Shown: positions 1-64,000 of the stretch, piece by piece
Layout: each line of letters opens with the position of its first letter
Position numbering within the stretch: the first letter of the stretch is position 1
Origin: Dyadobacter luteus
Lineage (GTDB): Bacteria > Bacteroidota > Bacteroidia > Cytophagales > Spirosomataceae
Reading direction: 5' to 3'
DNA length: 64,000 nucleotides
NCBI RefSeq assembly: GCF_003383615.1
Contig: NZ_QNUL01000005.1
Span: 248,001-312,000, forward strand
Translations under genes and position numbers: made by a program
Notes under the pieces: generated by a model
The model's database searches: none
Seen by the model: the letters and a program-made list of their open reading frames with translations, nothing else
Told to the model about the DNA's origin: nothing

Positions 1-39
1 TTGCTGTTGCAGCACTCAGAGATTGTAAATAGCTATGAA

Positions 40-1758
40 TTAGTGTGAATCTCTCAGCACCTGATCCCCGGATCCTCCTTTCAGAAAATCAAGATCCGCG
101 CCTTCGTGGGCTTGCATCACATGTTTGATATGAAGATTTACATAACCCCTGTTGTAACCTAATTCCAGTGGTTTCCATGAGCCGCGCCTTTGTTCCAGTT
201 CTTCATCAGAAACTTCAAGATGTATTCGTCTGTTGGCAACATCCAGTTCAATGATATCTCCATCCTGAACCAGTGCCAATACACCTCCAACTGCAGCTTC
301 CGGTGATACGTGCAAAACAACTGTTCCAAAACCTGTTCCACTCATGCGTCCGTCTGATATCCTTACCATATCAATGACTCCTTTCGCCAGAAGCTTTTTA
401 GGTAATGACATATTCCCAACTTCCGGCATGCCCGGGTATCCCTTGGGCCCTACATTTTTCAGTACCAGAATACTATTTTCATCCACATCCAGATCAGGGT
501 CATCAAGTCTGGCTTTGTAATCGTCAATGTCTTCAAAGACCACTGCCGGCCCGCGGTGCTGCATGAGCTCCGGCTTCAAGGATGCGGATGGTTTAATTAC
601 TGCCCCGTTTATACACAGATTACCCCGAACCACAGCCAACCCAGTCAGATTTTTAACGGGTTCTTCCAAAGTGCCAATTACATTCGGATCGAAGCATTCT
701 GCAGTTGCAGAGTTTTCAGCCATCGTTTTACCGTTGGCAGTAATAACATTAGGATGTAACAATCCAATCATTTCTTTCATAACAACCGGCAGTCCACCCG
801 CGTAATAGAAATCTTCCATGAAGTAACCTCCGGATGGTTGCAAATTGAGAAGCAGAGGTATTTTTTCACAAAGCTGATTGAAGTCGTCGAGAGATAAGTC
901 AACGCCAATTCGTCCGGCTATAGCCAACAGGTGAATTACAAAATTGGTTGATCCGCCTATTGCAGCATTCAGCATAATTGCATTTTCAAAAGCCTCACGA
1001 GTGAGTATTTGAGATAGACGGAGATCTTCCTTCACCATATCAACAATCCTTCTGCCCGACATGTGTGCAATTCGTTTGCGGCGCGAATCGGCGGCAGGAA
1101 TAGCAGCGTTTTCCGGTAGGGTAAGTCCAAGGGATTCCACCATACAAGCCATAGTAGAAGCTGTTCCCATTACTGCGCAATGGCCATCGCTCCGGCACAT
1201 GCAGGCTTCCGAAGTTGTGAGCTCTTCCTGAGACATTTCGCCATTGCGATACATCTCACTGAACCTCCATATATCGCTGGTTCCAATTGTTTTTCCTCTG
1301 TAACGCCCTGTAAGCATAGGTCCTCCTGAAACCACAATCGTGGGAATATCAACACTGGCTGCACCCATTACAAGAGAAGGCGTGGTTTTATCACAACCGC
1401 AAAGCAGAACTACCCCGTCGATGGGGTTGGCACGGATGGACTCTTCTACATCCATACTAGCCAGGTTTCGGAAAAGCATAGCAGTGGGCTTCATCAGTGT
1501 TTCTCCCAAAGACATCACTGGAAATTCCAGAGGAAACCCACCTGCCTCCCATACGCCTCGTTTGACCGATTCGGCCAGTTCTCTAAAGTGCCCGTTACAC
1601 GGTGTGAGCTCAGAAAAGGTGTTGCAGATACCTATTACCGGGCGCCCCTCAAATTCGTCTCCGGGATAACCCTGGTTCTTCATCCAGGCTCTGTATATAA
1701 AACCGTCTTTACCTGATTTTCCGAACCAGTCTGTGCTACGCAATTTATTTTCTTTCAT
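40..1758 (-). CDS. IlvD/Edd family dehydratase (probable sugar-acid dehydratase)
   Basis: This 572-residue protein belongs to the IlvD/Edd family of iron-sulfur dehydratases, which remove water from 2,3-dihydroxy acids to give 2-keto acids. The expected ligands are visible: Cys54 in a CNTF...TPCN block, Cys122 and Lys124 in GCDK (the Lys is carboxylated in characterised pentonate dehydratases), and Cys194 in GHC. A RMSGTGFG block near the C-terminus carries the likely catalytic Ser. The RMSGTGFGTVVLHVSPEA wording and the length resemble L-arabinonate/pentonate dehydratases more than the branched-chain enzyme IlvD, and no ilv genes are adjacent. The exact substrate is inference. The gene is divergent from the beta-lactamase-like gene and is followed by only 39 bases before the window edge. 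Confidence 0.9.
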   Translation of the reverse strand: MKENKLRSTDWFGKSGKDGFIYRAWMKNQGYPGDEFEGRPVIGICNTFSELTPCNGHFRELAESVKRGVWEAGGFPLEFPVMSLGETLMKPTAMLFRNLASMDVEESIRANPIDGVVLLCGCDKTTPSLVMGAASVDIPTIVVSGGPMLTGRYRGKTIGTSDIWRFSEMYRNGEMSQEELTTSEACMCRSDGHCAVMGTASTMACMVESLGLTLPENAAIPAADSRRKRIAHMSGRRIVDMVKEDLRLSQILTREAFENAIMLNAAIGGSTNFVIHLLAIAGRIGVDLSLDDFNQLCEKIPLLLNLQPSGGYFMEDFYYAGGLPVVMKEMIGLLHPNVITANGKTMAENSATAECFDPNVIGTLEEPVKNLTGLAVVRGNLCINGAVIKPSASLKPELMQHRGPAVVFEDIDDYKARLDDPDLDVDENSILVLKNVGPKGYPGMPEVGNMSLPKKLLAKGVIDMVRISDGRMSGTGFGTVVLHVSPEAAVGGVLALVQDGDIIELDVANRRIHLEVSDEELEQRRGSWKPLELGYNRGYVNLHIKHVMQAHEGADLDFLKGGSGDQVLRDSH

Positions 1759-1872
1759 TTTATCGCCATATTTTATAATTAATCAATAAAGGCGTAAATC
1801 AGTAAAATATAATTTACAGAAGCCTTTAAAATAAAATATGTATATTCGTTCGGTACCCGTCTGAAATGATCT

Positions 1873-3123
1873 ATGGTAAAAAATAGAATTTGTAAGCTCC
1901 TGATTTTCTTTTTTTCTGTTTCATTTTCTCACTTATCGTGGGGGCAATTTCAGCCAGATTCTTTCCTTGAAAAATTGCTTAAAAAGCAGCCGGAGAAATT
2001 TTCTCAACTCCTGGACAATCCCGACAAATATCAGATTCAGATTCTTTACACCCGCATCGACAGGAATAAGAATAATGAACCTCGTTTTCAATCCTACGGC
2101 TACCATGTTGATGCATCAAAGTATTTTTATCCGGCAAGCACTGTAAAACTCGCTGCAGCAGTAGTGGCGTTGGAGAAATTGAAAAAGCTAGGTATTGATA
2201 AACATGCACATATGTTTACCGGCGCAGCCAGACAAAGCCAGACTGAAGTGTTGACAGATACCACTGCGGAAGATAAGCTACCTTCAGTTGCTCATTACAT
2301 ACGGAAGATTTTAATAGCCAGTGATAATGATGCTTTCAACAGGTTGTATGAGTTTATAGGACAAGAGGAGTTGAATGAGACACTGCATCGCAAAGGATTT
2401 CAGAATGTCCGCATTGCCCATCGATTAGAAACGAATTTGAACTCCGAAGAAAACAGGTATACCAATCCGGTTCGTTTTGAGTGGGAGGGAAAGACCGTTT
2501 ATGAACAACCTGAGGCTTATTCTTCGAAAACGTATTTTTCTGATACTCCGATTTTGGTGGGTACGGGATATATGCAGGATGGCACGCTGGTGGAAAAGCC
2601 TTTCGATTTTGCCGAGAAAAACTTCTTTGCACTGGAAGAGCAGCATAAGCTTCTAAAAGCCATCTTCTTTCCTGAGCAGGCACCTGTACAGCAACGGTTC
2701 GATCTTACAAGTGATGATTACACATTCCTGTACCGGTATATGTCACAATTTCCGGTGGAAACCAGCTTTCCGGAAAATTATACAGACGACTACTACGATG
2801 GCTATGTAAAATACCTGATGTTCGGAGCAACGCATACACGATTACCAAGGCATATCAGATTATTCAACAAATCAGGTGAGGCATATGGTTATGTGTTGGA
2901 TAACGCCTACATCGCGGATTTCGAAAAGGGAATTGAGTTTATGCTAACTGCCGTAATCTATGCCAATGAAGACGGCATTATCAATGATGATAAATATGAT
3001 TACGAAAGTGTAGGCTTACCATTTTTGGCCAATCTGGGGAAAGCTATTTTCGATTATGAGTTGAACCGTAAGCATACAGTTCGCCCCGATCTTGGCCGAT
3101 TTGAAGTGGAATACGATAAATAG
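1873..3123 (+). CDS. Class A beta-lactamase-related serine hydrolase
   Basis: The 416-residue product starts with a hydrophobic signal peptide ending near GQF (about residue 25), so it should be exported. It shows the three active-site motifs of penicillin-recognising serine hydrolases: SxxK as S89-T-V-K92, SDN at 150-152, and a KSG triad at 333-335 in place of KTG. It is longer than a typical class A beta-lactamase (about 290 residues), with an insertion between SDN and KSG. Such proteins in Bacteroidota are usually annotated as beta-lactamase-family hydrolases of unknown physiological substrate. Whether it gives resistance or acts on peptidoglycan or peptides cannot be decided here. The ATG at 1873 is directly followed by the signal peptide. 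The gene stops 7 bases before the convergent MerC-like gene. Confidence 0.85.
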   Translation: MVKNRICKLLIFFFSVSFSHLSWGQFQPDSFLEKLLKKQPEKFSQLLDNPDKYQIQILYTRIDRNKNNEPRFQSYGYHVDASKYFYPASTVKLAAAVVALEKLKKLGIDKHAHMFTGAARQSQTEVLTDTTAEDKLPSVAHYIRKILIASDNDAFNRLYEFIGQEELNETLHRKGFQNVRIAHRLETNLNSEENRYTNPVRFEWEGKTVYEQPEAYSSKTYFSDTPILVGTGYMQDGTLVEKPFDFAEKNFFALEEQHKLLKAIFFPEQAPVQQRFDLTSDDYTFLYRYMSQFPVETSFPENYTDDYYDGYVKYLMFGATHTRLPRHIRLFNKSGEAYGYVLDNAYIADFEKGIEFMLTAVIYANEDGIINDDKYDYESVGLPFLANLGKAIFDYELNRKHTVRPDLGRFEVEYDK

Positions 3124-3130
3124 GATTGCC

Positions 3131-3529
3131 TCAGGAAGCGCGGAATCTTAACCGCGGTGCAATCTGGCAAATGTATAGGTTGATCAAATGACCTGCAATC
3201 AGCAAACCTGAACCTACATAGCCTAAGATTGTAAATACCGGATGTGTATTTTCAAATAGCAAGGATACTGCGAAAATCCCCAGCGCTCCCCAGAGTAAAA
3301 CTCTCAGCGGAAGAGATTTATGCTCTTTGGTGGCGAAGTAGACAGCCGCGCCGTTGATTATAATAAAGAAATAGTCGAGAGACAAAAGCCCTGTATGTAC
3401 ATGATGATCATGCGCTATGGTAGTGGTACCAAAAGCTAATGCAGGAACTAACAGGCAATGTATGATGCAAAGTACTGACCCCAATATCCCTATATAATCC
3501 GCTTTCCCGTGTGAGTGTGTTACCTTCAT
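3131..3529 (-). CDS. MerC-domain membrane protein
   Basis: This 132-residue integral membrane protein has about four hydrophobic helices (roughly 13-33, 48-66, 75-92, 98-118). It carries the MerC-family signature C21-I-I-H24-C25 in the first helix. MerC proteins were first described as mercury transporters, but in Bacteroidota small MerC-domain proteins often sit beside Fur/Zur regulators without any mer operon, as here. The His-rich segments HSHG (N-terminus) and HDHHVH (loop) would suit metal binding. Its promoter carries a palindrome shared with the TonB-receptor promoter at 7173-7203, so it is probably a metal-controlled transporter. Zinc is the best guess and is inference. It is divergent from the Fur-family gene. 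Confidence 0.8.
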   Translation of the reverse strand: MKVTHSHGKADYIGILGSVLCIIHCLLVPALAFGTTTIAHDHHVHTGLLSLDYFFIIINGAAVYFATKEHKSLPLRVLLWGALGIFAVSLLFENTHPVFTILGYVGSGLLIAGHLINLYICQIAPRLRFRAS

Positions 3530-3548
3530 ACTAAATACAATGATGTTG

Positions 3549-3590
3549 CAAAAATAACACTGATTTGAATTACTTGCAACAGGGTTGCAG
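3549..3590 (-). promoter_or_regulatory. Promoter with overlapping 17-bp palindrome, upstream of the MerC-like gene
   Basis: Read on the minus strand, a -7 element TATTTTTG (3549-3556) lies exactly 20 bases downstream of a TTG -33 element (3577-3579), matching the Bacteroidota promoter pattern. The -33 element lies inside a 17-bp inverted repeat at 3574-3590, TTGCAAC-AGG-GTTGCAG on the plus strand. A repressor bound there would cover the -33 element. The same promoter and palindrome recur at 7173-7203. A Fur/Zur-type repressor from the neighbouring gene is the natural candidate, by inference. Confidence 0.65.
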
Positions 3591-3661
3591 TGTTTTGTTT
3601 GATTATTTTTATAGAATATAGTGGGATTGTGTTAAAACTGGATTTTTATCATATAAGAACT

Positions 3662-3669
3662 TAACTTTG
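3662..3669 (+). promoter_or_regulatory. Possible -7 element of the Fur-family gene
   Basis: TAACTTTG matches the Bacteroidota -7 consensus TAnnTTTG and lies about 60 bases before the ATG of the Fur-family gene. No convincing TTTG was found at the -33 position, so this is only suggestive. Confidence 0.35.
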
Positions 3670-3727
3670 ACTCTGAGGGTTCTATGATTGTTATGGCCTT
3701 TACGCGCTTACCAAATTGTTAGAAATA

Positions 3728-4141
3728 ATGGATCAATTGAGAGAAACACTGAAAGTGCACCAACTGCGTACTACTACATGCCGCGAGGATGTGCTCTCAA
3801 CTTTTATAAATAAAAAAAATGCACTGTCGCACGGAGATCTTGAAGGAGCACTTGGGGAGAACTACGACAGGGTCACTATATACCGGACATTGAAAACCTT
3901 TTTGGAAAAGGGAATTATCCATAAAGTGCTTGATGATGAAGGATTACGTTATGCGCTTTGTTCGCATAGCTGCTCTGAAGAAAAGCATCAGCATGATCAC
4001 ATTCACTTCAAATGCAATATTTGTGGGAAAACCAACTGTCTGGAAAATCAGCTTATTCCGGAAATTGCGTTACCCCAAGGATATAAGCCTGAAAACTTCA
4101 ATTTGCTGATTCAGGGAACTTGTCCCAGCTGCAATAATTAA
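3728..4141 (+). CDS. Fur-family transcriptional regulator, Zur-like
   Basis: The 137-residue product has the Fur layout: an N-terminal winged helix (about residues 10-75, including the DRVTIYRTLKTF recognition segment) and a C-terminal metal-binding half. The latter has two CxxC pairs (C96/C99 and C132/C135) and a His-rich stretch HQHDHIHF. It lies between a MerC-domain gene and a TonB-receptor/lipoprotein operon. Both of those have a matching palindrome in their promoters, which points to a Zur-type zinc repressor, though Fur or another metal specificity is possible. I chose the ATG at 3728. An in-frame TTG at 3716 would add four residues, but TTG is less likely. A strong hairpin follows the stop codon. 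Confidence 0.85.
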   Translation: MDQLRETLKVHQLRTTTCREDVLSTFINKKNALSHGDLEGALGENYDRVTIYRTLKTFLEKGIIHKVLDDEGLRYALCSHSCSEEKHQHDHIHFKCNICGKTNCLENQLIPEIALPQGYKPENFNLLIQGTCPSCNN

Positions 4142-4183
4142 AAACTAACCCGGACTTGCCATCGCAGGTCCGGGTTAGTTTTT
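4141..4183. terminator. Bidirectional terminator between the Fur-family gene and the lipoprotein gene
   Basis: A perfect 15-bp inverted repeat (AAAACTAACCCGGAC at 4141-4155 with its complement at 4168-4182) has a 12-base loop. It has A/T runs on both sides and overlaps the stop codons of the two convergent genes, so it can terminate both. Confidence 0.85.
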
Positions 4184-4733
4184 ATTGTACTTTCAAAGGG
4201 AAGTCGACATTCACATCATCGCTTCCCGGAGTGGCAGATCCGTTTTTGGTGCCCACCTGATGTCTCAATTGTACTTTTAATGTTCCCGTTCCGGCCGCCC
4301 CTGTAACGGCCTGTCCTTTAATTCCTATGGGCAGGTTGTTTGCATCCTTGTCACTTGCAGTGTATGCCAGAAGAGCCGCTGGTGAAGTGGTATAAACAAA
4401 AAGGTGGTCAACTGCTTCTTCTGCAACTTCTTTGGTAATATCTACAGCCGGGGATTTACTTTCATCCAAAATCTGTGTTTCTACTGAATAAGTAGTTGCC
4501 GGTTTCAGCGTGATGTTATCAATCACGGGCGGATTACCGCCTTCACCGTCAGGATCACTTGATTTGAAAGTTGTAACATTAGTGGTACCCTGCTCTGTAA
4601 ACTTCAGAATTACAGTTGTGATAAGCTCGTTTTCGTCATCGGGAGCTACATCTTCGCCGGAGTCTTTACATTGAGTAAAAAGTGCTGTCATACCGAGCAG
4701 CATAACCCAGGTTAGTTTGCGATTTATTTTCAT
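4182..4733 (-). CDS. Outer-membrane lipoprotein of the TonB-receptor operon
   Basis: This 183-residue protein begins with a lipoprotein signal peptide (hydrophobic core, then LFTQC with Cys22 as the lipidation site). It is followed by an acidic Asp/Glu-rich linker and a beta-rich body with repeated Thr/Val strands. I do not recognise a catalytic motif. It is encoded 36 bases after the TonB-dependent receptor and ends in the terminator shared with the Fur-family gene, so it is the second gene of that operon. A role as a surface or periplasmic partner of the receptor in metal uptake is inferred from position and from the receptor's metal-type promoter. Confidence 0.7.
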   Translation of the reverse strand: MKINRKLTWVMLLGMTALFTQCKDSGEDVAPDDENELITTVILKFTEQGTTNVTTFKSSDPDGEGGNPPVIDNITLKPATTYSVETQILDESKSPAVDITKEVAEEAVDHLFVYTTSPAALLAYTASDKDANNLPIGIKGQAVTGAAGTGTLKVQLRHQVGTKNGSATPGSDDVNVDFPLKVQ

Positions 4734-4769
4734 AGTTAACAGTTATTGTGAACAAAAAGAATTTTAAAA

Positions 4770-7133
4770 CTAGGCACCAAATTTCCATCTCAGGCGCAAT
4801 GAAACCTGGCGTCCCATGTCATCTGCATAATACCTGAACCGGTTGAGGTAATCGCGGTAGGCAACATTGAACAGGTTATTGACCGCCAGACTAACTTCAA
4901 ACTCATTCTTCTCAGATACAGGAATTGTAGTCCCCGCCTGAATATTCCAGAGTGAGTATGCCTTTGGAGGCGGGGCGAAATCGCTGTTCTCGGGCACGCG
5001 TTTCTGTTGTGCGACAAAAAGATTTCCCGCGGAGATATATGTATTCTGGATCTTTGTTCCCGCTCCAATCAGATATTTGAGTTGGTTTTCCAATCTGTTA
5101 GGCGGAATCATAACCAGATAATTCTTATTGCCTTTGTCATATACATTGAGATAACTCAACTTGCCTGTCCAGATCAGTTTGTGTAACACTTCCCAGTCTA
5201 CTGCAAGATCCACACCTCTGAATACTGCATTGGTTTGTGTATATTTAAAGTAAGGAAACGCACCACGAATTGTTAAGATCGGCTCAGGCTGAGGTTGCAG
5301 ATAAATATAATCGGCTATATAATTGTAGTATCCACCTAGTTCAATAGTCAACCGGGAAGAGGTGTATTTGAAACTTGCGATTGTATTTACTGCCTTCTCC
5401 TGCTGTAAAGTTGAATCTCCTTTCTCGTAAGCCGCTGCGCCGTGATGGACGCCGTCACTGAAAAGTTCACTTACGTTCGGAGCACGCCAGGCGGTACCTA
5501 CGTTCAGGGTCATGGATAAGTTCTGAGTCAAATTTCTGGCTGCACCTATTGTTCCTGAAAAATTAGAAAAAGTAAAATCAGTAGATACTTTTTCTCTGCG
5601 TACAATACGATGAGTGGACAAAGTCCTGTAATCAAAACGAGCTCCCGCTTCAAGTTCCCATCCGTGTGTAACCAGCCTTTCTATCCAGAATAAGCCTACA
5701 GTGAACTGGTTAAAATTGGGAATCAACGGACGTCCGTTCATCAGATTGTACTGGTAAAGAGAGCTGAGACCGATTTGTCCGCTTATTTTTTTACCAATCG
5801 GTTTATGATCCCATACAATATCGTTGGTCAATGTATTGAGCTTAAAGCTAAGTTCAGGCCGGTTCAGGGCAGCTATGGAATCATTACGGGGCCTGTGCAA
5901 ATCGAACTCATTCCGGTCATTGAGCTGCTGGGCAATGGTCCATTGCAATTTATTACCGTCCTTAAAATGATAATGTGTTTCGGCTTTGATCAGGTTATGT
6001 AATACGTTCTGATTCGGTCGCTCAATCGCATAACTAAATCCTGACTTAACTAATGGTTCGCCGTTTTTGATCACATTCAATAAGTCGGTAAGGCTGCCGA
6101 TATGGGCTCCTGAGAATATCCCTATTTTGGTATCAAACCGGCTATAAAACAGATCAATACCGAAACCTTTGTTGCGGTACCCGGCAGCAAGAGAAAAGTT
6201 ATTTTCGCTCGAACCAGTATTGTCAAGGAAGTAATTTGGAGTTCGGATGTTTCCGCCTCTTTTCAATGTTCCCTGTGCACGCCAGCCAAAACCTTTGAGA
6301 TTACGAATACCTCCTTGTAGTGTGGAAGAAATAACTCCCTGCCTGCCATTCATAAAGCCTGCCATATTGACTTCGCCTGACAAGGGTTTATTGATCGGTA
6401 ATTCTTCAGGTTCAACCAGAATAACACCGCCAATAGCATCCGATCCATAACGAACCCCGGCGGCACCTTTCACCACGGAAAGACGGGTGGCAACAAACGG
6501 ATCAATTTCCGGGGCATGTTCAGATCCCCATTGCTGGCCTTCCTGCCGTATACCATTGTTCATGATCAGTACGCGGTTGCTATGCATACCATGGATGACA
6601 GGCTTGGAAATGGAAGCACCTGTTTGTAATGAAGTTACACCTGTCAATCCTTTCAGGCTTTCCGCAAGATTATCTCCACGCGTTTTGAAAAGTTCTGTAC
6701 CTGATAAAGTGGTTAATGGCTGAGATGCAGGTGCATCCGTTCTGTGTGCGGTAATTTCTACATCCTTTAAATGAATTTCACTTTCCTCCAATGTAAAATC
6801 TTCTTCATGTCCGGAAGTAAGGTCTATTTTTTCACGAAAAGGATTATATCCAACGATTCGGCATTCTATCTCATAACTGCCGGGACAAATGTGATCCAGC
6901 ATATATCTTCCCTGTTCATCGGTGAAAACTGCTTTATTCTGTCCGACCATTAAAACGGTAGCCCCGATCACCGGCAGACCTGTATGCTGATCCCGCACTA
7001 CTCCTTTTATAAAACATGCACAGGCTGGTGTTTGAGCAAGAGAGTAAGTAGATGTCAATAAGAGAAGAAAAACTCCTGAAAATATGCTGATTATTGATTT
7101 TCTCACAATTGACAATTTGCTCATCGGTATCAT
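4770..7133 (-). CDS. TonB-dependent receptor with carboxypeptidase-like N-domain (possible metal receptor)
   Basis: The 787-residue receptor has a signal peptide (to about residue 33), a carboxypeptidase-regulatory-like beta-sandwich (about 40-125), a plug domain (about 135-245, with SNRVLIMNNGIRQ and GSEHAPEIDPF) and a 22-strand-type barrel to the C-terminus, which ends in aromatic-rich RLRWKFGA. The plug wording around SEHAPEIDPF resembles zinc receptors of the ZnuD type. That, together with a Zur-like regulator and MerC protein next door, makes zinc or another metal the likely substrate (inference; haem or siderophore are alternatives). Another in-frame ATG three codons downstream is possible as the start. 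The promoter contains the palindrome shared with the MerC promoter. The lipoprotein gene follows in the same operon. Confidence 0.88.
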   Translation of the reverse strand: MIPMSKLSIVRKSIISIFSGVFLLLLTSTYSLAQTPACACFIKGVVRDQHTGLPVIGATVLMVGQNKAVFTDEQGRYMLDHICPGSYEIECRIVGYNPFREKIDLTSGHEEDFTLEESEIHLKDVEITAHRTDAPASQPLTTLSGTELFKTRGDNLAESLKGLTGVTSLQTGASISKPVIHGMHSNRVLIMNNGIRQEGQQWGSEHAPEIDPFVATRLSVVKGAAGVRYGSDAIGGVILVEPEELPINKPLSGEVNMAGFMNGRQGVISSTLQGGIRNLKGFGWRAQGTLKRGGNIRTPNYFLDNTGSSENNFSLAAGYRNKGFGIDLFYSRFDTKIGIFSGAHIGSLTDLLNVIKNGEPLVKSGFSYAIERPNQNVLHNLIKAETHYHFKDGNKLQWTIAQQLNDRNEFDLHRPRNDSIAALNRPELSFKLNTLTNDIVWDHKPIGKKISGQIGLSSLYQYNLMNGRPLIPNFNQFTVGLFWIERLVTHGWELEAGARFDYRTLSTHRIVRREKVSTDFTFSNFSGTIGAARNLTQNLSMTLNVGTAWRAPNVSELFSDGVHHGAAAYEKGDSTLQQEKAVNTIASFKYTSSRLTIELGGYYNYIADYIYLQPQPEPILTIRGAFPYFKYTQTNAVFRGVDLAVDWEVLHKLIWTGKLSYLNVYDKGNKNYLVMIPPNRLENQLKYLIGAGTKIQNTYISAGNLFVAQQKRVPENSDFAPPPKAYSLWNIQAGTTIPVSEKNEFEVSLAVNNLFNVAYRDYLNRFRYYADDMGRQVSLRLRWKFGA

Positions 7134-7172
7134 TTATACTAAGTGCAGTATACTTTATATGTTACACTGTTG

Positions 7173-7203
7173 CAAAAATAAGGTATATGCAACTGTGTTG
7201 CAA
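7173..7203 (-). promoter_or_regulatory. Promoter with overlapping 17-bp palindrome, upstream of the TonB receptor
   Basis: On the minus strand, TTG (7201-7203) is followed after exactly 20 bases by TATTTTTG (7173-7180), the same -33/-7 arrangement as the MerC promoter. A palindrome ATGCAAC-TGT-GTTGCAA at 7187-7203 covers the -33 element and part of the spacer. Its centre lies 15 bases from the -7 element, against 26 in the MerC promoter, a shift of about one helical turn. Confidence 0.65.
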
Positions 7204-7255
7204 TATATATTCTGAAGTATTTTAACTTACTGTTATTTTCTGCATTGCTTAACAA

Positions 7256-7263
7256 TACCTTTG
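7256..7263 (+). promoter_or_regulatory. -7 promoter element of the conserved membrane protein gene
   Basis: TACCTTTG is a perfect TAnnTTTG match. It implies that transcription starts near 7270, which excludes the upstream in-frame TTG at 7245 as a translation start. No clear -33 element is visible. Confidence 0.45.
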
Positions 7264-7289
7264 CAGCGGAAATTTTTAGCTATTGTAAA

Positions 7290-8045
7290 TTGACATTCCT
7301 GATTATTGTAAAAATCCTGCTCATGCCTCCACTCATAGCAGGTGTGACGCTTGCAGTTCGAAAGTGGGGCGAGGGCTTTGGTGGCTGGATAGGAGGCTTT
7401 CCCTGGGTTGCAGGGCCTATTTCATTTTTTATAGCGCTTGAACACGGCCCCGATTTTGCGGCGGCTACCATTCCGTCTGCTATGCTTGGCTCGGTAGGTA
7501 CAATGTTTTTTGCGCTGGTATATGCAGTTGCGGCGTCACGTATGCGCTGGTTCCCTGCCGTGTTGTTGAGTTATGCTGCGTTTTTTGTTGTAGCGACAGC
7601 ATCTTTAGGTAAAACAGTATCCATCCTGACCGGCCTCTTACTGAATCTGGTCATTCTCACAGGTACATTGTATATTTTTCCTAAACCAAAAGGCAAGGTG
7701 GAGGCAAAAAAGCAGCCATCTTACGATATCCCGTTAAGGATGCTTGTTGCTACTTTTTTTGTCGTTATGCTCACTCAGCTTGCAGACTATCTCGGCCCGA
7801 CCTGGAGTGGTATTCTTACACCGTTTCCTATCATGACATCTACCCTGGCTGTATTTACACATTCACAGCAAGGCTCAGATGCGGCTGCAAGAATTCTGTA
7901 TGGATTGCTGTTGGCAGGTTATGGGTTTGTTACTTTTCTGCTGGGCGTATATTGGCTTGTACCCATGTTCGGGCTGTGGACTTATGCTGTACTGATGGTA
8001 CTGACCATGCTGATAAATGGCGTCACGATCAAGCTGATCAGATAG
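7290..8045 (+). CDS. Conserved integral membrane protein with two-fold internal repeat
   Basis: The frame encodes about 250 residues with seven or eight hydrophobic helices. Two halves look related: GGFPWVAGPISFFIALEHG in the first and LTPFPIMTSTLAVFTHSQQG in the second share the pattern of a Pro-rich helix end followed by a small-residue helix and a His. I know the family only as conserved bacterial membrane proteins without assigned function. The start is uncertain. I prefer TTG at 7290 because a -7 element at 7256-7263 would leave the TTG at 7245 outside the transcript; ATG at 7323 is a further alternative. It converges on the beta-propeller gene with a single base between stop codons. Confidence 0.7.
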   Translation: MTFLIIVKILLMPPLIAGVTLAVRKWGEGFGGWIGGFPWVAGPISFFIALEHGPDFAAATIPSAMLGSVGTMFFALVYAVAASRMRWFPAVLLSYAAFFVVATASLGKTVSILTGLLLNLVILTGTLYIFPKPKGKVEAKKQPSYDIPLRMLVATFFVVMLTQLADYLGPTWSGILTPFPIMTSTLAVFTHSQQGSDAAARILYGLLLAGYGFVTFLLGVYWLVPMFGLWTYAVLMVLTMLINGVTIKLIR

Positions 8046-8046
8046 T

Positions 8047-9108
8047 CTAAACCCGTTCTAATTTGATGGGATAGGTTTTCTTAGCATTCCACTGGCATAC
8101 ATAAATGTTTTCGTCATCGTCTGCGCACACGTCGTGACAGTGCATGAAAATGGGTTTTTCCTGTATCATCAACTGAAGTACGCCATTTCTATATTCAGGT
8201 TGTGTTCCTCCCGGATTAGAGATCACCTTGTCATTTTTATCCAAAATAGTTACGAAACCAGAATTATCGGTTTGGTTGAGATAGCGAAGCCGCGACCAGC
8301 AAACCCCGGAATACAGTGTGTCCTCTTTGATTACCGGTCGGCATACGAATGCTCCGGGAAGAAAAATGGTACTGAGATATTTCCCGTCAAGCGTAAACCT
8401 TTTGAATGCATTGTGAGCTCTTGATGTAACCAGCAGGGTAGGGTTGGTTTTATTGCGATAGTCTACAGTGATACCATGCGCTGTGGAGAATTGAGAATCT
8501 CCGTCACCCGGTCCGCCAAATTTGTCTATATATTCTCCTTTGGCAGTGTAACGTAAAATCCATTGAGAACCGTAACCATCAGCAATATAGATGGTACCAT
8601 CCGGACCGATAGTAGTTTCTGTTGGTTTGAAAGCATCCTTTTCCTTGTAGGCACCTACCTTGGATGGATGTTCTATTGTAAGCAGGATCTTTCCTTTCAG
8701 ATCTGTTTTAAAAACTTTACCAGTATTGGGATCACAAATAAAAAGGAATTCTTCCCCGTTGGCATTCCAAAGGGTAAGTCCGTGACCACCGGGAAAATCG
8801 TGTCCCCAACTATCGAGTAACTTTCCTGAGCGATCGTAGATGAGGATGTTATTCTTCACTTCATCGCCAATCATGATGAGTCGCCCCTTGCTGTCCTGTA
8901 CCATTTCATGGCAATTGTTCACAGGAAATTTGGAGGCATCCAGATTCCCCCAATCCTGCCGGACACGGTATTTGTGTGTTCCGTGCCCTATGATTTCTCC
9001 ATTGTTGCGCGGTTTGGCATGAAGAATATAAAAGGGTTTAAATGTGGCAGCAGCAACCAAAGCAACTGTTGCTTTTGTAAATTCCCGGCGTGAAGGTTTG
9101 TCTGTCAT
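8047..9108 (-). CDS. Tat-exported six-bladed beta-propeller protein
   Basis: The 353-residue protein starts with a twin-arginine signal (RREFTK at residues 7-12 followed by an Ala/Val-rich core), so it should be exported folded. The body has NHL/6-bladed propeller repeats such as GPDGTIYIADGYGSQWILRY and DENIYVCQW, the pattern of peptidyl-glycine-amidating-lyase-like propellers. The Tat signal and conserved His/Cys near the end (FMHCHDVCADD) would be compatible with a bound metal, but this is inference. The substrate is unknown. It lies 66 bases downstream of pfkB on the same strand, which may simply be chance. Confidence 0.75.
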   Translation of the reverse strand: MTDKPSRREFTKATVALVAAATFKPFYILHAKPRNNGEIIGHGTHKYRVRQDWGNLDASKFPVNNCHEMVQDSKGRLIMIGDEVKNNILIYDRSGKLLDSWGHDFPGGHGLTLWNANGEEFLFICDPNTGKVFKTDLKGKILLTIEHPSKVGAYKEKDAFKPTETTIGPDGTIYIADGYGSQWILRYTAKGEYIDKFGGPGDGDSQFSTAHGITVDYRNKTNPTLLVTSRAHNAFKRFTLDGKYLSTIFLPGAFVCRPVIKEDTLYSGVCWSRLRYLNQTDNSGFVTILDKNDKVISNPGGTQPEYRNGVLQLMIQEKPIFMHCHDVCADDDENIYVCQWNAKKTYPIKLERV

Positions 9109-9174
9109 TTGCAGGTGGTTTCTATTGCAAAGACAGACTTATTTATTTTTTACTAATCAGCTTTGTAATCAGAA

Positions 9175-10137
9175 TCAAAGTGTTGCCGAGTATCGTTTCC
9201 CATACCTGTTCAACCAATCCATCAAACGGTTTACGTCCTGCATTTTGAAAAGCTCACTTCCTGCATTCATGGTAGCAGCCGATCCGCAGGCAACACCCAT
9301 CCTTACAGCTTCACGAAGGGATTTTCCTTGTGAGAGTGTCCATACAATTCCAGCCACCATGCTGTCTCCCGCGCCTACCGTACTTTTGGGCTGAACAGGA
9401 GGTGCCGGTATATGTTCTACCTGATCTTCCGTAACCAACACCGCTCCCATAGCACCCATAGAAACGACAACGACCTCGCATTGTCCGCGAATGATGAGGG
9501 CCCTGGCAGCGTCATCCACCTCATCCAGTTCAAGCTTATCAACTCCTACAAGCTGGCTGAGTTCAAGAATGTTTGGTTTGAGCATGAAGACACCTTTTTC
9601 GGTAGCATACTTCAGCGCATCTCCTGAGGTATCAGCTATAAACCGTGCTCCCTGTTTTTGAGCTATAGCAGCAATTTGTCCGTAAAAATCTTCAGGTACT
9701 CCCGGAGGCAAACTGCCGCTGGCAATGATATAGGAAGGCTTCGGATCAAATTCTTCCAGTGTTTCAAGAACAGACCGGACTTCGGTAGGCATCATTTCAG
9801 TACCTGGCATACCAAAGCGATATTGAAATCCTGTACTGGTTTCCAATATGTGAAAGTTCTCGCGAGTCCATTGCTTGGTTTCTATCACAATAGTTTCCAC
9901 TCCTTCACTTTTCACCAGTTTATGAAGACGTTGGCCAGTCGGTCCACCAATGGTAAAAACGGCGACTGGATTACCTCCAAGACGGTGTATTGCTTTTGCT
10001 ACATTGATTCCCCCGCCTCCTGCTTCGTACGTTGGCGTATCGCAACGAAGTTTATTGTCAGGAACGATCCTGTTCACACTTGAACTTTCATCAAGTGCAG
10101 GGTTAATAGTGAGCGTGACAATAGGTCCGGTAGCCAT
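9175..10137 (-). CDS. pfkB: PfkB-type 6-phosphofructokinase / 1-phosphofructokinase family sugar kinase
   Basis: The 320-residue product is a ribokinase-fold (PfkB family) kinase. The substrate-binding GGGGINVA block is at 40-47, and the ATP/anion-hole motif STVGAGDSM is at 252-260 with catalytic base Asp258. The spacing of KLRC (29-32), WTREN (90-94) and YRFGMPG (106-112) closely follows E. coli PfkB (6-phosphofructokinase II), so phosphorylation of fructose 6-phosphate is the best call; tagatose 6-phosphate or fructose 1-phosphate are alternatives. It is a stand-alone gene, preceded by about 130 bases of non-coding sequence. Confidence 0.88.
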   Translation of the reverse strand: MATGPIVTLTINPALDESSSVNRIVPDNKLRCDTPTYEAGGGGINVAKAIHRLGGNPVAVFTIGGPTGQRLHKLVKSEGVETIVIETKQWTRENFHILETSTGFQYRFGMPGTEMMPTEVRSVLETLEEFDPKPSYIIASGSLPPGVPEDFYGQIAAIAQKQGARFIADTSGDALKYATEKGVFMLKPNILELSQLVGVDKLELDEVDDAARALIIRGQCEVVVVSMGAMGAVLVTEDQVEHIPAPPVQPKSTVGAGDSMVAGIVWTLSQGKSLREAVRMGVACGSAATMNAGSELFKMQDVNRLMDWLNRYGKRYSATL

Positions 10138-10266
10138 AATAGTCGTTGAAGAAATACAGTCTGAAAATGTGAATAATACAGATGCGAAATTACATCTTGT
10201 AGTTTATAAATGATGCGATTTTACCGAGTTTTAAAATATTGGTAACAGAAGGCTGACAAGTGCATT

Positions 10267-11043
10267 TCAAAACTGGCCATCCGTAACGTTCCACCCTCCA
10301 TCTACAGAAAGAACCTGCCCGGTGGCAAATTTTGAATAGTCTGACATAAAGTAAACGGCAGCTCCATCCAGATCGACAGGATTTGCATAGCGACCATGAT
10401 CAAGTGGTTGTTTAGATGTGATGAACTGATCATGTGCTTCCGAAACCTGTTGGAATCCTTCAATAATACCCGGAGCAACTACATTTACTCTGATATTTTT
10501 GGAAGCATATGAAGACGAAATGGATTTAGAAAAGCCAATAATGGCGGATTTAGCCGTAGCGTATGCATGATTGGCAAAGTGATCGGAAGAGGGAGAAAAT
10601 CCAAGCACCGAACTCATATTGAGAATTGTGCCGGCCTTATTCATTCCCATAAATGCGCGTACGGCTGCCTGATTGGAGAGCATCATGGAGGTCAGATTAT
10701 GATCAAGTGTCTTGTTCCAGCCACTTAAACTGAGTTCATGCAGGGGGCCATCGCCCAGTTTCTGACCACTACCTCCCGCTACATGGTACAATCCGTCAAA
10801 ACTTCCGAATTCGCGGATACAGAGTTGTATAGCGTCCAGCGCGGTTTGCGGATCGGTAGCATCACCTTGTTTAGCCCTGGAATTTCCTCCCAGATTTAGT
10901 TCTGCCAGAAGACAATTTTCGGGGTTGCGACCTACCATCACCACGTTTGCTCCATTCCTGATGAATGCTCTTGAAGCTGAAAAGCCGAGTCCGGTAGTTC
11001 CACCTATTACGACTATGGATTTATTGGTTAACCAGTTTTCCAT
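10267..11043 (-). CDS. SDR-family NAD(P)-dependent oxidoreductase
   Basis: This 258-residue short-chain dehydrogenase has the classical features: a GGTTGLG nucleotide-binding loop at 14-20, Asn116 in the HNLTS segment, a Ser pair at 144-145, and the catalytic Y161-x-x-x-K165. NVVAPG and the C-terminal GQVLSVDGGW complete the family pattern. The substrate cannot be read from the sequence. A terminator-like hairpin (11090-11128) separates it from clpX, which lies upstream of it on the same strand. Confidence 0.88.
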   Translation of the reverse strand: MENWLTNKSIVVIGGTTGLGFSASRAFIRNGANVVMVGRNPENCLLAELNLGGNSRAKQGDATDPQTALDAIQLCIREFGSFDGLYHVAGGSGQKLGDGPLHELSLSGWNKTLDHNLTSMMLSNQAAVRAFMGMNKAGTILNMSSVLGFSPSSDHFANHAYATAKSAIIGFSKSISSSYASKNIRVNVVAPGIIEGFQQVSEAHDQFITSKQPLDHGRYANPVDLDGAAVYFMSDYSKFATGQVLSVDGGWNVTDGQF

Positions 11044-11089
11044 GATTTCTCGATTTTAGACGCAAAGTATGGCTTATTGTACCAAATAG

Positions 11090-11128
11090 AAAATGCCCCG
11101 CGACAGTTTAATGTTTCGGGGCATTTTT
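11090..11128 (-). terminator. Terminator downstream of clpX
   Basis: AAAATGCCCCG (11090-11100) pairs with CGGGGCATTTT (11117-11127) around a 16-base loop, followed on the minus strand by a T-rich tract. It lies just after the clpX stop. Confidence 0.75.
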
Positions 11129-11155
11129 ATCAGATTAATACGGTTTGCTAACTAC

Positions 11156-12400
11156 TTATGCTACAGAGCGTAATTGAGCCATCGAAGATTTTTCGAATTT
11201 TTCCTGAGCGTAATCCAGAGACAATGTAAATTCTTTGATCTCTTTCTGTGAAGGCAGATCAAACATCGCGTCTGTCATAATGGATTCGCATATAGAGCGA
11301 AGTCCACGTGCTCCCAGTTTGTAAAGCATAGCCTGGTCTACGATGAAATCAAGTACATCTTCGTCAAAATGAAGTTTGATACCTTCCATGGCAAACAGCT
11401 TCGCGTACTGCTTCACAAGTGCATTTTTAGGCTCTGTAAGAATACGTTTTAGTGTTTCTTTGTCCAAAGGATTCAAATGCGTAAGCACCGGCAGACGGCC
11501 TATCAATTCAGGAATCAATCCGAATGATTTAAGATCCATCGCAGTTACATATCTCATCAGATTACCTTTGTCGAATATTTCGATGATTCGGTTATCTCCC
11601 GAAAACCCGATAGGACGGGTATTGATGCGTTTTGCAATATGTCTTTCAATTCCATCAAAAGCACCGCCACAGATAAACAGGATATTTTCTGTATTCAGAG
11701 AGATCATTTTCTGATCAGGGTGCTTGCGGCCACCTTGTGGCGGAACGTTCACAATAGATCCTTCCAGTAATTTCAATAACGCCTGCTGAACACCTTCACC
11801 ACTTACATCGCGGGTAATAGAAGGGTTATCCGACTTCCTTGCGATTTTATCAATCTCATCAATATAAACGATGCCTCTTTCAGCTGCTTCAACGTTGTAA
11901 TCCGCCGCCTGCAAAAGACGTGTAAGAATCGTTTCAACATCCTCACCTACGTAACCTGCTTCTGTCACAACAGTAGCATCTGCTACGCAGAAAGGAACCT
12001 GTAAAATGCGCGCAATAGATTTGGCAAGATAGGTTTTACCAGTTCCGGTTTCACCCACCATGATGATATTTGATTTTTCAATCATTACATCGTCGTCGCC
12101 CTGGGCCTGATTAAGACGTTTGTAGTGATTGTAAACTGCAACGGCCAAAGAGCGTTTAGCTTCGTCCTGACCGATTACATACTGCTCCAGAAAACGTTTG
12201 ATTTCCAGAGGGGGGATAGATTTAAGCTTAGGTAGTTTTGATTTCTTCTCCTTCTTATCCTCTTTTGAGCCAAGTTCTTCGGTAATTACCTGATACCCTT
12301 GCGCAATACAGTGATTGCAAATGTGGGCATCAATTCCCGACAGTAACAAGTCTACTTCATTTTTCTTACGTCCGCAAAACGAACAACTTACCTGTGCCAT
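11156..12400 (-). CDS. clpX: ATP-dependent Clp protease ATP-binding subunit ClpX
   Basis: ClpX is the AAA+ unfoldase that feeds substrates to ClpP. The 414-residue protein has the N-terminal zinc-binding domain (C6-x2-C9 and C28-x2-C31), a lysine-rich linker (about 46-60), and Walker A GETGTGKT at 116-123. It also has Walker B ending in D181-E182 (VYIDEIDKI), then sensor motifs and the C-terminal helical domain. Length and domain order are normal. It follows clpP on the same strand, but 325 bases and a hairpin terminator lie between them, so it probably has its own promoter. Confidence 0.97.
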
Positions 12401-12725
12401 TTATCAATATTCGGTGATGGTACGAAATAACAATTTAGTTAACCAAAGTTCTGACTCGTCTTTGGTTACTCAAAAATTAACAACGAGAGAATCGCGATTG
12501 TTTCATTTTATCAAAACACCTGATTCCTTAGTTTTAATGACGGTAACCAATGAATTTACCATGAATCAGATCAAAAGGTAAATTCTGCGACCATGTGCTT
12601 TCCAGTCAGGGAATTCATGCACAAATTTCAGCTTTTTTGAGCGGGATAGCAAATTTAGAACTGCCATATAATAAAAGCCGCCGGGACAACGATGTTCCGG
12701 CGGCTTTTGCAAACGTTTGAGTTGA
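12401..12725. other. Intergenic region between clpP and clpX
   Basis: This 325-base stretch holds the clpP terminator at 12673-12708 and presumably the clpX promoter. I found no exact TAnnTTTG at a good distance from the clpX start. Open frames in it have no protein-like character. Confidence 0.5.
12673..12708 (-). terminator. Terminator downstream of clpP
   Basis: AAAAGCCGCCGG (12673-12684) is perfectly complementary to CCGGCGGCTTTT (12697-12708) with a 12-base loop, a classic GC-rich intrinsic terminator 18 bases after the clpP stop. Confidence 0.88.
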
Positions 12726-13400
12726 CTATTTATCTCTTGTCAGTACCTCATCAATTAATCCATACTCTTTTGCTTCAGAAGCACGTAACCATTTGTCACG
12801 GTCAGAGTCAAGCGCAATTTGTTCCGGAGTTTGACCGGTATGACTTGCCAGAATTTCGTATAATTCGTGACGCAATTTAACAATCTCACGTGTGGTGATT
12901 TCGATATCTACCGAAGTACCCTGAGCACCACCTGATGGCTGGTGAATCATTACACGTGCATGAGGAAGGGCTGAGCGTTTCCCTGCTGCACCACCTGCCA
13001 ATAATACTGCTCCCATAGAAGCGGCAAGGCTCGTGCATACAGTTGCTACGTCAGGACGTACGTACTGCATGGTGTCATAAATTCCTAATCCGGCATACAC
13101 CGAACCACCAGGGCTGTTGATGTACATCAGAATGTCTTTCTTAGGATCAGCAGATTCAAGGAATAAAAGCTGAGCAACAATGATATTTGCGATGTTATCG
13201 TCTACGCCGGTACCCATAAATATGATACGGTCGGCCATCAGTCTTGAAAATACATCCACTTCACGGAAGTTCATTGGACGTTCTTCGATTACTGAACGCG
13301 TCATGTTTTCAACTGTATGGTTTACGTAGCCGTCTACTGTAAGGCCGTTCATCCCAAGGTGGTGAACCGCATATTTTCTAAATTCATTTCCGTGATTCAT
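12726..13400 (-). CDS. clpP: ATP-dependent Clp protease proteolytic subunit ClpP
   Basis: ClpP forms the tetradecameric serine protease chamber used by ClpX. The 224-residue sequence has the catalytic triad Ser128 (in SLAASMGA), His153 (in MIHQPSGG) and Asp202 (in DRDKW), and the oligomer-sensor-like INSPGGSV. An N-terminal segment of about 30 residues precedes the conserved core and is likely a propeptide. The order tig, clpP, clpX is the common bacterial order, but an XRE gene on the opposite strand sits between tig and clpP here. Confidence 0.97.
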
Positions 13401-13654
13401 GAAAAAACTTAAATTTTAAAATGATATGTAATTTAAAGGGTACATGCTCATAAGAACAAAAAGTACCTTGTCTTAGTTTCTAATACTGAATACCAGCTTT
13501 TGTTTACTTAGTGATCACAAATTTGACTATTTCACTGAATAATCCTTGTCTGTTAAGGCGATATTTTATCGAAAAATGTGATAATGTTCAATTTGAAGTC
13601 TCACTATCTTGCATCAGCGGTTTTCAATATACCTGAAAAATAAATATACACGCC

Positions 13655-14032
13655 ATGGAGTTAGCATCCAATTTATCAGAGAGAATCAGGCAAATCAGAA
13701 TGCAGAAAGGTTTGTCGCAGGAAAATATGGCTGACATGCTGGGTTTATCGACCACTGCCTATGGTGATATGGAGCGGGGTAGAACAGATATATCACTTGG
13801 CAGACTTGAAAATATTAGCAAGATCCTGGATATAGAGCTGCCGGATTTACTGGGCTTCGGCTCTGTAGCACTTTCAGAAACTGAATGGCTTCGTCAGGAA
13901 AATACCAGACTGATGGCTGCCAACAGCCGCCTGCAAAATGAAGTCGAACAATGGAAAGCCAAATTTAAACTTTGGTTTGGCGATGGGATTATTCGCCAGA
14001 TTGGAGAGCAAAGGGAACGGATAGGGTTTTAA
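13655..14032 (+). CDS. XRE-family helix-turn-helix regulator with C-terminal coiled coil
   Basis: The 125-residue protein has a Cro/CI-type helix-turn-helix (about 8-65; KGLSQENMADMLGLSTTAYGDMERGRT is the signature stretch, residues 18 to 44). A charged helix with heptad-like Leu spacing follows (about 77-105, TEWLRQENTRLMAANSRLQ), probably for dimerisation. It lies between tig and clpP but points the other way, closed by a bidirectional terminator. Its target is unknown. The position suggests, without proof, that it could respond to protein-folding stress. No signal peptide or ligand domain is visible. Confidence 0.85.
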   Translation: MELASNLSERIRQIRMQKGLSQENMADMLGLSTTAYGDMERGRTDISLGRLENISKILDIELPDLLGFGSVALSETEWLRQENTRLMAANSRLQNEVEQWKAKFKLWFGDGIIRQIGEQRERIGF

Positions 14033-14034
14033 AT

Positions 14035-14070
14035 AAAAAATCACCATTTCGAACGAAATGGTGATTTTTT
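14035..14070. terminator. Bidirectional terminator between the XRE gene and tig
   Basis: A 17-bp perfect inverted repeat (AAAAAATCACCATTTCG with its complement) surrounds a 2-base centre, with A and T runs at both ends. It serves both convergent genes. Confidence 0.85.
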
Positions 14071-14090
14071 GCAAGATATTAATCTATTGA

Positions 14091-15446
14091 TTAAGCTACT
14101 TCTTCAGCAGTCTCGCCTTTTGCAAGAGCTTCAAATTCGCTCACTTCAATTGTTTTTTCGTCAGTTGTAACCTGGCTGCGAATGATATCAAGCACTTTAT
14201 TATCAAAAACCTGATTGAAAATACCTGTGTAGTTATCGCGCTCTTTGTCAGCAAGGTATCCTTGTGCCACGCGGTCGATGGTTTCTTTCATGTTCTCATC
14301 GTCACCGTAGATGCCGAATTGACCTTTTACCATTTCACGTGTGAATTCAAGAATCTCAGGATATTCTACTTTCACCTCAGCAGTATCAGCGATTTTGTTC
14401 TTGATAAGGCTCAATTTCAATGATTTTGTGAAATCAGGGAATTGCTCATCAATTTGTTCGCGGGTAAATTTGCCTTCGTTGGTTTTTTCAAGCCAATCTT
14501 TCAGGAATTCTTCCGGAAGCTCAATCGCGATGTTGTCGATCAAAGCTGTTTCGATATCGCGACGAAGCAATGCTTCAGTTTCTCTTTCGTAGTTGCTTTT
14601 GATGATCTCAAGAACTTTCTCCTTGAAAGATTCTTCAGAATCAGCAACACCTGGTCCTAATACTTTATCGAAGAACTCGTTATTTAATTCAGCCGGAGCC
14701 TGGCGAGTTACGTCTTCAACTGTCAAAGTATACTCTCCTGCCAGTTCACTTACATCTTCTTTCTTCTTACCAGTTACGTGAGCGATAGCAGCTTCGTCAT
14801 TGAAAGTGTTTTGAATGTCGAATGTAATTACATCGTCTTTCTTAACACCGATAAATTTAGACTGGCTTGCTTCGTTAACCTGCTTGGTAGGGATGGCAGT
14901 ACGCGTTGAGAATTCAGATGATTCCTGTTTCAGCTCACCAAATACCATGTCACCTGCTTCGCTGGTTTCAGGGTGTGTGCTGTCTGCAAATCTTTCACGA
15001 AGATTGTCAAGCGTTTTGTTGAATTCTTTGTCATCTACATTGATAGAGTGACGTTTTACTGCCGGAAGTTCAGCAAGGTTCACATCAAAATCTGTTGCGA
15101 TACCAAGGTCATAGCTAAACTCAAACTCATTTGGTTTGTCCCAGTTTACTTCATCAGCTGATTTACGATCAGGCACAGGATCACCTACTACCTGCAATTT
15201 GTTTTCACGTATATAGTTGCTAACTGCATTGCTAAGCAAATTGTTCACTTCGTCGACAAGAATACTTTTGCCATACATGCGCTGAATTACATGAGCAGGA
15301 ACTTTACCAGGTCTGAAACCTTTCAAGTTAACACGCTTAGAATAATCCTTGATGGTTTTGTCAACTTTAGGCTGATAGTCTTCTTTGGTCAGCTTTACTT
15401 TAAGTGAGGCTAGTGTAGGCGAATTCTTCTCTAATAAAACTTCCAT
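14091..15446 (-). CDS. tig: Trigger factor
   Basis: Trigger factor is the ribosome-bound chaperone at the nascent-chain exit. The 451-residue protein shows the ribosome-docking signature G43-F-R-P-G-K-V-P50 in the N-terminal domain, a diverged central FKBP-like domain (about 155-250) and a long helical C-terminal substrate-binding domain. The FKBP region is poorly conserved, as is usual in Bacteroidota, so prolyl isomerase activity is doubtful. A tRNA-Leu gene and its terminator lie immediately upstream. Confidence 0.95.
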   Translation of the reverse strand: MEVLLEKNSPTLASLKVKLTKEDYQPKVDKTIKDYSKRVNLKGFRPGKVPAHVIQRMYGKSILVDEVNNLLSNAVSNYIRENKLQVVGDPVPDRKSADEVNWDKPNEFEFSYDLGIATDFDVNLAELPAVKRHSINVDDKEFNKTLDNLRERFADSTHPETSEAGDMVFGELKQESSEFSTRTAIPTKQVNEASQSKFIGVKKDDVITFDIQNTFNDEAAIAHVTGKKKEDVSELAGEYTLTVEDVTRQAPAELNNEFFDKVLGPGVADSEESFKEKVLEIIKSNYERETEALLRRDIETALIDNIAIELPEEFLKDWLEKTNEGKFTREQIDEQFPDFTKSLKLSLIKNKIADTAEVKVEYPEILEFTREMVKGQFGIYGDDENMKETIDRVAQGYLADKERDNYTGIFNQVFDNKVLDIIRSQVTTDEKTIEVSEFEALAKGETAEEVA

Positions 15447-15491
15447 GCTTCCTTACGATATTGGTAAAATTTCTTTTTAAGATAAAATGAA

Positions 15492-15524
15492 AAATGCCCT
15501 CAAAACATAGTCCTGAGGGCATTT
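15492..15524 (-). terminator. Terminator of tRNA-Leu(UAG)
   Basis: AAATGCCCTCA (15492-15502) pairs with TGAGGGCATTT (15514-15524). On the minus strand the stem is followed by TTC and ATTTT. It separates the tRNA from tig. Confidence 0.75.
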
Positions 15525-15599
15525 GACGGGTTTAATACGGAGCAATTTATTTCTAAATTTAATTAGGAATACGACGCCCCGTCACTCCCTTGTTGTTCG

Positions 15600-15681
15600 T
15601 ACGGGCGGAGGGAATCGAACCCCCACGCCTTGCGGCACTAGATCCTAAGTCTAGCACGTCTACCAGTTCCGCCACGCCCGC
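15600..15681 (-). tRNA. tRNA-Leu (anticodon UAG)
   Basis: The minus strand folds as a class II tRNA. The acceptor GCGGGCG pairs with CGCCCGT (last pair G-U). The D-arm is GGCGGAACTGGTAGAC, the anticodon stem CTAGA/TCTAG has loop CTTAGGA (anticodon UAG), a variable arm is present, and the T-arm carries GGTTCGATTCC. The CCA end is not encoded. A near-consensus promoter lies at 15731-15763. Confidence 0.95.
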
Positions 15682-15730
15682 TTCTTATTTTCTTGTTCCG
15701 TTCAACAACGTTACCGTCGAATTGGGAGTG

Positions 15731-15763
15731 CAAAGGTATGTTTATTTTTTTAATACCTCCAAA
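15731..15763 (-). promoter_or_regulatory. Promoter of tRNA-Leu(UAG)
   Basis: On the minus strand TTTG (15760-15763) is followed after 21 bases by TACCTTTG (15731-15738), a full match to the Bacteroidota consensus TTTG-N19/21-TAnnTTTG, about 50 bases upstream of the tRNA 5' end. Confidence 0.75.
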
Positions 15764-15798
15764 TTTTTTTAAAAATATTTTCTTTTGATAAAATGATA

Positions 15799-15830
15799 TT
15801 GAATAATGTGCCTAAAATTTGTTATTTTGG
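15799..15830 (+). promoter_or_regulatory. Probable promoter of the Rel/Spo gene
   Basis: TTG (15799-15801) is followed after 21 bases by TATTTTGG (15823-15830), one mismatch from TAnnTTTG, 27 bases before the GTG start. Confidence 0.5.
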
Positions 15831-15857
15831 TAAAGTATACTAATTGACTATTTACCA

Positions 15858-18143
15858 GTGGAGCAACTCGTTGAATCCCTTAATATTGATCTGGAGCAGG
15901 AGCGTAAGGACATTCTAAAAAAATACCGAAGATTGTTAAGGACGGCAAAACCTTTTTTGAAGGATAATGACGCCAAGCTTATCAAAAAAGCTTTTTATAC
16001 CTCTGTCGACGCACATAAAGATATGCGCCGGAGATCAGGAGAACCTTACATATATCATCCCCTAGCTGTGGCGCAGATCGTCGTGGAGGAAATCGGGCTG
16101 GGAACTACAGGTATTGTTGCAGCACTTCTTCATGATGTTGTTGAGGATACCGATATGCGGATTGAGGACATTGAGCGCCTTTTTGGAAAGAAGGTTGCGA
16201 AAATTATAGACGGACTCACTAAAATATCAGGACGCTTCGAATACGGAACTTCTCAGCAGGCAGAAAATTTCCGGAAAATGTTGCTTACGCTGTCTGATGA
16301 TGTGCGTGTAATCCTGGTGAAGCTGGCGGACAGATTGCATAATATGCGGACGCTGGACAGCATGCCGCGCGACAAACAGCTTAAAATCGCATCTGAAACG
16401 ATTTTTATTTATGCACCTCTTGCGCACCGTTTAGGTCTATATAGTATCAAATCGGAGCTGGAAGAGCTTTACCTGAAATATACTGAGCCGCAGGAATACC
16501 GCGCTATTGCCAGAAAACTCAGAGAAACCAAGGGGATCAGGGATCGGTTTATTTCCAAATTTATGGAGCCGATTGCTCAGGATCTGGAGGCGGCAGGTCT
16601 CAATTTCATCCTGAAGGGCAGACCGAAGTCCATTTATTCCATCTGGAATAAAATGCGCAAGCAAAATAAGCCGTTTGAGGAGATCTATGACCTTTTTGCT
16701 GTACGGATTGTACTGGAATCGTCGGTGGACGGGGAGAGAGAAAAGGCGATTTGCTGGCAGGCCTATTCTATTGTTACGGATCATTACAAGCCTAATCCCG
16801 ACCGCCTTAAGGACTTTTTAAGTACTCCGAGAGCTAATGGCTATCAGTCGTTACACTCTACTGTAATGAGTAAGAGTGGACAGTGGGTAGAGGTTCAGAT
16901 CCGAACTTCCCGCATGGATGAAATCGCGGAAAAAGGATACGCAGCACACTGGAAGTATAAAGGGAATGATACCAAAGTAAGAGGCAATATTGAGCAGTGG
17001 ATTACGCAGGTAAGGGAAACGCTGGAGAATGGTTTTGGCGATAAAACTGCTGCGATAGAGTTCCTGGACGAATTCAGAAGTAATCTTTTCAACGAAGAAG
17101 TATTTGTCTTTACTCCCAAGGGCGAGTTGAAAGTATTGCAGAGCGGAGCAACAGCGCTTGATTTTGCATTTGATATACACTCGGAAGTAGGTGCGCACTG
17201 TATGGCTGCCAAGGTGGGTGGAATTCTGGTTCCGATCAGTTATGTGCTGAACAATGGGGATCAGATCGAAATCATTACATCTGCAAAACAAAAGCCGAAT
17301 GAAGACTGGCTTCGTATTGTGGTAACTTCCAAAGCACGGGCGAGGATCAAGGACTTTCTGAAGGAAGACAACCGGCGTTATGAAACTGATGGCCGGCAGA
17401 TGGTTGAGAAAAAGTTGAAAGTACTGGGTATAGAACTTACCGCCGAAGTTACCAATCAGTTACGGGCATTTTTTGAGTGTAAAACAACTGCCGATTTTTT
17501 CTACCGGATTGGCAAAGCTTATATTCACCTTGATGAATTAAAACGATTCAAAAAAGACAAAGAAGCAAAAGAAAGAAAAGCCGGAGAAGCTGCTGCTGCG
17601 CCGGAAGCTACAGTACCCAAGGATGGAAAGTCGCTGACCAAGCTGCTCAGAAATCTGCATGGTGATCGTGCAGACGGGGATGCACTGCTCATAGGCGATG
17701 ATATGGACAAGATTGATTACAAACTTGCGCCGTGCTGTAATCCTATTGCAGGTGATGACGTATTTGGTTTTGTAACGATCAATGAAGGAATAAAAATTCA
17801 CCGTACTACTTGTCCCAATGCAGCTGAACTGATGGCCAAACATGGCAACCGGATTATCAAAGCAAAATGGGAATCGAGTAAAGAAGAGGCATTCCTGGCC
17901 GGTCTGTATTTATCGGGTACCGACAGAGTGGGGCTCATCAATGATGTTACAAGGATCATTTCCAACGAGCTTCACATCAATATGCGTGGGCTCACAATTG
18001 ATACCAAAGATGGTGTGTTTAACGGCGATATCAGGCTGTATGTTCAAGATACCAGCCATCTTGATATGCTTATGAATAAACTGGAGCAGGTTGAAGGTGT
18101 TTATAACGTACAGCGCTTCGACACGAATTTAAATGGAAAGTAA
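15858..18143 (+). CDS. Bifunctional (p)ppGpp synthetase/hydrolase, RelA/SpoT family
   Basis: The 761-residue protein makes and degrades the stringent-response alarmone. Domains in order are: an HD hydrolase (about 50-200) with intact H92-D93 and E96-D97 (LLHDVVEDT); a synthetase (about 240-360) with GRPKSIYSIWNKM and NGYQSLHST; a TGS domain (about 400-460); a helical/zinc-finger region with CCNP; and a C-terminal ACT domain. The intact HD residues argue for a bifunctional Rel/SpoT enzyme and not a synthetase-only RelA. Translation begins at GTG 15858; the next in-frame ATG lies far inside the HD domain. A low-complexity Lys/Glu/Ala stretch (about 560-585) is a linker. Confidence 0.95.
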   Translation: MEQLVESLNIDLEQERKDILKKYRRLLRTAKPFLKDNDAKLIKKAFYTSVDAHKDMRRRSGEPYIYHPLAVAQIVVEEIGLGTTGIVAALLHDVVEDTDMRIEDIERLFGKKVAKIIDGLTKISGRFEYGTSQQAENFRKMLLTLSDDVRVILVKLADRLHNMRTLDSMPRDKQLKIASETIFIYAPLAHRLGLYSIKSELEELYLKYTEPQEYRAIARKLRETKGIRDRFISKFMEPIAQDLEAAGLNFILKGRPKSIYSIWNKMRKQNKPFEEIYDLFAVRIVLESSVDGEREKAICWQAYSIVTDHYKPNPDRLKDFLSTPRANGYQSLHSTVMSKSGQWVEVQIRTSRMDEIAEKGYAAHWKYKGNDTKVRGNIEQWITQVRETLENGFGDKTAAIEFLDEFRSNLFNEEVFVFTPKGELKVLQSGATALDFAFDIHSEVGAHCMAAKVGGILVPISYVLNNGDQIEIITSAKQKPNEDWLRIVVTSKARARIKDFLKEDNRRYETDGRQMVEKKLKVLGIELTAEVTNQLRAFFECKTTADFFYRIGKAYIHLDELKRFKKDKEAKERKAGEAAAAPEATVPKDGKSLTKLLRNLHGDRADGDALLIGDDMDKIDYKLAPCCNPIAGDDVFGFVTINEGIKIHRTTCPNAAELMAKHGNRIIKAKWESSKEEAFLAGLYLSGTDRVGLINDVTRIISNELHINMRGLTIDTKDGVFNGDIRLYVQDTSHLDMLMNKLEQVEGVYNVQRFDTNLNGK

Positions 18144-18278
18144 TATAAGGTGAACCAATACGGATCGTAGTTGTTATCCTTGTTGGTAATGTCTGGGCAG
18201 TTGTAAATTTGATGTTAGCTGCCACATAGTCACCTTGTTTAGTAAAAAAAGCGTAATTTGCGCAAGATTTGAAAAGAT

Positions 18279-18782
18279 ATGCCACAAGCAAGCAAACCGA
18301 ATTTTGAAGCCGCAAAGAAAATCCTGACGGCTTATCTGGAAAATAAAGGTCTTCGTAAAACGCCTGAGCGCTTTGCGATACTGGAAGAGATATATACGAG
18401 AGAAGATCATTTTGATGTAGATGAGCTTTACATCAGTATGAAAAATAAACGCTACAGGGTAAGCCGTGCTACGGTTTATAATACTCTTGATGTACTCGTA
18501 GACTGTGATCTTGTCACTAAACATCAGTTTGGCAAGAACCTTGCGCAGTTCGAAAAATCTTATGGAAACAAGCAACATGATCACCTGATCTGTACAGATT
18601 GTCATAAGGTGATGGAGTTTTGCGATCCTCGCATTCAATCCATTCAGAATATGGTGGGCGAGATGTTGAATTTCAGTGTAATGCACCATTCGCTGATTTT
18701 TTACGGAAGTTGCACGAAAGAGAACTGCCAGAACAGAAGTGAGGCTCCGCAGGAGGCTGCTGTTGTACACGAAAGAGATTAA
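18279..18782 (+). CDS. Fur-family transcriptional regulator
   Basis: The 167-residue protein has an N-terminal winged helix (about 15-95, with the YRVSRATVYNTLDVLVD recognition segment) and a C-terminal metal-binding half. The latter includes HDHLICTDCHKVMEF and a second Cys pair in GSCTKENCQN. It differs from the Zur-like protein at 3728-4141 by length and by a Glu/Ala-rich tail. Iron (Fur) or peroxide (PerR) sensing are both possible. It lies 81 bases upstream of purA on the same strand and 135 bases after the Rel/Spo gene, so it could share transcripts with purA. Confidence 0.88.
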   Translation: MPQASKPNFEAAKKILTAYLENKGLRKTPERFAILEEIYTREDHFDVDELYISMKNKRYRVSRATVYNTLDVLVDCDLVTKHQFGKNLAQFEKSYGNKQHDHLICTDCHKVMEFCDPRIQSIQNMVGEMLNFSVMHHSLIFYGSCTKENCQNRSEAPQEAAVVHERD

Positions 18783-18863
18783 TACAATTGTTTCGCCCGG
18801 CTCATATACATGAGCCGGCAAAAATCTTACACAAAAAGTTATTTTTTAGTAATCAATTATTGG

Positions 18864-20159
18864 ATGAAAGTTGATGTATTGCTTGGTCTCCAGTGGGGAG
18901 ATGAGGGTAAGGGTAAAATTGTGGACGTTCTTGCGCCGCGTTATAATGTTGTAGCCCGTTTTCAGGGAGGTCCTAATGCGGGACACACTCTTGAATTTGA
19001 TGGTATTAAGCACGTTTTGCACCAGATTCCTTCGGGGATTTTTCGCAATGATATTCAGAATGTCATTGGAAACGGTGTCGTATTGGATCCTATCGTTTTC
19101 AAACGCGAAATCGAAAATCTGGCACAATATAATCTGGACTTGTTCAGCAATTTGTTCGTATCCAAAAAAGCATCACTGATTTTACCAACTCATGCACTGT
19201 TGGATGCAGCTTACGAGCGTTCAAAAGGTGAGTCTAAAATCGGATCGACTCTGAGAGGAATCGGCCCAACTTATCAGGATAAAATTGCAAGACTTGGTCT
19301 GCGCGTGGGGGATGTGTTATCTCCTAATTTTGCAGACAAGTATAAAAAACTGGTGGATGCACACAAGGTAATTCTTGACTTTTATCAGTTCGACTATGCA
19401 TCAGTATTGCCTCAGTCTGAAGAGAACTTCTTTACTGCAATTGAGTTCATGAAGCAGTTTACGCTTGTAGATAGCGAATACCTGGTGAACGATGCGCTAA
19501 AAAATTCTCAGTCTGTTTTGGCTGAAGGAGCGCAAGGTTCTTTACTTGATATTGATTTTGGTTCGTATCCTTTTGTTACCAGCTCAACAACAATGGCTGC
19601 TGGTGCCTGCACAGGTCTTGGTATTGCACCAAGCCAGGTAGGAGAGGTATTTGGTATTTTTAAAGCCTATTGCACCCGTGTTGGAAGCGGCCCCTTCCCA
19701 ACAGAACTTCTCGAAGAGACAGGAGAAAAAATGAGAAAAGAAGGTCGCGAATTCGGAGCAACTACAGGACGTCCCCGTCGTTGTGGATGGTTGGATCTTC
19801 CAGCACTGAAATACACTGCCATGATCAATGGTGTAACGCAATTGATCATGATGAAAGTGGATGTGTTGACTATTTTTGATACAATCCGTGTATGTACGCA
19901 TTATCGCCTGGCTGATGGTACTTTGACCGACCAGCTTCCTTACGACTTGTGCGATGCGGATGTAACACCTGTTTACCGCGATTTTGAAGGATGGCAACAG
20001 TCATTGGATGGTATCTATGACTTTGATGCCATTCCATCACAATTGGTTGAGTATGTGAAGTTCCTTGAAGCTGAACTGAACCTGCCGATTACATTTATTT
20101 CAACTGGTCCTGATCGTGAAGCGCTGATCAGCCGCGAAATTTCTGCGGAACTGAATTAA
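18864..20159 (+). CDS. purA: Adenylosuccinate synthase
   Basis: PurA joins IMP and aspartate with GTP, the first step from IMP to AMP. From ATG 18864 the protein has 431 residues, the normal family length, with the phosphate-binding loop G12-D-E-G-K-G-K18 and the catalytic His41 in NAGHTL. TTGRPRRCGWLDL lies in the C-terminal half. An upstream in-frame ATG at 18810 would add 18 residues with no family counterpart, so I reject it. A bidirectional hairpin follows. Confidence 0.96.
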   Translation: MKVDVLLGLQWGDEGKGKIVDVLAPRYNVVARFQGGPNAGHTLEFDGIKHVLHQIPSGIFRNDIQNVIGNGVVLDPIVFKREIENLAQYNLDLFSNLFVSKKASLILPTHALLDAAYERSKGESKIGSTLRGIGPTYQDKIARLGLRVGDVLSPNFADKYKKLVDAHKVILDFYQFDYASVLPQSEENFFTAIEFMKQFTLVDSEYLVNDALKNSQSVLAEGAQGSLLDIDFGSYPFVTSSTTMAAGACTGLGIAPSQVGEVFGIFKAYCTRVGSGPFPTELLEETGEKMRKEGREFGATTGRPRRCGWLDLPALKYTAMINGVTQLIMMKVDVLTIFDTIRVCTHYRLADGTLTDQLPYDLCDADVTPVYRDFEGWQQSLDGIYDFDAIPSQLVEYVKFLEAELNLPITFISTGPDREALISREISAELN

Positions 20160-20179
20160 TTCAGATATCAGAATATTGA

Positions 20180-20214
20180 AAAAAATCCTGCTCTGTTGAA
20201 GGGCAGGATTTTTT
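20180..20214. terminator. Bidirectional terminator between purA and the SNF2 helicase gene
   Basis: AAAAAATCCTGC (20180-20191) pairs perfectly with GCAGGATTTTTT (20203-20214) around an 11-base loop. It lies between the convergent stop codons. Confidence 0.85.
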
Positions 20215-20217
20215 CGT

Positions 20218-23166
20218 TTATGAGAGTAAGCTTAATACATCTTCTTTGCTAAGAGATTTTACAAAGCCATCTTCACTAGAGATAAGGTCGTCGGCAAGCT
20301 GCTTTTTGGTTTGTTGCAACGCCAGAATTTTCTCCTCCACCGTATTTTTAGTAATGAACTTATAAGTGAATACCGTTCTTTTTTGCCCGATACGATGTGC
20401 CCGGTCTACAGCCTGTGCCTCAATAGCAGGATTCCACCATGGATCCAGAATGAAAACATAATCCGCTGCAGTCAGATTTAAACCTAGTCCACCCGCCTTC
20501 AGTGATATCAGGAAAACGGTGATATTCTCTTCCTGCTGGAAGCTTTCTACCTGGCTTTGTCTGTCTTTTGTAGACCCATCGAGGTAAGAATACGGGATTT
20601 TCTTTTTGTCTAAATGATCTCTGAATAAATCCAGGTGTTTAATGTACTGGCTGAAAATCAGTATTTTATGTTTTTCGCTCAATACAGTTTCGATTTTGTG
20701 AATTACATCTTCAAATTTGCCAGAGCCATCATTGTAGGCTGTATCGACCATCTTCGGATGATTGGCCAGTTGTCGAAGTTTGGTCAGGCCCTGCAACACC
20801 ACCATCTGCGACTTTGATAGTCCTGCTGTATCAATACTTTCCAGAATAAGGTTACGGTAATAGGCCTTGGCTTCTTCATAAGTTTTCTCCTGCTCCTCAC
20901 TCATATTGCAGTATTGAATACTCTCCACTTTTTCAGGAAGATCGGTGGCTACCTGGGATTTGAGCCGGCGCAGTATGAATGGTTTAATCAGGTTATAGAG
21001 CCGCTTATTCTTTTCTGTGTCATTTTTTTTCTCGATCGGAATCTGAAATTCATCCCGGAAAAAAGATTGAGTTCCAAGTAAGCCTGGATTGATAAATGAC
21101 ATTTGAGACCATAAATCCAATGTACTGTTTTCCACCGGTGTGCCTGTGAGAATAAGTCTGTTGGCAGCATTAAGCTTTTTTACCGCTTTTGAAATAATCG
21201 ATGTCGGATTTTTAATGGCCTGTGATTCATCCAGAATTACATAATTGAACCTGAATGACTGGATGAAATCAATATCCAGTCTGATTATGCCATAAGATGT
21301 CAGAATCAGATCGTAATTACTGAACTGTTCGGTATTTTTCTCTCTGTATGTACCAGTATAGGTTAAAATTTTGAGATCGGGGGTGAATTTCTTTGCTTCC
21401 AGCATCCAGTTGTACAACAGAGATGTGGGCATAATCAGCATAGAAGGTTCCGAAATCCCCTGTTCTTTTTGGGATTGAAGGAAAGCCAGGGTCTGAACGG
21501 TTTTTCCAAGCCCCATGTCATCCGCAAGGCACCCTCCGAATCGGTATTGGTTAAGGAAATGCAGCCAGTCGTAACCCGATTTTTGATAAGGCCGTAGTTC
21601 ACCTTTGAAATGTATCGGTGATTCGGTGGGCTCTATATGATTGAAATCACGCAAATTTTCCAGTTTCCGACTGATCACTGCACTGGCCAGATTATCTTCC
21701 CGTAACTCCTGAACAAGCGCCAGATGGTGCATTTTCAACCGAAGTTCGCCCTGATGATTTTCGGTGAATGAGAATAGTTCAGAATACTTGGTAAACCACC
21801 ATTCCGGAATAACCGCAATTTCACCATTGGGTAAAACGAATTCTTTCTTTTGGTTGAGTATATAATTTTTTAGTTGAAGGAAAGGTATTTCGAATTCTCC
21901 AAACTGGACGCGCGCATGAATATCAAACCAATCCCTGCCTTCCTGAATCGAAATATCAAGAGAAGAGTATCCCAGGAAATAACGTTTAGAATCGGAAGTG
22001 TTTTGTTTCAGTTCAATATTGTTTTCTTTGAGCTGCTCCGAATAGGTCTGGAGCCATCCGAAAGCTTCGGATTTGGAAATACTCGTGCTGCCATGGCGCA
22101 AATTAAGCCCCCAACTTTTAATAAGCTGAGCCTGTGTACTTTCCGTTTTAAGATCTCTTTTTACCTTATGGAATAAATATTCGCTCCCTTTTTTCTCCAT
22201 AGATACGCTTGATGGAGCTGCTTCTGCATGCGTTCTGAAGGCAAAATTGCCAACACCATATTGAAATGAAAGATCAAGAATTACTTCGTCGTCATTGTCT
22301 TCTATTGCAATATCTGAGTTGTCAGGACCGGCAAAAATTAACGTTTCAGATTTTTTGAAATTGACCGCGCTGTCTGAAATGGTAAGTATGGCACGTGGGG
22401 GGGAAGTAATTTTTCTGATTTCAAAGCCCTTTGCAACTACGTCGTAGGAGGCAATCAGAGGTGCTACGAATTTTGTATAGTACTGCTCTTCTACATTACC
22501 GGGAATTGCAATGAATTTTTTTGCAAGAAACGGCTTGATTTTTTTGCCATCAACATCCCCCTCAAAATGATATAACTGGTTGTCAATGAGCAACCAGGCA
22601 GGTTCTTCACAGATTAGTATGGCGTTCTTATATTGGAAATCAAGCTTCTCAAACTTAAAACGCATCGTTGGAAAATAATGCGTATTGTCTTCATTCCGTA
22701 CAAAATGAAAGCGAATGGTCGCTTTTTCGGGCTCCCAAACTAATTCCTTCCATAATGGGTTACCATCACTCCCCATTATGAACAGGCTTTTGCCTTCCAG
22801 CTTACTCAGAATTTTTGCCTTCGCTCTTTCCAGAAAATGTGCTATTGCATCCTGAGTTGTTTTATCCCCCTTCTGAGAATCATAAATTTTGAGAAAGAAA
22901 TCGACAGTGTTAAGTCTCTTGGAGTTGAATTTCTTAAGGATAACATCCTGTTGAATTTCGTCAATCAGTTTTACCAGTGCTATGTCCGTCTGATCAATAC
23001 CATTGCTAAACTCATTTATATTTTTGGAAGAGATATTTTGTATCTGATAGGTGAAATCTCCGTGCTGGTCAAGTTGTACAACAAACGATTCAAATATGTA
23101 CCCAAGGTACTCATGATTCAGAATCGAATAGATAATCTTAAACGGCTGTTGAGGAGATACTTTCAT
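20218..23166 (-). CDS. SNF2-family DEAD/DEAH-box helicase-like ATPase
   Basis: The 982-residue protein is a bacterial SWI2/SNF2 ATPase, a double-stranded-DNA translocase. The N-terminal half (1-515) is a Bacteroidota-type extension with no motif I can name. The two RecA-like lobes follow: motif I DDMGLGKT at 549-556, motif II DESQ at 646-649, LTGTPVENS, and the C-terminal lobe with GGLGLNLTAADYV and DRAHRIGQ. Proteins of this layout may remodel RNA polymerase or nucleoprotein complexes (compare RapA), but no role is proven here. No methylase or nuclease gene is adjacent, so there is no sign of a restriction or defence operon. Confidence 0.9.
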   Translation of the reverse strand: MKVSPQQPFKIIYSILNHEYLGYIFESFVVQLDQHGDFTYQIQNISSKNINEFSNGIDQTDIALVKLIDEIQQDVILKKFNSKRLNTVDFFLKIYDSQKGDKTTQDAIAHFLERAKAKILSKLEGKSLFIMGSDGNPLWKELVWEPEKATIRFHFVRNEDNTHYFPTMRFKFEKLDFQYKNAILICEEPAWLLIDNQLYHFEGDVDGKKIKPFLAKKFIAIPGNVEEQYYTKFVAPLIASYDVVAKGFEIRKITSPPRAILTISDSAVNFKKSETLIFAGPDNSDIAIEDNDDEVILDLSFQYGVGNFAFRTHAEAAPSSVSMEKKGSEYLFHKVKRDLKTESTQAQLIKSWGLNLRHGSTSISKSEAFGWLQTYSEQLKENNIELKQNTSDSKRYFLGYSSLDISIQEGRDWFDIHARVQFGEFEIPFLQLKNYILNQKKEFVLPNGEIAVIPEWWFTKYSELFSFTENHQGELRLKMHHLALVQELREDNLASAVISRKLENLRDFNHIEPTESPIHFKGELRPYQKSGYDWLHFLNQYRFGGCLADDMGLGKTVQTLAFLQSQKEQGISEPSMLIMPTSLLYNWMLEAKKFTPDLKILTYTGTYREKNTEQFSNYDLILTSYGIIRLDIDFIQSFRFNYVILDESQAIKNPTSIISKAVKKLNAANRLILTGTPVENSTLDLWSQMSFINPGLLGTQSFFRDEFQIPIEKKNDTEKNKRLYNLIKPFILRRLKSQVATDLPEKVESIQYCNMSEEQEKTYEEAKAYYRNLILESIDTAGLSKSQMVVLQGLTKLRQLANHPKMVDTAYNDGSGKFEDVIHKIETVLSEKHKILIFSQYIKHLDLFRDHLDKKKIPYSYLDGSTKDRQSQVESFQQEENITVFLISLKAGGLGLNLTAADYVFILDPWWNPAIEAQAVDRAHRIGQKRTVFTYKFITKNTVEEKILALQQTKKQLADDLISSEDGFVKSLSKEDVLSLLS

Positions 23167-23320
23167 TCTATATACGTTGACATACGGTTTGCACGTAGCT
23201 TAAAGACAGAATCAGAAAAATTGTTTGTTCCATTGAGGCTGGCAAAATATCAAATATAGAAAAGAATCGGGGGATTTGAAAGGTAGAGCTCCGCTTTCAA
23301 AAGTGCTTTGGATAGAATTG

Positions 23321-23352
23321 AAAAAAGCTCCATCTTTCGATGAAGCCTTTTT
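23321..23352 (-). terminator. Terminator of tRNA-Leu(UAA)
   Basis: Fourteen bases on each side (23321-23334 and 23339-23352) form a stem. On the minus strand the two non-Watson-Crick positions become G-U wobbles closing a GAAA tetraloop and the stem ends in a T run, while on the plus strand they are mismatches. The structure is therefore directional. Confidence 0.75.
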
Positions 23353-23360
23353 ACGGGATG

Positions 23361-23449
23361 TGGTACCGGGGACGGGAATCGAACCCGTACGAGCGTTTCG
23401 GCTCACAGGATTTTAAGTCCTGCGTGTCTACCAGTTCCACCACCCCGGC
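23361..23449 (-). tRNA. tRNA-Leu (anticodon UAA)
   Basis: On the minus strand GCCGGGG pairs with CCCCGGT. The anticodon stem CAGGA/TCCTG encloses CTTAAAA (anticodon UAA), a long variable arm is present, the T-arm holds GGTTCGATTCC, and CCA is encoded at 23361-23363. Confidence 0.95.
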
Positions 23450-23483
23450 CTGCGCCATGAACAATGTGATGGGCATTAAGAGA

Positions 23484-23507
23484 AAAAGCACCGTTTCGGG
23501 TGCTTTT
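23484..23507 (-). terminator. Hairpin between tRNA-Gly and tRNA-Leu
   Basis: AAAAGCACC (23484-23492) pairs with GGTGCTTTT (23499-23507). On the minus strand it is followed by TTTCTC. It probably ends or attenuates the tRNA-Gly transcript. tRNA-Leu(UAA) has no obvious separate promoter, so partial read-through is likely. Confidence 0.65.
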
Positions 23508-23514
23508 GACTCTG

Positions 23515-23587
23515 AGCGAAAGACGGGGTTCGAACCCGCGACCTCGACCTTGGCAAGGTCGCGCTCTACCAGCTGAGCTACTTTCGC
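23515..23587 (-). tRNA. tRNA-Gly (anticodon GCC)
   Basis: On the minus strand GCGAAAG pairs with CTTTCGC. The D-arm is TAGCTCAGCTGGTAGAGC, the anticodon stem CGACC/GGTCG has loop TTGCCAA (anticodon GCC), and the T-arm is CGGGTTCGAACCCCG. CCA is not encoded. Confidence 0.96.
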
Positions 23588-23612
23588 GTTACCGTTTCTG
23601 ATTAACGTGGTG

Positions 23613-23644
23613 CAAATGTAGGGAGTCGATTCTTTCTATGCAAG
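23613..23644 (-). promoter_or_regulatory. Promoter of the tRNA-Gly / tRNA-Leu pair
   Basis: On the minus strand TTG (23641-23643) is followed after 20 bases by TACATTTG (23613-23620), a near-perfect Bacteroidota promoter 26 bases upstream of tRNA-Gly. The remaining intergenic sequence to about 23870 shows no gene. Confidence 0.7.
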
Positions 23645-23874
23645 TGTTGGGCGCAATTATTTTTCCGTAAATTTTATTCAAAAGCATTAACAAATTGTAA
23701 ATCATAGAGTTTTGGGTGAATATTTTTTTTGATGCAGCAGCACTTTTCCCGGAGGCGAGCAGCATAAAGGAAATTATGGTCTCAAATCGAGTAAAACATT
23801 AAATCATCCTGCGACCGTCCAAATTATAGTTTATGCCGCAGATACCATTTCAGTTTACGGCGCTATATTTTGAT

Positions 23875-23882
23875 TACCTTTG
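23875..23882 (+). promoter_or_regulatory. -7 promoter element of the terC transcript
   Basis: TACCTTTG matches TAnnTTTG exactly. It predicts a leader of about 80 bases before the terC ATG. The leader contains an AAGGG...CCCTT pairing followed by ATTTTTT, which could be a weak attenuator. No clear -33 element is visible. Confidence 0.45.
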
Positions 23883-23969
23883 CAGCATTAGAAAAAGGGG
23901 CGAGACTTGCAGAAAGAATCACCCTTATTTTTTGTTCGGGATGTTATCAATTTAAACCATAAGTTCTTC

Positions 23970-25040
23970 ATGTTTTCCAACGAAGTTTTATTTTTCGGAG
24001 GCTTTATTCTTGCAATCAGTGTGATGCTCCTATTAGATCTGGGAGTTTTCAACAAAAAGGATCATGTCGTTAAATTTGGAGAAGCTGCCGGATGGACGGT
24101 AGCATGGATAGCGCTGGCACTAGTGTTTTATCTGATCATCAACACGCATGGTGATCTCGTGCACGGAGTAGATAATTATGCTCAGCTGGAGACAATAAGA
24201 GATAAATACGCTCCGCATGTAAAGCTTATACCTGGTGACTTCGCGGAAAGCCTTGAAATTTACCGGAAGAATATGTCATTGGAATTCATTACCGGGTATT
24301 TGCTCGAATATGCACTTTCTGTTGATAATATCTTCGTAATCATACTGATCTTCTCGTCTTTCGGGGTTCGTGCTAAATATTATAAAAAGGTACTTTTCTG
24401 GGGCGTACTTGGTGCGATTGTAATGCGCTTTATTTTCATCTTCCTGGGATCAGCACTGATGCAGCGTTTTGAATGGATCATTTATATCTTCGGTCTGTTG
24501 CTGGTTTATCAGGGTGGAAAAATCTTCTTTGAGGGCGGCGAAGATGAAAAGATTGATCCGGCTAAACATCCGGTTGTGAAATTCACTTCGAAATATTTTC
24601 CTGTGTTTCCAAGGTACGTACGCGAGCATTTTTTTGTAAAAAAAGCAGGAAAATGGTTAATCACCCCGTTGTTTGTTGTAGTTCTGATTGTTGAGTTTAC
24701 CGATCTTATTTTTGCAGTTGATTCGGTTCCGGCAGTTTTCTCAGTTACCAAGGATCCGTACGTAGTGTTCTTTTCCAATATATTCGCGATCATGGGATTG
24801 CGTTCTATGTTCTTCTTCCTGAGCAATATCATGGGTCTGTTCCGATTCCTGAAATATGGTCTTGGAGTTCTGCTGGTGTTTATAGGAGGTAAAATGCTGG
24901 CTCACGTGTATTTGGATGAGCTGGGCTTCAAAACAGTTTATTCTCTGTACGTGATTCTAGGTATTTTGGCAGTTAGTATCCTGGCATCGGTTATTTTCCC
25001 TGAAAAGAAAGAAACCGAAGCATTGCCTTCAAATACTTAG
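23970..25040 (+). CDS. TerC/Alx-family integral membrane protein
   Basis: TerC-family proteins are multi-span membrane proteins linked to tellurite resistance and, for E. coli Alx and relatives, to manganese efflux or metalation of exported proteins. From ATG 23970 the product is about 356 residues with some nine hydrophobic helices. The family signatures are present: EYALSVDNIFV with its acidic Asp in one helix, and EFTDLIFAVDSVPA in a later one. A TTG at 23907 would add 21 residues, but it lies close to the predicted transcript start, so I prefer the ATG. The stop is 24 bases before the large helicase gene, suggesting one transcript. Confidence 0.88.
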   Translation: MFSNEVLFFGGFILAISVMLLLDLGVFNKKDHVVKFGEAAGWTVAWIALALVFYLIINTHGDLVHGVDNYAQLETIRDKYAPHVKLIPGDFAESLEIYRKNMSLEFITGYLLEYALSVDNIFVIILIFSSFGVRAKYYKKVLFWGVLGAIVMRFIFIFLGSALMQRFEWIIYIFGLLLVYQGGKIFFEGGEDEKIDPAKHPVVKFTSKYFPVFPRYVREHFFVKKAGKWLITPLFVVVLIVEFTDLIFAVDSVPAVFSVTKDPYVVFFSNIFAIMGLRSMFFFLSNIMGLFRFLKYGLGVLLVFIGGKMLAHVYLDELGFKTVYSLYVILGILAVSILASVIFPEKKETEALPSNT

Positions 25041-25064
25041 TATACAGGATTCGTTTTAGTGATC

Positions 25065-28000
25065 ATGAACAGGATTCTCAAAGCGTATCTAAAACGTCTT
25101 ACAAACCTCAGTACACGAAACAAATCTCTTTTATTGCCCCGATTGCCTTCGGAGCAGTTCCTTGATATCTCTGAGCTGGATTTTCTCCTGGGAAAGCCAG
25201 CTTTGGATGTTGTGGTACAGATGATTCAGGGAGCAAAGCGTATTCCTTTATGCGACGTTCAGGATCCTCGCATGGAGCGTGTGAACGAAGTAAGTAAAAA
25301 GCTCCGGAAGATTTCGAGAACCAATGCGTTTATTCTTGAAGAACGAGGTTCTCAGGATCTTTACCTTGGATACCCGTTTGTAAAAGGTAAGCTGAGCGAC
25401 GGAACTCCTATTCATGCACCTTTGCTATTCTTTCCTGTAACTCTCAAAACAGATCGGGAGGAGTGGTGTATTTTCAAAAGAGAGGAAGCAGAAGTTATAC
25501 TTAACCGCAGCTTTGCGCTTGCTTATGCACATTTCAACGAGGTAGTACTCACAGATGAAGTACTGGAGAAATCGTTCGAAGATTTTTCATCGGATTTTCT
25601 TGAATTTCGTACTCAACTTTATGAATGGCTAAAGCAAACGCCTTTCAGGATTAATTTCAATCCGGATCTTTTTACCGATAAGTTAATACCATTTGATGCA
25701 AAAAAGGGAGCTGAATTGCAGCAATCTGAGTTGAATGGAGAAATTAAGCTTTTTGCTGAAGCAGTACTCGGTATTTTTCCGCAGTCGGGTTCTTATCTGG
25801 TTCCTGACTATGAACGGTTGCTGGCGTTGAGAGCTGACGCAGAAATCCCTCTGTTATCGGCTGACAATGCTGATTACTTCCAACCCGAGAGAATAAGGGA
25901 AGAGGGTATCTTCACTCCGTTCGATCTGGATTCATCTCAGGAAAAGATTATTTTATCCGTTAAGGCTGGCAATTCTGTTGTCGTACAGGGTCCTCCGGGA
26001 AGTGGAAAATCTCAGCTCATTTGTAATCTGATGGCTGATTTCGCAGCAAGGGGTAAGCGTGTTTTACTCGTATGCCAGAAGCGGGCAGCACTGGATGTCG
26101 TCTACAAACGGCTTTCTGATATTGGAATGGGCAAGTTTACTGCTCTGATCCACGACTTTAAGAATGATCGTCCACAGTTGTATCAACAGATTTCTGAACA
26201 GATAGCGCAGGTCGATGCGTATAGACAACAAAATTATAGTCTTGATGCCGTATTTCCAGAAAGACAGTTCGACAGGGAGAGTCGGCAGATAGATAAGATC
26301 CTCGCGGATCTGGATTCATTTCGGGAGGCACTGTTTGACGAGAAGGAGTGCGGTGTATCTGTGAAGGAGCTTTATCTTACAACTGACCCTTCTCAACCGC
26401 ATGTTGATCTGCTGGAATTTTATAAACTCTTCCGTCAGGATTCTGTCGAAGATTATAAAAGGAAACTGAGATCTTTTACCAGGTATCATCAGCGAATCGG
26501 CAAAGATCATATATGGTATGATCGGAAGAGTTTCGCGGGGTTTGGATCTATAGAATTACAAACAATTACCAAAATGCTTTCCGACTGGCCGGAAGCCTTC
26601 CACCGTCAGACAACTGCTTTTGAGCAAATTACACACGAGTCGTTCAATTTAAGATTTATTGCTGACCGAAATGAAATAGTTGAAAGGTTGCATGATATCA
26701 GAAATCTGATTGATAGTGAAGTAGCATACGGCCTTTTTAAATCGTATCTGCAGTCAGATTTGAATGCATTTGCACGCCTTTCTTTTATCCGTCAGGTAAC
26801 GGATTCTCTGGAAGGGTTTATCCAGGATGAGGGTATTGAGATGTCTTTGCGGAAAGATCAACTCGATACGTTCAGAATGGAAATCAGAAAGGTAATTGAA
26901 GCAAAAAAATCTTCTGTAACCGGCTTGTGGTGGAGTTTTTTCGGAAAACAAAAAGAGTGGATTCAGGAAGTTACAACCTTAAATGGACTGTCTGTTTCTG
27001 TTGAAGATTTGGTGAAGCTGGATGTGAAAATACAGAATCGAATCCAGGTTGAGGGGTGGTTAGTCAGAGATGAAGTTCAGTTGAATGATCAATATTTCAA
27101 TCCTGTTGATAGAAGAGAAAATGATTTTCTAAACTTTTTTCAACAAGCTGAAGCCGCTGCAGATGCTGCCGGAAGAGCCAGTTATCAGAATTGGGCACCA
27201 ATACTTTTTGCCATGACAGTCTCCTGTGATGTTTGGGGAAATTATGCTGAAAAGTTAGATAGGTTGATCCACTGGTTCAAAACCTGGAATAAGATGGAAA
27301 CAGCGATGCAGGTGTATCTCCTGAATACCCAAATCGAAAACCTATATACTGAGCCTGAAAGTTATGGAAACAGGTTATCTGAATCATTAGCATCGGATTT
27401 TGATTTGCTGGTAGATATGGACACGCTGTGGGCTGAAATGACCCTAGCGGAGCAGCAGGTAAGTCAGTTGCTACTATCAGAATCTGCGAAGAAGGGGATA
27501 GTTATGACGGACGAAATTGTTTCTTATTTTGAAAACAGTTTGGGTTTATCCTGGATTGGCCATATAGAAACCAAATATCCGCAGCTCAGGGCGGTATCAT
27601 CCCTCAGAATGTCAGAGTGGGAGGAGCAGATTCAACAAAGTATTATTGGTAAACAGGAATTAAGTAGTCAGATTACCGCCATCAGGTTAAGAGAATATAC
27701 TTATCAGGGAATTGAGAAAAACAGGTTGGGGAATAGGGTAACCTATCGCGAGCTGGCGCATCAGGTTACAAAAAAGAGAAAGATCTGGCCAATACGGAGA
27801 TTAATAGAACAGCATAGGGATGAGATTTTTTCTTTGGTTCCCTGCTGGATGGCTTCTCCTGAAAGCGTTTCTGCCATCTTCCCGTTAGAAAATAAATTAT
27901 TTGACCTGGTCATTTTCGATGAAGCTTCTCAATGTTATGCTGAATATGGATTGCCGGCTGCATTCAGGGGCAAACAGATCGTAATTGCCGGAGATAGTAA

Positions 28001-29015
28001 ACAACTTTCTCCAAGTGATTTATACAAAGTCAGATACGAAGAAAAAGGTGAAGAGGAAGAGTATGAGCCTGCTACGGAAGTGGAGTCGTTACTCGATCTG
28101 GGCGCTCAGTCCTTGGAGCAGTATCAGCTTTCAGGACATTATCGGAGCCTTTCACTTGATCTGATTGATTTCTCAAACCATCATTTCTATAAAAATAGTC
28201 TGCGTCTGCTTCCCGACTTTGAGAATTTGAAAAAAGCGGAGCCTGGTATCAGATATGAAAAAGTGGAAGGTGTTTGGAAAAATAATGCAAATCTGGTTGA
28301 AGCGGATAGGGTGGTAGAATTGCTGCTTGAACTTGCCGGGAAACAGAAAACTATTGGCGTGGTTACATTTAATTTTTTTCAGCAACAAGCTATTCAGGAG
28401 GCGGTGGAAAGGGCAGGTGTCACAATTGATAGTCTGTTTGTGAAAAATATTGAGAATGTTCAGGGAGATGAACGGGATATCATCATCTTTTCTATGGGAT
28501 ATGCGCCGGATGAGAAAGGAAAACTGAGTATGCAGTTTGGTTCTCTTAATATGCAGGGAGGAGAAAATCGATTGAATGTAGCAGTAACCAGAGCCAGAGA
28601 AAAAGTTTATTTCGTTACCAGTGTATTGCCATCTCAACTCAATACTGATGCTGCCGCACATGCAGGACCAGGGCTTCTGAAATCTTATATGCAATATGCT
28701 ATGGAAGTGTCGGAAGGGAGTTATAAACCGTCGCCGTATGCTACAGATGGTATCCGGTCAGAATGGCTGCTGAAGAGTAAATTGTTAAAAATGAATTCTT
28801 CTTTCGTTAGAGAATTACCTTTTGCCGACATCACGGTAAAAGAAGAAGAGGCATACAAGGGATTGGTTCTGACGGACGATGAGTTGTATCACCGTTCTGA
28901 ATCGTCAAAGGAACCTCACGCTTATCTGCCTCTTCTGTTAAGAAAAAAACACTGGCCTTTCAAACGGGTCTACAGCCGCGATTACTGGGCCAAAAATCCT
29001 GACCAGATTTTATAG
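25065..29015 (+). CDS. Large superfamily 1 helicase (DUF4011/AAA_11-AAA_12 type) with degenerate C-terminal nuclease-like domain
   Basis: The 1316-residue protein has an N-terminal DUF4011-like region (1-290), Walker A GPPGSGKS near 309-316, and a long coiled insert (about 400-900). It then has Walker B DEASQ at Asp952 and the later SF1 motifs (HYRS, QGDERDIIIFS, NRLNVAVTRARE). The last 70 residues follow the outline of the Vsr-like nuclease that ends related helicases: ADITV near Asp1255, then DDELYH, then VYSRDYWAKNP. The usual catalytic Glu-x-Asp strand reads LTD, however, so nuclease activity is probably lost. The function is unknown; relatives occur in anti-phage systems. I chose ATG 25065 over GTG 25059. 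It is probably co-transcribed with terC, and its 3' end overlaps the convergent DUF1080 gene by six bases. Confidence 0.82.
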   Translation: MNRILKAYLKRLTNLSTRNKSLLLPRLPSEQFLDISELDFLLGKPALDVVVQMIQGAKRIPLCDVQDPRMERVNEVSKKLRKISRTNAFILEERGSQDLYLGYPFVKGKLSDGTPIHAPLLFFPVTLKTDREEWCIFKREEAEVILNRSFALAYAHFNEVVLTDEVLEKSFEDFSSDFLEFRTQLYEWLKQTPFRINFNPDLFTDKLIPFDAKKGAELQQSELNGEIKLFAEAVLGIFPQSGSYLVPDYERLLALRADAEIPLLSADNADYFQPERIREEGIFTPFDLDSSQEKIILSVKAGNSVVVQGPPGSGKSQLICNLMADFAARGKRVLLVCQKRAALDVVYKRLSDIGMGKFTALIHDFKNDRPQLYQQISEQIAQVDAYRQQNYSLDAVFPERQFDRESRQIDKILADLDSFREALFDEKECGVSVKELYLTTDPSQPHVDLLEFYKLFRQDSVEDYKRKLRSFTRYHQRIGKDHIWYDRKSFAGFGSIELQTITKMLSDWPEAFHRQTTAFEQITHESFNLRFIADRNEIVERLHDIRNLIDSEVAYGLFKSYLQSDLNAFARLSFIRQVTDSLEGFIQDEGIEMSLRKDQLDTFRMEIRKVIEAKKSSVTGLWWSFFGKQKEWIQEVTTLNGLSVSVEDLVKLDVKIQNRIQVEGWLVRDEVQLNDQYFNPVDRRENDFLNFFQQAEAAADAAGRASYQNWAPILFAMTVSCDVWGNYAEKLDRLIHWFKTWNKMETAMQVYLLNTQIENLYTEPESYGNRLSESLASDFDLLVDMDTLWAEMTLAEQQVSQLLLSESAKKGIVMTDEIVSYFENSLGLSWIGHIETKYPQLRAVSSLRMSEWEEQIQQSIIGKQELSSQITAIRLREYTYQGIEKNRLGNRVTYRELAHQVTKKRKIWPIRRLIEQHRDEIFSLVPCWMASPESVSAIFPLENKLFDLVIFDEASQCYAEYGLPAAFRGKQIVIAGDSKQLSPSDLYKVRYEEKGEEEEYEPATEVESLLDLGAQSLEQYQLSGHYRSLSLDLIDFSNHHFYKNSLRLLPDFENLKKAEPGIRYEKVEGVWKNNANLVEADRVVELLLELAGKQKTIGVVTFNFFQQQAIQEAVERAGVTIDSLFVKNIENVQGDERDIIIFSMGYAPDEKGKLSMQFGSLNMQGGENRLNVAVTRAREKVYFVTSVLPSQLNTDAAAHAGPGLLKSYMQYAMEVSEGSYKPSPYATDGIRSEWLLKSKLLKMNSSFVRELPFADITVKEEEAYKGLVLTDDELYHRSESSKEPHAYLPLLLRKKHWPFKRVYSRDYWAKNPDQIL

Positions 29016-29720
29016 TTCTTTAATTCTGATATTGCGGTAAGAAACCTTATCGCCGTGATCTTGTAATGCAATTTTACCTTTTTGGAAAGCACCGAAACCA
29101 TCCCAGGTTTTGAACTTGCTGTTAGCAACCAGCTCATCCCATGCAGCTCCCTGCGTAGGAAATTCAACTACTTTTTTGCCATTCAGCCAGCTTTCGCCTT
29201 TGCCGCCTTTGATGATTACCTTCGCTTTGTTCCACTCTCCTGCAGGTTTTACAACCGAGAAGTCGTTTGGAGGAAGGATGTCGTACAAAGATCCCGATTT
29301 GTGGTTTCCTGCTTTTCCGGCTTTTGCATCAGGATGTTTTTCATCATCAAGAACCTGAATTTCAGGGCCAGTTGAATAAGGGCAGCAGTACTTCTTGTCT
29401 TCAATTACGTGATAGATAATTCCGCTGTTTCCTTTTTCAGAGATTTTCCATTCCAGTTCAAGCTCGAAATCACCGTATTCCTTATCGGTAACAAGGTCTT
29501 TTCCGCCTTTCTCAGCAAGAACCATTGCACCGTCTTCAATTTTCCATTGAGGAAGTACCTTGTCCTGCTGCCAGCTATGCCATCCGTTAAAGCTTTTGCC
29601 ATCAAAGAGGGTCACCCATTTCCCTTTTTTCTGAGCCTGTACTTCTGTGTTGCCTACTGAAATTGCGAACAACGCAATAAGGGCAGCCTTACCGATTGTC
29701 TGCCATTTTGTAAAATTCAT
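29010..29720 (-). CDS. DUF1080 family secreted protein (3-keto-disaccharide hydrolase-like)
   Basis: The 236-residue protein has a signal peptide (to about residue 29) and a single concanavalin-like DUF1080 domain. WVTLFDGKSFNGWHSW is at its start and SYRNIRIKEL at the C-terminus, both typical of this family. Some members hydrolyse 3-keto-glycosides. The surface or periplasmic substrate here is unknown, and no sugar dehydrogenase gene is adjacent. Its end overlaps the helicase gene by six bases, tail to tail. Confidence 0.87.
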   Translation of the reverse strand: MNFTKWQTIGKAALIALFAISVGNTEVQAQKKGKWVTLFDGKSFNGWHSWQQDKVLPQWKIEDGAMVLAEKGGKDLVTDKEYGDFELELEWKISEKGNSGIIYHVIEDKKYCCPYSTGPEIQVLDDEKHPDAKAGKAGNHKSGSLYDILPPNDFSVVKPAGEWNKAKVIIKGGKGESWLNGKKVVEFPTQGAAWDELVANSKFKTWDGFGAFQKGKIALQDHGDKVSYRNIRIKEL

Positions 29721-29846
29721 AAGTCTTTTGTTAAAAGTTTAGAGCACAATATTAATTACTTTTATGCATCAAACTACTTATTTTTGATAAAAGTGAAGTT
29801 TTATCCTGAGTTATCACTGTAAAGTTCAAACCTGATTAGATTAGCA

Positions 29847-30236
29847 ATGGCATCAATATTCTCAAAGATCGTGAGTGGCGAAATTCCAAGTTTTAAAGTA
29901 GCGGAAACGGAAGAGTTTCTCGCTTTTCTGGATGCATTTCCTATCACCAAAGGGCATGTGCTGGTCATTCCTAAGGTAGAGGTCGATTATATATTCGATC
30001 TGGATGAGAGTTTATACATAAGGCTTTTACTTTTTGCAAGAAGTATTGTTCCTGCTTTGGAAAAGACAGTTCCTTGTAAGCGGGTAGGAGTGAGTGTAAT
30101 CGGTTTGGAAGTACCGCATGCACATGTTCACCTGCTACCTCTGAATAGTATGGCAGATGCTGATTTTACAAAAAAAATAGAAATTACTCAGGAAGAACTT
30201 GCGGAGCTTGCCGAAAAAATCCGGAGTAACATGTAA
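29847..30236 (+). CDS. HIT-family nucleotide hydrolase
   Basis: The 129-residue protein is a histidine-triad (HinT-like) enzyme, which hydrolyses AMP-linked substrates such as phosphoramidates. The triad His91-x-His93-x-His95 (PHAHVHLLPL) and the N-terminal FSKIVSGEIPSFKV are typical. ATG 29847 gives the standard start. It sits alone at the boundary of the polysaccharide locus, converging on the first Wzi-like gene with four bases between stops. Confidence 0.93.
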   Translation: MASIFSKIVSGEIPSFKVAETEEFLAFLDAFPITKGHVLVIPKVEVDYIFDLDESLYIRLLLFARSIVPALEKTVPCKRVGVSVIGLEVPHAHVHLLPLNSMADADFTKKIEITQEELAELAEKIRSNM

Positions 30237-30240
30237 TCAA

Positions 30241-31719
30241 TTAGAAGGAAAAATCTTTTCTGAGTCCCAATGAAAATCCGTATGTGGTAGGATAGAGTTT
30301 ACCTATATCAGCAGCCAAGGATCCTTTCAGGGTTGCTCCTCCAAGAAAATTCAGGTGTGACTGAAATGCGAGGAGGCCGGAGAATTGGTTGGCATGTGGG
30401 TAGATAGGCGCATCATAGGTACCCGAGTTACTGGAATAAGATAATTTGCTTATCCATCCAATTTTTTGAAAAAGAGTTCCTTGAAGTCCCAGGTGAAAAA
30501 CAGCAACACGATTGTTACTTGTCATAAAATCAGCGTATTGGGGATAATTCCATACGGTATCTGAGGTGGGAGGAATAAAAGGAGTTCCTATGGTTCTTCC
30601 GTAATAGGACCACCCATCTCTAACCTGACCGTTGTTAAAGTAATCGTCCTTTCCTCTTGCCCAACTAGGTTGACCCCAATCCGCTGTATCTCCACCCTGG
30701 TCTTTTGTATACAAGAATTCCAAAACCATGGAGGTGATTTCAAAATTGCCTCCGTATGAATTTTTAAACTTCATACGAAAGCCATTCAGCCCATCCTCTA
30801 TGTTAGCTAACCAGAATAATGATCCATCCTCATAAAGGCTTTGGCGGTAAAAAAGTATACTTGTGGAATAGGTTTCAATTTCCATCCCCAAATCGATAGA
30901 ACCCAAGTGATTTCCAACTCTACCCGTTGCGTCATTAATACCTGGATTTTTACTGTGTGCTTTTCCGGTAATAACGTTGATATAGTTAGAAAAACCCCGT
31001 GGCATCACACCTTCTTCTGTATTATGCTCTGATTTACCTCCCCATTGAACCTGATGGTTAAAGCCTCCGTAAAGTTTAACCCGCGATGAAACTTTCCCAA
31101 GACGAATATATAATTGCTTTTGATGCAGTTTTAGCTCACTGGTTACTGGTCGGGAATTTTCAAAAAAACCATCGGAGTAGAAGCCATTGAAGGAAATCCA
31201 TCCCTTTGTAAACGGTACATTGACAAAGCCCATGGTACCAATGGAAATTTTGGGAATAGGCAGAGCATTCTGAGACCAGGAATAGGATCCGGAGCTTATT
31301 GTAGAATCTGCCAGTCCTATTACTTGCTTTTTTCTACCAACAAATAGCTCCCAATTTTTAAATCGAAGCGTTCCGTAGGCCTGTGGTAAAAGAAGTTTAT
31401 TATTGTCTTTGTTGAAATTTGAAACTAACTCGACGCCCGCTCCAATTCGTAGTGTTCCACTGCTATTAATGCGGCCTATCTTTTCAAGTTGCCCGCGTAA
31501 GGATCCTGTGGGTGATGTTTTCGGTACAATTCCATATTGGTTTGCCTGAAGCCAGAATGGGGTATTAGAGGCAGAAGCTCCGTAAGCGGATACTTCTATA
31601 TAGTTGGTTGTAGAATCTCTTACTTCGTTCAGTAATTCTGATTGCGAATAGCTGATTAAAGGAAAGGTGTAAATGATAACGAATAAGAATTTTAGAGATT
31701 TCAATCTGTAAAGGATCAT
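30241..31719 (-). CDS. Capsule assembly Wzi-family outer-membrane protein (paralogue 1)
   Basis: The 492-residue exported protein is a predicted beta-barrel of the Wzi family, which in E. coli binds capsule at the outer membrane. It has a signal peptide (to about residue 25) and alternating aromatic/polar strands. It shares blocks with the next two genes: YGGFNHQVQWGGKSEH, RVGNHLGSIDLGMEIE, YRQSLYEDGSLF, DGLNGFRMK, YTKDQGG and YYGRTIGTPF. It is the last of three tandem copies read from the sugar transferase. A role in attaching or exporting the polysaccharide made by this locus is inferred. Confidence 0.82.
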   Translation of the reverse strand: MILYRLKSLKFLFVIIYTFPLISYSQSELLNEVRDSTTNYIEVSAYGASASNTPFWLQANQYGIVPKTSPTGSLRGQLEKIGRINSSGTLRIGAGVELVSNFNKDNNKLLLPQAYGTLRFKNWELFVGRKKQVIGLADSTISSGSYSWSQNALPIPKISIGTMGFVNVPFTKGWISFNGFYSDGFFENSRPVTSELKLHQKQLYIRLGKVSSRVKLYGGFNHQVQWGGKSEHNTEEGVMPRGFSNYINVITGKAHSKNPGINDATGRVGNHLGSIDLGMEIETYSTSILFYRQSLYEDGSLFWLANIEDGLNGFRMKFKNSYGGNFEITSMVLEFLYTKDQGGDTADWGQPSWARGKDDYFNNGQVRDGWSYYGRTIGTPFIPPTSDTVWNYPQYADFMTSNNRVAVFHLGLQGTLFQKIGWISKLSYSSNSGTYDAPIYPHANQFSGLLAFQSHLNFLGGATLKGSLAADIGKLYPTTYGFSLGLRKDFSF

Positions 31720-31808
31720 ATAATGTGTGGTCAGGCTCGAAAATTACTATAAAAAATTAAATTAATGTAATCCAGAGATTTTTTTGTTATTCTAACAGAC
31801 ATCTGGAA

Positions 31809-33233
31809 TTAATTTAAAAACCCAGTTTTTTTTACGCCGAGCATGATACTGTTTGAATTCCTGTAGAGTTGTCCGATATCTGAAGCGGCAGTTAGCTGAA
31901 TGGCTAGTCCCCGCCTGCCGTTGAGGTTATGTTCTCCATTTATGATAAAAGAAAATTGGTTCTTACCGTAGGGTAAGGGGTTTACATATGTTCCAAAGTT
32001 ACGTGAATAAGTACATCGAAACAACAAATTTGAGTTTAACCACGCCGCAGTTGCCCCCAGATTAAATGCCATTATACGATTGTTATGAGTGAACTCGGTC
32101 GATCGTACGTCCTGCCTATCGTCTGTAGCGTTAGCAATCAGAGGAGTTCCCATATTTCTTCCGTAGTAAGACCAACCGTTTCTATAGATAAAGTGATTGT
32201 AATAATTGGCTGTTTCATAAATTCCTAGTCCCGACATTGGATTGTTATTCCGTTGGTTTTTTGTATAAACCATTTCCAATAAAAAAGAATTGAATACAAA
32301 ATATGGCTCGGTTATCCGTTTGGTTCGTTTGATGCTCAATCCATTAAGGCCATCCTGAAAATTGACTACTTTGAAAAGTGAGCCTGTATCATAAACGTTC
32401 TGTCTGTAGACGAAGTATGTCCAGTTTTCTTGCTTCCATTTTAATGCCAGATCTATTGTGCCAAAATGATTACCGAGTCTCATATGGTTATACTGTGTTC
32501 CGGTTACAGTGTGCCAATAGGCTTTTGAATTCGATATTTCCTGTATGGGATAAATTTCACTTTCTCCTCCCCATACAGCCTGATGATTCATTCCAGCATA
32601 ACCGTTCAGCTTCATTTGTTCGTTCCCCAGTCTGAAATAAACGGATTTTTGATGGAAATAGGTATTAGGAATATGACGAGCTGCTCCATAATTGATATCA
32701 GAGCTGTTAAGCAGGCCATCGGAATAGGAGGCCTTTACAGAAAGAAATCCTCCGGTAAAATTCAGAGGATAGAATTCGGGAATGGCAATCTGGATTACCG
32801 GGATCGGACGCGCATTCCCCGATATACTGAGAGAACCGGATGTAAGAACTGTATCCACAATACCCGTGATGGATTTTTTTTGTCCTGCCAAAACTTCAAC
32901 GGGGCCTAACTTCGCTGCCATGTAGGCATCAGACAGAAATATGTCTCCCTGTTTGCCATAAGACGCAACGGCTTCAATCCCAGCCGCCCATTGAATAATG
33001 CGAGGATTACCAGGATGGTAACGTTTATTGATCGCAAATTTAGCGAGTGCGAAATTACCCGAGGTTGATACAGTACCGTATTGATTAGAATGTAACCAAA
33101 ATGATGATCTTTGGGAAGTGCTTCCAGCTCCATAAATAGCAGCACTATAAAGTACAGTTGAATCTTGTGCTTCGACTCCCTGAAGCAAAGAAAGGATTAA
33201 AATTAAAGTAAAAATATGCCTAATAACCAACAC
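31809..33233 (-). CDS. Capsule assembly Wzi-family outer-membrane protein (paralogue 2)
   Basis: This 474-residue paralogue has a signal peptide ending near VEAQD and the same barrel blocks: YAGMNHQAVWGGESEI, RLGNHFGTIDLALKW, VYDTGSLFKV, DGLNGLSIK, YTKNQRNN and YYGRNMGTPL. Compared with its two neighbours, EDGS in the fourth block is DTGS and the YTKNQGG Gly pair is lost. It is separated by about 90 bases from paralogue 1 and about 40 from paralogue 3, so all three are probably one transcript. Confidence 0.82.
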   Translation of the reverse strand: MLVIRHIFTLILILSLLQGVEAQDSTVLYSAAIYGAGSTSQRSSFWLHSNQYGTVSTSGNFALAKFAINKRYHPGNPRIIQWAAGIEAVASYGKQGDIFLSDAYMAAKLGPVEVLAGQKKSITGIVDTVLTSGSLSISGNARPIPVIQIAIPEFYPLNFTGGFLSVKASYSDGLLNSSDINYGAARHIPNTYFHQKSVYFRLGNEQMKLNGYAGMNHQAVWGGESEIYPIQEISNSKAYWHTVTGTQYNHMRLGNHFGTIDLALKWKQENWTYFVYRQNVYDTGSLFKVVNFQDGLNGLSIKRTKRITEPYFVFNSFLLEMVYTKNQRNNNPMSGLGIYETANYYNHFIYRNGWSYYGRNMGTPLIANATDDRQDVRSTEFTHNNRIMAFNLGATAAWLNSNLLFRCTYSRNFGTYVNPLPYGKNQFSFIINGEHNLNGRRGLAIQLTAASDIGQLYRNSNSIMLGVKKTGFLN

Positions 33234-33274
33234 TCTAATACGAAGTTCACTGTTTTTTGTGCAAAGCTATGAGA

Positions 33275-34699
33275 TTATTGCTTGCTAAGAAAGCCATGCT
33301 TCAGCCAACCCACGCTAACCGCTGTACTTGATGGGTATATTTTGCCCTTATCGGCAGCTATATTCAGATACATAACACTTCCATTAAAAAATTCTATTGG
33401 TCTCTCCATGCGCAATAAAAATGAAAATTGATTTAGCGGCGGATCAAATGGAGTATTATATGTTCCGGAATTTTGGGTAAATGTTCCTTTAAAGGCAATT
33501 TTGTAATCACGCCATAGAATGTCCAAGCCAGTATGTAGTCCAACTATCCTGTTGTTAGTTGTAAATGAAGAAGGATCTTTTGGGAGATTGTCTCGGAGTA
33601 GTGACTGTGCAGACAATAAGGGGTTTCCTAAAGATCGCCCACGGTATGACCACCCTTGTCTATATACATAGTGATTGTAGTAATTATCATTACCGAATAT
33701 ACCTCCGTGGAAATCGAATATTTCTCCACCCTGGTTTTTTGTATAGATGAACTCTAGCAAAGCCGTATTTACTCTCAGGGATTTATCAGATATGCGATTA
33801 TTTCTTTTGAACCTGATTCCATTTAATCCGTCAGTCACGTTAGATAGTTGCGCCAGTGAGCCGTCTTCATAAATACTTTGCCGATATAACAAAAATGATC
33901 CGGTATTGATTCTCATTTCGACCGCAAGGTCTATTGTGCCGAAATGATTTCCAACTCTGCTTCGAGCCCAGGGTTTTCCAAAAATTACATAATTGTAAGC
34001 TGTCATCCTTTTTAACCCCCCTGAAAATATTTGATCCTCACCGCCCCACATAGCTTGATGGTTAAAGCCGGCATATAAGCTTAATTTGGAATATATTCCA
34101 CCGATTCGGGCATACAGTGTTTTTTGATGTAAATAAACATCTGGTATGTAGGAAATATTGCCATATTGAACATTTGCACCTCCAAGAATTGCATCAGAGT
34201 AGGAGAACTTAAAGGCTAGGAAATCACTTCCTGGAATGATATTGAAAAATTTGGGAGTTGAAAGTTGTATTTTTGGATATGGTCGGAAATCGCTTCCCAT
34301 ACCTACTGAACCAGAGGTTAGAAGACTGTCTGCTAGTCCGGTAAATTCTTTGCGCTGGCCAATTATAAGTTCTATAGGTCCCGCTTTTCCTGCAATATAG
34401 AAGTCAGAAAAGAAGGCTTCATTAATCTTTCCAACTGATGTAACTGCCTCTACTCCTGCAGACCATTGGAAGAAACGTGGGTTATGTACATGGTAATTTT
34501 TGTGAAGTGAGAATTGTCCCAACGCAAAGGAACCTTGCAAAGGTATATTACCATTAGTATTAGAATGGAGCCAAAACGGGAGGTTTCCGTGAGGTATAGC
34601 CCCCTGCAGATTTACGTTGTATGTTATAGTAGAGTCCTGGCCGAATGCTACTGTTGCATGCAACCAGCAAAAAAATATAACTAAGGGGATACCTTTCAT
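33275..34699 (-). CDS. Capsule assembly Wzi-family outer-membrane protein (paralogue 3)
   Basis: This 474-residue paralogue has a signal peptide (to about residue 20) and the shared blocks YAGFNHQAMWGGEDQI, RVGNHFGTIDLAVEM, YRQSIYEDGSLAQL, DGLNGIRFK, YTKNQGGE and YRGRSLGNPL. It follows the sugar transferase by 35 bases. It keeps the EDGS and QGG forms seen in paralogue 1. Three divergent copies in a row suggest either different polysaccharide forms or a hetero-complex; this is inference. Confidence 0.82.
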   Translation of the reverse strand: MKGIPLVIFFCWLHATVAFGQDSTITYNVNLQGAIPHGNLPFWLHSNTNGNIPLQGSFALGQFSLHKNYHVHNPRFFQWSAGVEAVTSVGKINEAFFSDFYIAGKAGPIELIIGQRKEFTGLADSLLTSGSVGMGSDFRPYPKIQLSTPKFFNIIPGSDFLAFKFSYSDAILGGANVQYGNISYIPDVYLHQKTLYARIGGIYSKLSLYAGFNHQAMWGGEDQIFSGGLKRMTAYNYVIFGKPWARSRVGNHFGTIDLAVEMRINTGSFLLYRQSIYEDGSLAQLSNVTDGLNGIRFKRNNRISDKSLRVNTALLEFIYTKNQGGEIFDFHGGIFGNDNYYNHYVYRQGWSYRGRSLGNPLLSAQSLLRDNLPKDPSSFTTNNRIVGLHTGLDILWRDYKIAFKGTFTQNSGTYNTPFDPPLNQFSFLLRMERPIEFFNGSVMYLNIAADKGKIYPSSTAVSVGWLKHGFLSKQ

Positions 34700-34734
34700 T
34701 GGATGGGTGACAATCTTAGTAATTTTGTAAGATA

Positions 34735-35736
34735 CTATCGACCCCTTTTCCCGAAAATAACCATGATGGTCATCAGTATTATTTTAAACTCTAAGAGGAG
34801 AGTCCAGTTTTTAATATAATAAAGATCATACATTAATTTGTGCCTAGCATCATATACGCCCGCTCCGTAAGAGTACATCACTTGGGCATAACCTGTAATT
34901 CCGGGTTTAATATTGTGACGCATATTGTAGTAAGGAATGATTTCGTCAAAACTTTCAGTAAAAACTGGTCTTTCCGGCCTTGGACCAATCAGGGAGATGT
35001 CCCGGTTAAAGATATTTATGATTTGAGGAAGCTCATCTATACGGGTTTGTCTCATGAACCCACCATATGAAAATACTCTGGAATCTTTCTTTTTAGAAAA
35101 TGTAGCGCCATTAGCTTCCGCGTCGAGTCCCATAGAACGAAACTTAATGCAGTAGAAGAGTTTGTTTGCTAAGCCCACTCGTTCTTGGCGAAAGAATATG
35201 GGTCCTGGAGATTGCATCTTAATCTTAATATAACTCAAAACCCAAAATGGAAAACTAGCCAGGAATAATAAAATAGAGACGGTTACATCTATAATTTTTT
35301 TTGGATACTTTATTCGCTTTCCAAAAGAGGATATTTCAGACAAGTTAGGATTTGTATCCCCAATGGATTCCGGAATGTAGATTTTTTTCAGATTCTTTTC
35401 GCAAAAATCGAATACTGTTGTTATTCGTATTGACTTATTTTTTCTGACAACAAGTTCATAAATAACCCTATAGCGACTATCATACTGTGGATTGGTAATA
35501 AGATGTATTTTCTCATACTTTTCGAGCAATGGGCTAACTGTATGCTTCAATAAATAGTCATCATCAGTGGAGTGAGGGATTAGGATAATCTCCTTATACA
35601 CAGATTTCAGAAGCCGGAGATCATACTTTTGAAGAAAGTAGTCGTAACTGGTGATAATCAAAACTTCATCTGTAGCAGCAGTCTTGCTAAGAACGCGGTG
35701 TACATATTTACGGTCAGAAACAGAGGTCTGGCTCAT
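34735..35736 (-). CDS. Phosphoglycosyl transferase (bacterial sugar transferase)
   Basis: This enzyme starts the lipid-linked repeat unit by moving a sugar phosphate onto undecaprenyl phosphate. The 333-residue protein has a soluble N-terminal half (1-145) and one membrane-entering helix (about 148-172) after KRIKYPKKIID. The conserved catalytic domain carries KFRSM (198-202), the catalytic dyad D234-E235 (TRIDELPQ), GPRPERP (251-257) and KPGITGYAQV. It lacks the four N-terminal transmembrane helices of WbaP/WcaJ. It is read towards the three Wzi genes and is separated from the remaining EPS genes by the plus-strand trio. Confidence 0.92.
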   Translation of the reverse strand: MSQTSVSDRKYVHRVLSKTAATDEVLIITSYDYFLQKYDLRLLKSVYKEIILIPHSTDDDYLLKHTVSPLLEKYEKIHLITNPQYDSRYRVIYELVVRKNKSIRITTVFDFCEKNLKKIYIPESIGDTNPNLSEISSFGKRIKYPKKIIDVTVSILLFLASFPFWVLSYIKIKMQSPGPIFFRQERVGLANKLFYCIKFRSMGLDAEANGATFSKKKDSRVFSYGGFMRQTRIDELPQIINIFNRDISLIGPRPERPVFTESFDEIIPYYNMRHNIKPGITGYAQVMYSYGAGVYDARHKLMYDLYYIKNWTLLLEFKIILMTIMVIFGKRGR

Positions 35737-36089
35737 AGGTGTGCATTAAGAATTAATAAATGTGTGCGAAAGCATCGCAAGTTTAGGCATAAACTTTTAA
35801 AAATGAAAGAATATTTGTTGTCAAAGTTAAAGTCAATAATAATAATATCTGATTATGTCACCTAATGGCGACCACCAGGCAAATTTGCTTATTGGCCATA
35901 TAGGTGCCAACATATTAGGAGGAGGGGGAAAATCCCTCTGTGGGTAAAATAGTTAATTCATGCGTAGGGTGGTGGAAGATTGAGTAATACTAGTGCTACG
36001 ATTTTTTGTCATTGTTATGTAGTATAATTTTTCTATAATTTTGTTCGATTATAAATAATTCTACATACATTCGCGAATGTGTATTACAA
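35737..36089. other. Divergent intergenic region between the sugar transferase and the T9SS protein gene
   Basis: These 353 bases contain no gene I can support. They hold a plus-strand promoter (36012-36043) and an exact -7 match TAACTTTG on the minus strand (35822-35829) for the sugar transferase. They also hold short palindromes (GCAAATTTGC and TTGGC...GCCAA near 35880-35910) and a GAGGG...CCCTC hairpin near 35930. They could be a regulatory region for both directions. Confidence 0.45.
36012..36043 (+). promoter_or_regulatory. Promoter of the T9SS-DUF1800-DUF1501 trio
   Basis: TTG (36012-36014) is followed after 21 bases by TAATTTTG (36036-36043), an exact TAnnTTTG, 46 bases upstream of the ATG. 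Confidence 0.55.
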
Positions 36090-37292
36090 ATGCGAATTGT
36101 TATGAAAATTGATAAGACAATTTTGTTCGTGATTTTGTGTTTCTCATCAGTCAATAAGGTAACTGGCCAAACACTCAGTACCAGTAGGATTGAGCCTGTG
36201 GGTTTCATAAGTTATATTTCAGGATCTGTCAATGAGCCTATTACAGAGTATGTTGATGGATATGTCAAAAACCGGGGAGAGGGGAGACTCATTTTTCCTG
36301 TTGGAGATAATGGTAAACTCAGACCATTTGCAGCTGACGGTTTGGGTGTGATAGGGAGCTATTTTGCTGCAAATCCCAGTATTGCTGTCACGAGTGATAC
36401 AAATGGGGGAGATTATATCCCTTTACCTTCAGGAGCCCCATTCAACATAAATAGCATGGGAATGGAGGTTGCCCGAGTGAGTGCTCAGGAATACTGGGAT
36501 ATAAACGGAGATTCAAACTCAAAGATTACGTTAAGTTGGGACAGCGAAAGCGATATTGCCGGTCTTTTAGCGGGTGAGGATTTGTCAAAACTTCTAATTG
36601 TTGGTTGGGACGGCGGTAAATGGATAAAAGTTCAATCTGTGATTGATCCTGTATCTATTCTGGGAAATAGCAGTTCTGTTTCTTCCGGCTCATTAACTTC
36701 TGTAATTCCCATAGTTCCTAGTAGTTACAATGTATACACCTTTGGTGTAGCAAGAGGAGCGTTACCTGTAAACCTTATTAACTTCAAAGGTCTGGCCATA
36801 GAAAGTAAAGTACAGCTTAACTGGGAGACGTCAGCTGAGAAAGGGAGTGATTATTTTGAAATTCAACGAAGTGGAGATAAGGGGGGGTGGGTAACGCTCG
36901 ATAAAGTTATTGCTGCTCGAAATTCTAATATTACTCATTCTTACTATTATTTGGACACAAAACCACTATACGGACAAAATCTATATCGTTTAAAGATGGT
37001 CGATCAGGATCAATCTTATGCATATAGTAATATTATCCAGGTGAGATTTGATGAAAGTAATGGCGAGAGGACGGTTTTGTTTCCTAATCCTGCGACCAGC
37101 AAAATTTATGTAAAGTCAAGGAGCTCTGATATCTCTGGTGTCAAACTCCTCAGTTTAACTGGTACCCTATACTACAGTGGGCTACTTCCTTCAGATGGAT
37201 TAGATGTTGAAACCATTCCGCGTGGGCAATATATTTTCGTTGTTTTCTATAAGGATCAGGCTTCGAGTACCCATAAAGTTTCAATAAGATAA
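36090..37292 (+). CDS. Secreted protein with T9SS type A C-terminal sorting domain
   Basis: The 400-residue protein has a signal peptide (to about residue 27, VTGQ), a beta-rich N-terminal region of unknown function, and an FN3-like stretch at about 230-310 (LINFKGLAIESKVQLNWETS, YFEIQRS). A C-terminal sorting domain follows (FPNPATSKIYVKS to the end KVSIR). Such tails direct export through the Bacteroidota type IX secretion system and surface anchoring, often on A-LPS. It is the first gene of a trio with DUF1800 and DUF1501 proteins, 49 bases before the former. ATG 36102 is an alternative start. Confidence 0.82.
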   Translation: MRIVMKIDKTILFVILCFSSVNKVTGQTLSTSRIEPVGFISYISGSVNEPITEYVDGYVKNRGEGRLIFPVGDNGKLRPFAADGLGVIGSYFAANPSIAVTSDTNGGDYIPLPSGAPFNINSMGMEVARVSAQEYWDINGDSNSKITLSWDSESDIAGLLAGEDLSKLLIVGWDGGKWIKVQSVIDPVSILGNSSSVSSGSLTSVIPIVPSSYNVYTFGVARGALPVNLINFKGLAIESKVQLNWETSAEKGSDYFEIQRSGDKGGWVTLDKVIAARNSNITHSYYYLDTKPLYGQNLYRLKMVDQDQSYAYSNIIQVRFDESNGERTVLFPNPATSKIYVKSRSSDISGVKLLSLTGTLYYSGLLPSDGLDVETIPRGQYIFVVFYKDQASSTHKVSIR

Positions 37293-37341
37293 CTGACTAC
37301 CCACGCCCACTGCAGAAGTGAACTGATATACAATCATAGCT

Positions 37342-38976
37342 ATGGCTTATCTTGATACATACACACCGCTACTTACTGCTCAGACTGCTGCGCATTTACT
37401 GAGAAGAGCTACTTATGGTCCCACCCAAAGCGAAATTACATCCTTTACTGGCTTAACTGCATCACAGGCTGTAGATCTTTTGTTTGAGAACATTCCCTAT
37501 ACGCTAAATGCTGATACTCCTGTAGATTTGGATGAGACCAAACCAACCGGTGGGCAGCCTTTCATTAATGCCCCTTATAACAACTTAAGATCATATAATT
37601 TAAGCATATGTATCAAACATTGGTGGGTAGGTCTAATGGCAGTTCAGAATGGTCGTCCCTCGGTTCTGGAAAAACTAGCAACGTTTTGGCAGAATCACTT
37701 CGTAGTATCTCAACTCACAGTTTTAGATTACAGGATGACTTATTCGTATCTGCAGTTAATAAGATCGATGTCAACTGGTAATTTTCGGACTTTTTGTATT
37801 GAGATGACCAAAGATGCTGCTATGCTTCTTTTTCAAAATGGTAATGAAAACCAAAAAATCAGGCCAAATGAAAACTATGCGAGAGAATTACAGGAGCTCT
37901 TTGTTGTAGGACAGAAGGATTTTTACGGGAATTTAAACTATACTGAAGATGATGTAAGGGCTGCTGCAAGGGCGTTAACGGGATGGCAGGTGAGTAATTA
38001 TTTATCAGCAGGTTCTACTTCATTTGGAGTGTCATTTAATGAAGGTAGACATGATACGGATGAAAAAAAGTTTTCTTCAAAATATGCGAATAGGAGTATT
38101 CCTGCTCGTATAGGAGCTACTTCCGGAGAGAGAGATATTGAAGACCTGATAGACATACTTTTGAGTCATGGAGAGTCGAGTAAATTTATAGTCAGAAAGC
38201 TTTATCGTTGGTATGTGAACAATAATGTAACTGCTGAAATTGAAGATAATGTGATTGTTCCATTGGCTAATTTTTTTGTCAGCTCTGAAAATAACTATAA
38301 TATTGGTAATCTTCTTAAAAAATTGCTCACAAGTGACATTTTCTATGATGTAAGAAATCGTGGTGCTATTATAAAATCACCAGCGGAAGTTCTGATCGGT
38401 TTACTTAGATTCTTCGATCAGCCCGTACCAGACTTTAAAACAGACTTTGTAGCATTTAGAAAATACACGCAGTTTGTGATAGGTTACATGGATTCTCTGC
38501 AGCTGAATTTTTTAAACCAGCCCTTGGTGTTCGGATCCGTTCCATACTATCAATCCGGTTATTCTAAAAATTGGATAAATGGAACTGCCATTGGTTTTCG
38601 CAATAATGCTATGGAATATTTCATATATCCATATGTTGAGATTAAGCCGGGTACACTTCTCGGTAGAGATATGCTTGTATGGATAACATCTATGCAGCCT
38701 AATTTTAATGACGTGGAGGGTACAGACTCTATATCATGTGAGTATGTATTTAGCCAAATGTCAAAGAACCTTTTTGCGATAGAGCTCAATCAATCGCAGA
38801 CCGATTTTTTAATAGACACAATTATGATGCAACGACTTCCCAGGAATAATTGGATCAATGAGTGGACACGTTATAGATTATCGCCTGCCAATGTAAGTCG
38901 CCAAGACGTGGTGAAATGGAGATGCCTCCTGCTTATGAGGTATATGTTGCGTATGGCAGAGTTTCATGTATTTTAA
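37342..38976 (+). CDS. DUF1800 domain-containing protein
   Basis: This 544-residue protein is a full-length DUF1800 protein. Typical blocks are AAHLLRRATYGPT (about 17-29), LATFWQNHFV, NENYARELQELFVVGQ and the RALTGWQVSN region. No classical signal peptide is visible at the N-terminus (MAYLDTYTPLLTAQT), which is unusual because its partners are exported. DUF1800 and DUF1501 genes are almost always adjacent, but no biochemical function is established to my knowledge. It overlaps or nearly abuts the next gene. Confidence 0.85.
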   Translation: MAYLDTYTPLLTAQTAAHLLRRATYGPTQSEITSFTGLTASQAVDLLFENIPYTLNADTPVDLDETKPTGGQPFINAPYNNLRSYNLSICIKHWWVGLMAVQNGRPSVLEKLATFWQNHFVVSQLTVLDYRMTYSYLQLIRSMSTGNFRTFCIEMTKDAAMLLFQNGNENQKIRPNENYARELQELFVVGQKDFYGNLNYTEDDVRAAARALTGWQVSNYLSAGSTSFGVSFNEGRHDTDEKKFSSKYANRSIPARIGATSGERDIEDLIDILLSHGESSKFIVRKLYRWYVNNNVTAEIEDNVIVPLANFFVSSENNYNIGNLLKKLLTSDIFYDVRNRGAIIKSPAEVLIGLLRFFDQPVPDFKTDFVAFRKYTQFVIGYMDSLQLNFLNQPLVFGSVPYYQSGYSKNWINGTAIGFRNNAMEYFIYPYVEIKPGTLLGRDMLVWITSMQPNFNDVEGTDSISCEYVFSQMSKNLFAIELNQSQTDFLIDTIMMQRLPRNNWINEWTRYRLSPANVSRQDVVKWRCLLLMRYMLRMAEFHVF

Positions 38977-38986
38977 GTCTTTAATT

Positions 38987-40501
38987 ATGAAAAGGAGGGA
39001 TTTTCTTGCTGCAGCATCTTCCATGGTGCTTCCACTTACCGTTAATGGGCTTGGCCTAAAGGCATACAATGAGAACTCAAAGTTGGTTCAATCTGCTCTG
39101 GCTACTAACTCGTTAGAGCAAGACAAAATTTTAGTGATAATCTATCTAAATGGAGGTAATGACGGGCTTAATACAGTTATTCCCATTGAGTATTACTCTG
39201 AATATTTTAATCTAAGAAGCAATATTGCAATTCCCGAAAATAGGGTCCTTCCGCTCGAAGGCAATTTGGAAACGGGTTTACATCCTTCTATGGATGGCAT
39301 GAGGAACCTTTACAACGATGGGAAGTTAGCAATAGTGCATTCTGTATCATACCCTAACCCGGATTTGTCTCACCCCAGGTCAACTGAAATTTTGATGACT
39401 GGTGTGGATTCAAATCAGTATTCTCGATCAGGCTGGGCTGGAAGATATTTGCAAGATAGATTCAAAACCTATCCGGATGGGTATCCTAATGATCAGATGA
39501 GAGATCCTTTAGCGATTCAGATAGGATATATTGATACACCCACATTGTTTGGAAATGATCAGCCTATGAATGTGGCAATCCAGGATCCGCAAAGGTTTTA
39601 TTCTCTCCTGGGTAATATCGGAGAAGTTTCCGAAACCAATCTGCCATGCTGTGACGCTGGAGATATGATTAGCTTTATCCGGCAGCAGCAGGTTCTTTCT
39701 GTCGGGTACTCAAATGAAATCAAGTCTGCTGCTGATAAGGGAACCAATTTAGGAGCTTACCCGGCTGCTTCCCTTGCACAGCAATTGAAGATCGTAGCTC
39801 GTTTGATTCATGGGGGATTGCAGACTAAGATTTATTATGTTGAAATGGGAGGTTTTGATACTCATGCGACTCAGGTGGGAACAACTTCATTGGAAGGTGT
39901 ACACGCAACACTGCTTAAAAATCTGTCTGACTCAATAGCAGCATTTCAAAATGATTTAATTTTACAAGGAAATGAGAATAAGGTAATTGGTATGACATTC
40001 TCTGAGTTCGGAAGAAGAGCTAACTCAAATGCTTCCAAAGGTACAGATCACGGTGTTGCTGCTCCCATGTTTGTATTTGGATCCGGAGTTAAAAGACAGG
40101 TTGTAGGTACGAATCCGAATCTTGTCAGCGACCTGTTACCGCCAATTGTACCTTGGGATAAAAATCAGAATGTAAAAATGCAGATAGATTTCAGGCGGGT
40201 TTATGGTGATATACTTAATGACTGGTTTGGAAACAGCCAATCCAGCACTAATAGTATTTTGTTTAAGGAATTTGATACCATCAGTTTATTCTCCGAAACT
40301 GTTGAATCCGTTAGTTCGGGTTTTTGGCCTGATAGGAATATCTGGTCCACCGGACGTCCCCCTGGTGTAAACGATTATGTGAAAATAAATAATGGACACC
40401 AGATTAATTTGGGGCAGAATGTTACTGTGAAAAATATTTATGTTGGTAGTGGAGCAGAATTGAGCTTAATGGGTAACTATAAAATAAGCACGACAGGATA
40501 A
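38987..40501 (+). CDS. DUF1501 protein with Tat signal and adhesin-like C-terminal tail
   Basis: From ATG 38987 the 504-residue protein begins with a twin-arginine signal (KRRDFLAAASS), as is normal for the sulfatase-fold DUF1501 family. The core includes LNGGNDGLNTVIP, HPRSTEI, GGFDTHATQ, TFSEFGRRANSN and GTDHGVAAPMFVFG. The last 60 residues (GRPPGVNDYVKINNGHQI, then VKNIYVGSGAELSL) resemble the beta-helix-like motifs of Bacteroidota surface proteins and are not part of DUF1501. The DUF1800 stop lies 11 bases upstream; an earlier ATG at 38966 would overlap it and bury the Tat motif. The 3' end converges on the acetyltransferase gene. Confidence 0.85.
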   Translation: MKRRDFLAAASSMVLPLTVNGLGLKAYNENSKLVQSALATNSLEQDKILVIIYLNGGNDGLNTVIPIEYYSEYFNLRSNIAIPENRVLPLEGNLETGLHPSMDGMRNLYNDGKLAIVHSVSYPNPDLSHPRSTEILMTGVDSNQYSRSGWAGRYLQDRFKTYPDGYPNDQMRDPLAIQIGYIDTPTLFGNDQPMNVAIQDPQRFYSLLGNIGEVSETNLPCCDAGDMISFIRQQQVLSVGYSNEIKSAADKGTNLGAYPAASLAQQLKIVARLIHGGLQTKIYYVEMGGFDTHATQVGTTSLEGVHATLLKNLSDSIAAFQNDLILQGNENKVIGMTFSEFGRRANSNASKGTDHGVAAPMFVFGSGVKRQVVGTNPNLVSDLLPPIVPWDKNQNVKMQIDFRRVYGDILNDWFGNSQSSTNSILFKEFDTISLFSETVESVSSGFWPDRNIWSTGRPPGVNDYVKINNGHQINLGQNVTVKNIYVGSGAELSLMGNYKISTTG

Positions 40502-40507
40502 ATTAAA

Positions 40508-41077
40508 TTACTTAAGCTTACCCTCACCAAATATATTTATTACATAATCGTCTGTTATATCTTTTGATTTTGGTATTACAGTAGCAGGGTTTCCCATAAC
40601 TAGTGAATTCGAGGGTACATCAGAATTAATGAAGCTGTTGGGTGCAATAAGGACGTTATTTCCTATCTTTATTTTTCCGACTATAACAGTTCCAGTACCA
40701 ATCCAGACCTCATTTCCGATGTGAGGGACACCTTTTTTATCCCCTTTATTAGTTTGACCTATTGTAACATTAGGAGCAATGTTACAATTATTTCCAATAA
40801 CTGCACTTCTGTTGATTATAATTGTTCCGAAATGTCCTATATAGAATCCACTTCCAATCTGAACATGTAGGGGAATTTGAAAACCATACTTATATGCGAA
40901 ATGTATATACAATAATTTGAAAAGGAGACCCAAAGGATTGTATTTGCTGTAGCGCTTTGCTTTTCTCCACAGATAGATGAATCTGAACCCGGGAATTCGA
41001 ATCAGACAAAATAGAAATTTCCCCAAAGATATTTTACCAGAATGTCTAAATAGGTCTGCTTTAGTAGCGGTATTCAT
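40508..41077 (-). CDS. Hexapeptide-repeat acetyltransferase (serine-acetyltransferase-like)
   Basis: This 189-residue protein has a left-handed beta-helix built from hexapeptide repeats (about 75-170, with IGSGFYIGHFGTIIIN, GNNCNIAPNVTIGQ and IGTGTVIVGKIKIGNNVLI), and a catalytic His in IGHFG. Proteins of this shape in capsule loci O- or N-acetylate the polysaccharide. A true serine acetyltransferase is unlikely because the N-terminal domain of CysE is missing. It is the last gene of the main minus-strand EPS run, separated by 243 bases from the DUF4838 gene. Confidence 0.85.
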   Translation of the reverse strand: MNTATKADLFRHSGKISLGKFLFCLIRIPGFRFIYLWRKAKRYSKYNPLGLLFKLLYIHFAYKYGFQIPLHVQIGSGFYIGHFGTIIINRSAVIGNNCNIAPNVTIGQTNKGDKKGVPHIGNEVWIGTGTVIVGKIKIGNNVLIAPNSFINSDVPSNSLVMGNPATVIPKSKDITDDYVINIFGEGKLK

Positions 41078-41320
41078 GTAAATGTTGAGCTGCTATTCAT
41101 CTCCATAAAATTTTACTCTAACGAGATGAGTATTTGTATTATGAAATTGTTACTCTTAAATGAATCTGTGTCTGTCAATGGGCTAAGTTCTACATAATTC
41201 AATAGAATTACTAATCAAAGTATTGAATAAATTTTCGGCAGCCAGCGTGGATAGCACAGCTTAGAAAATTTTCTGCTCGGACTGAACCTACCGATCATCT
41301 ACTGAACTAAATAATAAGTG

Positions 41321-43054
41321 CTATTTTAGAGATTTTATGAATTCATTTGCTAAAATCCATTTTCCACCTTTAACAAAGTCCAGAATTTTCTCATCCTTAA
41401 CTGTTTTGATGAATCTAGCTTTTCTATCCACGTACTTTTGATCTCTCCCTAAAACATTCCGTTGAGAAGGAGATACGTTCTGAGTGGTATCACTAGGGAG
41501 GTTTAGCAAATTAAAGTCAACATTCATCCTTACCCGATTGATTCTGCCGAGCACTACCGAATCCGAACCTGCTGCAGATGATGCCTGCTCTAGTATCCTA
41601 TCGTAATTTGATAAGTGAGCTGGTTTTAAATAACCCGTCGTTCCTCCCCATGATCTCAGTCTATCTTTTTCTTCCCGAACTGCTGCCTGGACTGTAAAAA
41701 TGTATTGTTGTAAATAAGGCGAAGCCTCCTTATAATACCTATCACAAAACGTTGTGATCAATGCATTGTCATCTAATTGTGGATTCCATAATAACTTTGA
41801 CAAGACATAAGATTTTAGTTCCTTTAAATCTCCTACAATTTTAATAAAACTCTCCATATACACATAATCTACTCCAATTTCCTTAAAAAGAAGCAGGTTA
41901 GGTTTGAACGTAAAAATTGTCGGATAGGGTCTTAAGAAATCAATGAAATTTTCAGTATAATCATAAACCATCAAATGTTTCGTAATCGACTTCCACTTTT
42001 TCAAGTATAAGAAGTAATTTGTATTTGAAAGCTTATCAAACGATTTCTCGCGGTAAGCTTCAATAGGAGCATAGCAAATTAATACATTTGGTAAGGGTTT
42101 TACATTTTTTAGGGACGGAGGACTTAATGTTTCGTGATATGCAAAAGTCGCAATAATTTTAGTCGGAAATTCTTTTGCTACGTTGTTTATGAATTTCATC
42201 AACATGCCACTATGGCCACCCCACTTTTGATAACCATCTTTACATTTATCACAGGTACAAAAGCTTCCAGTATCTTCTTGTCCAACCATCCAAAATAGTT
42301 TGTTAGGTTTCTGGTTTACAAGGATACGCAAGGTATCTATCAAAGTTTTAGCAACATCTGAATTACTAAGGCAAAGTTGACCAGGGAGTCTTTTGCCACT
42401 AACTAGTGAGAAATATTCCGGGTGACTGGCCAGATAAGCCTTAGGTGGAATTAATTTGAAGAAAGTGTGACCAAACATTCCCCATTCATTGGGCTCTTTA
42501 AAAAAATGCGTCAACATATTCCAGTCAGTATAATTATCGCTGTAGGACAAGTCATTGTAAATATCTCGTTGTTTGAACGCAGGATTGTATACTGCACTTA
42601 TTTTTTCTGTGAATTTAATAGTAGAGTTCTTAGGTATATACCACTCGTGCATATCTAATTGCTCGACCCCCATAACTTTTTCCAGAAATCCATATGCCGC
42701 ATATAGAATCCCCTTTCCATTACCGCCATTTAAGAAAACATCATTGTTGATGATATCAATAGAGTAACCATCACCCGACACTGAAAGCCAATAGCCTTTA
42801 TGTGATCCAAGTTTCTTACCAATGTAAATTTTGTTTTTTTTGGGGCTTCCGTTTTGCACAATCTCAAGTTTGACACCAGTGGCCTTGTGTATATAGGTTT
42901 GTAGTTCTCTACTAGCTTGTAACTCCAGACTATTCACTTTTTTAGGTATCACAATCTGATAGCTAGTCTTCTGATTACTCACGAAAACAATCTCTTTACA
43001 AAAACACAAAGTTGTGTTTATAAAAATCAAGAAAGTTAATAGGAATCTGATCAT
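41321..43054 (-). CDS. DUF4838 domain-containing secreted protein (glycosidase-like)
   Basis: The 577-residue protein has a signal peptide (to about residue 20). An N-terminal domain like that of GH67 alpha-glucuronidases follows (about 25-150, with ELQTYIHKATG and LNGGNGKGILYAAYGFLEKV). Then comes the DUF4838 domain with its metal-ligand-like C266-x-C268-x2-C271 (SFCTCDKCKDG). It is not a characterised enzyme family to my knowledge; a role in processing polysaccharide is inferred from context. It is flanked by non-coding gaps of 238 and 243 bases, so it may have its own promoter. Confidence 0.8.
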   Translation of the reverse strand: MIRFLLTFLIFINTTLCFCKEIVFVSNQKTSYQIVIPKKVNSLELQASRELQTYIHKATGVKLEIVQNGSPKKNKIYIGKKLGSHKGYWLSVSGDGYSIDIINNDVFLNGGNGKGILYAAYGFLEKVMGVEQLDMHEWYIPKNSTIKFTEKISAVYNPAFKQRDIYNDLSYSDNYTDWNMLTHFFKEPNEWGMFGHTFFKLIPPKAYLASHPEYFSLVSGKRLPGQLCLSNSDVAKTLIDTLRILVNQKPNKLFWMVGQEDTGSFCTCDKCKDGYQKWGGHSGMLMKFINNVAKEFPTKIIATFAYHETLSPPSLKNVKPLPNVLICYAPIEAYREKSFDKLSNTNYFLYLKKWKSITKHLMVYDYTENFIDFLRPYPTIFTFKPNLLLFKEIGVDYVYMESFIKIVGDLKELKSYVLSKLLWNPQLDDNALITTFCDRYYKEASPYLQQYIFTVQAAVREEKDRLRSWGGTTGYLKPAHLSNYDRILEQASSAAGSDSVVLGRINRVRMNVDFNLLNLPSDTTQNVSPSQRNVLGRDQKYVDRKARFIKTVKDEKILDFVKGGKWILANEFIKSLK

Positions 43055-43292
43055 GTTTGTTGAGATTATTAGTGCTCATTCTCATAATAGGCAAATACCT
43101 CTCCAAATGACTGGGAATCTGGGACAAATAGTCTCTTCTGTATGCCACGTTGCTTGATGAGACAGGCTCGGGAAAAACAATGTATGAAAAGGAGTGCGAC
43201 TGATGGTTTAAGTTAAAGTTTGTATACGTTAATGAAATACCTCCCAGGTTGTAGATTACTATATTAGTAAGTCCAGAATTTTTCGCTATTGG

Positions 43293-44123
43293 TTAACTCT
43301 TTTTTCGTAAGAAAACATTATAGAATAATAGGACCACCTTCGCAGGCAGTATTCTTACAGGTATTCGGATAATAAGATATTTGAGGAGTTCGGTGTTGCT
43401 TAAGTGCCCTAGGTTGTAGATATATGTCACAAATTTCAGTTCGTGACGAATATACATAATCCCGCTTCTCCTTTTGATGGTCTCAATACCGTTTCCGACT
43501 CTGAAATAAAGCAAGGTTTCAGGAAGATTGTGTAATTTAAATCCTTTATTCAGCATTTTCACGAATAAAGAGTAATCTTCAAAATAGAGTAATTCTGGGT
43601 TATAACTTCCTGATTCAAGCACTGCTGATTTTCGATACATTACTGAGGGGTGATTCATTGGATTTCGTAGTTTGGAGAACTTTATTATCTCGTCATTACT
43701 TGAAGGCATCAACCTGACTATTCCAAGATCTCCTGGTACACCATTAAATTCTTCAATGTTACTGCCTAATACTGCTACCTCCGGATGAGACATCAAATAA
43801 CTGAGCTGCTTTTCGAACCTGTCTCGTGTAGCGATGTCGTCGCTATCCATTCTAGCAATTATGTCGCATCTACAATGAGATATGCCAACATGAAGTGCAT
43901 TGCCCAGTCCCTTATTTGTTGGTAGAGAAACGACTTTAAATAGATCTGGCTGGGATTGAGTAACGCGTTCTAACACTACATCTAACTCAGTAGTGAGTGG
44001 TCCATCCTTAACAATTACAATCTCAGTTGGTCTGACTGATTGATCCATTATACTCTTCAATGCTTCCTGAAAAAAAACAGGATTTTCCCTGAAATATATA
44101 GACATCAATACCGAAAATTCCAT
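43293..44123 (-). CDS. Glycosyltransferase family 2
   Basis: The 276-residue protein is a GT-A fold enzyme. It starts SVLMSIYFRENP and has QSVRPTEIVIVKDG, the D93-S-D95-D96 metal/nucleotide motif (ARMDSDD) and FEDYSLFVKML. It resembles amylovoran-type transferases (AmsE). The donor and linkage are not readable. It lies 53 bases after the epimerase gene in the EPS run. Confidence 0.9.
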   Translation of the reverse strand: MEFSVLMSIYFRENPVFFQEALKSIMDQSVRPTEIVIVKDGPLTTELDVVLERVTQSQPDLFKVVSLPTNKGLGNALHVGISHCRCDIIARMDSDDIATRDRFEKQLSYLMSHPEVAVLGSNIEEFNGVPGDLGIVRLMPSSNDEIIKFSKLRNPMNHPSVMYRKSAVLESGSYNPELLYFEDYSLFVKMLNKGFKLHNLPETLLYFRVGNGIETIKRRSGIMYIRHELKFVTYIYNLGHLSNTELLKYLIIRIPVRILPAKVVLLFYNVFLRKKS

Positions 44124-44176
44124 TAGTCGTAAATTTTTAATATCCAGTAATCTTGCAAGCCTATCGAAAGGTTAGA

Positions 44177-45115
44177 CTATCGCATAACTACACCTTTTAG
44201 ATATGCAAACATCAAATTTAAACCTTTATCCAGGTCAGTGAAGCCCGAGATTTTAAACCGGCTTTTAAGAAGACTGTTATCAAGTATATTAACAGGAACA
44301 TCGAAATTTCTGCCCTCCATATAATCTACTTTTACGTCCTTATTTATATTTTTTCTTATAGTATTTATAATTTCATTTATTGATGTACCCACACCGCTGC
44401 CAAGGTTATAGACAATTTCCGGAGTGTCTATTTCAATTGATTTGATAAGGCAGTGAGTCACATCATCTATATGAATGTAATCTCTGACTACTTCCCCATC
44501 TCCCCAAACATTAATTGTGTCCGATGTTAGTGCTTTGTATAGAAAAATTGGAATAACACCTTGCTTTCCCTGAGGATTTTGATTTTCTCCATATGGATTA
44601 GATAGGCGGAATATACAAGCATCTAATCCCCATAGTTTATTATATAGATTTATGTAGCTTTCGATTGTTCGCTTCGCTATCCCATACGAGCTAATAGGAT
44701 TTGAAGGGTGGGACTCAGGTATTGGCAGTACACTTGGAATTCCATAAACAGTACCACCTGAGGAAGTAAAAACAACTTTCCTGATTCCTGTCTCTAGTGC
44801 AGTTTGTAAAAGTCTGATGCTGGGTATGACATTGGTTTCAATATCATATGTAGGGTTGAGTACCGATTCTGAGGGAATTGTTGAGCTTACAAGATGATAA
44901 ACGAAGTCAATATTTTTTAATGCCTCTTTAATGTCCACTGGATTAAAGAAGTCACCTTCGAATATCTCAATATTCTGAATAATGGACGAAATATTTTTTC
45001 TGTTAAAGTTTTTAACGTCAAATATTCTAACATCATAATTTCTTGAAAGAAGCCCTTTTGCAAGATTTGAACCTATAAATCCCCCTCCACCAATCAAAAG
45101 GCATTTTTTTCTCAT
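44177..45115 (-). CDS. NAD-dependent sugar epimerase/dehydratase
   Basis: This 312-residue extended SDR has GGGGFIG at 9-15 (GxxGxxG), a Ser pair at 117-118 in FTSSGGTVYG, and the catalytic Y143-x-x-x-K147. It follows the UDP-glucose 4-epimerase pattern (RLSNPYGENQ, WGDGEVVRDYIHIDD). C4 epimerisation of a UDP-hexose is most likely, though a 4,6-dehydratase or reductase is possible. It would supply a sugar donor to the neighbouring transferases. Confidence 0.88.
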   Translation of the reverse strand: MRKKCLLIGGGGFIGSNLAKGLLSRNYDVRIFDVKNFNRKNISSIIQNIEIFEGDFFNPVDIKEALKNIDFVYHLVSSTIPSESVLNPTYDIETNVIPSIRLLQTALETGIRKVVFTSSGGTVYGIPSVLPIPESHPSNPISSYGIAKRTIESYINLYNKLWGLDACIFRLSNPYGENQNPQGKQGVIPIFLYKALTSDTINVWGDGEVVRDYIHIDDVTHCLIKSIEIDTPEIVYNLGSGVGTSINEIINTIRKNINKDVKVDYMEGRNFDVPVNILDNSLLKSRFKISGFTDLDKGLNLMFAYLKGVVMR

Positions 45116-45191
45116 ATTGTTAATTTTAAAGTATGGTTACATTCCGTGATTCAATAATGAAACGAATGTATTATGATTAGAATAGAGATTA

Positions 45192-46298
45192 TCACTGGTA
45201 TTCGTATTGATATGATGCTGCCATAGTATTGGCATTTATAACATGGTCAATAACGTTTCTGTTACGTCTGCTTAATACTTGATAATTATCTGCTGATAGT
45301 TCATCAATTTTAAATGAGAGTGTATCGATAGCGCCTGTGGGAAATGTATATTTCCAGTTTCCCATTTTTGAAACAAGTTCATGGTGAGGTGCTATTTCAG
45401 ATAATAAAACAGGTAATCCGCATCCCATGGCCTCCATTACTGAGGTGGGAAGGCCTTCTGACAGAGAAGATGCAATGTAGTAGTCAGAAGCCTGAAGATA
45501 TTTCAAAGTTTCAGATGTATTCCCTAGAAAGTAAATGTTTTTATATTCTTTGGATATCTCTTTACATTCATTCATTAGGGGGCCATCTCCAATCATAATC
45601 AGCGCTGAATCCTCACATACATTTGAATTTATAAATGCTTTTACTGTAGTGATTGGATCTTTTCTGTAGATAAGATATCCCACGAAGATGAAAACTTTTT
45701 TATTGGTAGGTAGTTTTAATTCATTCCTAATGGAAACTTTTACGGAATCATCTGCTGTAAAGTAGATTTCCTTTGGTATGCCATTGTTTATTACTTTCAG
45801 ATTAGAATTATATTTTTTATTCAGCTGGTCAGCTACAGCATTTGAGCATGCGATACCAATTTTATTTTTGATCGATCTTATATGGAGGATGGCCATAATA
45901 TAACCTTTTAATTTTCCATACAACATCGTATAATCATCAAAAATGTTACTGTTAATGGTAGTAATTACTTTTAAGTCAGAAGAACTAACTGATCTTAACA
46001 TCCAATCTCCACGAAATCCGTTTATATGTATCACATCTATGCTTTTCTCCTTAACAAATTCCATTATTTTTTTTGTACCCTTTAAAAAACCATCTATTCT
46101 TGACAGCCCAAGTGTGTGAATTGGTATACCGAGGTCAATAAATTGCTGTTTTAAGCTATGATGTTGAGGATTTTCTGGAGATAGTGTTAGAATTATTGGA
46201 TGATATATCGATCTATCCAAATGGGAAATTAAATTATAAAGCACGTTTGTAGGACCCGTTCTTTGTAACGTAGAGACTATATATAGGACTTTCTTCAT
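45192..46298 (-). CDS. Glycosyltransferase family 4
   Basis: This is a GT-B fold transferase of about 368 residues. It has an N-terminal VLYIVSTLQRTGPTNVLYNL start, the donor-binding FVGYLIYRKDP, IMIGDGP, and the EX7E motif (SEGLPTSVMEAMG, Glu281 and Glu289). I chose the ATG at 46298, which gives the usual MKKVLYIVSTL start; an upstream ATG at 46313 adds five residues. Its acceptor is unknown. It follows the EpsG-like polymerase by about 60 bases. Confidence 0.9.
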   Translation of the reverse strand: MKKVLYIVSTLQRTGPTNVLYNLISHLDRSIYHPIILTLSPENPQHHSLKQQFIDLGIPIHTLGLSRIDGFLKGTKKIMEFVKEKSIDVIHINGFRGDWMLRSVSSSDLKVITTINSNIFDDYTMLYGKLKGYIMAILHIRSIKNKIGIACSNAVADQLNKKYNSNLKVINNGIPKEIYFTADDSVKVSIRNELKLPTNKKVFIFVGYLIYRKDPITTVKAFINSNVCEDSALIMIGDGPLMNECKEISKEYKNIYFLGNTSETLKYLQASDYYIASSLSEGLPTSVMEAMGCGLPVLLSEIAPHHELVSKMGNWKYTFPTGAIDTLSFKIDELSADNYQVLSRRNRNVIDHVINANTMAASYQYEYQ

Positions 46299-46355
46299 TT
46301 TTTTGTATTTCAAATTTTGTAAATGTGTGTTTTCTTATTTGCAAATCATGTTCTA

Positions 46356-47420
46356 CTAACGATTAAAGAAAAAATCAAGTTGCTTAAGATCTTTGTTCTT
46401 GCTGAAAAAAGCAACACAACAATACGCCACTATCATTATAAAGGCGAAATATCTATACTTTTTTAGTAATAGGATAGACGGTATTAGCACGTGCTCAACA
46501 TTAGAAAATAGTGTAGCAATCCTGCCTGCAAAAATCGCAAACATATTGAATGCAGATAGCCAGAAAGCGGCTATTACATAACTGACCAGAAGCACATTGA
46601 AATGCGGAATATGCTTTTCAAAGAATTCTTTATTTTTGATCAATACAGCGAGAACGACGAAGTGCTTGATTAATACAGGATTAAGTAGCCCCAGTGTGTA
46701 AGAATAACGGGAATCAACTATGTAATTCCATAAAATTGGATTATTAATAGTTTTTTGAAGCAATTTAAAGAAAGCAATTCCTAAAAAGCCTCCGATAAGT
46801 AATCCTATCCCCAGCAATATCAACTGTGTTTTTGTTTTGAGGAGATAAGGATAGCTAAAATAGACGATGAAGAAAAAAAGACCAACAAAATGGAACATAG
46901 CCGCAAACCCCAAAATCATGGCAGTGCGAGCGAGATTTCGCTTTTCAATATATGGTAGGGCGAACATTGCAATAGCGATCGACAGTCCTGCCCGTATCTG
47001 AAGCATATCACGAAGTATAAATACGTGTGAGAAGTAAATAAGGACAGCCAAAAAATAATAAGGAGTGTACCTTCTAAAGAAAACCAGACAGGACGTGATG
47101 CTGGAAAATGCAATAATAGCTATAAAAGCCTGAAATTTGAGTCCTATGGTTCGTGACAGGCCGCTTAAGAACATGTACCCCGGCTCCATTCGTATTTGAG
47201 GCGAAAGAATTACTGATTCGTTGCCCCAATCGGGTACTTTGTAATATTTTTTCAAATAGTTAGTATAATCAGGATCTCCGTACCTTGTGGACGCTGTAAA
47301 GACAAGAAGTATACAAACTATTATATAAATTACCAACTTCAGATCCTTCTGCAGAGGCAGTAATTCGCAAAGCGACACGAAAGCCAATAAGACAAACACC
47401 AAAAGAAGATAACTATACAT
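46356..47420 (-). CDS. EpsG/Wzy-like polysaccharide polymerase
   Basis: This 354-residue protein has about ten hydrophobic helices and a periplasmic-facing YGDPDYTNYLKKYYK segment, which is the EpsG-family signature. A RIEPGYMFLSGL-like stretch (RMEPGYMFLS) follows. It presumably polymerises lipid-linked repeat units after flipping by Wzx. Wzy proteins diverge quickly, so this call rests on topology, that segment and its position among transferases. Confidence 0.82.
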   Translation of the reverse strand: MYSYLLLVFVLLAFVSLCELLPLQKDLKLVIYIIVCILLVFTASTRYGDPDYTNYLKKYYKVPDWGNESVILSPQIRMEPGYMFLSGLSRTIGLKFQAFIAIIAFSSITSCLVFFRRYTPYYFLAVLIYFSHVFILRDMLQIRAGLSIAIAMFALPYIEKRNLARTAMILGFAAMFHFVGLFFFIVYFSYPYLLKTKTQLILLGIGLLIGGFLGIAFFKLLQKTINNPILWNYIVDSRYSYTLGLLNPVLIKHFVVLAVLIKNKEFFEKHIPHFNVLLVSYVIAAFWLSAFNMFAIFAGRIATLFSNVEHVLIPSILLLKKYRYFAFIMIVAYCCVAFFSKNKDLKQLDFFFNR

Positions 47421-47495
47421 AGACTATACTTAATGAAACGGACAGGGCTTTAATTTATGCGTGCCTTGTAGTTAGATGAGCTGCTACCCAATAGA

Positions 47496-48647
47496 TTAAT
47501 TCACATCCTTTTTTAAAGTAGCATTAAATAATTCCATCCATTTCAAATCAATGGATTCTATATAAAAATTTCTAGCATTGCGTATGGACTCCTGAGCCAT
47601 TTTTTTTCTGAGTGGCTCATTGAGTAGCAGGCGTTCCATTTGCTCAGCTAGTTGCTGGGAGTTTCCAATATCGAATTTGACAGCACAGTCTTCATTGATG
47701 ACGTCGTTAATACCTTCTATGTCAGAGGTGATAATAGGTAAGCCACATTCCTGTGCTTCTATTAATGCCATAGGCATACCCTCATAATAGGAAGACAATA
47801 CAAAGATGGAGGAATCTAAATAATAATCTTTTATGTTGGAAACTGTTTCAATAAGTTCGACTTGGTTTTGTAATGAATATTGCTCTACAATGTCGATCAA
47901 TTCATTAGCTTTATGGGTAACTCCCTCACCTATTATCCGAAGTTTCCAGTCAGTGTGTTTTTGGGCGATTAAAGCAAAAGCCTTCAAAAGTATAGGAAAG
48001 CCTTTTTGAGGAGCTCCTCTTCCAACGGCAAGCATATATTTCTTATCCAACAAGGATTTAGTTTCAGATCTGAAAGGTAGAGCGTTGAATATACAGGTAA
48101 CGTCTTTCCATCCGCTACTGATAACCGTATCCTTTACGTCATTATTTAGAACTACCAGATTTTTTTTGGGTTGTATAAATTTGTAAGTAATACTTTGAAA
48201 ATAGCGTACATAACTTGGAAATTGCTCCATTTGTGGATGCTGATTGAACGTCAAGTGTAGCAGTTCAAGTGTGCGCTTACTATATAATCGTTGAAATCCG
48301 ACAAATGCGTCATGAACGGTGGATTTGTGAATTAAAACTATATCTGGCTTCTCAGTCTTTAATAATTTGATGTAGGCTTTTATTCCTGAAATAAGACGGA
48401 AAAAATCTGTTATGTATTTGACGATCTTATTTCCGGGGTACGAGGGCCTGGACTCTACAAGTACTTTAATTTTTACTCTTGAATCAATTTGATAAATGCA
48501 GGGCTCATCTTTAAATACCCAGATCTCTACCAAGTGACCCTTAGATATCCAATAATTGGCCAAGTTAACAGCGACCCTCTGTAATCCTCCCTGGTGGGAT
48601 AATGCATGTACCAGAGACACGATTTTAAATTTTTGTGTGTTTTGCAT
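47496..48647 (-). CDS. Glycosyltransferase family 4
   Basis: The 383-residue GT-B enzyme shows SHQGGLQRVAVNLANYW at the N-terminus, the donor-site sequence AVGRGAPQKGFPILLKAF, RIIGEG, and EX7E at Glu289-Glu297 (YEGMPMALIEAQECGLP). It lies 18 bases downstream of the next transferase gene, consistent with one operon. Substrate is unknown. Confidence 0.9.
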   Translation of the reverse strand: MQNTQKFKIVSLVHALSHQGGLQRVAVNLANYWISKGHLVEIWVFKDEPCIYQIDSRVKIKVLVESRPSYPGNKIVKYITDFFRLISGIKAYIKLLKTEKPDIVLIHKSTVHDAFVGFQRLYSKRTLELLHLTFNQHPQMEQFPSYVRYFQSITYKFIQPKKNLVVLNNDVKDTVISSGWKDVTCIFNALPFRSETKSLLDKKYMLAVGRGAPQKGFPILLKAFALIAQKHTDWKLRIIGEGVTHKANELIDIVEQYSLQNQVELIETVSNIKDYYLDSSIFVLSSYYEGMPMALIEAQECGLPIITSDIEGINDVINEDCAVKFDIGNSQQLAEQMERLLLNEPLRKKMAQESIRNARNFYIESIDLKWMELFNATLKKDVN

Positions 48648-48665
48648 GAGTTTGCTGACGTAAAA

Positions 48666-49769
48666 CTAGTTACGTTGATTAATAATGTGTGTGAAAAAAG
48701 CGAGTCTTTGGTTTTCCTTTGCAGTGGAAGAGATAAGCGGCTCTATCGCACTTAATGAAACACGTTTTCCCTTCCAATTTCTAACAAATGCTTTTATTTC
48801 GCTAACATGATTGTATATATTGTCTTCAGCGTTAGGTAATTGCAAGACGAAGTTTTGGCCGGAGAAGTCTGTGTCGTTGTATGCAATAATTAATGGTATG
48901 CCTAATGATGCGTATTGTCTTACTTTTAATGGGCATGCTTCGTACATTTTCTTTCTATGCAGAGCCAGTGTCCCCACTGCGACATCTATTTTAGTATATA
49001 GCTGCATCAAATCGTCTTTTTCCAAATATCCGTGACTAAAGAAATTGGATAGATTATTGTTTGGAACATCCTCACCTACCAGATGAAAATCTGCTTCTGG
49101 AATTAATTCTGCCATTCTTTGAAATTTATCCATGCCATGCCATGTCATGTTAGGACTGCCTACCAAAATTAGTTGAGCACGGACGTTGGAAGGAGTGATG
49201 GTGGTATTAGTATGTTCAAGTTTAATACCATTGGTAATAGTTGTTACAGGCTTTTTGAAATGCTTGTAATGACTTGATATTTCATTCGTTACTCCTATGA
49301 AGCCGTCTACGTTGTCATTAATCTGATGTTGAAAAAGCTGGTACATCTTCAGTAAACTACGACTACCCATTTTCACTTCTTCGGAAAGCAAAGTATTGTT
49401 TTCAATTATGACCTTGTGTTTATTTAATAGCCTGCCCACACCTGGATAAGCAATCATTTCTCTCAGGTAGATGATGTCCGGATTTATAGATTGTATATAG
49501 TTTTTATATCTCCCGGCACTCAATATTTTGTTTCCGAGGTTGAATAAGGCTATATTTTTCGTCGTCCGAACAAATGGATGAATGAAAATGAATGCGCCAG
49601 CGGCTGACTTTGTCAGGCATTCCTTGCCGCCAGTTGTAATTTGGCAAGGTATCGAAACGACATATACATCGTGTCCGCATTTCTTCCACTCGTCTATCTG
49701 TGCATTCATTTTGAATAGAACGCCTGACGGAATATCCAGATTTACTTCTGTAATATATATGATCTTCAT
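48666..49769 (-). CDS. Glycosyltransferase (GT4-like)
   Basis: The 367-residue product resembles GT-B enzymes. It has an N-terminal half starting IIYITEVNLDIPSGVLFKM and a C-terminal half with LILVGSPNMTWHG, FHLVGEDVP and a KVRQYASLGIPLI block. The EX7E motif is weak compared with its neighbour, so assignment to family 4 is less certain. It lies 210 bases downstream of the flippase gene, a gap in which I see no gene. Confidence 0.82.
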   Translation of the reverse strand: MKIIYITEVNLDIPSGVLFKMNAQIDEWKKCGHDVYVVSIPCQITTGGKECLTKSAAGAFIFIHPFVRTTKNIALFNLGNKILSAGRYKNYIQSINPDIIYLREMIAYPGVGRLLNKHKVIIENNTLLSEEVKMGSRSLLKMYQLFQHQINDNVDGFIGVTNEISSHYKHFKKPVTTITNGIKLEHTNTTITPSNVRAQLILVGSPNMTWHGMDKFQRMAELIPEADFHLVGEDVPNNNLSNFFSHGYLEKDDLMQLYTKIDVAVGTLALHRKKMYEACPLKVRQYASLGIPLIIAYNDTDFSGQNFVLQLPNAEDNIYNHVSEIKAFVRNWKGKRVSLSAIEPLISSTAKENQRLAFFTHIINQRN

Positions 49770-49979
49770 TATTGAATGGAAATTGCGGTTTTTGGCACAG
49801 CACTCTAACGTACCAATTTTCTGTACTATACCTAATCAATATCTTAACTCTGATGGGTGTGACACCATTCGGAACTATGTGTTCTAAAACACCTCTCTTG
49901 GAATCTAGTTAATGGGAACATAGTCTAGTAAAAATTGCATATTAAATCTAAATAATTTTCTTGACGACAATTTTCGTAG

Positions 49980-51275
49980 TTATTTGCCCCTTACTACATT
50001 CCAAATTAGATAAAGGTAGGCTAGATAAAATAGCGATTGAGACAAGACCGTTACATAAAGAAAAGATTCAAAGCTGTACGTATATCTGTAAGTAGTGTAA
50101 AAAGTGCACAGTGTTAGCATCATTTGAATCCCAGTCGCAAAAAGTAACCACTTTTGTTTTTCAAATACGATAAGCGCAGATGATAACGGTGAACAAAAAA
50201 AGCGGACCGAAAAGAGAAATATTAAAATAGATGCATATCGTCCAGCATCATACCACTTATTGCCCAATATCCAAGAAAAAAGATCTGGAAGTACAAAGTA
50301 AGCAACAACACATGTGGGAATTGATACAAGAACTAGTGGTTTCAGGATCTGAAGGAAACTTCCTTGGGCATTCCCCGTTAATCGCTTTTCTTCTGTTGCA
50401 CGCTGTATGAATGCGTCTGATACAGCGGATGATATGAGGATCAATGGCATAGACAATAATCTGTTTGCAAAAGAATATTGACCGAGAATGGCCGCATCAA
50501 AATATTTAAAGACAAAAATACTTGTACTGTAAAGTGCCAACGAGTTTGCCAATGTAGCAGCAACAGAAAATTTTGGAAAATCAATGTATTTTTTTGCCAA
50601 CACAACGTAAGTCTCTTTCTCCTGCTGCCAATTTGCGAAATTCCAAAATCCCTTACCAGCTGTCAAACGTTTATACATTGAGCCATTGACCAAACTTGCG
50701 GATGTCAATTGGGTAATGATCAGTCCGAGCGACCCTAGTTTTGCTAATCCAAAGACTATTTGCGTTATGCCTCCAATAATCGCCTTTTCCACACTTACTC
50801 TTGCAATAAGTTTAAATTCTGATTTTCTTATCGCATAAAATCTAACTGTTACAAAAAGAGCGGAAAAGAATACGAGAAAAGGTATTGCAAACAGGTAGTT
50901 TTTTAATTCGGCTCTTCCAAGCCATATTGCGAACGTTCCAGAAAAGAAACAAATAGATATGAGAAGGAGTGTGCTCACAAAGAAGTTAATCAGGATGGAC
51001 ATTTTTAATAATGAGAATCCTTCTTCATCCTGGGCGGGCAATACAATTCCTTGCTCATATTTGAGACAAGCAACACTTGTTAAAATAGCCGTAACAGATA
51101 CAATTACCTCTATAAAGCCGTAGTCTTCCGGTGAGTACAGCCGAGAGCATATGGGGTATACCCCCACAGTAATCAGTTGCGCAAGCGCAGTTCCTGATAC
51201 TAGCGTTAGTACATTCTTTAAAAATGGGTTTGTTATTTTTAGCAACGTAGTTTTTCTTGTGATCGAATTTCTCAC
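49980..51275 (-). CDS. Wzx-type polysaccharide flippase
   Basis: This 431-residue protein has about twelve hydrophobic helices. An N-terminal TLVSGTALAQLITVGVYPI precedes the RLYSPEDYGF box typical of the MATE/MOP flippase family. It would move lipid-linked repeat units across the inner membrane. It follows the dehydrogenase gene by 22 bases, so the sugar-synthesis block and flippase are one transcript. Confidence 0.9.
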   Translation of the reverse strand: MRNSITRKTTLLKITNPFLKNVLTLVSGTALAQLITVGVYPICSRLYSPEDYGFIEVIVSVTAILTSVACLKYEQGIVLPAQDEEGFSLLKMSILINFFVSTLLLISICFFSGTFAIWLGRAELKNYLFAIPFLVFFSALFVTVRFYAIRKSEFKLIARVSVEKAIIGGITQIVFGLAKLGSLGLIITQLTSASLVNGSMYKRLTAGKGFWNFANWQQEKETYVVLAKKYIDFPKFSVAATLANSLALYSTSIFVFKYFDAAILGQYSFANRLLSMPLILISSAVSDAFIQRATEEKRLTGNAQGSFLQILKPLVLVSIPTCVVAYFVLPDLFSWILGNKWYDAGRYASILIFLFSVRFFCSPLSSALIVFEKQKWLLFATGIQMMLTLCTFYTTYRYTYSFESFLYVTVLSQSLFYLAYLYLIWNVVRGK

Positions 51276-51297
51276 AAATTATAAATTAGTCGATCAC

Positions 51298-52317
51298 TTA
51301 TTTGAAGCTATAAATCCGTTCAATAATATCCACCACTTTTAATCCTTCCAAAGCATTTGTGGTAATAGCAGATCTGCCGTTTAGCACGTCCACAACGTTA
51401 TCGATCACATAATGGTGATTGGCTGCCGATCCTTTGTATGCACCATAGTCGTTGCCAGGATTGGTGGGAGCGAGCTCAGGCATTTGGTAGCCCTTTACAT
51501 TACAAACTTCTATTTTGTCCATATACTGACCGCCAATTTTCACTGCTCCGTTTTCCGCGATGATGGTCATGGAGCTTTCCAGATTCTGATTCCAGATGGA
51601 GGTAGAGTAGTTCAGAGCACCCATTCCGCCATTGACGAAATCAAAGTTTACGAAACCGCTGTCTTCAAAGTCTGTCAGATGCTGGTGGTTGAAGTCATTG
51701 AATTTTCCCTGAATATTTTCCACGTCTCCAAACAGCCAGTACATAATGTCTATAAAATGAGAGAATTGCGTAAAAAGAGTCCCTCCGTCCAAATCTTTTT
51801 TCCCATGCCAGCTTTCTGGTTTATAATATCGTTCGTCTCTGTTCCAGTAGCAATTCAGCTGAACCATAAAAATCTTGCCCAACACACCACTTTCTATTAG
51901 TTCCTTAATCCAGACCGAGGGTGGGGAATAGCGGTTCTGCATCACTGCGAATACCTGGCGGTGTACCTGCAGCGCTTTAAAGATTACTTTTTCAGCGTCC
52001 TGTTTGGTCAATGCCATTGGTTTTTCCACGACAATGTGTTTGCGTGCTTCCAATGCCTTCATGGCATGTTCTGCATGAAAACCATTCGGGCTTGCAATAT
52101 TTATTACATCTGCTTCAATACCCGAGGTTAGAAAATCATCCAGGGAATGGAAGAATGGTACGTTGTATTGGTCTATACCCAGTTCGGACTGAGGTTTTAC
52201 ATCTATGAGTGCAACCAGTTCGGCTTCCTCATTTCTTACAATCATTTCTGCATGACGTTTCCCGATATGTCCGCATCCGATTACGGCAAATTTTCTTTTA
52301 TGGTCGTGTATAGGCAT
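51298..52317 (-). CDS. Gfo/Idh/MocA oxidoreductase, WlbA/WbpB-like UDP-sugar 3-dehydrogenase
   Basis: The 339-residue protein has an N-terminal Rossmann GCGHIG at 14-19, the EKP motif with Lys99, and a C-terminal domain with GTLFTQFSHFIDIMYWL. Alone it would be only a Gfo/Idh/MocA enzyme. Next to an acetyltransferase of WbpD type, a WbpE-type aminotransferase and a UDP-HexNAc 6-dehydrogenase it fits WlbA/WbpB, oxidising UDP-GlcNAcA at C3. Its start overlaps the acetyltransferase stop by one base, so the two are likely translationally coupled. Confidence 0.86.
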   Translation of the reverse strand: MPIHDHKRKFAVIGCGHIGKRHAEMIVRNEEAELVALIDVKPQSELGIDQYNVPFFHSLDDFLTSGIEADVINIASPNGFHAEHAMKALEARKHIVVEKPMALTKQDAEKVIFKALQVHRQVFAVMQNRYSPPSVWIKELIESGVLGKIFMVQLNCYWNRDERYYKPESWHGKKDLDGGTLFTQFSHFIDIMYWLFGDVENIQGKFNDFNHQHLTDFEDSGFVNFDFVNGGMGALNYSTSIWNQNLESSMTIIAENGAVKIGGQYMDKIEVCNVKGYQMPELAPTNPGNDYGAYKGSAANHHYVIDNVVDVLNGRSAITTNALEGLKVVDIIERIYSFK

Positions 52318-52901
52318 TACTTCTGTAATTTTTTTACTTCGTTATTTTGTAAAATATAATTTTCCCCACTTTCAGGGCAAGTCGCGTTTCCGTGGTTATC
52401 AAAATCAAGACGATGCCCGTACTCGCTGATCCAACCAATTCTTTTTGCGGGGTTTCCCACCACAAGAGCGTAGGGGGCAACTGTTTTTGTGACCACTGCT
52501 CCTGCTCCTATGAAGGCGTAAGCGCCAATGTCGTGACCACAGACGATTGTAGCGTTTGCACCAATAGACGCTCCTTTACCCACGTGTGTTTTGGCATATT
52601 GTCCACGGCGGTTTATGGCACTTCTGGGATTTGTAACATTGGTAAATACCATAGATGGCCCCAGGAAAACATCATCGTCACAAGTGACTCCTTCGTAAAT
52701 AGAAACGTTGTTCTGAATTTTGACATTGCTCCCTAATATTACGCCAGGAGATATAACGACATTCTGACCGATGTTACAGCGCTCACCTATGGTACAATTC
52801 GCCATGATGTGAGAGAAGTGCCACACTTTGGTGCCATTACCTATTGTACACGGAGCATCAACAATAGCGGTTTCATGTGCAAAATAATTCAGCTCTGCCA
52901 T
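52317..52901 (-). CDS. WbpD/WlbB-like N-acetyltransferase (hexapeptide repeat)
   Basis: The 194-residue left-handed beta-helix protein has the family blocks KVWHFSHIMANCTIGERCNIGQ (residues 25 to 46), SIYEGVTCDDDVFLGPSMVF and GASIGANATIVCGHDIG. These match UDP-2-acetamido-3-amino-2,3-dideoxy-glucuronate N-acetyltransferases. It would acetylate the 3-amino group produced by the adjacent aminotransferase. It sits one base after the aminotransferase stop. Confidence 0.9.
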   Translation of the reverse strand: MAELNYFAHETAIVDAPCTIGNGTKVWHFSHIMANCTIGERCNIGQNVVISPGVILGSNVKIQNNVSIYEGVTCDDDVFLGPSMVFTNVTNPRSAINRRGQYAKTHVGKGASIGANATIVCGHDIGAYAFIGAGAVVTKTVAPYALVVGNPAKRIGWISEYGHRLDFDNHGNATCPESGENYILQNNEVKKLQK

Positions 52902-52902
52902 A

Positions 52903-54030
52903 TTATTTTTTAAATGATTTTACAGCGGAAATGATAAAGTCCTGCTGTTCCCGATTCATTTCCGTATGGATAGGTAACGAAAGTACTTGCGTACACAGCG
53001 ATTCTGAAATTGGGAAATCTCCCTGGTTGTACTCAGGTGTGCGGAAAGCTTCCTGTAAATGCAAGGGAATAGGGTAGTATACCATGGACGGGACGCCCCG
53101 ATCGGCAAGATGTTGTTTTAATGCATCGCGGTCGGCAGGGTCGTGCAATCTTAGCGTATACTGGTGAAATACATGTGTTGAATTCGTTTGTCTTTTGGGG
53201 GTCTGAAGCCAACTTAATTCGGAAAGCTGCCGGTCGTAATACGTAGCGGCTGCTCCGCGAGCTTTGCAATAATTATCCAGCTGTTTTATTTTTACGGATA
53301 GAATGGCCGCTTGTATGGTATCCAGTCTTGAGTTTACGCCAATTACTTCGTGATGGTATTTTTTAGCCTGGCCATGATTCGCAATTTTCCGGATGAGCGT
53401 GGCCAGTTCATCATTATCTGTGTAGAGCGCGCCTCCATCTCCATAACATCCCAAATTTTTGGATGGGAAGAAAGAGGTACAGCCAATGTCTCCGATAGTT
53501 CCAGCCTTTTTTATAACCTGATCGCTGAATGTATAGTCGGCTCCAATAGCCTGGGCCGTGTCTTCAACTACATATAAGTTATGTTTTTTAGCCACAGCCA
53601 TTATGGGTTCCATATCAGCTGACTGCCCAAACAAGTGAACCGGAACTATGGCTTTTGTTTTGGGTGTAATGGCTTTTTCTATGATCTCCGCCGTGATATT
53701 GAAAGTATCAGGATCAACCTCAGTTACTACCGGTTTTAATTTGAGAAGTGCGATGACTTCCACGGTAGCTACGTAAGTAAAACAGGGTACGATTACTTCA
53801 TCTCCTGGCTGAAGCCCAAGTGCCATTAATGCTATTTGTAACGCATCTGTGCCATTTGCGCAGGTAATGACATGTTTTGCTCCCAGATAGTTTGCCAGGG
53901 AAGTTGAAAATTCCTTTACCTGGGGTCCATTGATAAAGGCAGTAGTATCAATAACATGCTGAATCGCCTGATCGATTTCAGGTTTAAGTTTTTCATACTG
54001 ACCTTTGAGGTCAACCATTTGTAAGTTCAT
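52903..54030 (-). CDS. DegT/DnrJ/EryC1/StrS aminotransferase (WbpE-like)
   Basis: The 375-residue PLP enzyme has the internal-aldimine Lys191 in SFFPSKNLGCYGDGG and the pyridine-N partner Asp157 in VVEDTAQAIGA. Context makes it the 3-aminotransferase that converts UDP-3-keto-GlcNAcA to the 3-amino sugar with glutamate. Start and stop lie one to two bases from its neighbours, so the four sugar genes are tightly packed. Confidence 0.9.
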   Translation of the reverse strand: MNLQMVDLKGQYEKLKPEIDQAIQHVIDTTAFINGPQVKEFSTSLANYLGAKHVITCANGTDALQIALMALGLQPGDEVIVPCFTYVATVEVIALLKLKPVVTEVDPDTFNITAEIIEKAITPKTKAIVPVHLFGQSADMEPIMAVAKKHNLYVVEDTAQAIGADYTFSDQVIKKAGTIGDIGCTSFFPSKNLGCYGDGGALYTDNDELATLIRKIANHGQAKKYHHEVIGVNSRLDTIQAAILSVKIKQLDNYCKARGAAATYYDRQLSELSWLQTPKRQTNSTHVFHQYTLRLHDPADRDALKQHLADRGVPSMVYYPIPLHLQEAFRTPEYNQGDFPISESLCTQVLSLPIHTEMNREQQDFIISAVKSFKK

Positions 54031-54032
54031 AT

Positions 54033-55313
54033 TTATAAGCGTGCGTCTATAATACTGCGGTCAAGAAATGCTTTTGTGTCGAAAATAACAGCCTGTTTAT
54101 CACTTTTAATGTTGTCCAGGTCAAGATGTAGAAATTCTGAATGAGATACAGCTAAAATGATCGCCTCGTACTTGCCTTCGATGCTATTGATCATTTTAAT
54201 TCCGTACTCGTGTCTGACCTCCTCAAAGTCGGCATGAGGATCATAAACATCAACCTGTAGTCCAAATTGTTTTAATTCCTGATATATGTCGATGACACGC
54301 GAATTTCTTATATCCGGACAATTTTCTTTGAAAGTCATACCTAAAATAAGCGCTTTGGCACCTAAAATTTTGTGACCTTTATTAATTAGAAGTTTAATAA
54401 CCTTATTGGCAACAAACATTCCCATGTTATCATTTACACGGCGACCGGAGAGTATCACTGCGGGGTGGTAGCCTAATGATTCTGCTTTGTGCGCAAGGTA
54501 GTATGGATCAACTCCGATACAATGTCCTCCTACAAGCCCTGGCTTATATTTGAGAAAATTCCACTTGGTTCCGGCAGCTTCAATTACATCAGTAGTATCA
54601 ATACCTATACGGTCGAATATGAGAGACAACTCATTAACAAATGAAATATTAACATCACGTTGCGCATTTTCAATTGCCTTTGATGCTTCGGCTACTTTAA
54701 TATTTGGTGCTTTGTGTGTACCAGCAGTAATGATTGATGCGTAGAGATTGTCAACGATATTTGCAATCTCAGGAGTTGAACCCGAAGTCACCTTCATAAT
54801 TTTAGTGAGAGTATTTACTTTGTCACCAGGATTAATACGCTCAGGGGAATAGCCGCAAAAGAAGTCTTCATTGAATTTTAATCCTGAAAATTTCTCTAAA
54901 ACAGGAACACAATCTTCTTCAGTACAACCTGGATAAACCGTCGATTCATATATGACAATATCTCCTTTTTTCAAGATATTCGCAATCATTTCAGATGCTT
55001 TGAGTAAGGGAGCCAGATCAGGCGCTTTGAATTGATCAATTGGGGTTGGTACTGTTACAATGAAAGTGTTGCAGGAGGCAAGAACAGTGGTGTCAGAAGA
55101 AAACGACAATCCTATATCCGGATTGTTTTTATTAATAACTTCATTTAACGAAGTTAAGTCTGCCTCTTTTGTACTATCATATCCGCAAGAAAGTTGCTGC
55201 ATTCGTTGCTTGTTAATATCGAATCCTATGACCGGATACTTTTTTCCAAATTCAATTGCTAACGGTAGCCCGACATAGCCTAAACCAATGATCCCTATTT
55301 TATTTTTTCTCAT
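54033..55313 (-). CDS. UDP-N-acetylhexosamine 6-dehydrogenase (TviB/WbpO/WbpA group)
   Basis: The 426-residue nucleotide-sugar dehydrogenase has G10-x-G12-x2-G15 for NAD, YESTVYPGCTEE, and the catalytic Cys265 in GGHCIGVDPYYL. The wording is close to Salmonella TviB and WbpO. It would oxidise UDP-GlcNAc to UDP-GlcNAcA, the first step of the diacetamido-uronate route completed by the three downstream genes. UDP-GalNAc as substrate is an alternative. Confidence 0.92.
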   Translation of the reverse strand: MRKNKIGIIGLGYVGLPLAIEFGKKYPVIGFDINKQRMQQLSCGYDSTKEADLTSLNEVINKNNPDIGLSFSSDTTVLASCNTFIVTVPTPIDQFKAPDLAPLLKASEMIANILKKGDIVIYESTVYPGCTEEDCVPVLEKFSGLKFNEDFFCGYSPERINPGDKVNTLTKIMKVTSGSTPEIANIVDNLYASIITAGTHKAPNIKVAEASKAIENAQRDVNISFVNELSLIFDRIGIDTTDVIEAAGTKWNFLKYKPGLVGGHCIGVDPYYLAHKAESLGYHPAVILSGRRVNDNMGMFVANKVIKLLINKGHKILGAKALILGMTFKENCPDIRNSRVIDIYQELKQFGLQVDVYDPHADFEEVRHEYGIKMINSIEGKYEAIILAVSHSEFLHLDLDNIKSDKQAVIFDTKAFLDRSIIDARL

Positions 55314-55382
55314 TTTGTTTTAGATCCCCCTAACTTGAAAAGGAAATGTATAGTGTAAGTGATTTTTAACAACTGTATTGCT

Positions 55383-56444
55383 TCATTTTATCATTTGAAA
55401 GAATTTTAAATGAAGTCTTTCTTTAAAGAATATAATATAGATTAACATAAGAAAAGCGCCTATAGCTCCTGTGATCAATCCAAATAGTGGTCGGTTGGGA
55501 CTACTTTTGACAAGTGGTACACGTGTGGGTTCAAGCACCTTAAACACCGGCCTCTCTTCCTTCACTTTAATCTTGCTTTGCTCTAATTTGAAAGCCAAAT
55601 CTGAATATATTGATTGTGCTAATGTGTACTCTGCCTGAAGTCTTTGTTCCTCTATGCGAGCCACATTAAGAAAAGAGTTCCTATTCCTATCCCTGTAGCT
55701 TTGAAGGGCATATTCAGCATTTTCCTGTCTTTTCTTAACTTCTTTGACTCTCTTCTCTAAGAAATCTTCCTGTAATTCCGTCTTTGAGGTTCGATATTCT
55801 TCAACATAATTGGTAAGATATGTTTTGCTAGCTTCTACAAGTATAGCTGCAACAACAGGATCTACGAGCTCACATTCGATCTTAATAATTCCATTTTCAG
55901 TGTCTACCGTAGTTTTGATTAGACTTTTGGCTGATTTGATGTTTTGCTCTTCTTCATTCGTTAACGCTTGAACACTAAGCCCGACAATTTGTGGTTTCAC
56001 AACAGGTTTCACTACAGGTTGTTTTTCAGAAAAAGAAAACTGGTTTAGCCAGTTGCCATTAGAGGATCTAGCCAAATATTTTTCTAAACTAGGGTAGTTG
56101 TTGTTTGCCTCATCTACAATAGGAGTCTTAAGAAGGTACTGGCCAAACGGGCTGCTATTCAAAATGGTGGGATACAGATCAGGTATCAATTTTTCCGCTC
56201 CATTTTCATTTGCTCCTACCGCCATGGAAAAGAAAGAATTAGTTTTACCAATTTTATACTCTGGCAATAATATTGTTTGAGCAGTATATCTTTTTGGGCG
56301 TAGGAAGCTGATTGCAATACCTGATATCGTGAAAACAGCAAAAACAAAAAATAGCCTGAGAAAGTATTTTCTTGAAAAGTTGACCACATCCATTAGGCCA
56401 ATTTCAAATGATTGATTTTTTATTTCGGTCTGGTTAGTAATCAT
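55383..56444 (-). CDS. Wzz-family chain-length / polysaccharide copolymerase
   Basis: The 353-residue protein has two transmembrane helices (about 29-49 and 320-340) around a periplasmic coiled-coil region (about 215-300), the Wzz layout. It has no C-terminal BY-kinase domain, and none is encoded elsewhere in the window. It starts one base after the export-protein stop, so both are co-transcribed. The 69-base gap to the dehydrogenase does not contain a clear terminator. Confidence 0.88.
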   Translation of the reverse strand: MITNQTEIKNQSFEIGLMDVVNFSRKYFLRLFFVFAVFTISGIAISFLRPKRYTAQTILLPEYKIGKTNSFFSMAVGANENGAEKLIPDLYPTILNSSPFGQYLLKTPIVDEANNNYPSLEKYLARSSNGNWLNQFSFSEKQPVVKPVVKPQIVGLSVQALTNEEEQNIKSAKSLIKTTVDTENGIIKIECELVDPVVAAILVEASKTYLTNYVEEYRTSKTELQEDFLEKRVKEVKKRQENAEYALQSYRDRNRNSFLNVARIEEQRLQAEYTLAQSIYSDLAFKLEQSKIKVKEERPVFKVLEPTRVPLVKSSPNRPLFGLITGAIGAFLMLIYIIFFKERLHLKFFQMIK

Positions 56445-56445
56445 A

Positions 56446-58842
56446 TTACAGAACTCGAATGAGTGTGATTGCTAATGTGCCAATTAGAGAGATAATTGCG
56501 ATTCTCTCCGTCCTTGACATCGGCTGTTCATTTTTGGGTTCTTTTACCGGTACTGTCACTACAGAGCCAGGTTCAACTTTGGGGTAAGATTTGAAAAACA
56601 AGAACTGTTTAGTTCTGTGTGTTCTTCCGTTCGGATAAGAAACGTAGATACGGTTTTTTCTAACACGTTCCGCAAACCCCCCAGCTTGTGAGATATAATC
56701 ACTAAACGAAAATTTAGGATCAAAATTCACAAGTGATGGGTTGTATACCCCTCCCTGAATTCTGACTATCTCAGATTTTCGTGGTACTACAAGGTTATCT
56801 CCATCTTGCAATAGTAAGTTAGAAGGAAGAGATGGATTTTGAAGTATTTTTGAAATGTTGACAGCAATTTGTTCATTATTGCGGTAGAAGCGAGCACTCA
56901 TCAGGTTAGCTTCTGGCTTTATGCCTCCAACTTTCGGTAACAGATCAGATATACGTTCAAAATTATTTTTAATTGTATATCTGCCAGGATACATAACCTC
57001 ACCTTCTATACCGACCGTCTTCTGGTTTTCATATCTTGGGGATTTGCGCACAAAAATGACGTCCGAAGGGAACAGTACAAATTTCTGTGCAACCGAATCC
57101 ATTCTCAGATTTTCAGGAATATCTACTGTGAAAATCCGAACATTTTGGTTTGATGGCAGGTCGGCTGTATCACTTTTTACTCTTCTTGACACTTCGATTC
57201 TGTAAGGAATACCACCTTCAGTATAGCCACCCGCCTGGAAAATCAGGTCTGGAATGGTTATATCTTTATAATAATAGTATACACCAGGATTGATAACAGC
57301 GCCGTTAATAGTCAGAAATGTAAATTCTTTAAGATCTTCCACCGATTTTATAGTCAGGATATCTCCAGGTAAAAGATCAATATCGGGAGTTTCACTACTC
57401 ATTAATTTTCGCAGATCAATAGCGATCAAACCTGTCTGCGTATCACCACTGGATCGCTCCAGAATGGCTCTATTTAAGAATGCACGTTGACCAATACCTT
57501 GTGCGCTCGCAATCAGATCCTTTACGGTTTTGATCTTTTCGTCAAGTGGATACGCGCCAGGACGTGTCACAGCTCCACGAATTTCAACCTGATTGGCAAT
57601 TACTTCAAGAATACGTTGTACAGTGATGATATCTCCATTTTTTGGTTTGAATGTATGTACTTGTGTGGAGTCAATACTTCCTATAATGAAATTTGTTCCT
57701 GTATTACGTTGATAGGATATAAGTGAAGTTACAGCCTCTGGTGTGAAACCGCCTGCGTATTTTACAATATCCTTAAGAGTTTCACCTGACCGAGCTTCAA
57801 ATATTCCGGTTTTCTTTAATTCCCCAGCCAGTTCAATTCTCACCTCATAAGGACGGATCAATATGATATCCTGATCCTGAAGTGTAATATTGTCTCTTAG
57901 ATCGGCATCTATTAGAAAGCGGTACAGGTCAATTGTTCGTATAACTTTATTGTTACGTACCACTTCTATATTTCTGTATGAACCATTACTATTTGGCCCG
58001 CCGGATCGATACAATGCATTAAAAGCAGTAGCAAGAGAGGAAACTGTATAAGTGCCCGGGCGAACTACTTCTCCGGTAATCATAACTTGAATACTTCTGA
58101 CGTTACCAAGTGTAATAGTGGAGTGGGTGCCAGAACCGGGACGATTGAGTGTTGAATAGGCTTGGCGAAGACGATTTACAATACGTTCTGTAGCTTGTTC
58201 AACTGTTAATCCATTCACGTATACAGGTGCCAGGTTCAACATTTTTACCGTTCCTTCCGGGCTGATTTTTAGTCTGAAGTTATCAACTGAGTTGCCATAA
58301 ATATCGACAACCAGTTCATCATCAGGTCCAAGTATATAGTTCCTGGGTGTAGCTATTCTCAGGTTCGGTTCGAAAGTGGTAGAAGCTCTGAAAAACGATG
58401 AGCCAAATGTTCTGTTGAATCTTCGTTGCCGTACACGATTTACAGAAAGCGAATCCTTTTCGTTGTTAGATTCGTCATCTAACTCATCTTCGTCATTCTG
58501 CGATCTTGACTCATCAATCTGATCACGATTGGTATCCTTTTTTGTATTGTCTTTTGATGTTTGCTGCAGCCTCTTACGCATAGCAGAAATATCATCCAAA
58601 GTATAACCGCGTTGTAATGCTGCTTTTTCAATATCCATATCAGACATTCCTGCTGATTTGGCTTGGTTGTAGAACTCAAGAGCCTGAGAATTACTTACCG
58701 GAGCTGGTGCAGTACCCTGTATAGGAGTTTCTTGTGTTGGGGGTAGGATAGGTGTCGTAGCGGGGACAGGGTCCTGACCATAAGAAAAACCAAAAGATCC
58801 TATTAATAGAAACAAAACCCCAGGTAAGGATGAATAATGCAT
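56446..58842 (-). CDS. SLBB-domain polysaccharide export protein (Wza-like)
   Basis: The 798-residue protein has a signal peptide (to about residue 22), a charged low-complexity region (about 90-140), a poly-export (Wza) domain (about 160-240, beginning NYILGPDDELVVDIYGN) and at least five SLBB repeats. Each repeat has the pattern V...GEV..PGTY / GA..PGVYYY / GEVMYPGRYTI. A C-terminal hydrophobic segment follows. It is about twice the length of E. coli Wza because of the extra SLBB repeats, as is common in Bacteroidota. It is the first gene of the EPS transcript. Confidence 0.9.
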   Translation of the reverse strand: MHYSSLPGVLFLLIGSFGFSYGQDPVPATTPILPPTQETPIQGTAPAPVSNSQALEFYNQAKSAGMSDMDIEKAALQRGYTLDDISAMRKRLQQTSKDNTKKDTNRDQIDESRSQNDEDELDDESNNEKDSLSVNRVRQRRFNRTFGSSFFRASTTFEPNLRIATPRNYILGPDDELVVDIYGNSVDNFRLKISPEGTVKMLNLAPVYVNGLTVEQATERIVNRLRQAYSTLNRPGSGTHSTITLGNVRSIQVMITGEVVRPGTYTVSSLATAFNALYRSGGPNSNGSYRNIEVVRNNKVIRTIDLYRFLIDADLRDNITLQDQDIILIRPYEVRIELAGELKKTGIFEARSGETLKDIVKYAGGFTPEAVTSLISYQRNTGTNFIIGSIDSTQVHTFKPKNGDIITVQRILEVIANQVEIRGAVTRPGAYPLDEKIKTVKDLIASAQGIGQRAFLNRAILERSSGDTQTGLIAIDLRKLMSSETPDIDLLPGDILTIKSVEDLKEFTFLTINGAVINPGVYYYYKDITIPDLIFQAGGYTEGGIPYRIEVSRRVKSDTADLPSNQNVRIFTVDIPENLRMDSVAQKFVLFPSDVIFVRKSPRYENQKTVGIEGEVMYPGRYTIKNNFERISDLLPKVGGIKPEANLMSARFYRNNEQIAVNISKILQNPSLPSNLLLQDGDNLVVPRKSEIVRIQGGVYNPSLVNFDPKFSFSDYISQAGGFAERVRKNRIYVSYPNGRTHRTKQFLFFKSYPKVEPGSVVTVPVKEPKNEQPMSRTERIAIISLIGTLAITLIRVL

Positions 58843-58885
58843 GTAGTGTTTTACGAATTACTTTTTAGTGATAGTAAATCTATTA

Positions 58886-58919
58886 ATTGCCCTGTATCTT
58901 GGGAAAGATGCAGGGCAAT
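58886..58919. other. Long hairpin between aspS and the EPS operon, without a U-tract
   Basis: A 15-bp stem (ATTGCCCTGTATCTT with its complement, one T-G pair) surrounds a GGGA loop. On the minus strand no T run follows, so it looks more like an RNA-stabilising or attenuating structure than a simple terminator of aspS. Confidence 0.5.
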
Positions 58920-58962
58920 GGTCAGCAAATCTACTGATTTTAGCAGACTTGCAAATTTATTT

Positions 58963-60729
58963 TCAATTTTGTTGTCTAACGTTAATCGACAACTCAGTAA
59001 GTTGCGCGTCTGAAATTGTTGACGGAGAATCAATCATTACGTCACGACCTGAGTTATTTTTTGGGAATGCGATGAAGTCTCTGATGGAATCTACGCCACC
59101 AAATAACGAACAAAGACGGTCAAAACCAAATGCAATTCCGGCATGAGGAGGGGCGCCAAATTCAAAGGCATTCATCAGGAATCCGAATTGAGCCTGAGCT
59201 TCTTCCGGAGAGAATCCAAGAATACCGAACATTTGTTGCTGAAGCTCTTTTTCAAATATCCTTACCGAACCACCACCAACTTCAACACCGTTGATAACCA
59301 TATCATATGCATTCGCTCTTACCTTACCTAAATCGGTATCCAGTAAGCCAATATCCTCCGGTTTTGGACTTGTGAAGGGGTGGTGCATAGCGAACCAGCG
59401 GTTTTCTTCTTCTCCATATTCTAAAAGAGGGAAGTCGAGCACCCAAAGTACGCGGTAGTCATCCGGGTTACGCAATCCAAGCCGAGATCCCATTTCCAAA
59501 CGAAGTTCGTTCAGTTGTTTTCTGGCCTTGTCGGCATTTCCTGATAGTATGAGTATTAAATCGCCAGGTTTTGCATCAAATGCCTCTACCCACTTTTTAA
59601 GTTCTTCTTCTGTGTAAAATTTGTCTACCGACGACTTAATCGTGCCGTCAGCATTGTAGCGGACATATACAAGTCCCTTGGCGCCGATCTGCGGGCGTTT
59701 TACCCAGTCAGTCAGCTCATCCATTTGCTTGCGAGTGTATGAAGCACAGCCAGGTGCGCAAACACCTACAACCAATTCAGCGTCATCAAATACTCCGAAA
59801 CTTTTACCACTTGTAAGATCTGCGTCTTCTCCCTTCAATTCGGTAAACTTCATTTCAAAGCGAATATCCGGTTTGTCCGATCCGTAGAAACGCATCGCAT
59901 CCGCATAGGTCATACGAGGTACTTCGGGAAGGTCAATGCCTTTTACTTTATTGAAAAGATGACGAATCATGCCTTCAAATGTGTTTAGAACATCTTCCTG
60001 AGTAACAAAAGACATTTCGCAATCTATCTGTGTAAATTCAGGCTGACGGTCGGCACGAAGATCTTCATCACGGAAACATTTTACAATTTGATAATAACGG
60101 TCAAAGCCGGCTACCATCAAAAGTTGCTTGAATGTTTGAGGAGATTGAGGCAGTGCATAAAATTCTCCGGGGTTCATACGACTAGGAACTACGAAGTCGC
60201 GGGCACCTTCAGGTGTAGACTTGATCAGAACCGGTGTTTCTACCTCTATAAAATTAAGTTCGTCAAGAAACGCTCTTGTATGGCGTGCTACCTGATGGCG
60301 CAGCTGAAGATTAGCCCTGACTGGATTACGGCGTAAATCCAGGTAACGATACTTCATTCTGATATCATCTCCACCGTCCGTTTCGTCTTCAATCAGGAAC
60401 GGAGGCAGCTTTGCCGGATTCAGTATTGATATTTCAGAAACCCTGATTTCAATAGCGCCGGTCGGAATTTTATCATTTTTGGAAAGCCTTTCAATCACTT
60501 GTCCTTTTGCAGAAATTACAAACTCTCTGCCAAGAGAACGGGCGGTTTCCAACACATTTGCAGCGGTTTTTCCTTCTTCGAAAAGAAGCTGTGTCAAGCC
60601 ATAACGGTCGCGTAAATCCAACCAGATCATCCCTCCTTTATCACGGATGCGTTGAACCCATCCGCTTAATACAACCTCTTGATTTACATGCTCTAAGCTT
60701 AACTCGCCGCAGGTATGTGTACGTAACAT
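58963..60729 (-). CDS. aspS: Aspartate--tRNA ligase
   Basis: The 588-residue class II synthetase has an N-terminal OB-fold anticodon-binding domain ([20 protein letters not shown] region at 22-41). Its motif 2 is [14 protein letters not shown] and its motif 3 [11 protein letters not shown], with the bacterial GAD insertion between them. Length and start ([10 protein letters not shown]) match bacterial AspRS. It marks the outer border of the EPS locus and has its own likely promoter at 60779-60786. Confidence 0.97.
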
Positions 60730-60778
60730 ATAATTATTTTAATACTGATAAATTGAAAGTGCCGGATAATAAATGGTG

Positions 60779-60786
60779 CAAAAGTA
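60779..60786 (-). promoter_or_regulatory. -7 promoter element of aspS
   Basis: On the minus strand TACTTTTG matches TAnnTTTG exactly, 50 bases upstream of the aspS start, within the typical TACTTTTGCA context of Bacteroidota promoters. The -33 element is weak. Confidence 0.6.
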
Positions 60787-60821
60787 CGTATTTTTAGCAA
60801 ATCTAACATGATGAGTTTTTT

Positions 60822-61736
60822 ATGAATATAAATAAAACAGGTCAGCTGCTCAACCCACTGAAAGGCATTTTGTTTGCAGCTTGTTTTATCGTTTCCTGCG
60901 ATCCTGATCCTAAGCCGGCTAATGGTCGTTCCGATCAGTTTGAGACAACTGCGGTGAAAGTTCCTATTCAACCTGGAATCATAGATGAAGCTTCGGGCCT
61001 TGCAGCCAGCGCCAGTTTTGATGGATACTTGTGGACGCATCAGGATTCAGGTCAGCCGGCATCGGTGTATTTGCTAAGCCAGGATGGAAAAACAATCAAG
61101 GAGTTTGGTATTCCGGGTGCTGCCAACCACGATTGGGAAGATATTGCAGCCGGGCCGGGGCCAGATAATGGTGTTAACTATTTGTATGTCGGAGATATTG
61201 GCAACAATAATCCGCCGATGACTGCCACCAATACCATTTACAGAATTCCTGAAATTTCAGATATGAATGGATCATTTGACGGTAGCCGGCTGGATAAAAT
61301 CAGGTATAGCTATGCGGATGGACCGCGTGATGCCGAAACACTATTGCTTGATCCTGTAACGAAGGATATTTTTGTTATTTCCAAAGAAGCGCAGACAGGT
61401 ATATATAGATTGCCATTTCCACAGTCTACGACGGGCGTAACTGTCTCGGAAAGATTGGGCGTTATTCCGGGAGTTGGGACGGCAACGAGTGGTGACATTT
61501 CTATTGATGGTTCCGAAATCGTGATACGAACCTATCTGGCAGTTTATTACTGGACAAGAAAAGAAGGTGAGACAGTAGCGCAAACATTAAGCAGAAGTGC
61601 TAACCGGACACTTATTGTTGAATTGGAGCCGCAAGGTGAAGGCATCTGCTTTGACAGAAAATCAGATGGGTTTTACACATTAAGTGAGAAAGGGAATGCA
61701 GAAAGAGTAAGTCTGAACTATTATAAAAGGAAGTAG
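60822..61736 (+). CDS. Lipoprotein with beta-propeller-like domain
   Basis: The 304-residue protein has a lipoprotein signal with lipidated Cys26 (CFIVSC). The body begins IDEASGLAASASFDGYLWTHQDSG and contains NHDWEDIAAGPG and LYVGDIGNNN, a recognisable family of secreted propeller proteins of unknown function. No catalytic motif is evident. The gene is divergent from aspS and converges on the hybrid kinase with 14 bases between stops. Confidence 0.72.
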   Translation: MNINKTGQLLNPLKGILFAACFIVSCDPDPKPANGRSDQFETTAVKVPIQPGIIDEASGLAASASFDGYLWTHQDSGQPASVYLLSQDGKTIKEFGIPGAANHDWEDIAAGPGPDNGVNYLYVGDIGNNNPPMTATNTIYRIPEISDMNGSFDGSRLDKIRYSYADGPRDAETLLLDPVTKDIFVISKEAQTGIYRLPFPQSTTGVTVSERLGVIPGVGTATSGDISIDGSEIVIRTYLAVYYWTRKEGETVAQTLSRSANRTLIVELEPQGEGICFDRKSDGFYTLSEKGNAERVSLNYYKRK

Positions 61737-61750
61737 TCAGACGTAGACTT

Positions 61751-64000
61751 TCAGGAGCGGGTGTATTTTAAAATCACCTCCAGAAGTCGGTCCGGGGCGA
61801 AAGGTTTCAGAACAATATCATTGATGCCAATACTAATGATATGCTCCTCGGCATTAAGCGCCAGGCTTGCAGTGAGGGCAACAATAGGTACTGTTTCGCC
61901 CCTGGAACGCAAAGTCCGGGTGGCTTCATAACCATCCATCACCGGCATGTGCATGTCCATAAGCACAATGTTGTGCGAACTTGTTAACAAATTCAATGCC
62001 TCCTGGCCATTTTTGGCGATATCGAAAGAGGCTCCCCATCGTGTCAGGAAATTACGCAGAACTAAAATGTTCATGGCATTATCCTCCACAACAAGAATTT
62101 TAATTCCTGCAAGCGGCGATTTTAAAGAAGGCTCAGGTAATACTTCCGTTTTTTTATCTTCAAGTATCTGGAATTTTTGAACAAAACTGAATACAGACCC
62201 TTTGCCAGGCTCGCTTTCCAGCTCCAGATTAATTCCCTGTAATTCAAGAATTTTCTTACTGATGGATAATCCTAAGCCAGTGCCGCTGAATCCACGGGAT
62301 GAGGAAGAATCGGCTTGTGTGAAACGGTCAAAAATAATCTTTTGTTTCTCAGGAGCTATACCTATTCCGGTATCCTCAATAGCTATCTTTAATGTTATCT
62401 CATCGGCACTTCTGTTCAGCTTTTGAACAGAGAGTTTCACATGACCTTCATTGGTAAATTTAATTGCATTGTGGACAAGATTACCAATGATCTGGGCTGT
62501 GCGGGTTTTATCGCCCAGTACCTGTTGAGGTAAGTCTTCGTCGAGCTCCAGAATAAACTTGATTTTATCAGTATTAGCAGCGGCCTGATAGCCTGATATG
62601 ATATTTCTTGTGATGATTTTCAAATCAATAGGTTCCATCAGGAAACGTATTTTTCCGGCCTCTATGGTGCTGAAATCCAGTACATCGTTAACAATATTTA
62701 AAAGATTGTTGGCTGAAAAAAGCAGTACATCAAGTTGTTCTTTCTGGTCGTCTCTCGGGTTGTCGCGGATCATCAGGTGGGTCATGCCGATCACAGAATT
62801 GAGCGGTGTACGGATTTCGTGACTCATGGTGCTTAAAAACTCGCCTTTGGTTTTTAATCCGAGCTCCGCATCTTCTTTTGCTTTTTTTAAGGTAAAGGCA
62901 AACCTGAACGTAAGAATAAGAGATTGACAGAAGAAAAAGGTTACGTAACCTGTAAAAAGTATAAAAGGAAAAGGCGTAGCAATACCGTAGTATTCCAAGA
63001 TAACGCAAATGATAATGATAAAGATGGCCGCTGAACTGATCAGTGCGTATTGGGCTCCGGTTCTTTTGTTACGATATGCCCGCCAATAGATGACAACGGC
63101 AAATGCAATATAGATGAGTACCAGAAAAATAAAGGGATCAATTAGTCTGGTGAAAAGAATAGGAGGAGAGATTGCCGTGATCAATGCAAATGCAAAGCAT
63201 ATACCAGCCATTCCTAATAAGATTTTTTGCGGCGCGTCTTCCGGGTAGAGATATCGTGTGTACAGTGCAAACATGGCAACGGCCAGAAATAGCGAAAGGT
63301 ATTCCAGATGGATGGAAATGGTCCAGCTGATATCTGGTAAAATGGCTTGTAAACTATATTTACCTGCTCCGACGATCCTATAACTGTAGAAAATACAGAA
63401 CAGGGCAAAATAGAGAATGGATTTATCATGACTTCCAAACAAGTACAGGCCCAGAAAGAAAAAGCCACCCATAATGATGCAGCCTGTGAGAAAATAGTCA
63501 AACGCCTGATCCAACTGATTTTGCTTTTGCAGAATGTTGTGGCTGCCAATCCTGATTTCTTTTGAAATGCCTCCTTTGAGATGGTGAAAGTTAGCTACCT
63601 GCAGCGTGATATGCAGCGTATCTTCATGTGAGTGAAGAGGTACCACTTGCGTTGACCAATAAGGCTTAGTAGTTTCTTTGTCTATGCCGGGCGAACCGTT
63701 TGAAACTGTTTTTTCGCCGTTGACAAAAAGTGTATACGCACAGTACATTTCGGGTACTTCCAGTGACAGCCTGGGCCGCTTGTCGGGTAACAATATAGTC
63801 AGTTTGTATGTGGCATATCCCTGTGACGAAATTTCACTTTGCTTCCAAAGCAGGTTGTGCCAGAGTTCCGGAAAGGAAGTGTATTCGAAATAGGGTTCAG
63901 GGGCTTCGGGCGGCAGAAGCGTATTCCAGAAAAATTTCCATTTTCCGTTGAGCGTTACAACTTCATGATTGAAATCAGTCTGGCGCAGATCGACGGAGCC
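61751..64000 (-). CDS. Hybrid histidine kinase with 7TM-DISM sensor, 5' end beyond the window
   Basis: The reading frame is open without interruption to the right edge, so the gene is cut by the window and its true start lies beyond 64000. About 749 residues are visible. In order they are: a 7TM-DISM extracellular beta-sandwich (GSVDLRQTDFNHEVV to about residue 160); seven transmembrane helices; HisKA with the phospho-accepting His in FLSTMSHEIRTP (codon 62819-62821); an HATPase domain (HNAIKFTNEG, EDTGIGIA, GTGLGLS); and a receiver domain with phospho-Asp in VLMDMHMPVMDG (codon 61955-61957). A TTG at 63793 could be mistaken for a start. The signal sensed is unknown. It may act with an unlinked response regulator. 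Confidence 0.92.
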   Translation of the reverse strand, partial: GSVDLRQTDFNHEVVTLNGKWKFFWNTLLPPEAPEPYFEYTSFPELWHNLLWKQSEISSQGYATYKLTILLPDKRPRLSLEVPEMYCAYTLFVNGEKTVSNGSPGIDKETTKPYWSTQVVPLHSHEDTLHITLQVANFHHLKGGISKEIRIGSHNILQKQNQLDQAFDYFLTGCIIMGGFFFLGLYLFGSHDKSILYFALFCIFYSYRIVGAGKYSLQAILPDISWTISIHLEYLSLFLAVAMFALYTRYLYPEDAPQKILLGMAGICFAFALITAISPPILFTRLIDPFIFLVLIYIAFAVVIYWRAYRNKRTGAQYALISSAAIFIIIICVILEYYGIATPFPFILFTGYVTFFFCQSLILTFRFAFTLKKAKEDAELGLKTKGEFLSTMSHEIRTPLNSVIGMTHLMIRDNPRDDQKEQLDVLLFSANNLLNIVNDVLDFSTIEAGKIRFLMEPIDLKIITRNIISGYQAAANTDKIKFILELDEDLPQQVLGDKTRTAQIIGNLVHNAIKFTNEGHVKLSVQKLNRSADEITLKIAIEDTGIGIAPEKQKIIFDRFTQADSSSSRGFSGTGLGLSISKKILELQGINLELESEPGKGSVFSFVQKFQILEDKKTEVLPEPSLKSPLAGIKILVVEDNAMNILVLRNFLTRWGASFDIAKNGQEALNLLTSSHNIVLMDMHMPVMDGYEATRTLRSRGETVPIVALTASLALNAEEHIISIGINDIVLKPFAPDRLLEVILKYTRS

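Follow-up and report, generated by a model that had tools for sequence, protein, structure and literature searches.

A paired palindromic operator predicted to serve a zinc-responsive Fur-family repressor in Dyadobacter and its relatives

Introduction

The palindrome TGCAAC-NNN-GTTGCA, which recurs beside metal-handling genes in Dyadobacter luteus, is very probably the operator of a Fur-family protein encoded between two of its copies, a predicted zinc-responsive repressor (Zur). The palindrome is likely a Zur-type site because it stands before metal-handling genes and, in distant relatives, before the Fur-family gene itself; the link to the regulator, drawn from sequence association, is well supported. 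In the mechanism that we propose, a zinc-bound dimer would occupy O1, where the exact palindrome overlaps the -33 promoter element, and a second dimer would occupy O2, where a weaker copy runs into the -7 element TAnnTTTGCAAC; with both core promoter elements blocked, RNA polymerase would be shut out, and a fall in zinc would vacate O1 and O2 and turn on the zinc-scavenging genes.

A preliminary description of the 64,000-nucleotide stretch analysed here (the window) had proposed a small metal regulon with the palindrome as operator of the Fur/Zur-type gene, a proposal now supported by the targets, by co-occurrence of motif and regulator, and by sites upstream of regulator genes. The result puts forward a specific operator and a specific regulator as candidates for zinc control across a large branch of the Bacteroidota, and makes zinc passage across the inner membrane in this branch a testable question. 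The rarity of the exact 12-base operator also permits genome scans for new zinc genes.

Results

The palindrome in the window and in the genome

Two inverted repeats had been described in the window, TTGCAACAGGGTTGCAG before merC and ATGCAACTGTGTTGCAA before the TonB-receptor operon, and both are present (Table 1); they are identical, as had been said, in their 12 arm bases, but not in their 3-base spacers or at their outermost positions. With up to two mismatches allowed on both strands, the window holds 10 matches against 1.98 expected, a number reached by none of 100 shuffles (0/100). The 6.95-Mb Dyadobacter genome contains TGCAAC-N3-GTTGCA at 6 exact places, compared with 0 for a reversed-pattern control, and at 17 places, compared with 6, when one mismatch is tolerated. 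In 80 regulator loci, taken from 132 related stretches, we counted 107 occurrences of the exact motif, whereas of eight invented palindromes built to the same pattern one occurs once and the others not at all; 14 of these 80 loci lack the exact motif in the DNA fetched. All 36 Dyadobacter loci keep the palindrome exact at the two window promoters but let the spacer drift: merC has 15 different spacers and the TonB promoter 5.

Table 1. Genes, promoter elements and operators, by position in the window
Feature	Position	Strand	Details
MerC-family membrane protein, 132 aa	3131..3529	-	PF03203, 72.9 bits (cut-off 27.6)
Degenerate second operator O2, merC promoter	3535..3551		minus-strand TTGCAACATCATTGTAT, 2 mismatches
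-7 element, merC promoter	3549..3556	-	TATTTTTG
Operator O1, merC promoter	3574..3590		TTGCAAC AGG GTTGCAG; exact in 36/36 Dyadobacter loci
-33 TTG, merC promoter	3577..3579	-	within O1
Candidate -7 element, regulator gene	3662..3669	+	TAACTTTG; ~70 bases beyond O1
Fur-family regulator, predicted Zur, 137 aa	3728..4141	+	PF01475, 41.5 bits (cut-off 23.1)
Lipoprotein-like gene, TonB-receptor operon, 183 aa	4182..4733	-	
TonB-dependent receptor, 787 aa	4770..7133	-	
Degenerate second operator O2, TonB promoter	7159..7175		minus-strand TTGCAACAGTGTAACAT, 2 mismatches
-7 element, TonB promoter	7173..7180	-	TATTTTTG
Operator O1, TonB promoter	7187..7203		ATGCAAC TGT GTTGCAA; exact in 36/36 Dyadobacter loci
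-33 TTG, TonB promoter	7201..7203	-	outer end of O1
Second full-length Fur-family gene	18279-18782		best model iron Fur, 91.7 bits (cut-off 146)

Promoter geometry and paired operators

Both minus-strand promoters have the TTG-N20-TATTTTTG layout previously assigned to them, and the palindrome centres, at 3582 and 7195, are indeed 26 and 15 bases away when measured from the edge of the -7 element. The -33 TTG is supplied by the gene-proximal arm of O1 at merC, where TAnnTTTG is found at an equal distance from O1 in all 42 aligned promoters, and by the distal arm at the TonB promoter. The promoters differ by a shift of 11 bases, as many as separate the two TTG triplets of the palindrome TTGCAACNNNGTTG; the shift is thus explained by which arm supplies the -33 element at a constant N20.

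The shift had earlier been taken to let one repressor sit on the same DNA face, with respect to the polymerase, at both promoters. It is indeed close to one helical turn, but the argument is unneeded, since the shift, being the TTG-to-TTG distance, is predicted by promoter geometry alone; moreover, the TonB outer base that completes the -33 TTG is invariant in 36/36 Dyadobacter loci, whereas the opposite outer base varies (0.44), and other site pairs are 22-23, 33, 35-36, 44, 52 or 61-62 bases apart, with no common phase. Helical phasing is therefore an unlikely account of the shift, and as its sole cause it was rejected.

Each window promoter carries a second, weaker copy of the operator, overlooked earlier, fused to its -7 element. 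The palindrome does lie over the -33 element, as first described, but the unit at both promoters is an operator pair rather than one operator. The O2 centre is 39 bases from that of O1 at merC and 28 at the TonB promoter, a difference that is again the 11 bases from one TTG of the palindrome to the other. The merC copy has at most two mismatches in 31 of 42 aligned promoters and at least five in the remaining 11, and the TonB copy at most two in 37 of the 40 promoters scored. No second copy accompanies any of 25 exact sites in Chitinophagaceae-range loci (0/25), nor the sites at the second TonB receptor (C45) and on C59 of the Dyadobacter genome.

The predicted regulon in the Dyadobacter genome

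A genome scan with a listing of neighbouring metal genes had been suggested as a check, and a motif common in unrelated promoters would have spoken against the idea; all 6 exact sites adjoin genes of metal-handling families. Besides the two window sites, these comprise a tandem exact pair, 40 bases apart, that precedes a ZigA-like COG0523 GTPase gene (C39), a site flanked by genes for a TonB receptor and a DoxX-like protein (the latter assigned by eye), and a site flanked by a MerC-like and a His-rich gene. Two further tandem pairs, 39 and 40 bases apart and with one mismatch, precede a DUF3526 ABC transporter operon and the gene for an AztD-like lipoprotein. The predicted regulon would accordingly include MerC, the window TonB receptor plus lipoprotein, the ZigA-like GTPase, the second TonB receptor, the divergent MerC-like/His-rich pair, the AztD-like lipoprotein and the DUF3526 ABC transporter.

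Judged by target homology only, the operator lies upstream of zinc-uptake and zinc-chaperone genes. The ZigA-like genes score 557.7 (the C39 target) and 548.7 bits, below the NCBIfam ZigA cut-off of 600, and the AztD-like proteins 82-100 bits (87.3 for the C17 target), below the AztD cut-off of 400. The window receptor matches TonB-hemin/hemoglobin and ZnuD models, every score lying below the cut-off. The lipoprotein-like gene beside it has no Pfam match, and in several of the family's genomes homologues of it begin next to the motif. Seven other one-mismatch sites were dropped, being intragenic (C1, C11, C23 and two on C34) or without a metal-type neighbour (C4, C12); the reversed pattern, with at most one mismatch, occurs at 6 places.

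Distribution in the family and the phylum

Within the family, the exact motif is present in 88 of 101 genomes and absent from 13, with 301 sites compared with 24 control sites, and every genome encodes a relative of the regulator (101/101; best match at least 52% identical). Forty-three family loci were sampled from the listed sites outside the Dyadobacter genome and the window-orthologous Dyadobacter loci, leaving out G081 and G090, whose genus had already been sampled, and including the orthologous locus of G011 (L111). By blastp and by eye, a target-type gene (MerC, lipoprotein, TonB, ZigA-like, AztD-like, His-rich/partner, regulator or DUF3526) starts within 400 bases in 28/43; 8/43 have an FAD oxidoreductase only, and 7/43 have neither (L095, L103, L115, L117, L123, L128, L132).

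In a survey of 247 phylum genomes, the motif occurs in 29 of the 65 with a regulator relative, compared with 26 of the 182 without (Fisher p 1.5e-6), and totals 59 sites against 27 for the control; the 26 motif-bearing genomes in which no relative was detected hold 27 sites, near the 20 control sites found there. Among 84 listed regulator genes, at least 10, spread over nine genomes, carry an exact site that lies 13-94 bases ahead of the matched start, where about 0.001 would be expected for a mean genome of 3.4 Mb. In one genome (G117) two different regulator paralogues each have such a site, and in Chitinophagaceae loci a site lies between merC and a gene ahead of zur; at one of these loci (L070) Pfam confirmed MerC and SCO1. 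ZIP and GTP cyclohydrolase I genes stand at the motif in other genomes.

Some targets at the motif are not specific to zinc, namely SCO1, the FAD oxidoreductase and a siderophore-type receptor in G011.

The regulator

The regulator has the winged-helix plus dimerisation fold of the Fur superfamily and a Cys4 structural zinc motif, CxxC...CxxC (C96, C99, C132, C135), invariant in 21/21 aligned relatives. Also invariant in these 21 relatives are H65, C78, C82, H87, H91, H93 and C104, of which H65 and C78 fall, in the alignment, on the HKV and LC of E. coli Zur, residues that we take to be ligands of its sensory zinc site; the metal loop is poorly modelled (residues 83-87, pLDDT <50). Among solved structures, the relatives with the highest scores are M. 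tuberculosis FurB/Zur and, in the profile comparison, E. coli Zur, followed closely by PerR and Fur. By both TM and Z, the structure model most resembles DNA-bound E. coli Zur, in a tie with Fur chains (VIA-align Z 14.0 and 13.6 for Zur, several iron-Fur chains within 1). Against the NCBIfam Zur model PRK11639 the protein scores 34.3 bits, so far below the cut-off of 167 that it is not classed as an E. coli-type Zur; it also falls short of the curated iron Fur models (34.6 bits, cut-off 220; 21.8 bits, cut-off 146). No operator copy in the window overlaps the candidate -7 element TAACTTTG of the regulator gene; self-repression in Dyadobacter is thus unsupported.

Zinc entry across the inner membrane

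Neither ZnuB (PF00950) nor ZIP (PF02535) has a match in the Dyadobacter genome, which makes MerC and the DUF3526 ABC transporter candidate zinc importers. PF00950 is found in 1 of the 101 family genomes, with a marginal score, and MerC in 83. We tentatively suggest that MerC-family proteins may be the missing inner-membrane zinc importers of this Bacteroidota branch, forming with the DUF3526 ABC transporter and the AztD-like lipoprotein a route without ZnuABC or, in the Dyadobacter genome, ZIP. We regard this as possible rather than probable: MerC lies under the predicted Zur operator and adjoins zur in genomes that have no ZnuB permease, but 18 of the 101 family genomes, including all six sampled genomes of each of the genera g21 and g32, have no MerC match.

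Discussion

The targets fit zinc as the metal sensed: a ZigA-like GTPase, an AztD-like lipoprotein, TonB receptors and MerC, and, elsewhere, ZIP and GTP cyclohydrolase I. Were the same Fur-family protein to bind the palindrome in response to iron, manganese, copper or mercury, several observations would find a ready place: MerC-family proteins are named from mercury resistance, SCO1, one of the targets, is linked to copper, the G011 target is a siderophore-type receptor by score (289.2 bits, cut-off 223.5), and the curated score does not place the regulator in Zur. We nevertheless consider another metal quite improbable, given the ZigA-like, AztD-like, ZIP and GTP cyclohydrolase I genes at the motif, the two Zur proteins that head the profile hits among solved structures (narrowly above PerR and Fur), and the separate iron-Fur-like gene within the window.

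That a different regulator binds the palindrome, the Fur gene between the promoters being a chance neighbour, would accommodate the lack of an operator copy over the regulator's candidate -7 element in the window and of the exact motif in 36 of the 65 phylum genomes with a relative. It is highly improbable, given that in nine genomes a site immediately precedes a regulator gene and that motif and regulator co-occur across the phylum; in addition, the 15-base palindrome can be read as 7-1-7, which excerpts of a review list among the forms of Zur boxes (PMC6103462).

In the open-licence literature we recognised no published Bacteroidota Zur box. RegPrecise 3.0 collects Zur in more than 25 taxonomic groups and has a Bacteroidaceae collection (PMC3840689); the string 'Bacteroid' is absent from two Zur reviews (PMC6103462, PMC8000910).

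Like E. coli Zur and M. tuberculosis FurB, the system described here combines a Fur fold and a CxxC...CxxC structural zinc motif with a 15-base palindromic site readable as 7-1-7 and with predicted zinc-scavenging targets that include TonB receptors and a COG0523 GTPase (for the known systems, excerpts of PMC6103462). Unlike theirs, the Dyadobacter-type operator is mostly TGCAACA-N-TGTTGCA, several promoters have two separate operators, over the -33 and -7 elements, and the Dyadobacter genome has no ZnuB match; the regulator is 24-28% identical to E. coli Zur and scores far below the NCBIfam Zur cut-off. In parallel with the two-dimer occupancy proposed here, E. coli Zur binds as two dimers at znuABC, according to the same excerpts (PMC6103462). 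Zur control of TonB-dependent outer-membrane receptors, predicted here, is shared with the Caulobacter regulon, which, as far as the excerpts describe it, differs in its ZnuGHI importer, where MerC and AztD-like targets, in another phylum, are found here (PMC4176598; table in PMC6103462).

Within the window, the iron-Fur-like gene belongs to the Fur family as does the predicted zur, but none of the six exact palindromes (0/6) lies at its promoter. In mercury transposons, MerC is encoded within the mer operon; the Dyadobacter protein shares the Pfam MerC membrane domain with these mercury-resistance proteins, but its gene lies under the predicted Zur operator, beside zur.

Palindrome copies at the window promoters

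The source genome is Dyadobacter-like, its Fur-family regulator (a predicted Zur) being 93-82% identical to the regulators of 36 Dyadobacter loci. The preliminary description placed TTG-N20-TATTTTTG at two minus-strand promoters, with a palindrome over each -33 element, centred 26 and 15 bases from the -7 element; this promoter sequence is present at merC and TonB, exact TGCAAC-N3-GTTGCA overlies both -33 elements, and re-measurement gave the same distances. The finding is real. All 36 Dyadobacter loci carry the exact palindrome at both promoters, with drifting spacers (15 kinds at merC, 5 at TonB).

A second copy, unnoticed in that description, overlaps the -7 element in both window promoters (Table). 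TAnnTTTG occurs at a spacing of 39 between copies in all 42 merC promoters compared (the window's among them), where the -7-fused copy has at most two mismatches in 31 and at least five in 11. TonB promoters carry TAnnTTTG in 40 of 41 cases, at a spacing of 28 (38 promoters) or 27 (two), and the fused copy is good in 37. The distance between the TTG triplets of TTGCAACNNNGTTG is 11 bases, precisely the amount by which spacings 39 and 28 differ, and the -33 TTG is supplied by the proximal arm at merC and the distal arm at TonB; at TonB, the outer base that completes this TTG is invariant (36/36) and the opposite outer base varies.

At 43 loci from other Spirosomataceae genomes, 35 of 55 exact sites have a second site (at most two mismatches) 12-70 bases away, 0.14 being expected by chance from simple shuffles; none of the 25 exact sites in loci L065-L093 (mostly Chitinophagaceae) does. 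Of 49 oriented tandem cases (divergent pairs counted in both directions), 23 have TAnnTT fused to the copy nearer the gene; among single sites, 4 of 44 show such a fusion. Exact palindromes paired at 62 bases, outside the 28-29 and 36-40 classes, precede a FAD protein gene at L130 and L134.

Table. Window features, predicted regulon members and FAD protein loci
Feature	Position or locus	Strand	Site	Context
MerC protein gene	3131-3529	minus		own minus-strand promoter, one side of Fur-family gene
Fur-family regulator gene	3728-4141			flanked by two minus-strand promoters
TonB receptor and lipoprotein genes	7133-4182	minus		promoter on other side of Fur-family gene
Second copy, merC promoter		minus	TATTTTTGCAACATCATTGTA	overlaps -7 element
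Second copy, TonB promoter		minus	TATTTTTGCAACAGTGTAACA	overlaps -7 element
ZigA-like GTPase	C39		exact, 40 apart	sites upstream
TonB receptor; small DoxX-like gene (DoxX by eye)	C45:354987		exact	site between the two
MerC-like protein gene; His-rich gene	C59		exact	site between the two
Two DUF3526 ABC permeases and ATPase	C6		1 mismatch, 39 apart	sites upstream
AztD-like lipoprotein	C17		1 mismatch, 40 apart	sites upstream
FAD protein loci	L098, L109, L114, L120, L125, L127, L130, L134, L157, L169			partly by eye; L157, L169 by blastp

Motif frequency and link to the regulator

The exact motif occurs at six places in the 6.95-Mb genome and a reversed-pattern control at none; with up to one mismatch the counts are 17 and 6. 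Eighty loci around regulator relatives, some of them short contigs, hold 107 exact motifs, with at least one in 66 loci and none in 14; of eight invented palindromes of the same shape, one was found there once and seven were absent. The palindrome occurs beyond chance.

Every one of the 101 family genomes has a regulator relative and 88 have the exact motif (301 sites vs 24 for the control). Among 247 Bacteroidota genomes, including the window's own, the motif is found in 29 of the 65 with a relative (E <= 1e-15) vs 26 of the 182 without (Fisher p 1.5e-6; 59 vs 27 sites), and the control yields 21 sites, spread over 20 genomes of which one has a relative. Among the matches listed, 10 of 84 regulator genes are preceded by an exact site, located 13-94 bases before the matched start, ~0.001 being expected by our estimate for a mean genome of 3.4 Mb; these genes belong to nine genomes, all outside the family, one of which (G117) has two such paralogues with one site each. 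In Chitinophagaceae loci the site precedes a gene-zur pair with a second gene divergent (SCO1 and MerC, respectively, at L070); in G212 it lies upstream of a zur-merC pair, and G122 and G204 look similar by eye. The palindrome-regulator link that had been proposed is thus supported by comparative evidence, namely co-occurrence over the 247 genomes and sites upstream of regulator genes.

Zinc as the probable signal

A profile comparison of the regulator ranks M. tuberculosis FurB/Zur and E. coli Zur first among solved structures, with PerR and Fur narrowly behind; the regulator's predicted structure most resembles DNA-bound E. coli Zur and holo XcZur, several Fur chains being tied in Z. The gene at 18279-18782 scores as iron-Fur-like, below cut-off. 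Two further Fur-family matches in the genome are half-length: 90-91-aa proteins with only the DNA-binding half (L154:2973-3245 on C16; L155:2984-3259 on C23), each encoded by a gene that adjoins or overlaps the end of another, whose ~815-aa product is by eye an outer-membrane receptor.

Genes at the motif encode ZigA-like GTPases scoring 557.7 and 548.7 bits against a cut-off of 600, AztD-like proteins scoring 82-100 bits against one of 400, a ZIP transporter (G280) and, behind a MerC-like gene, GTP cyclohydrolase I (G282, G290). The C17 AztD-like protein is 63% identical to a G011 counterpart adjoining an exact motif, and the first C6 permease 66% identical to a motif-adjoining G087 permease; the C59 MerC-like protein falls short of the MerC cut-off (24.2 vs 27.6 bits) and also matches MerTP and CopZ weakly. 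Against a zinc reading, the targets are partly not zinc-specific (SCO1, FAD oxidoreductase, one siderophore receptor), and the regulator reaches no curated Zur cut-off.

The FAD protein, thioredoxin-reductase-like with an HCPYCHGYE motif, is encoded next to the predicted operator in a number of genomes. Another Dyadobacter (L118, G032:C12:43400-52200) has a compact cluster of lipoprotein, His-rich, MerC-like and ZigA-like genes together with a second Fur-type gene that has diverged (32% identity); four exact palindromes stand at the starts of the clustered genes.

Candidate zinc importers

The genome yields neither a PF00950 (ZnuB) nor a PF02535 (ZIP) match; of 14 control genomes, 13 and 8, respectively, are positive. 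One of the 101 family genomes has a ZnuB match (21.3 bits, cut-off 20.1) and 83 have MerC; MerC cannot be the whole answer to zinc import, because the 18 genomes without it include two genera in which all six genomes sampled per genus lack it. We infer that MerC and the DUF3526 ABC transporter may be zinc importers. The latter's two DUF3526/ABC-2 permeases and ATPase form one operon behind a predicted tandem operator (L146:4131-7648), and by eye similar permeases adjoin the motif in G051 and G032; to our knowledge, a zinc role for this transporter type would be new.

Comparison with known Zur systems

Judged from sequence, the system is probably a Zur variant specific to this lineage, with a distinct predicted operator that several promoters carry in pairs incorporated in their -33 and -7 elements.
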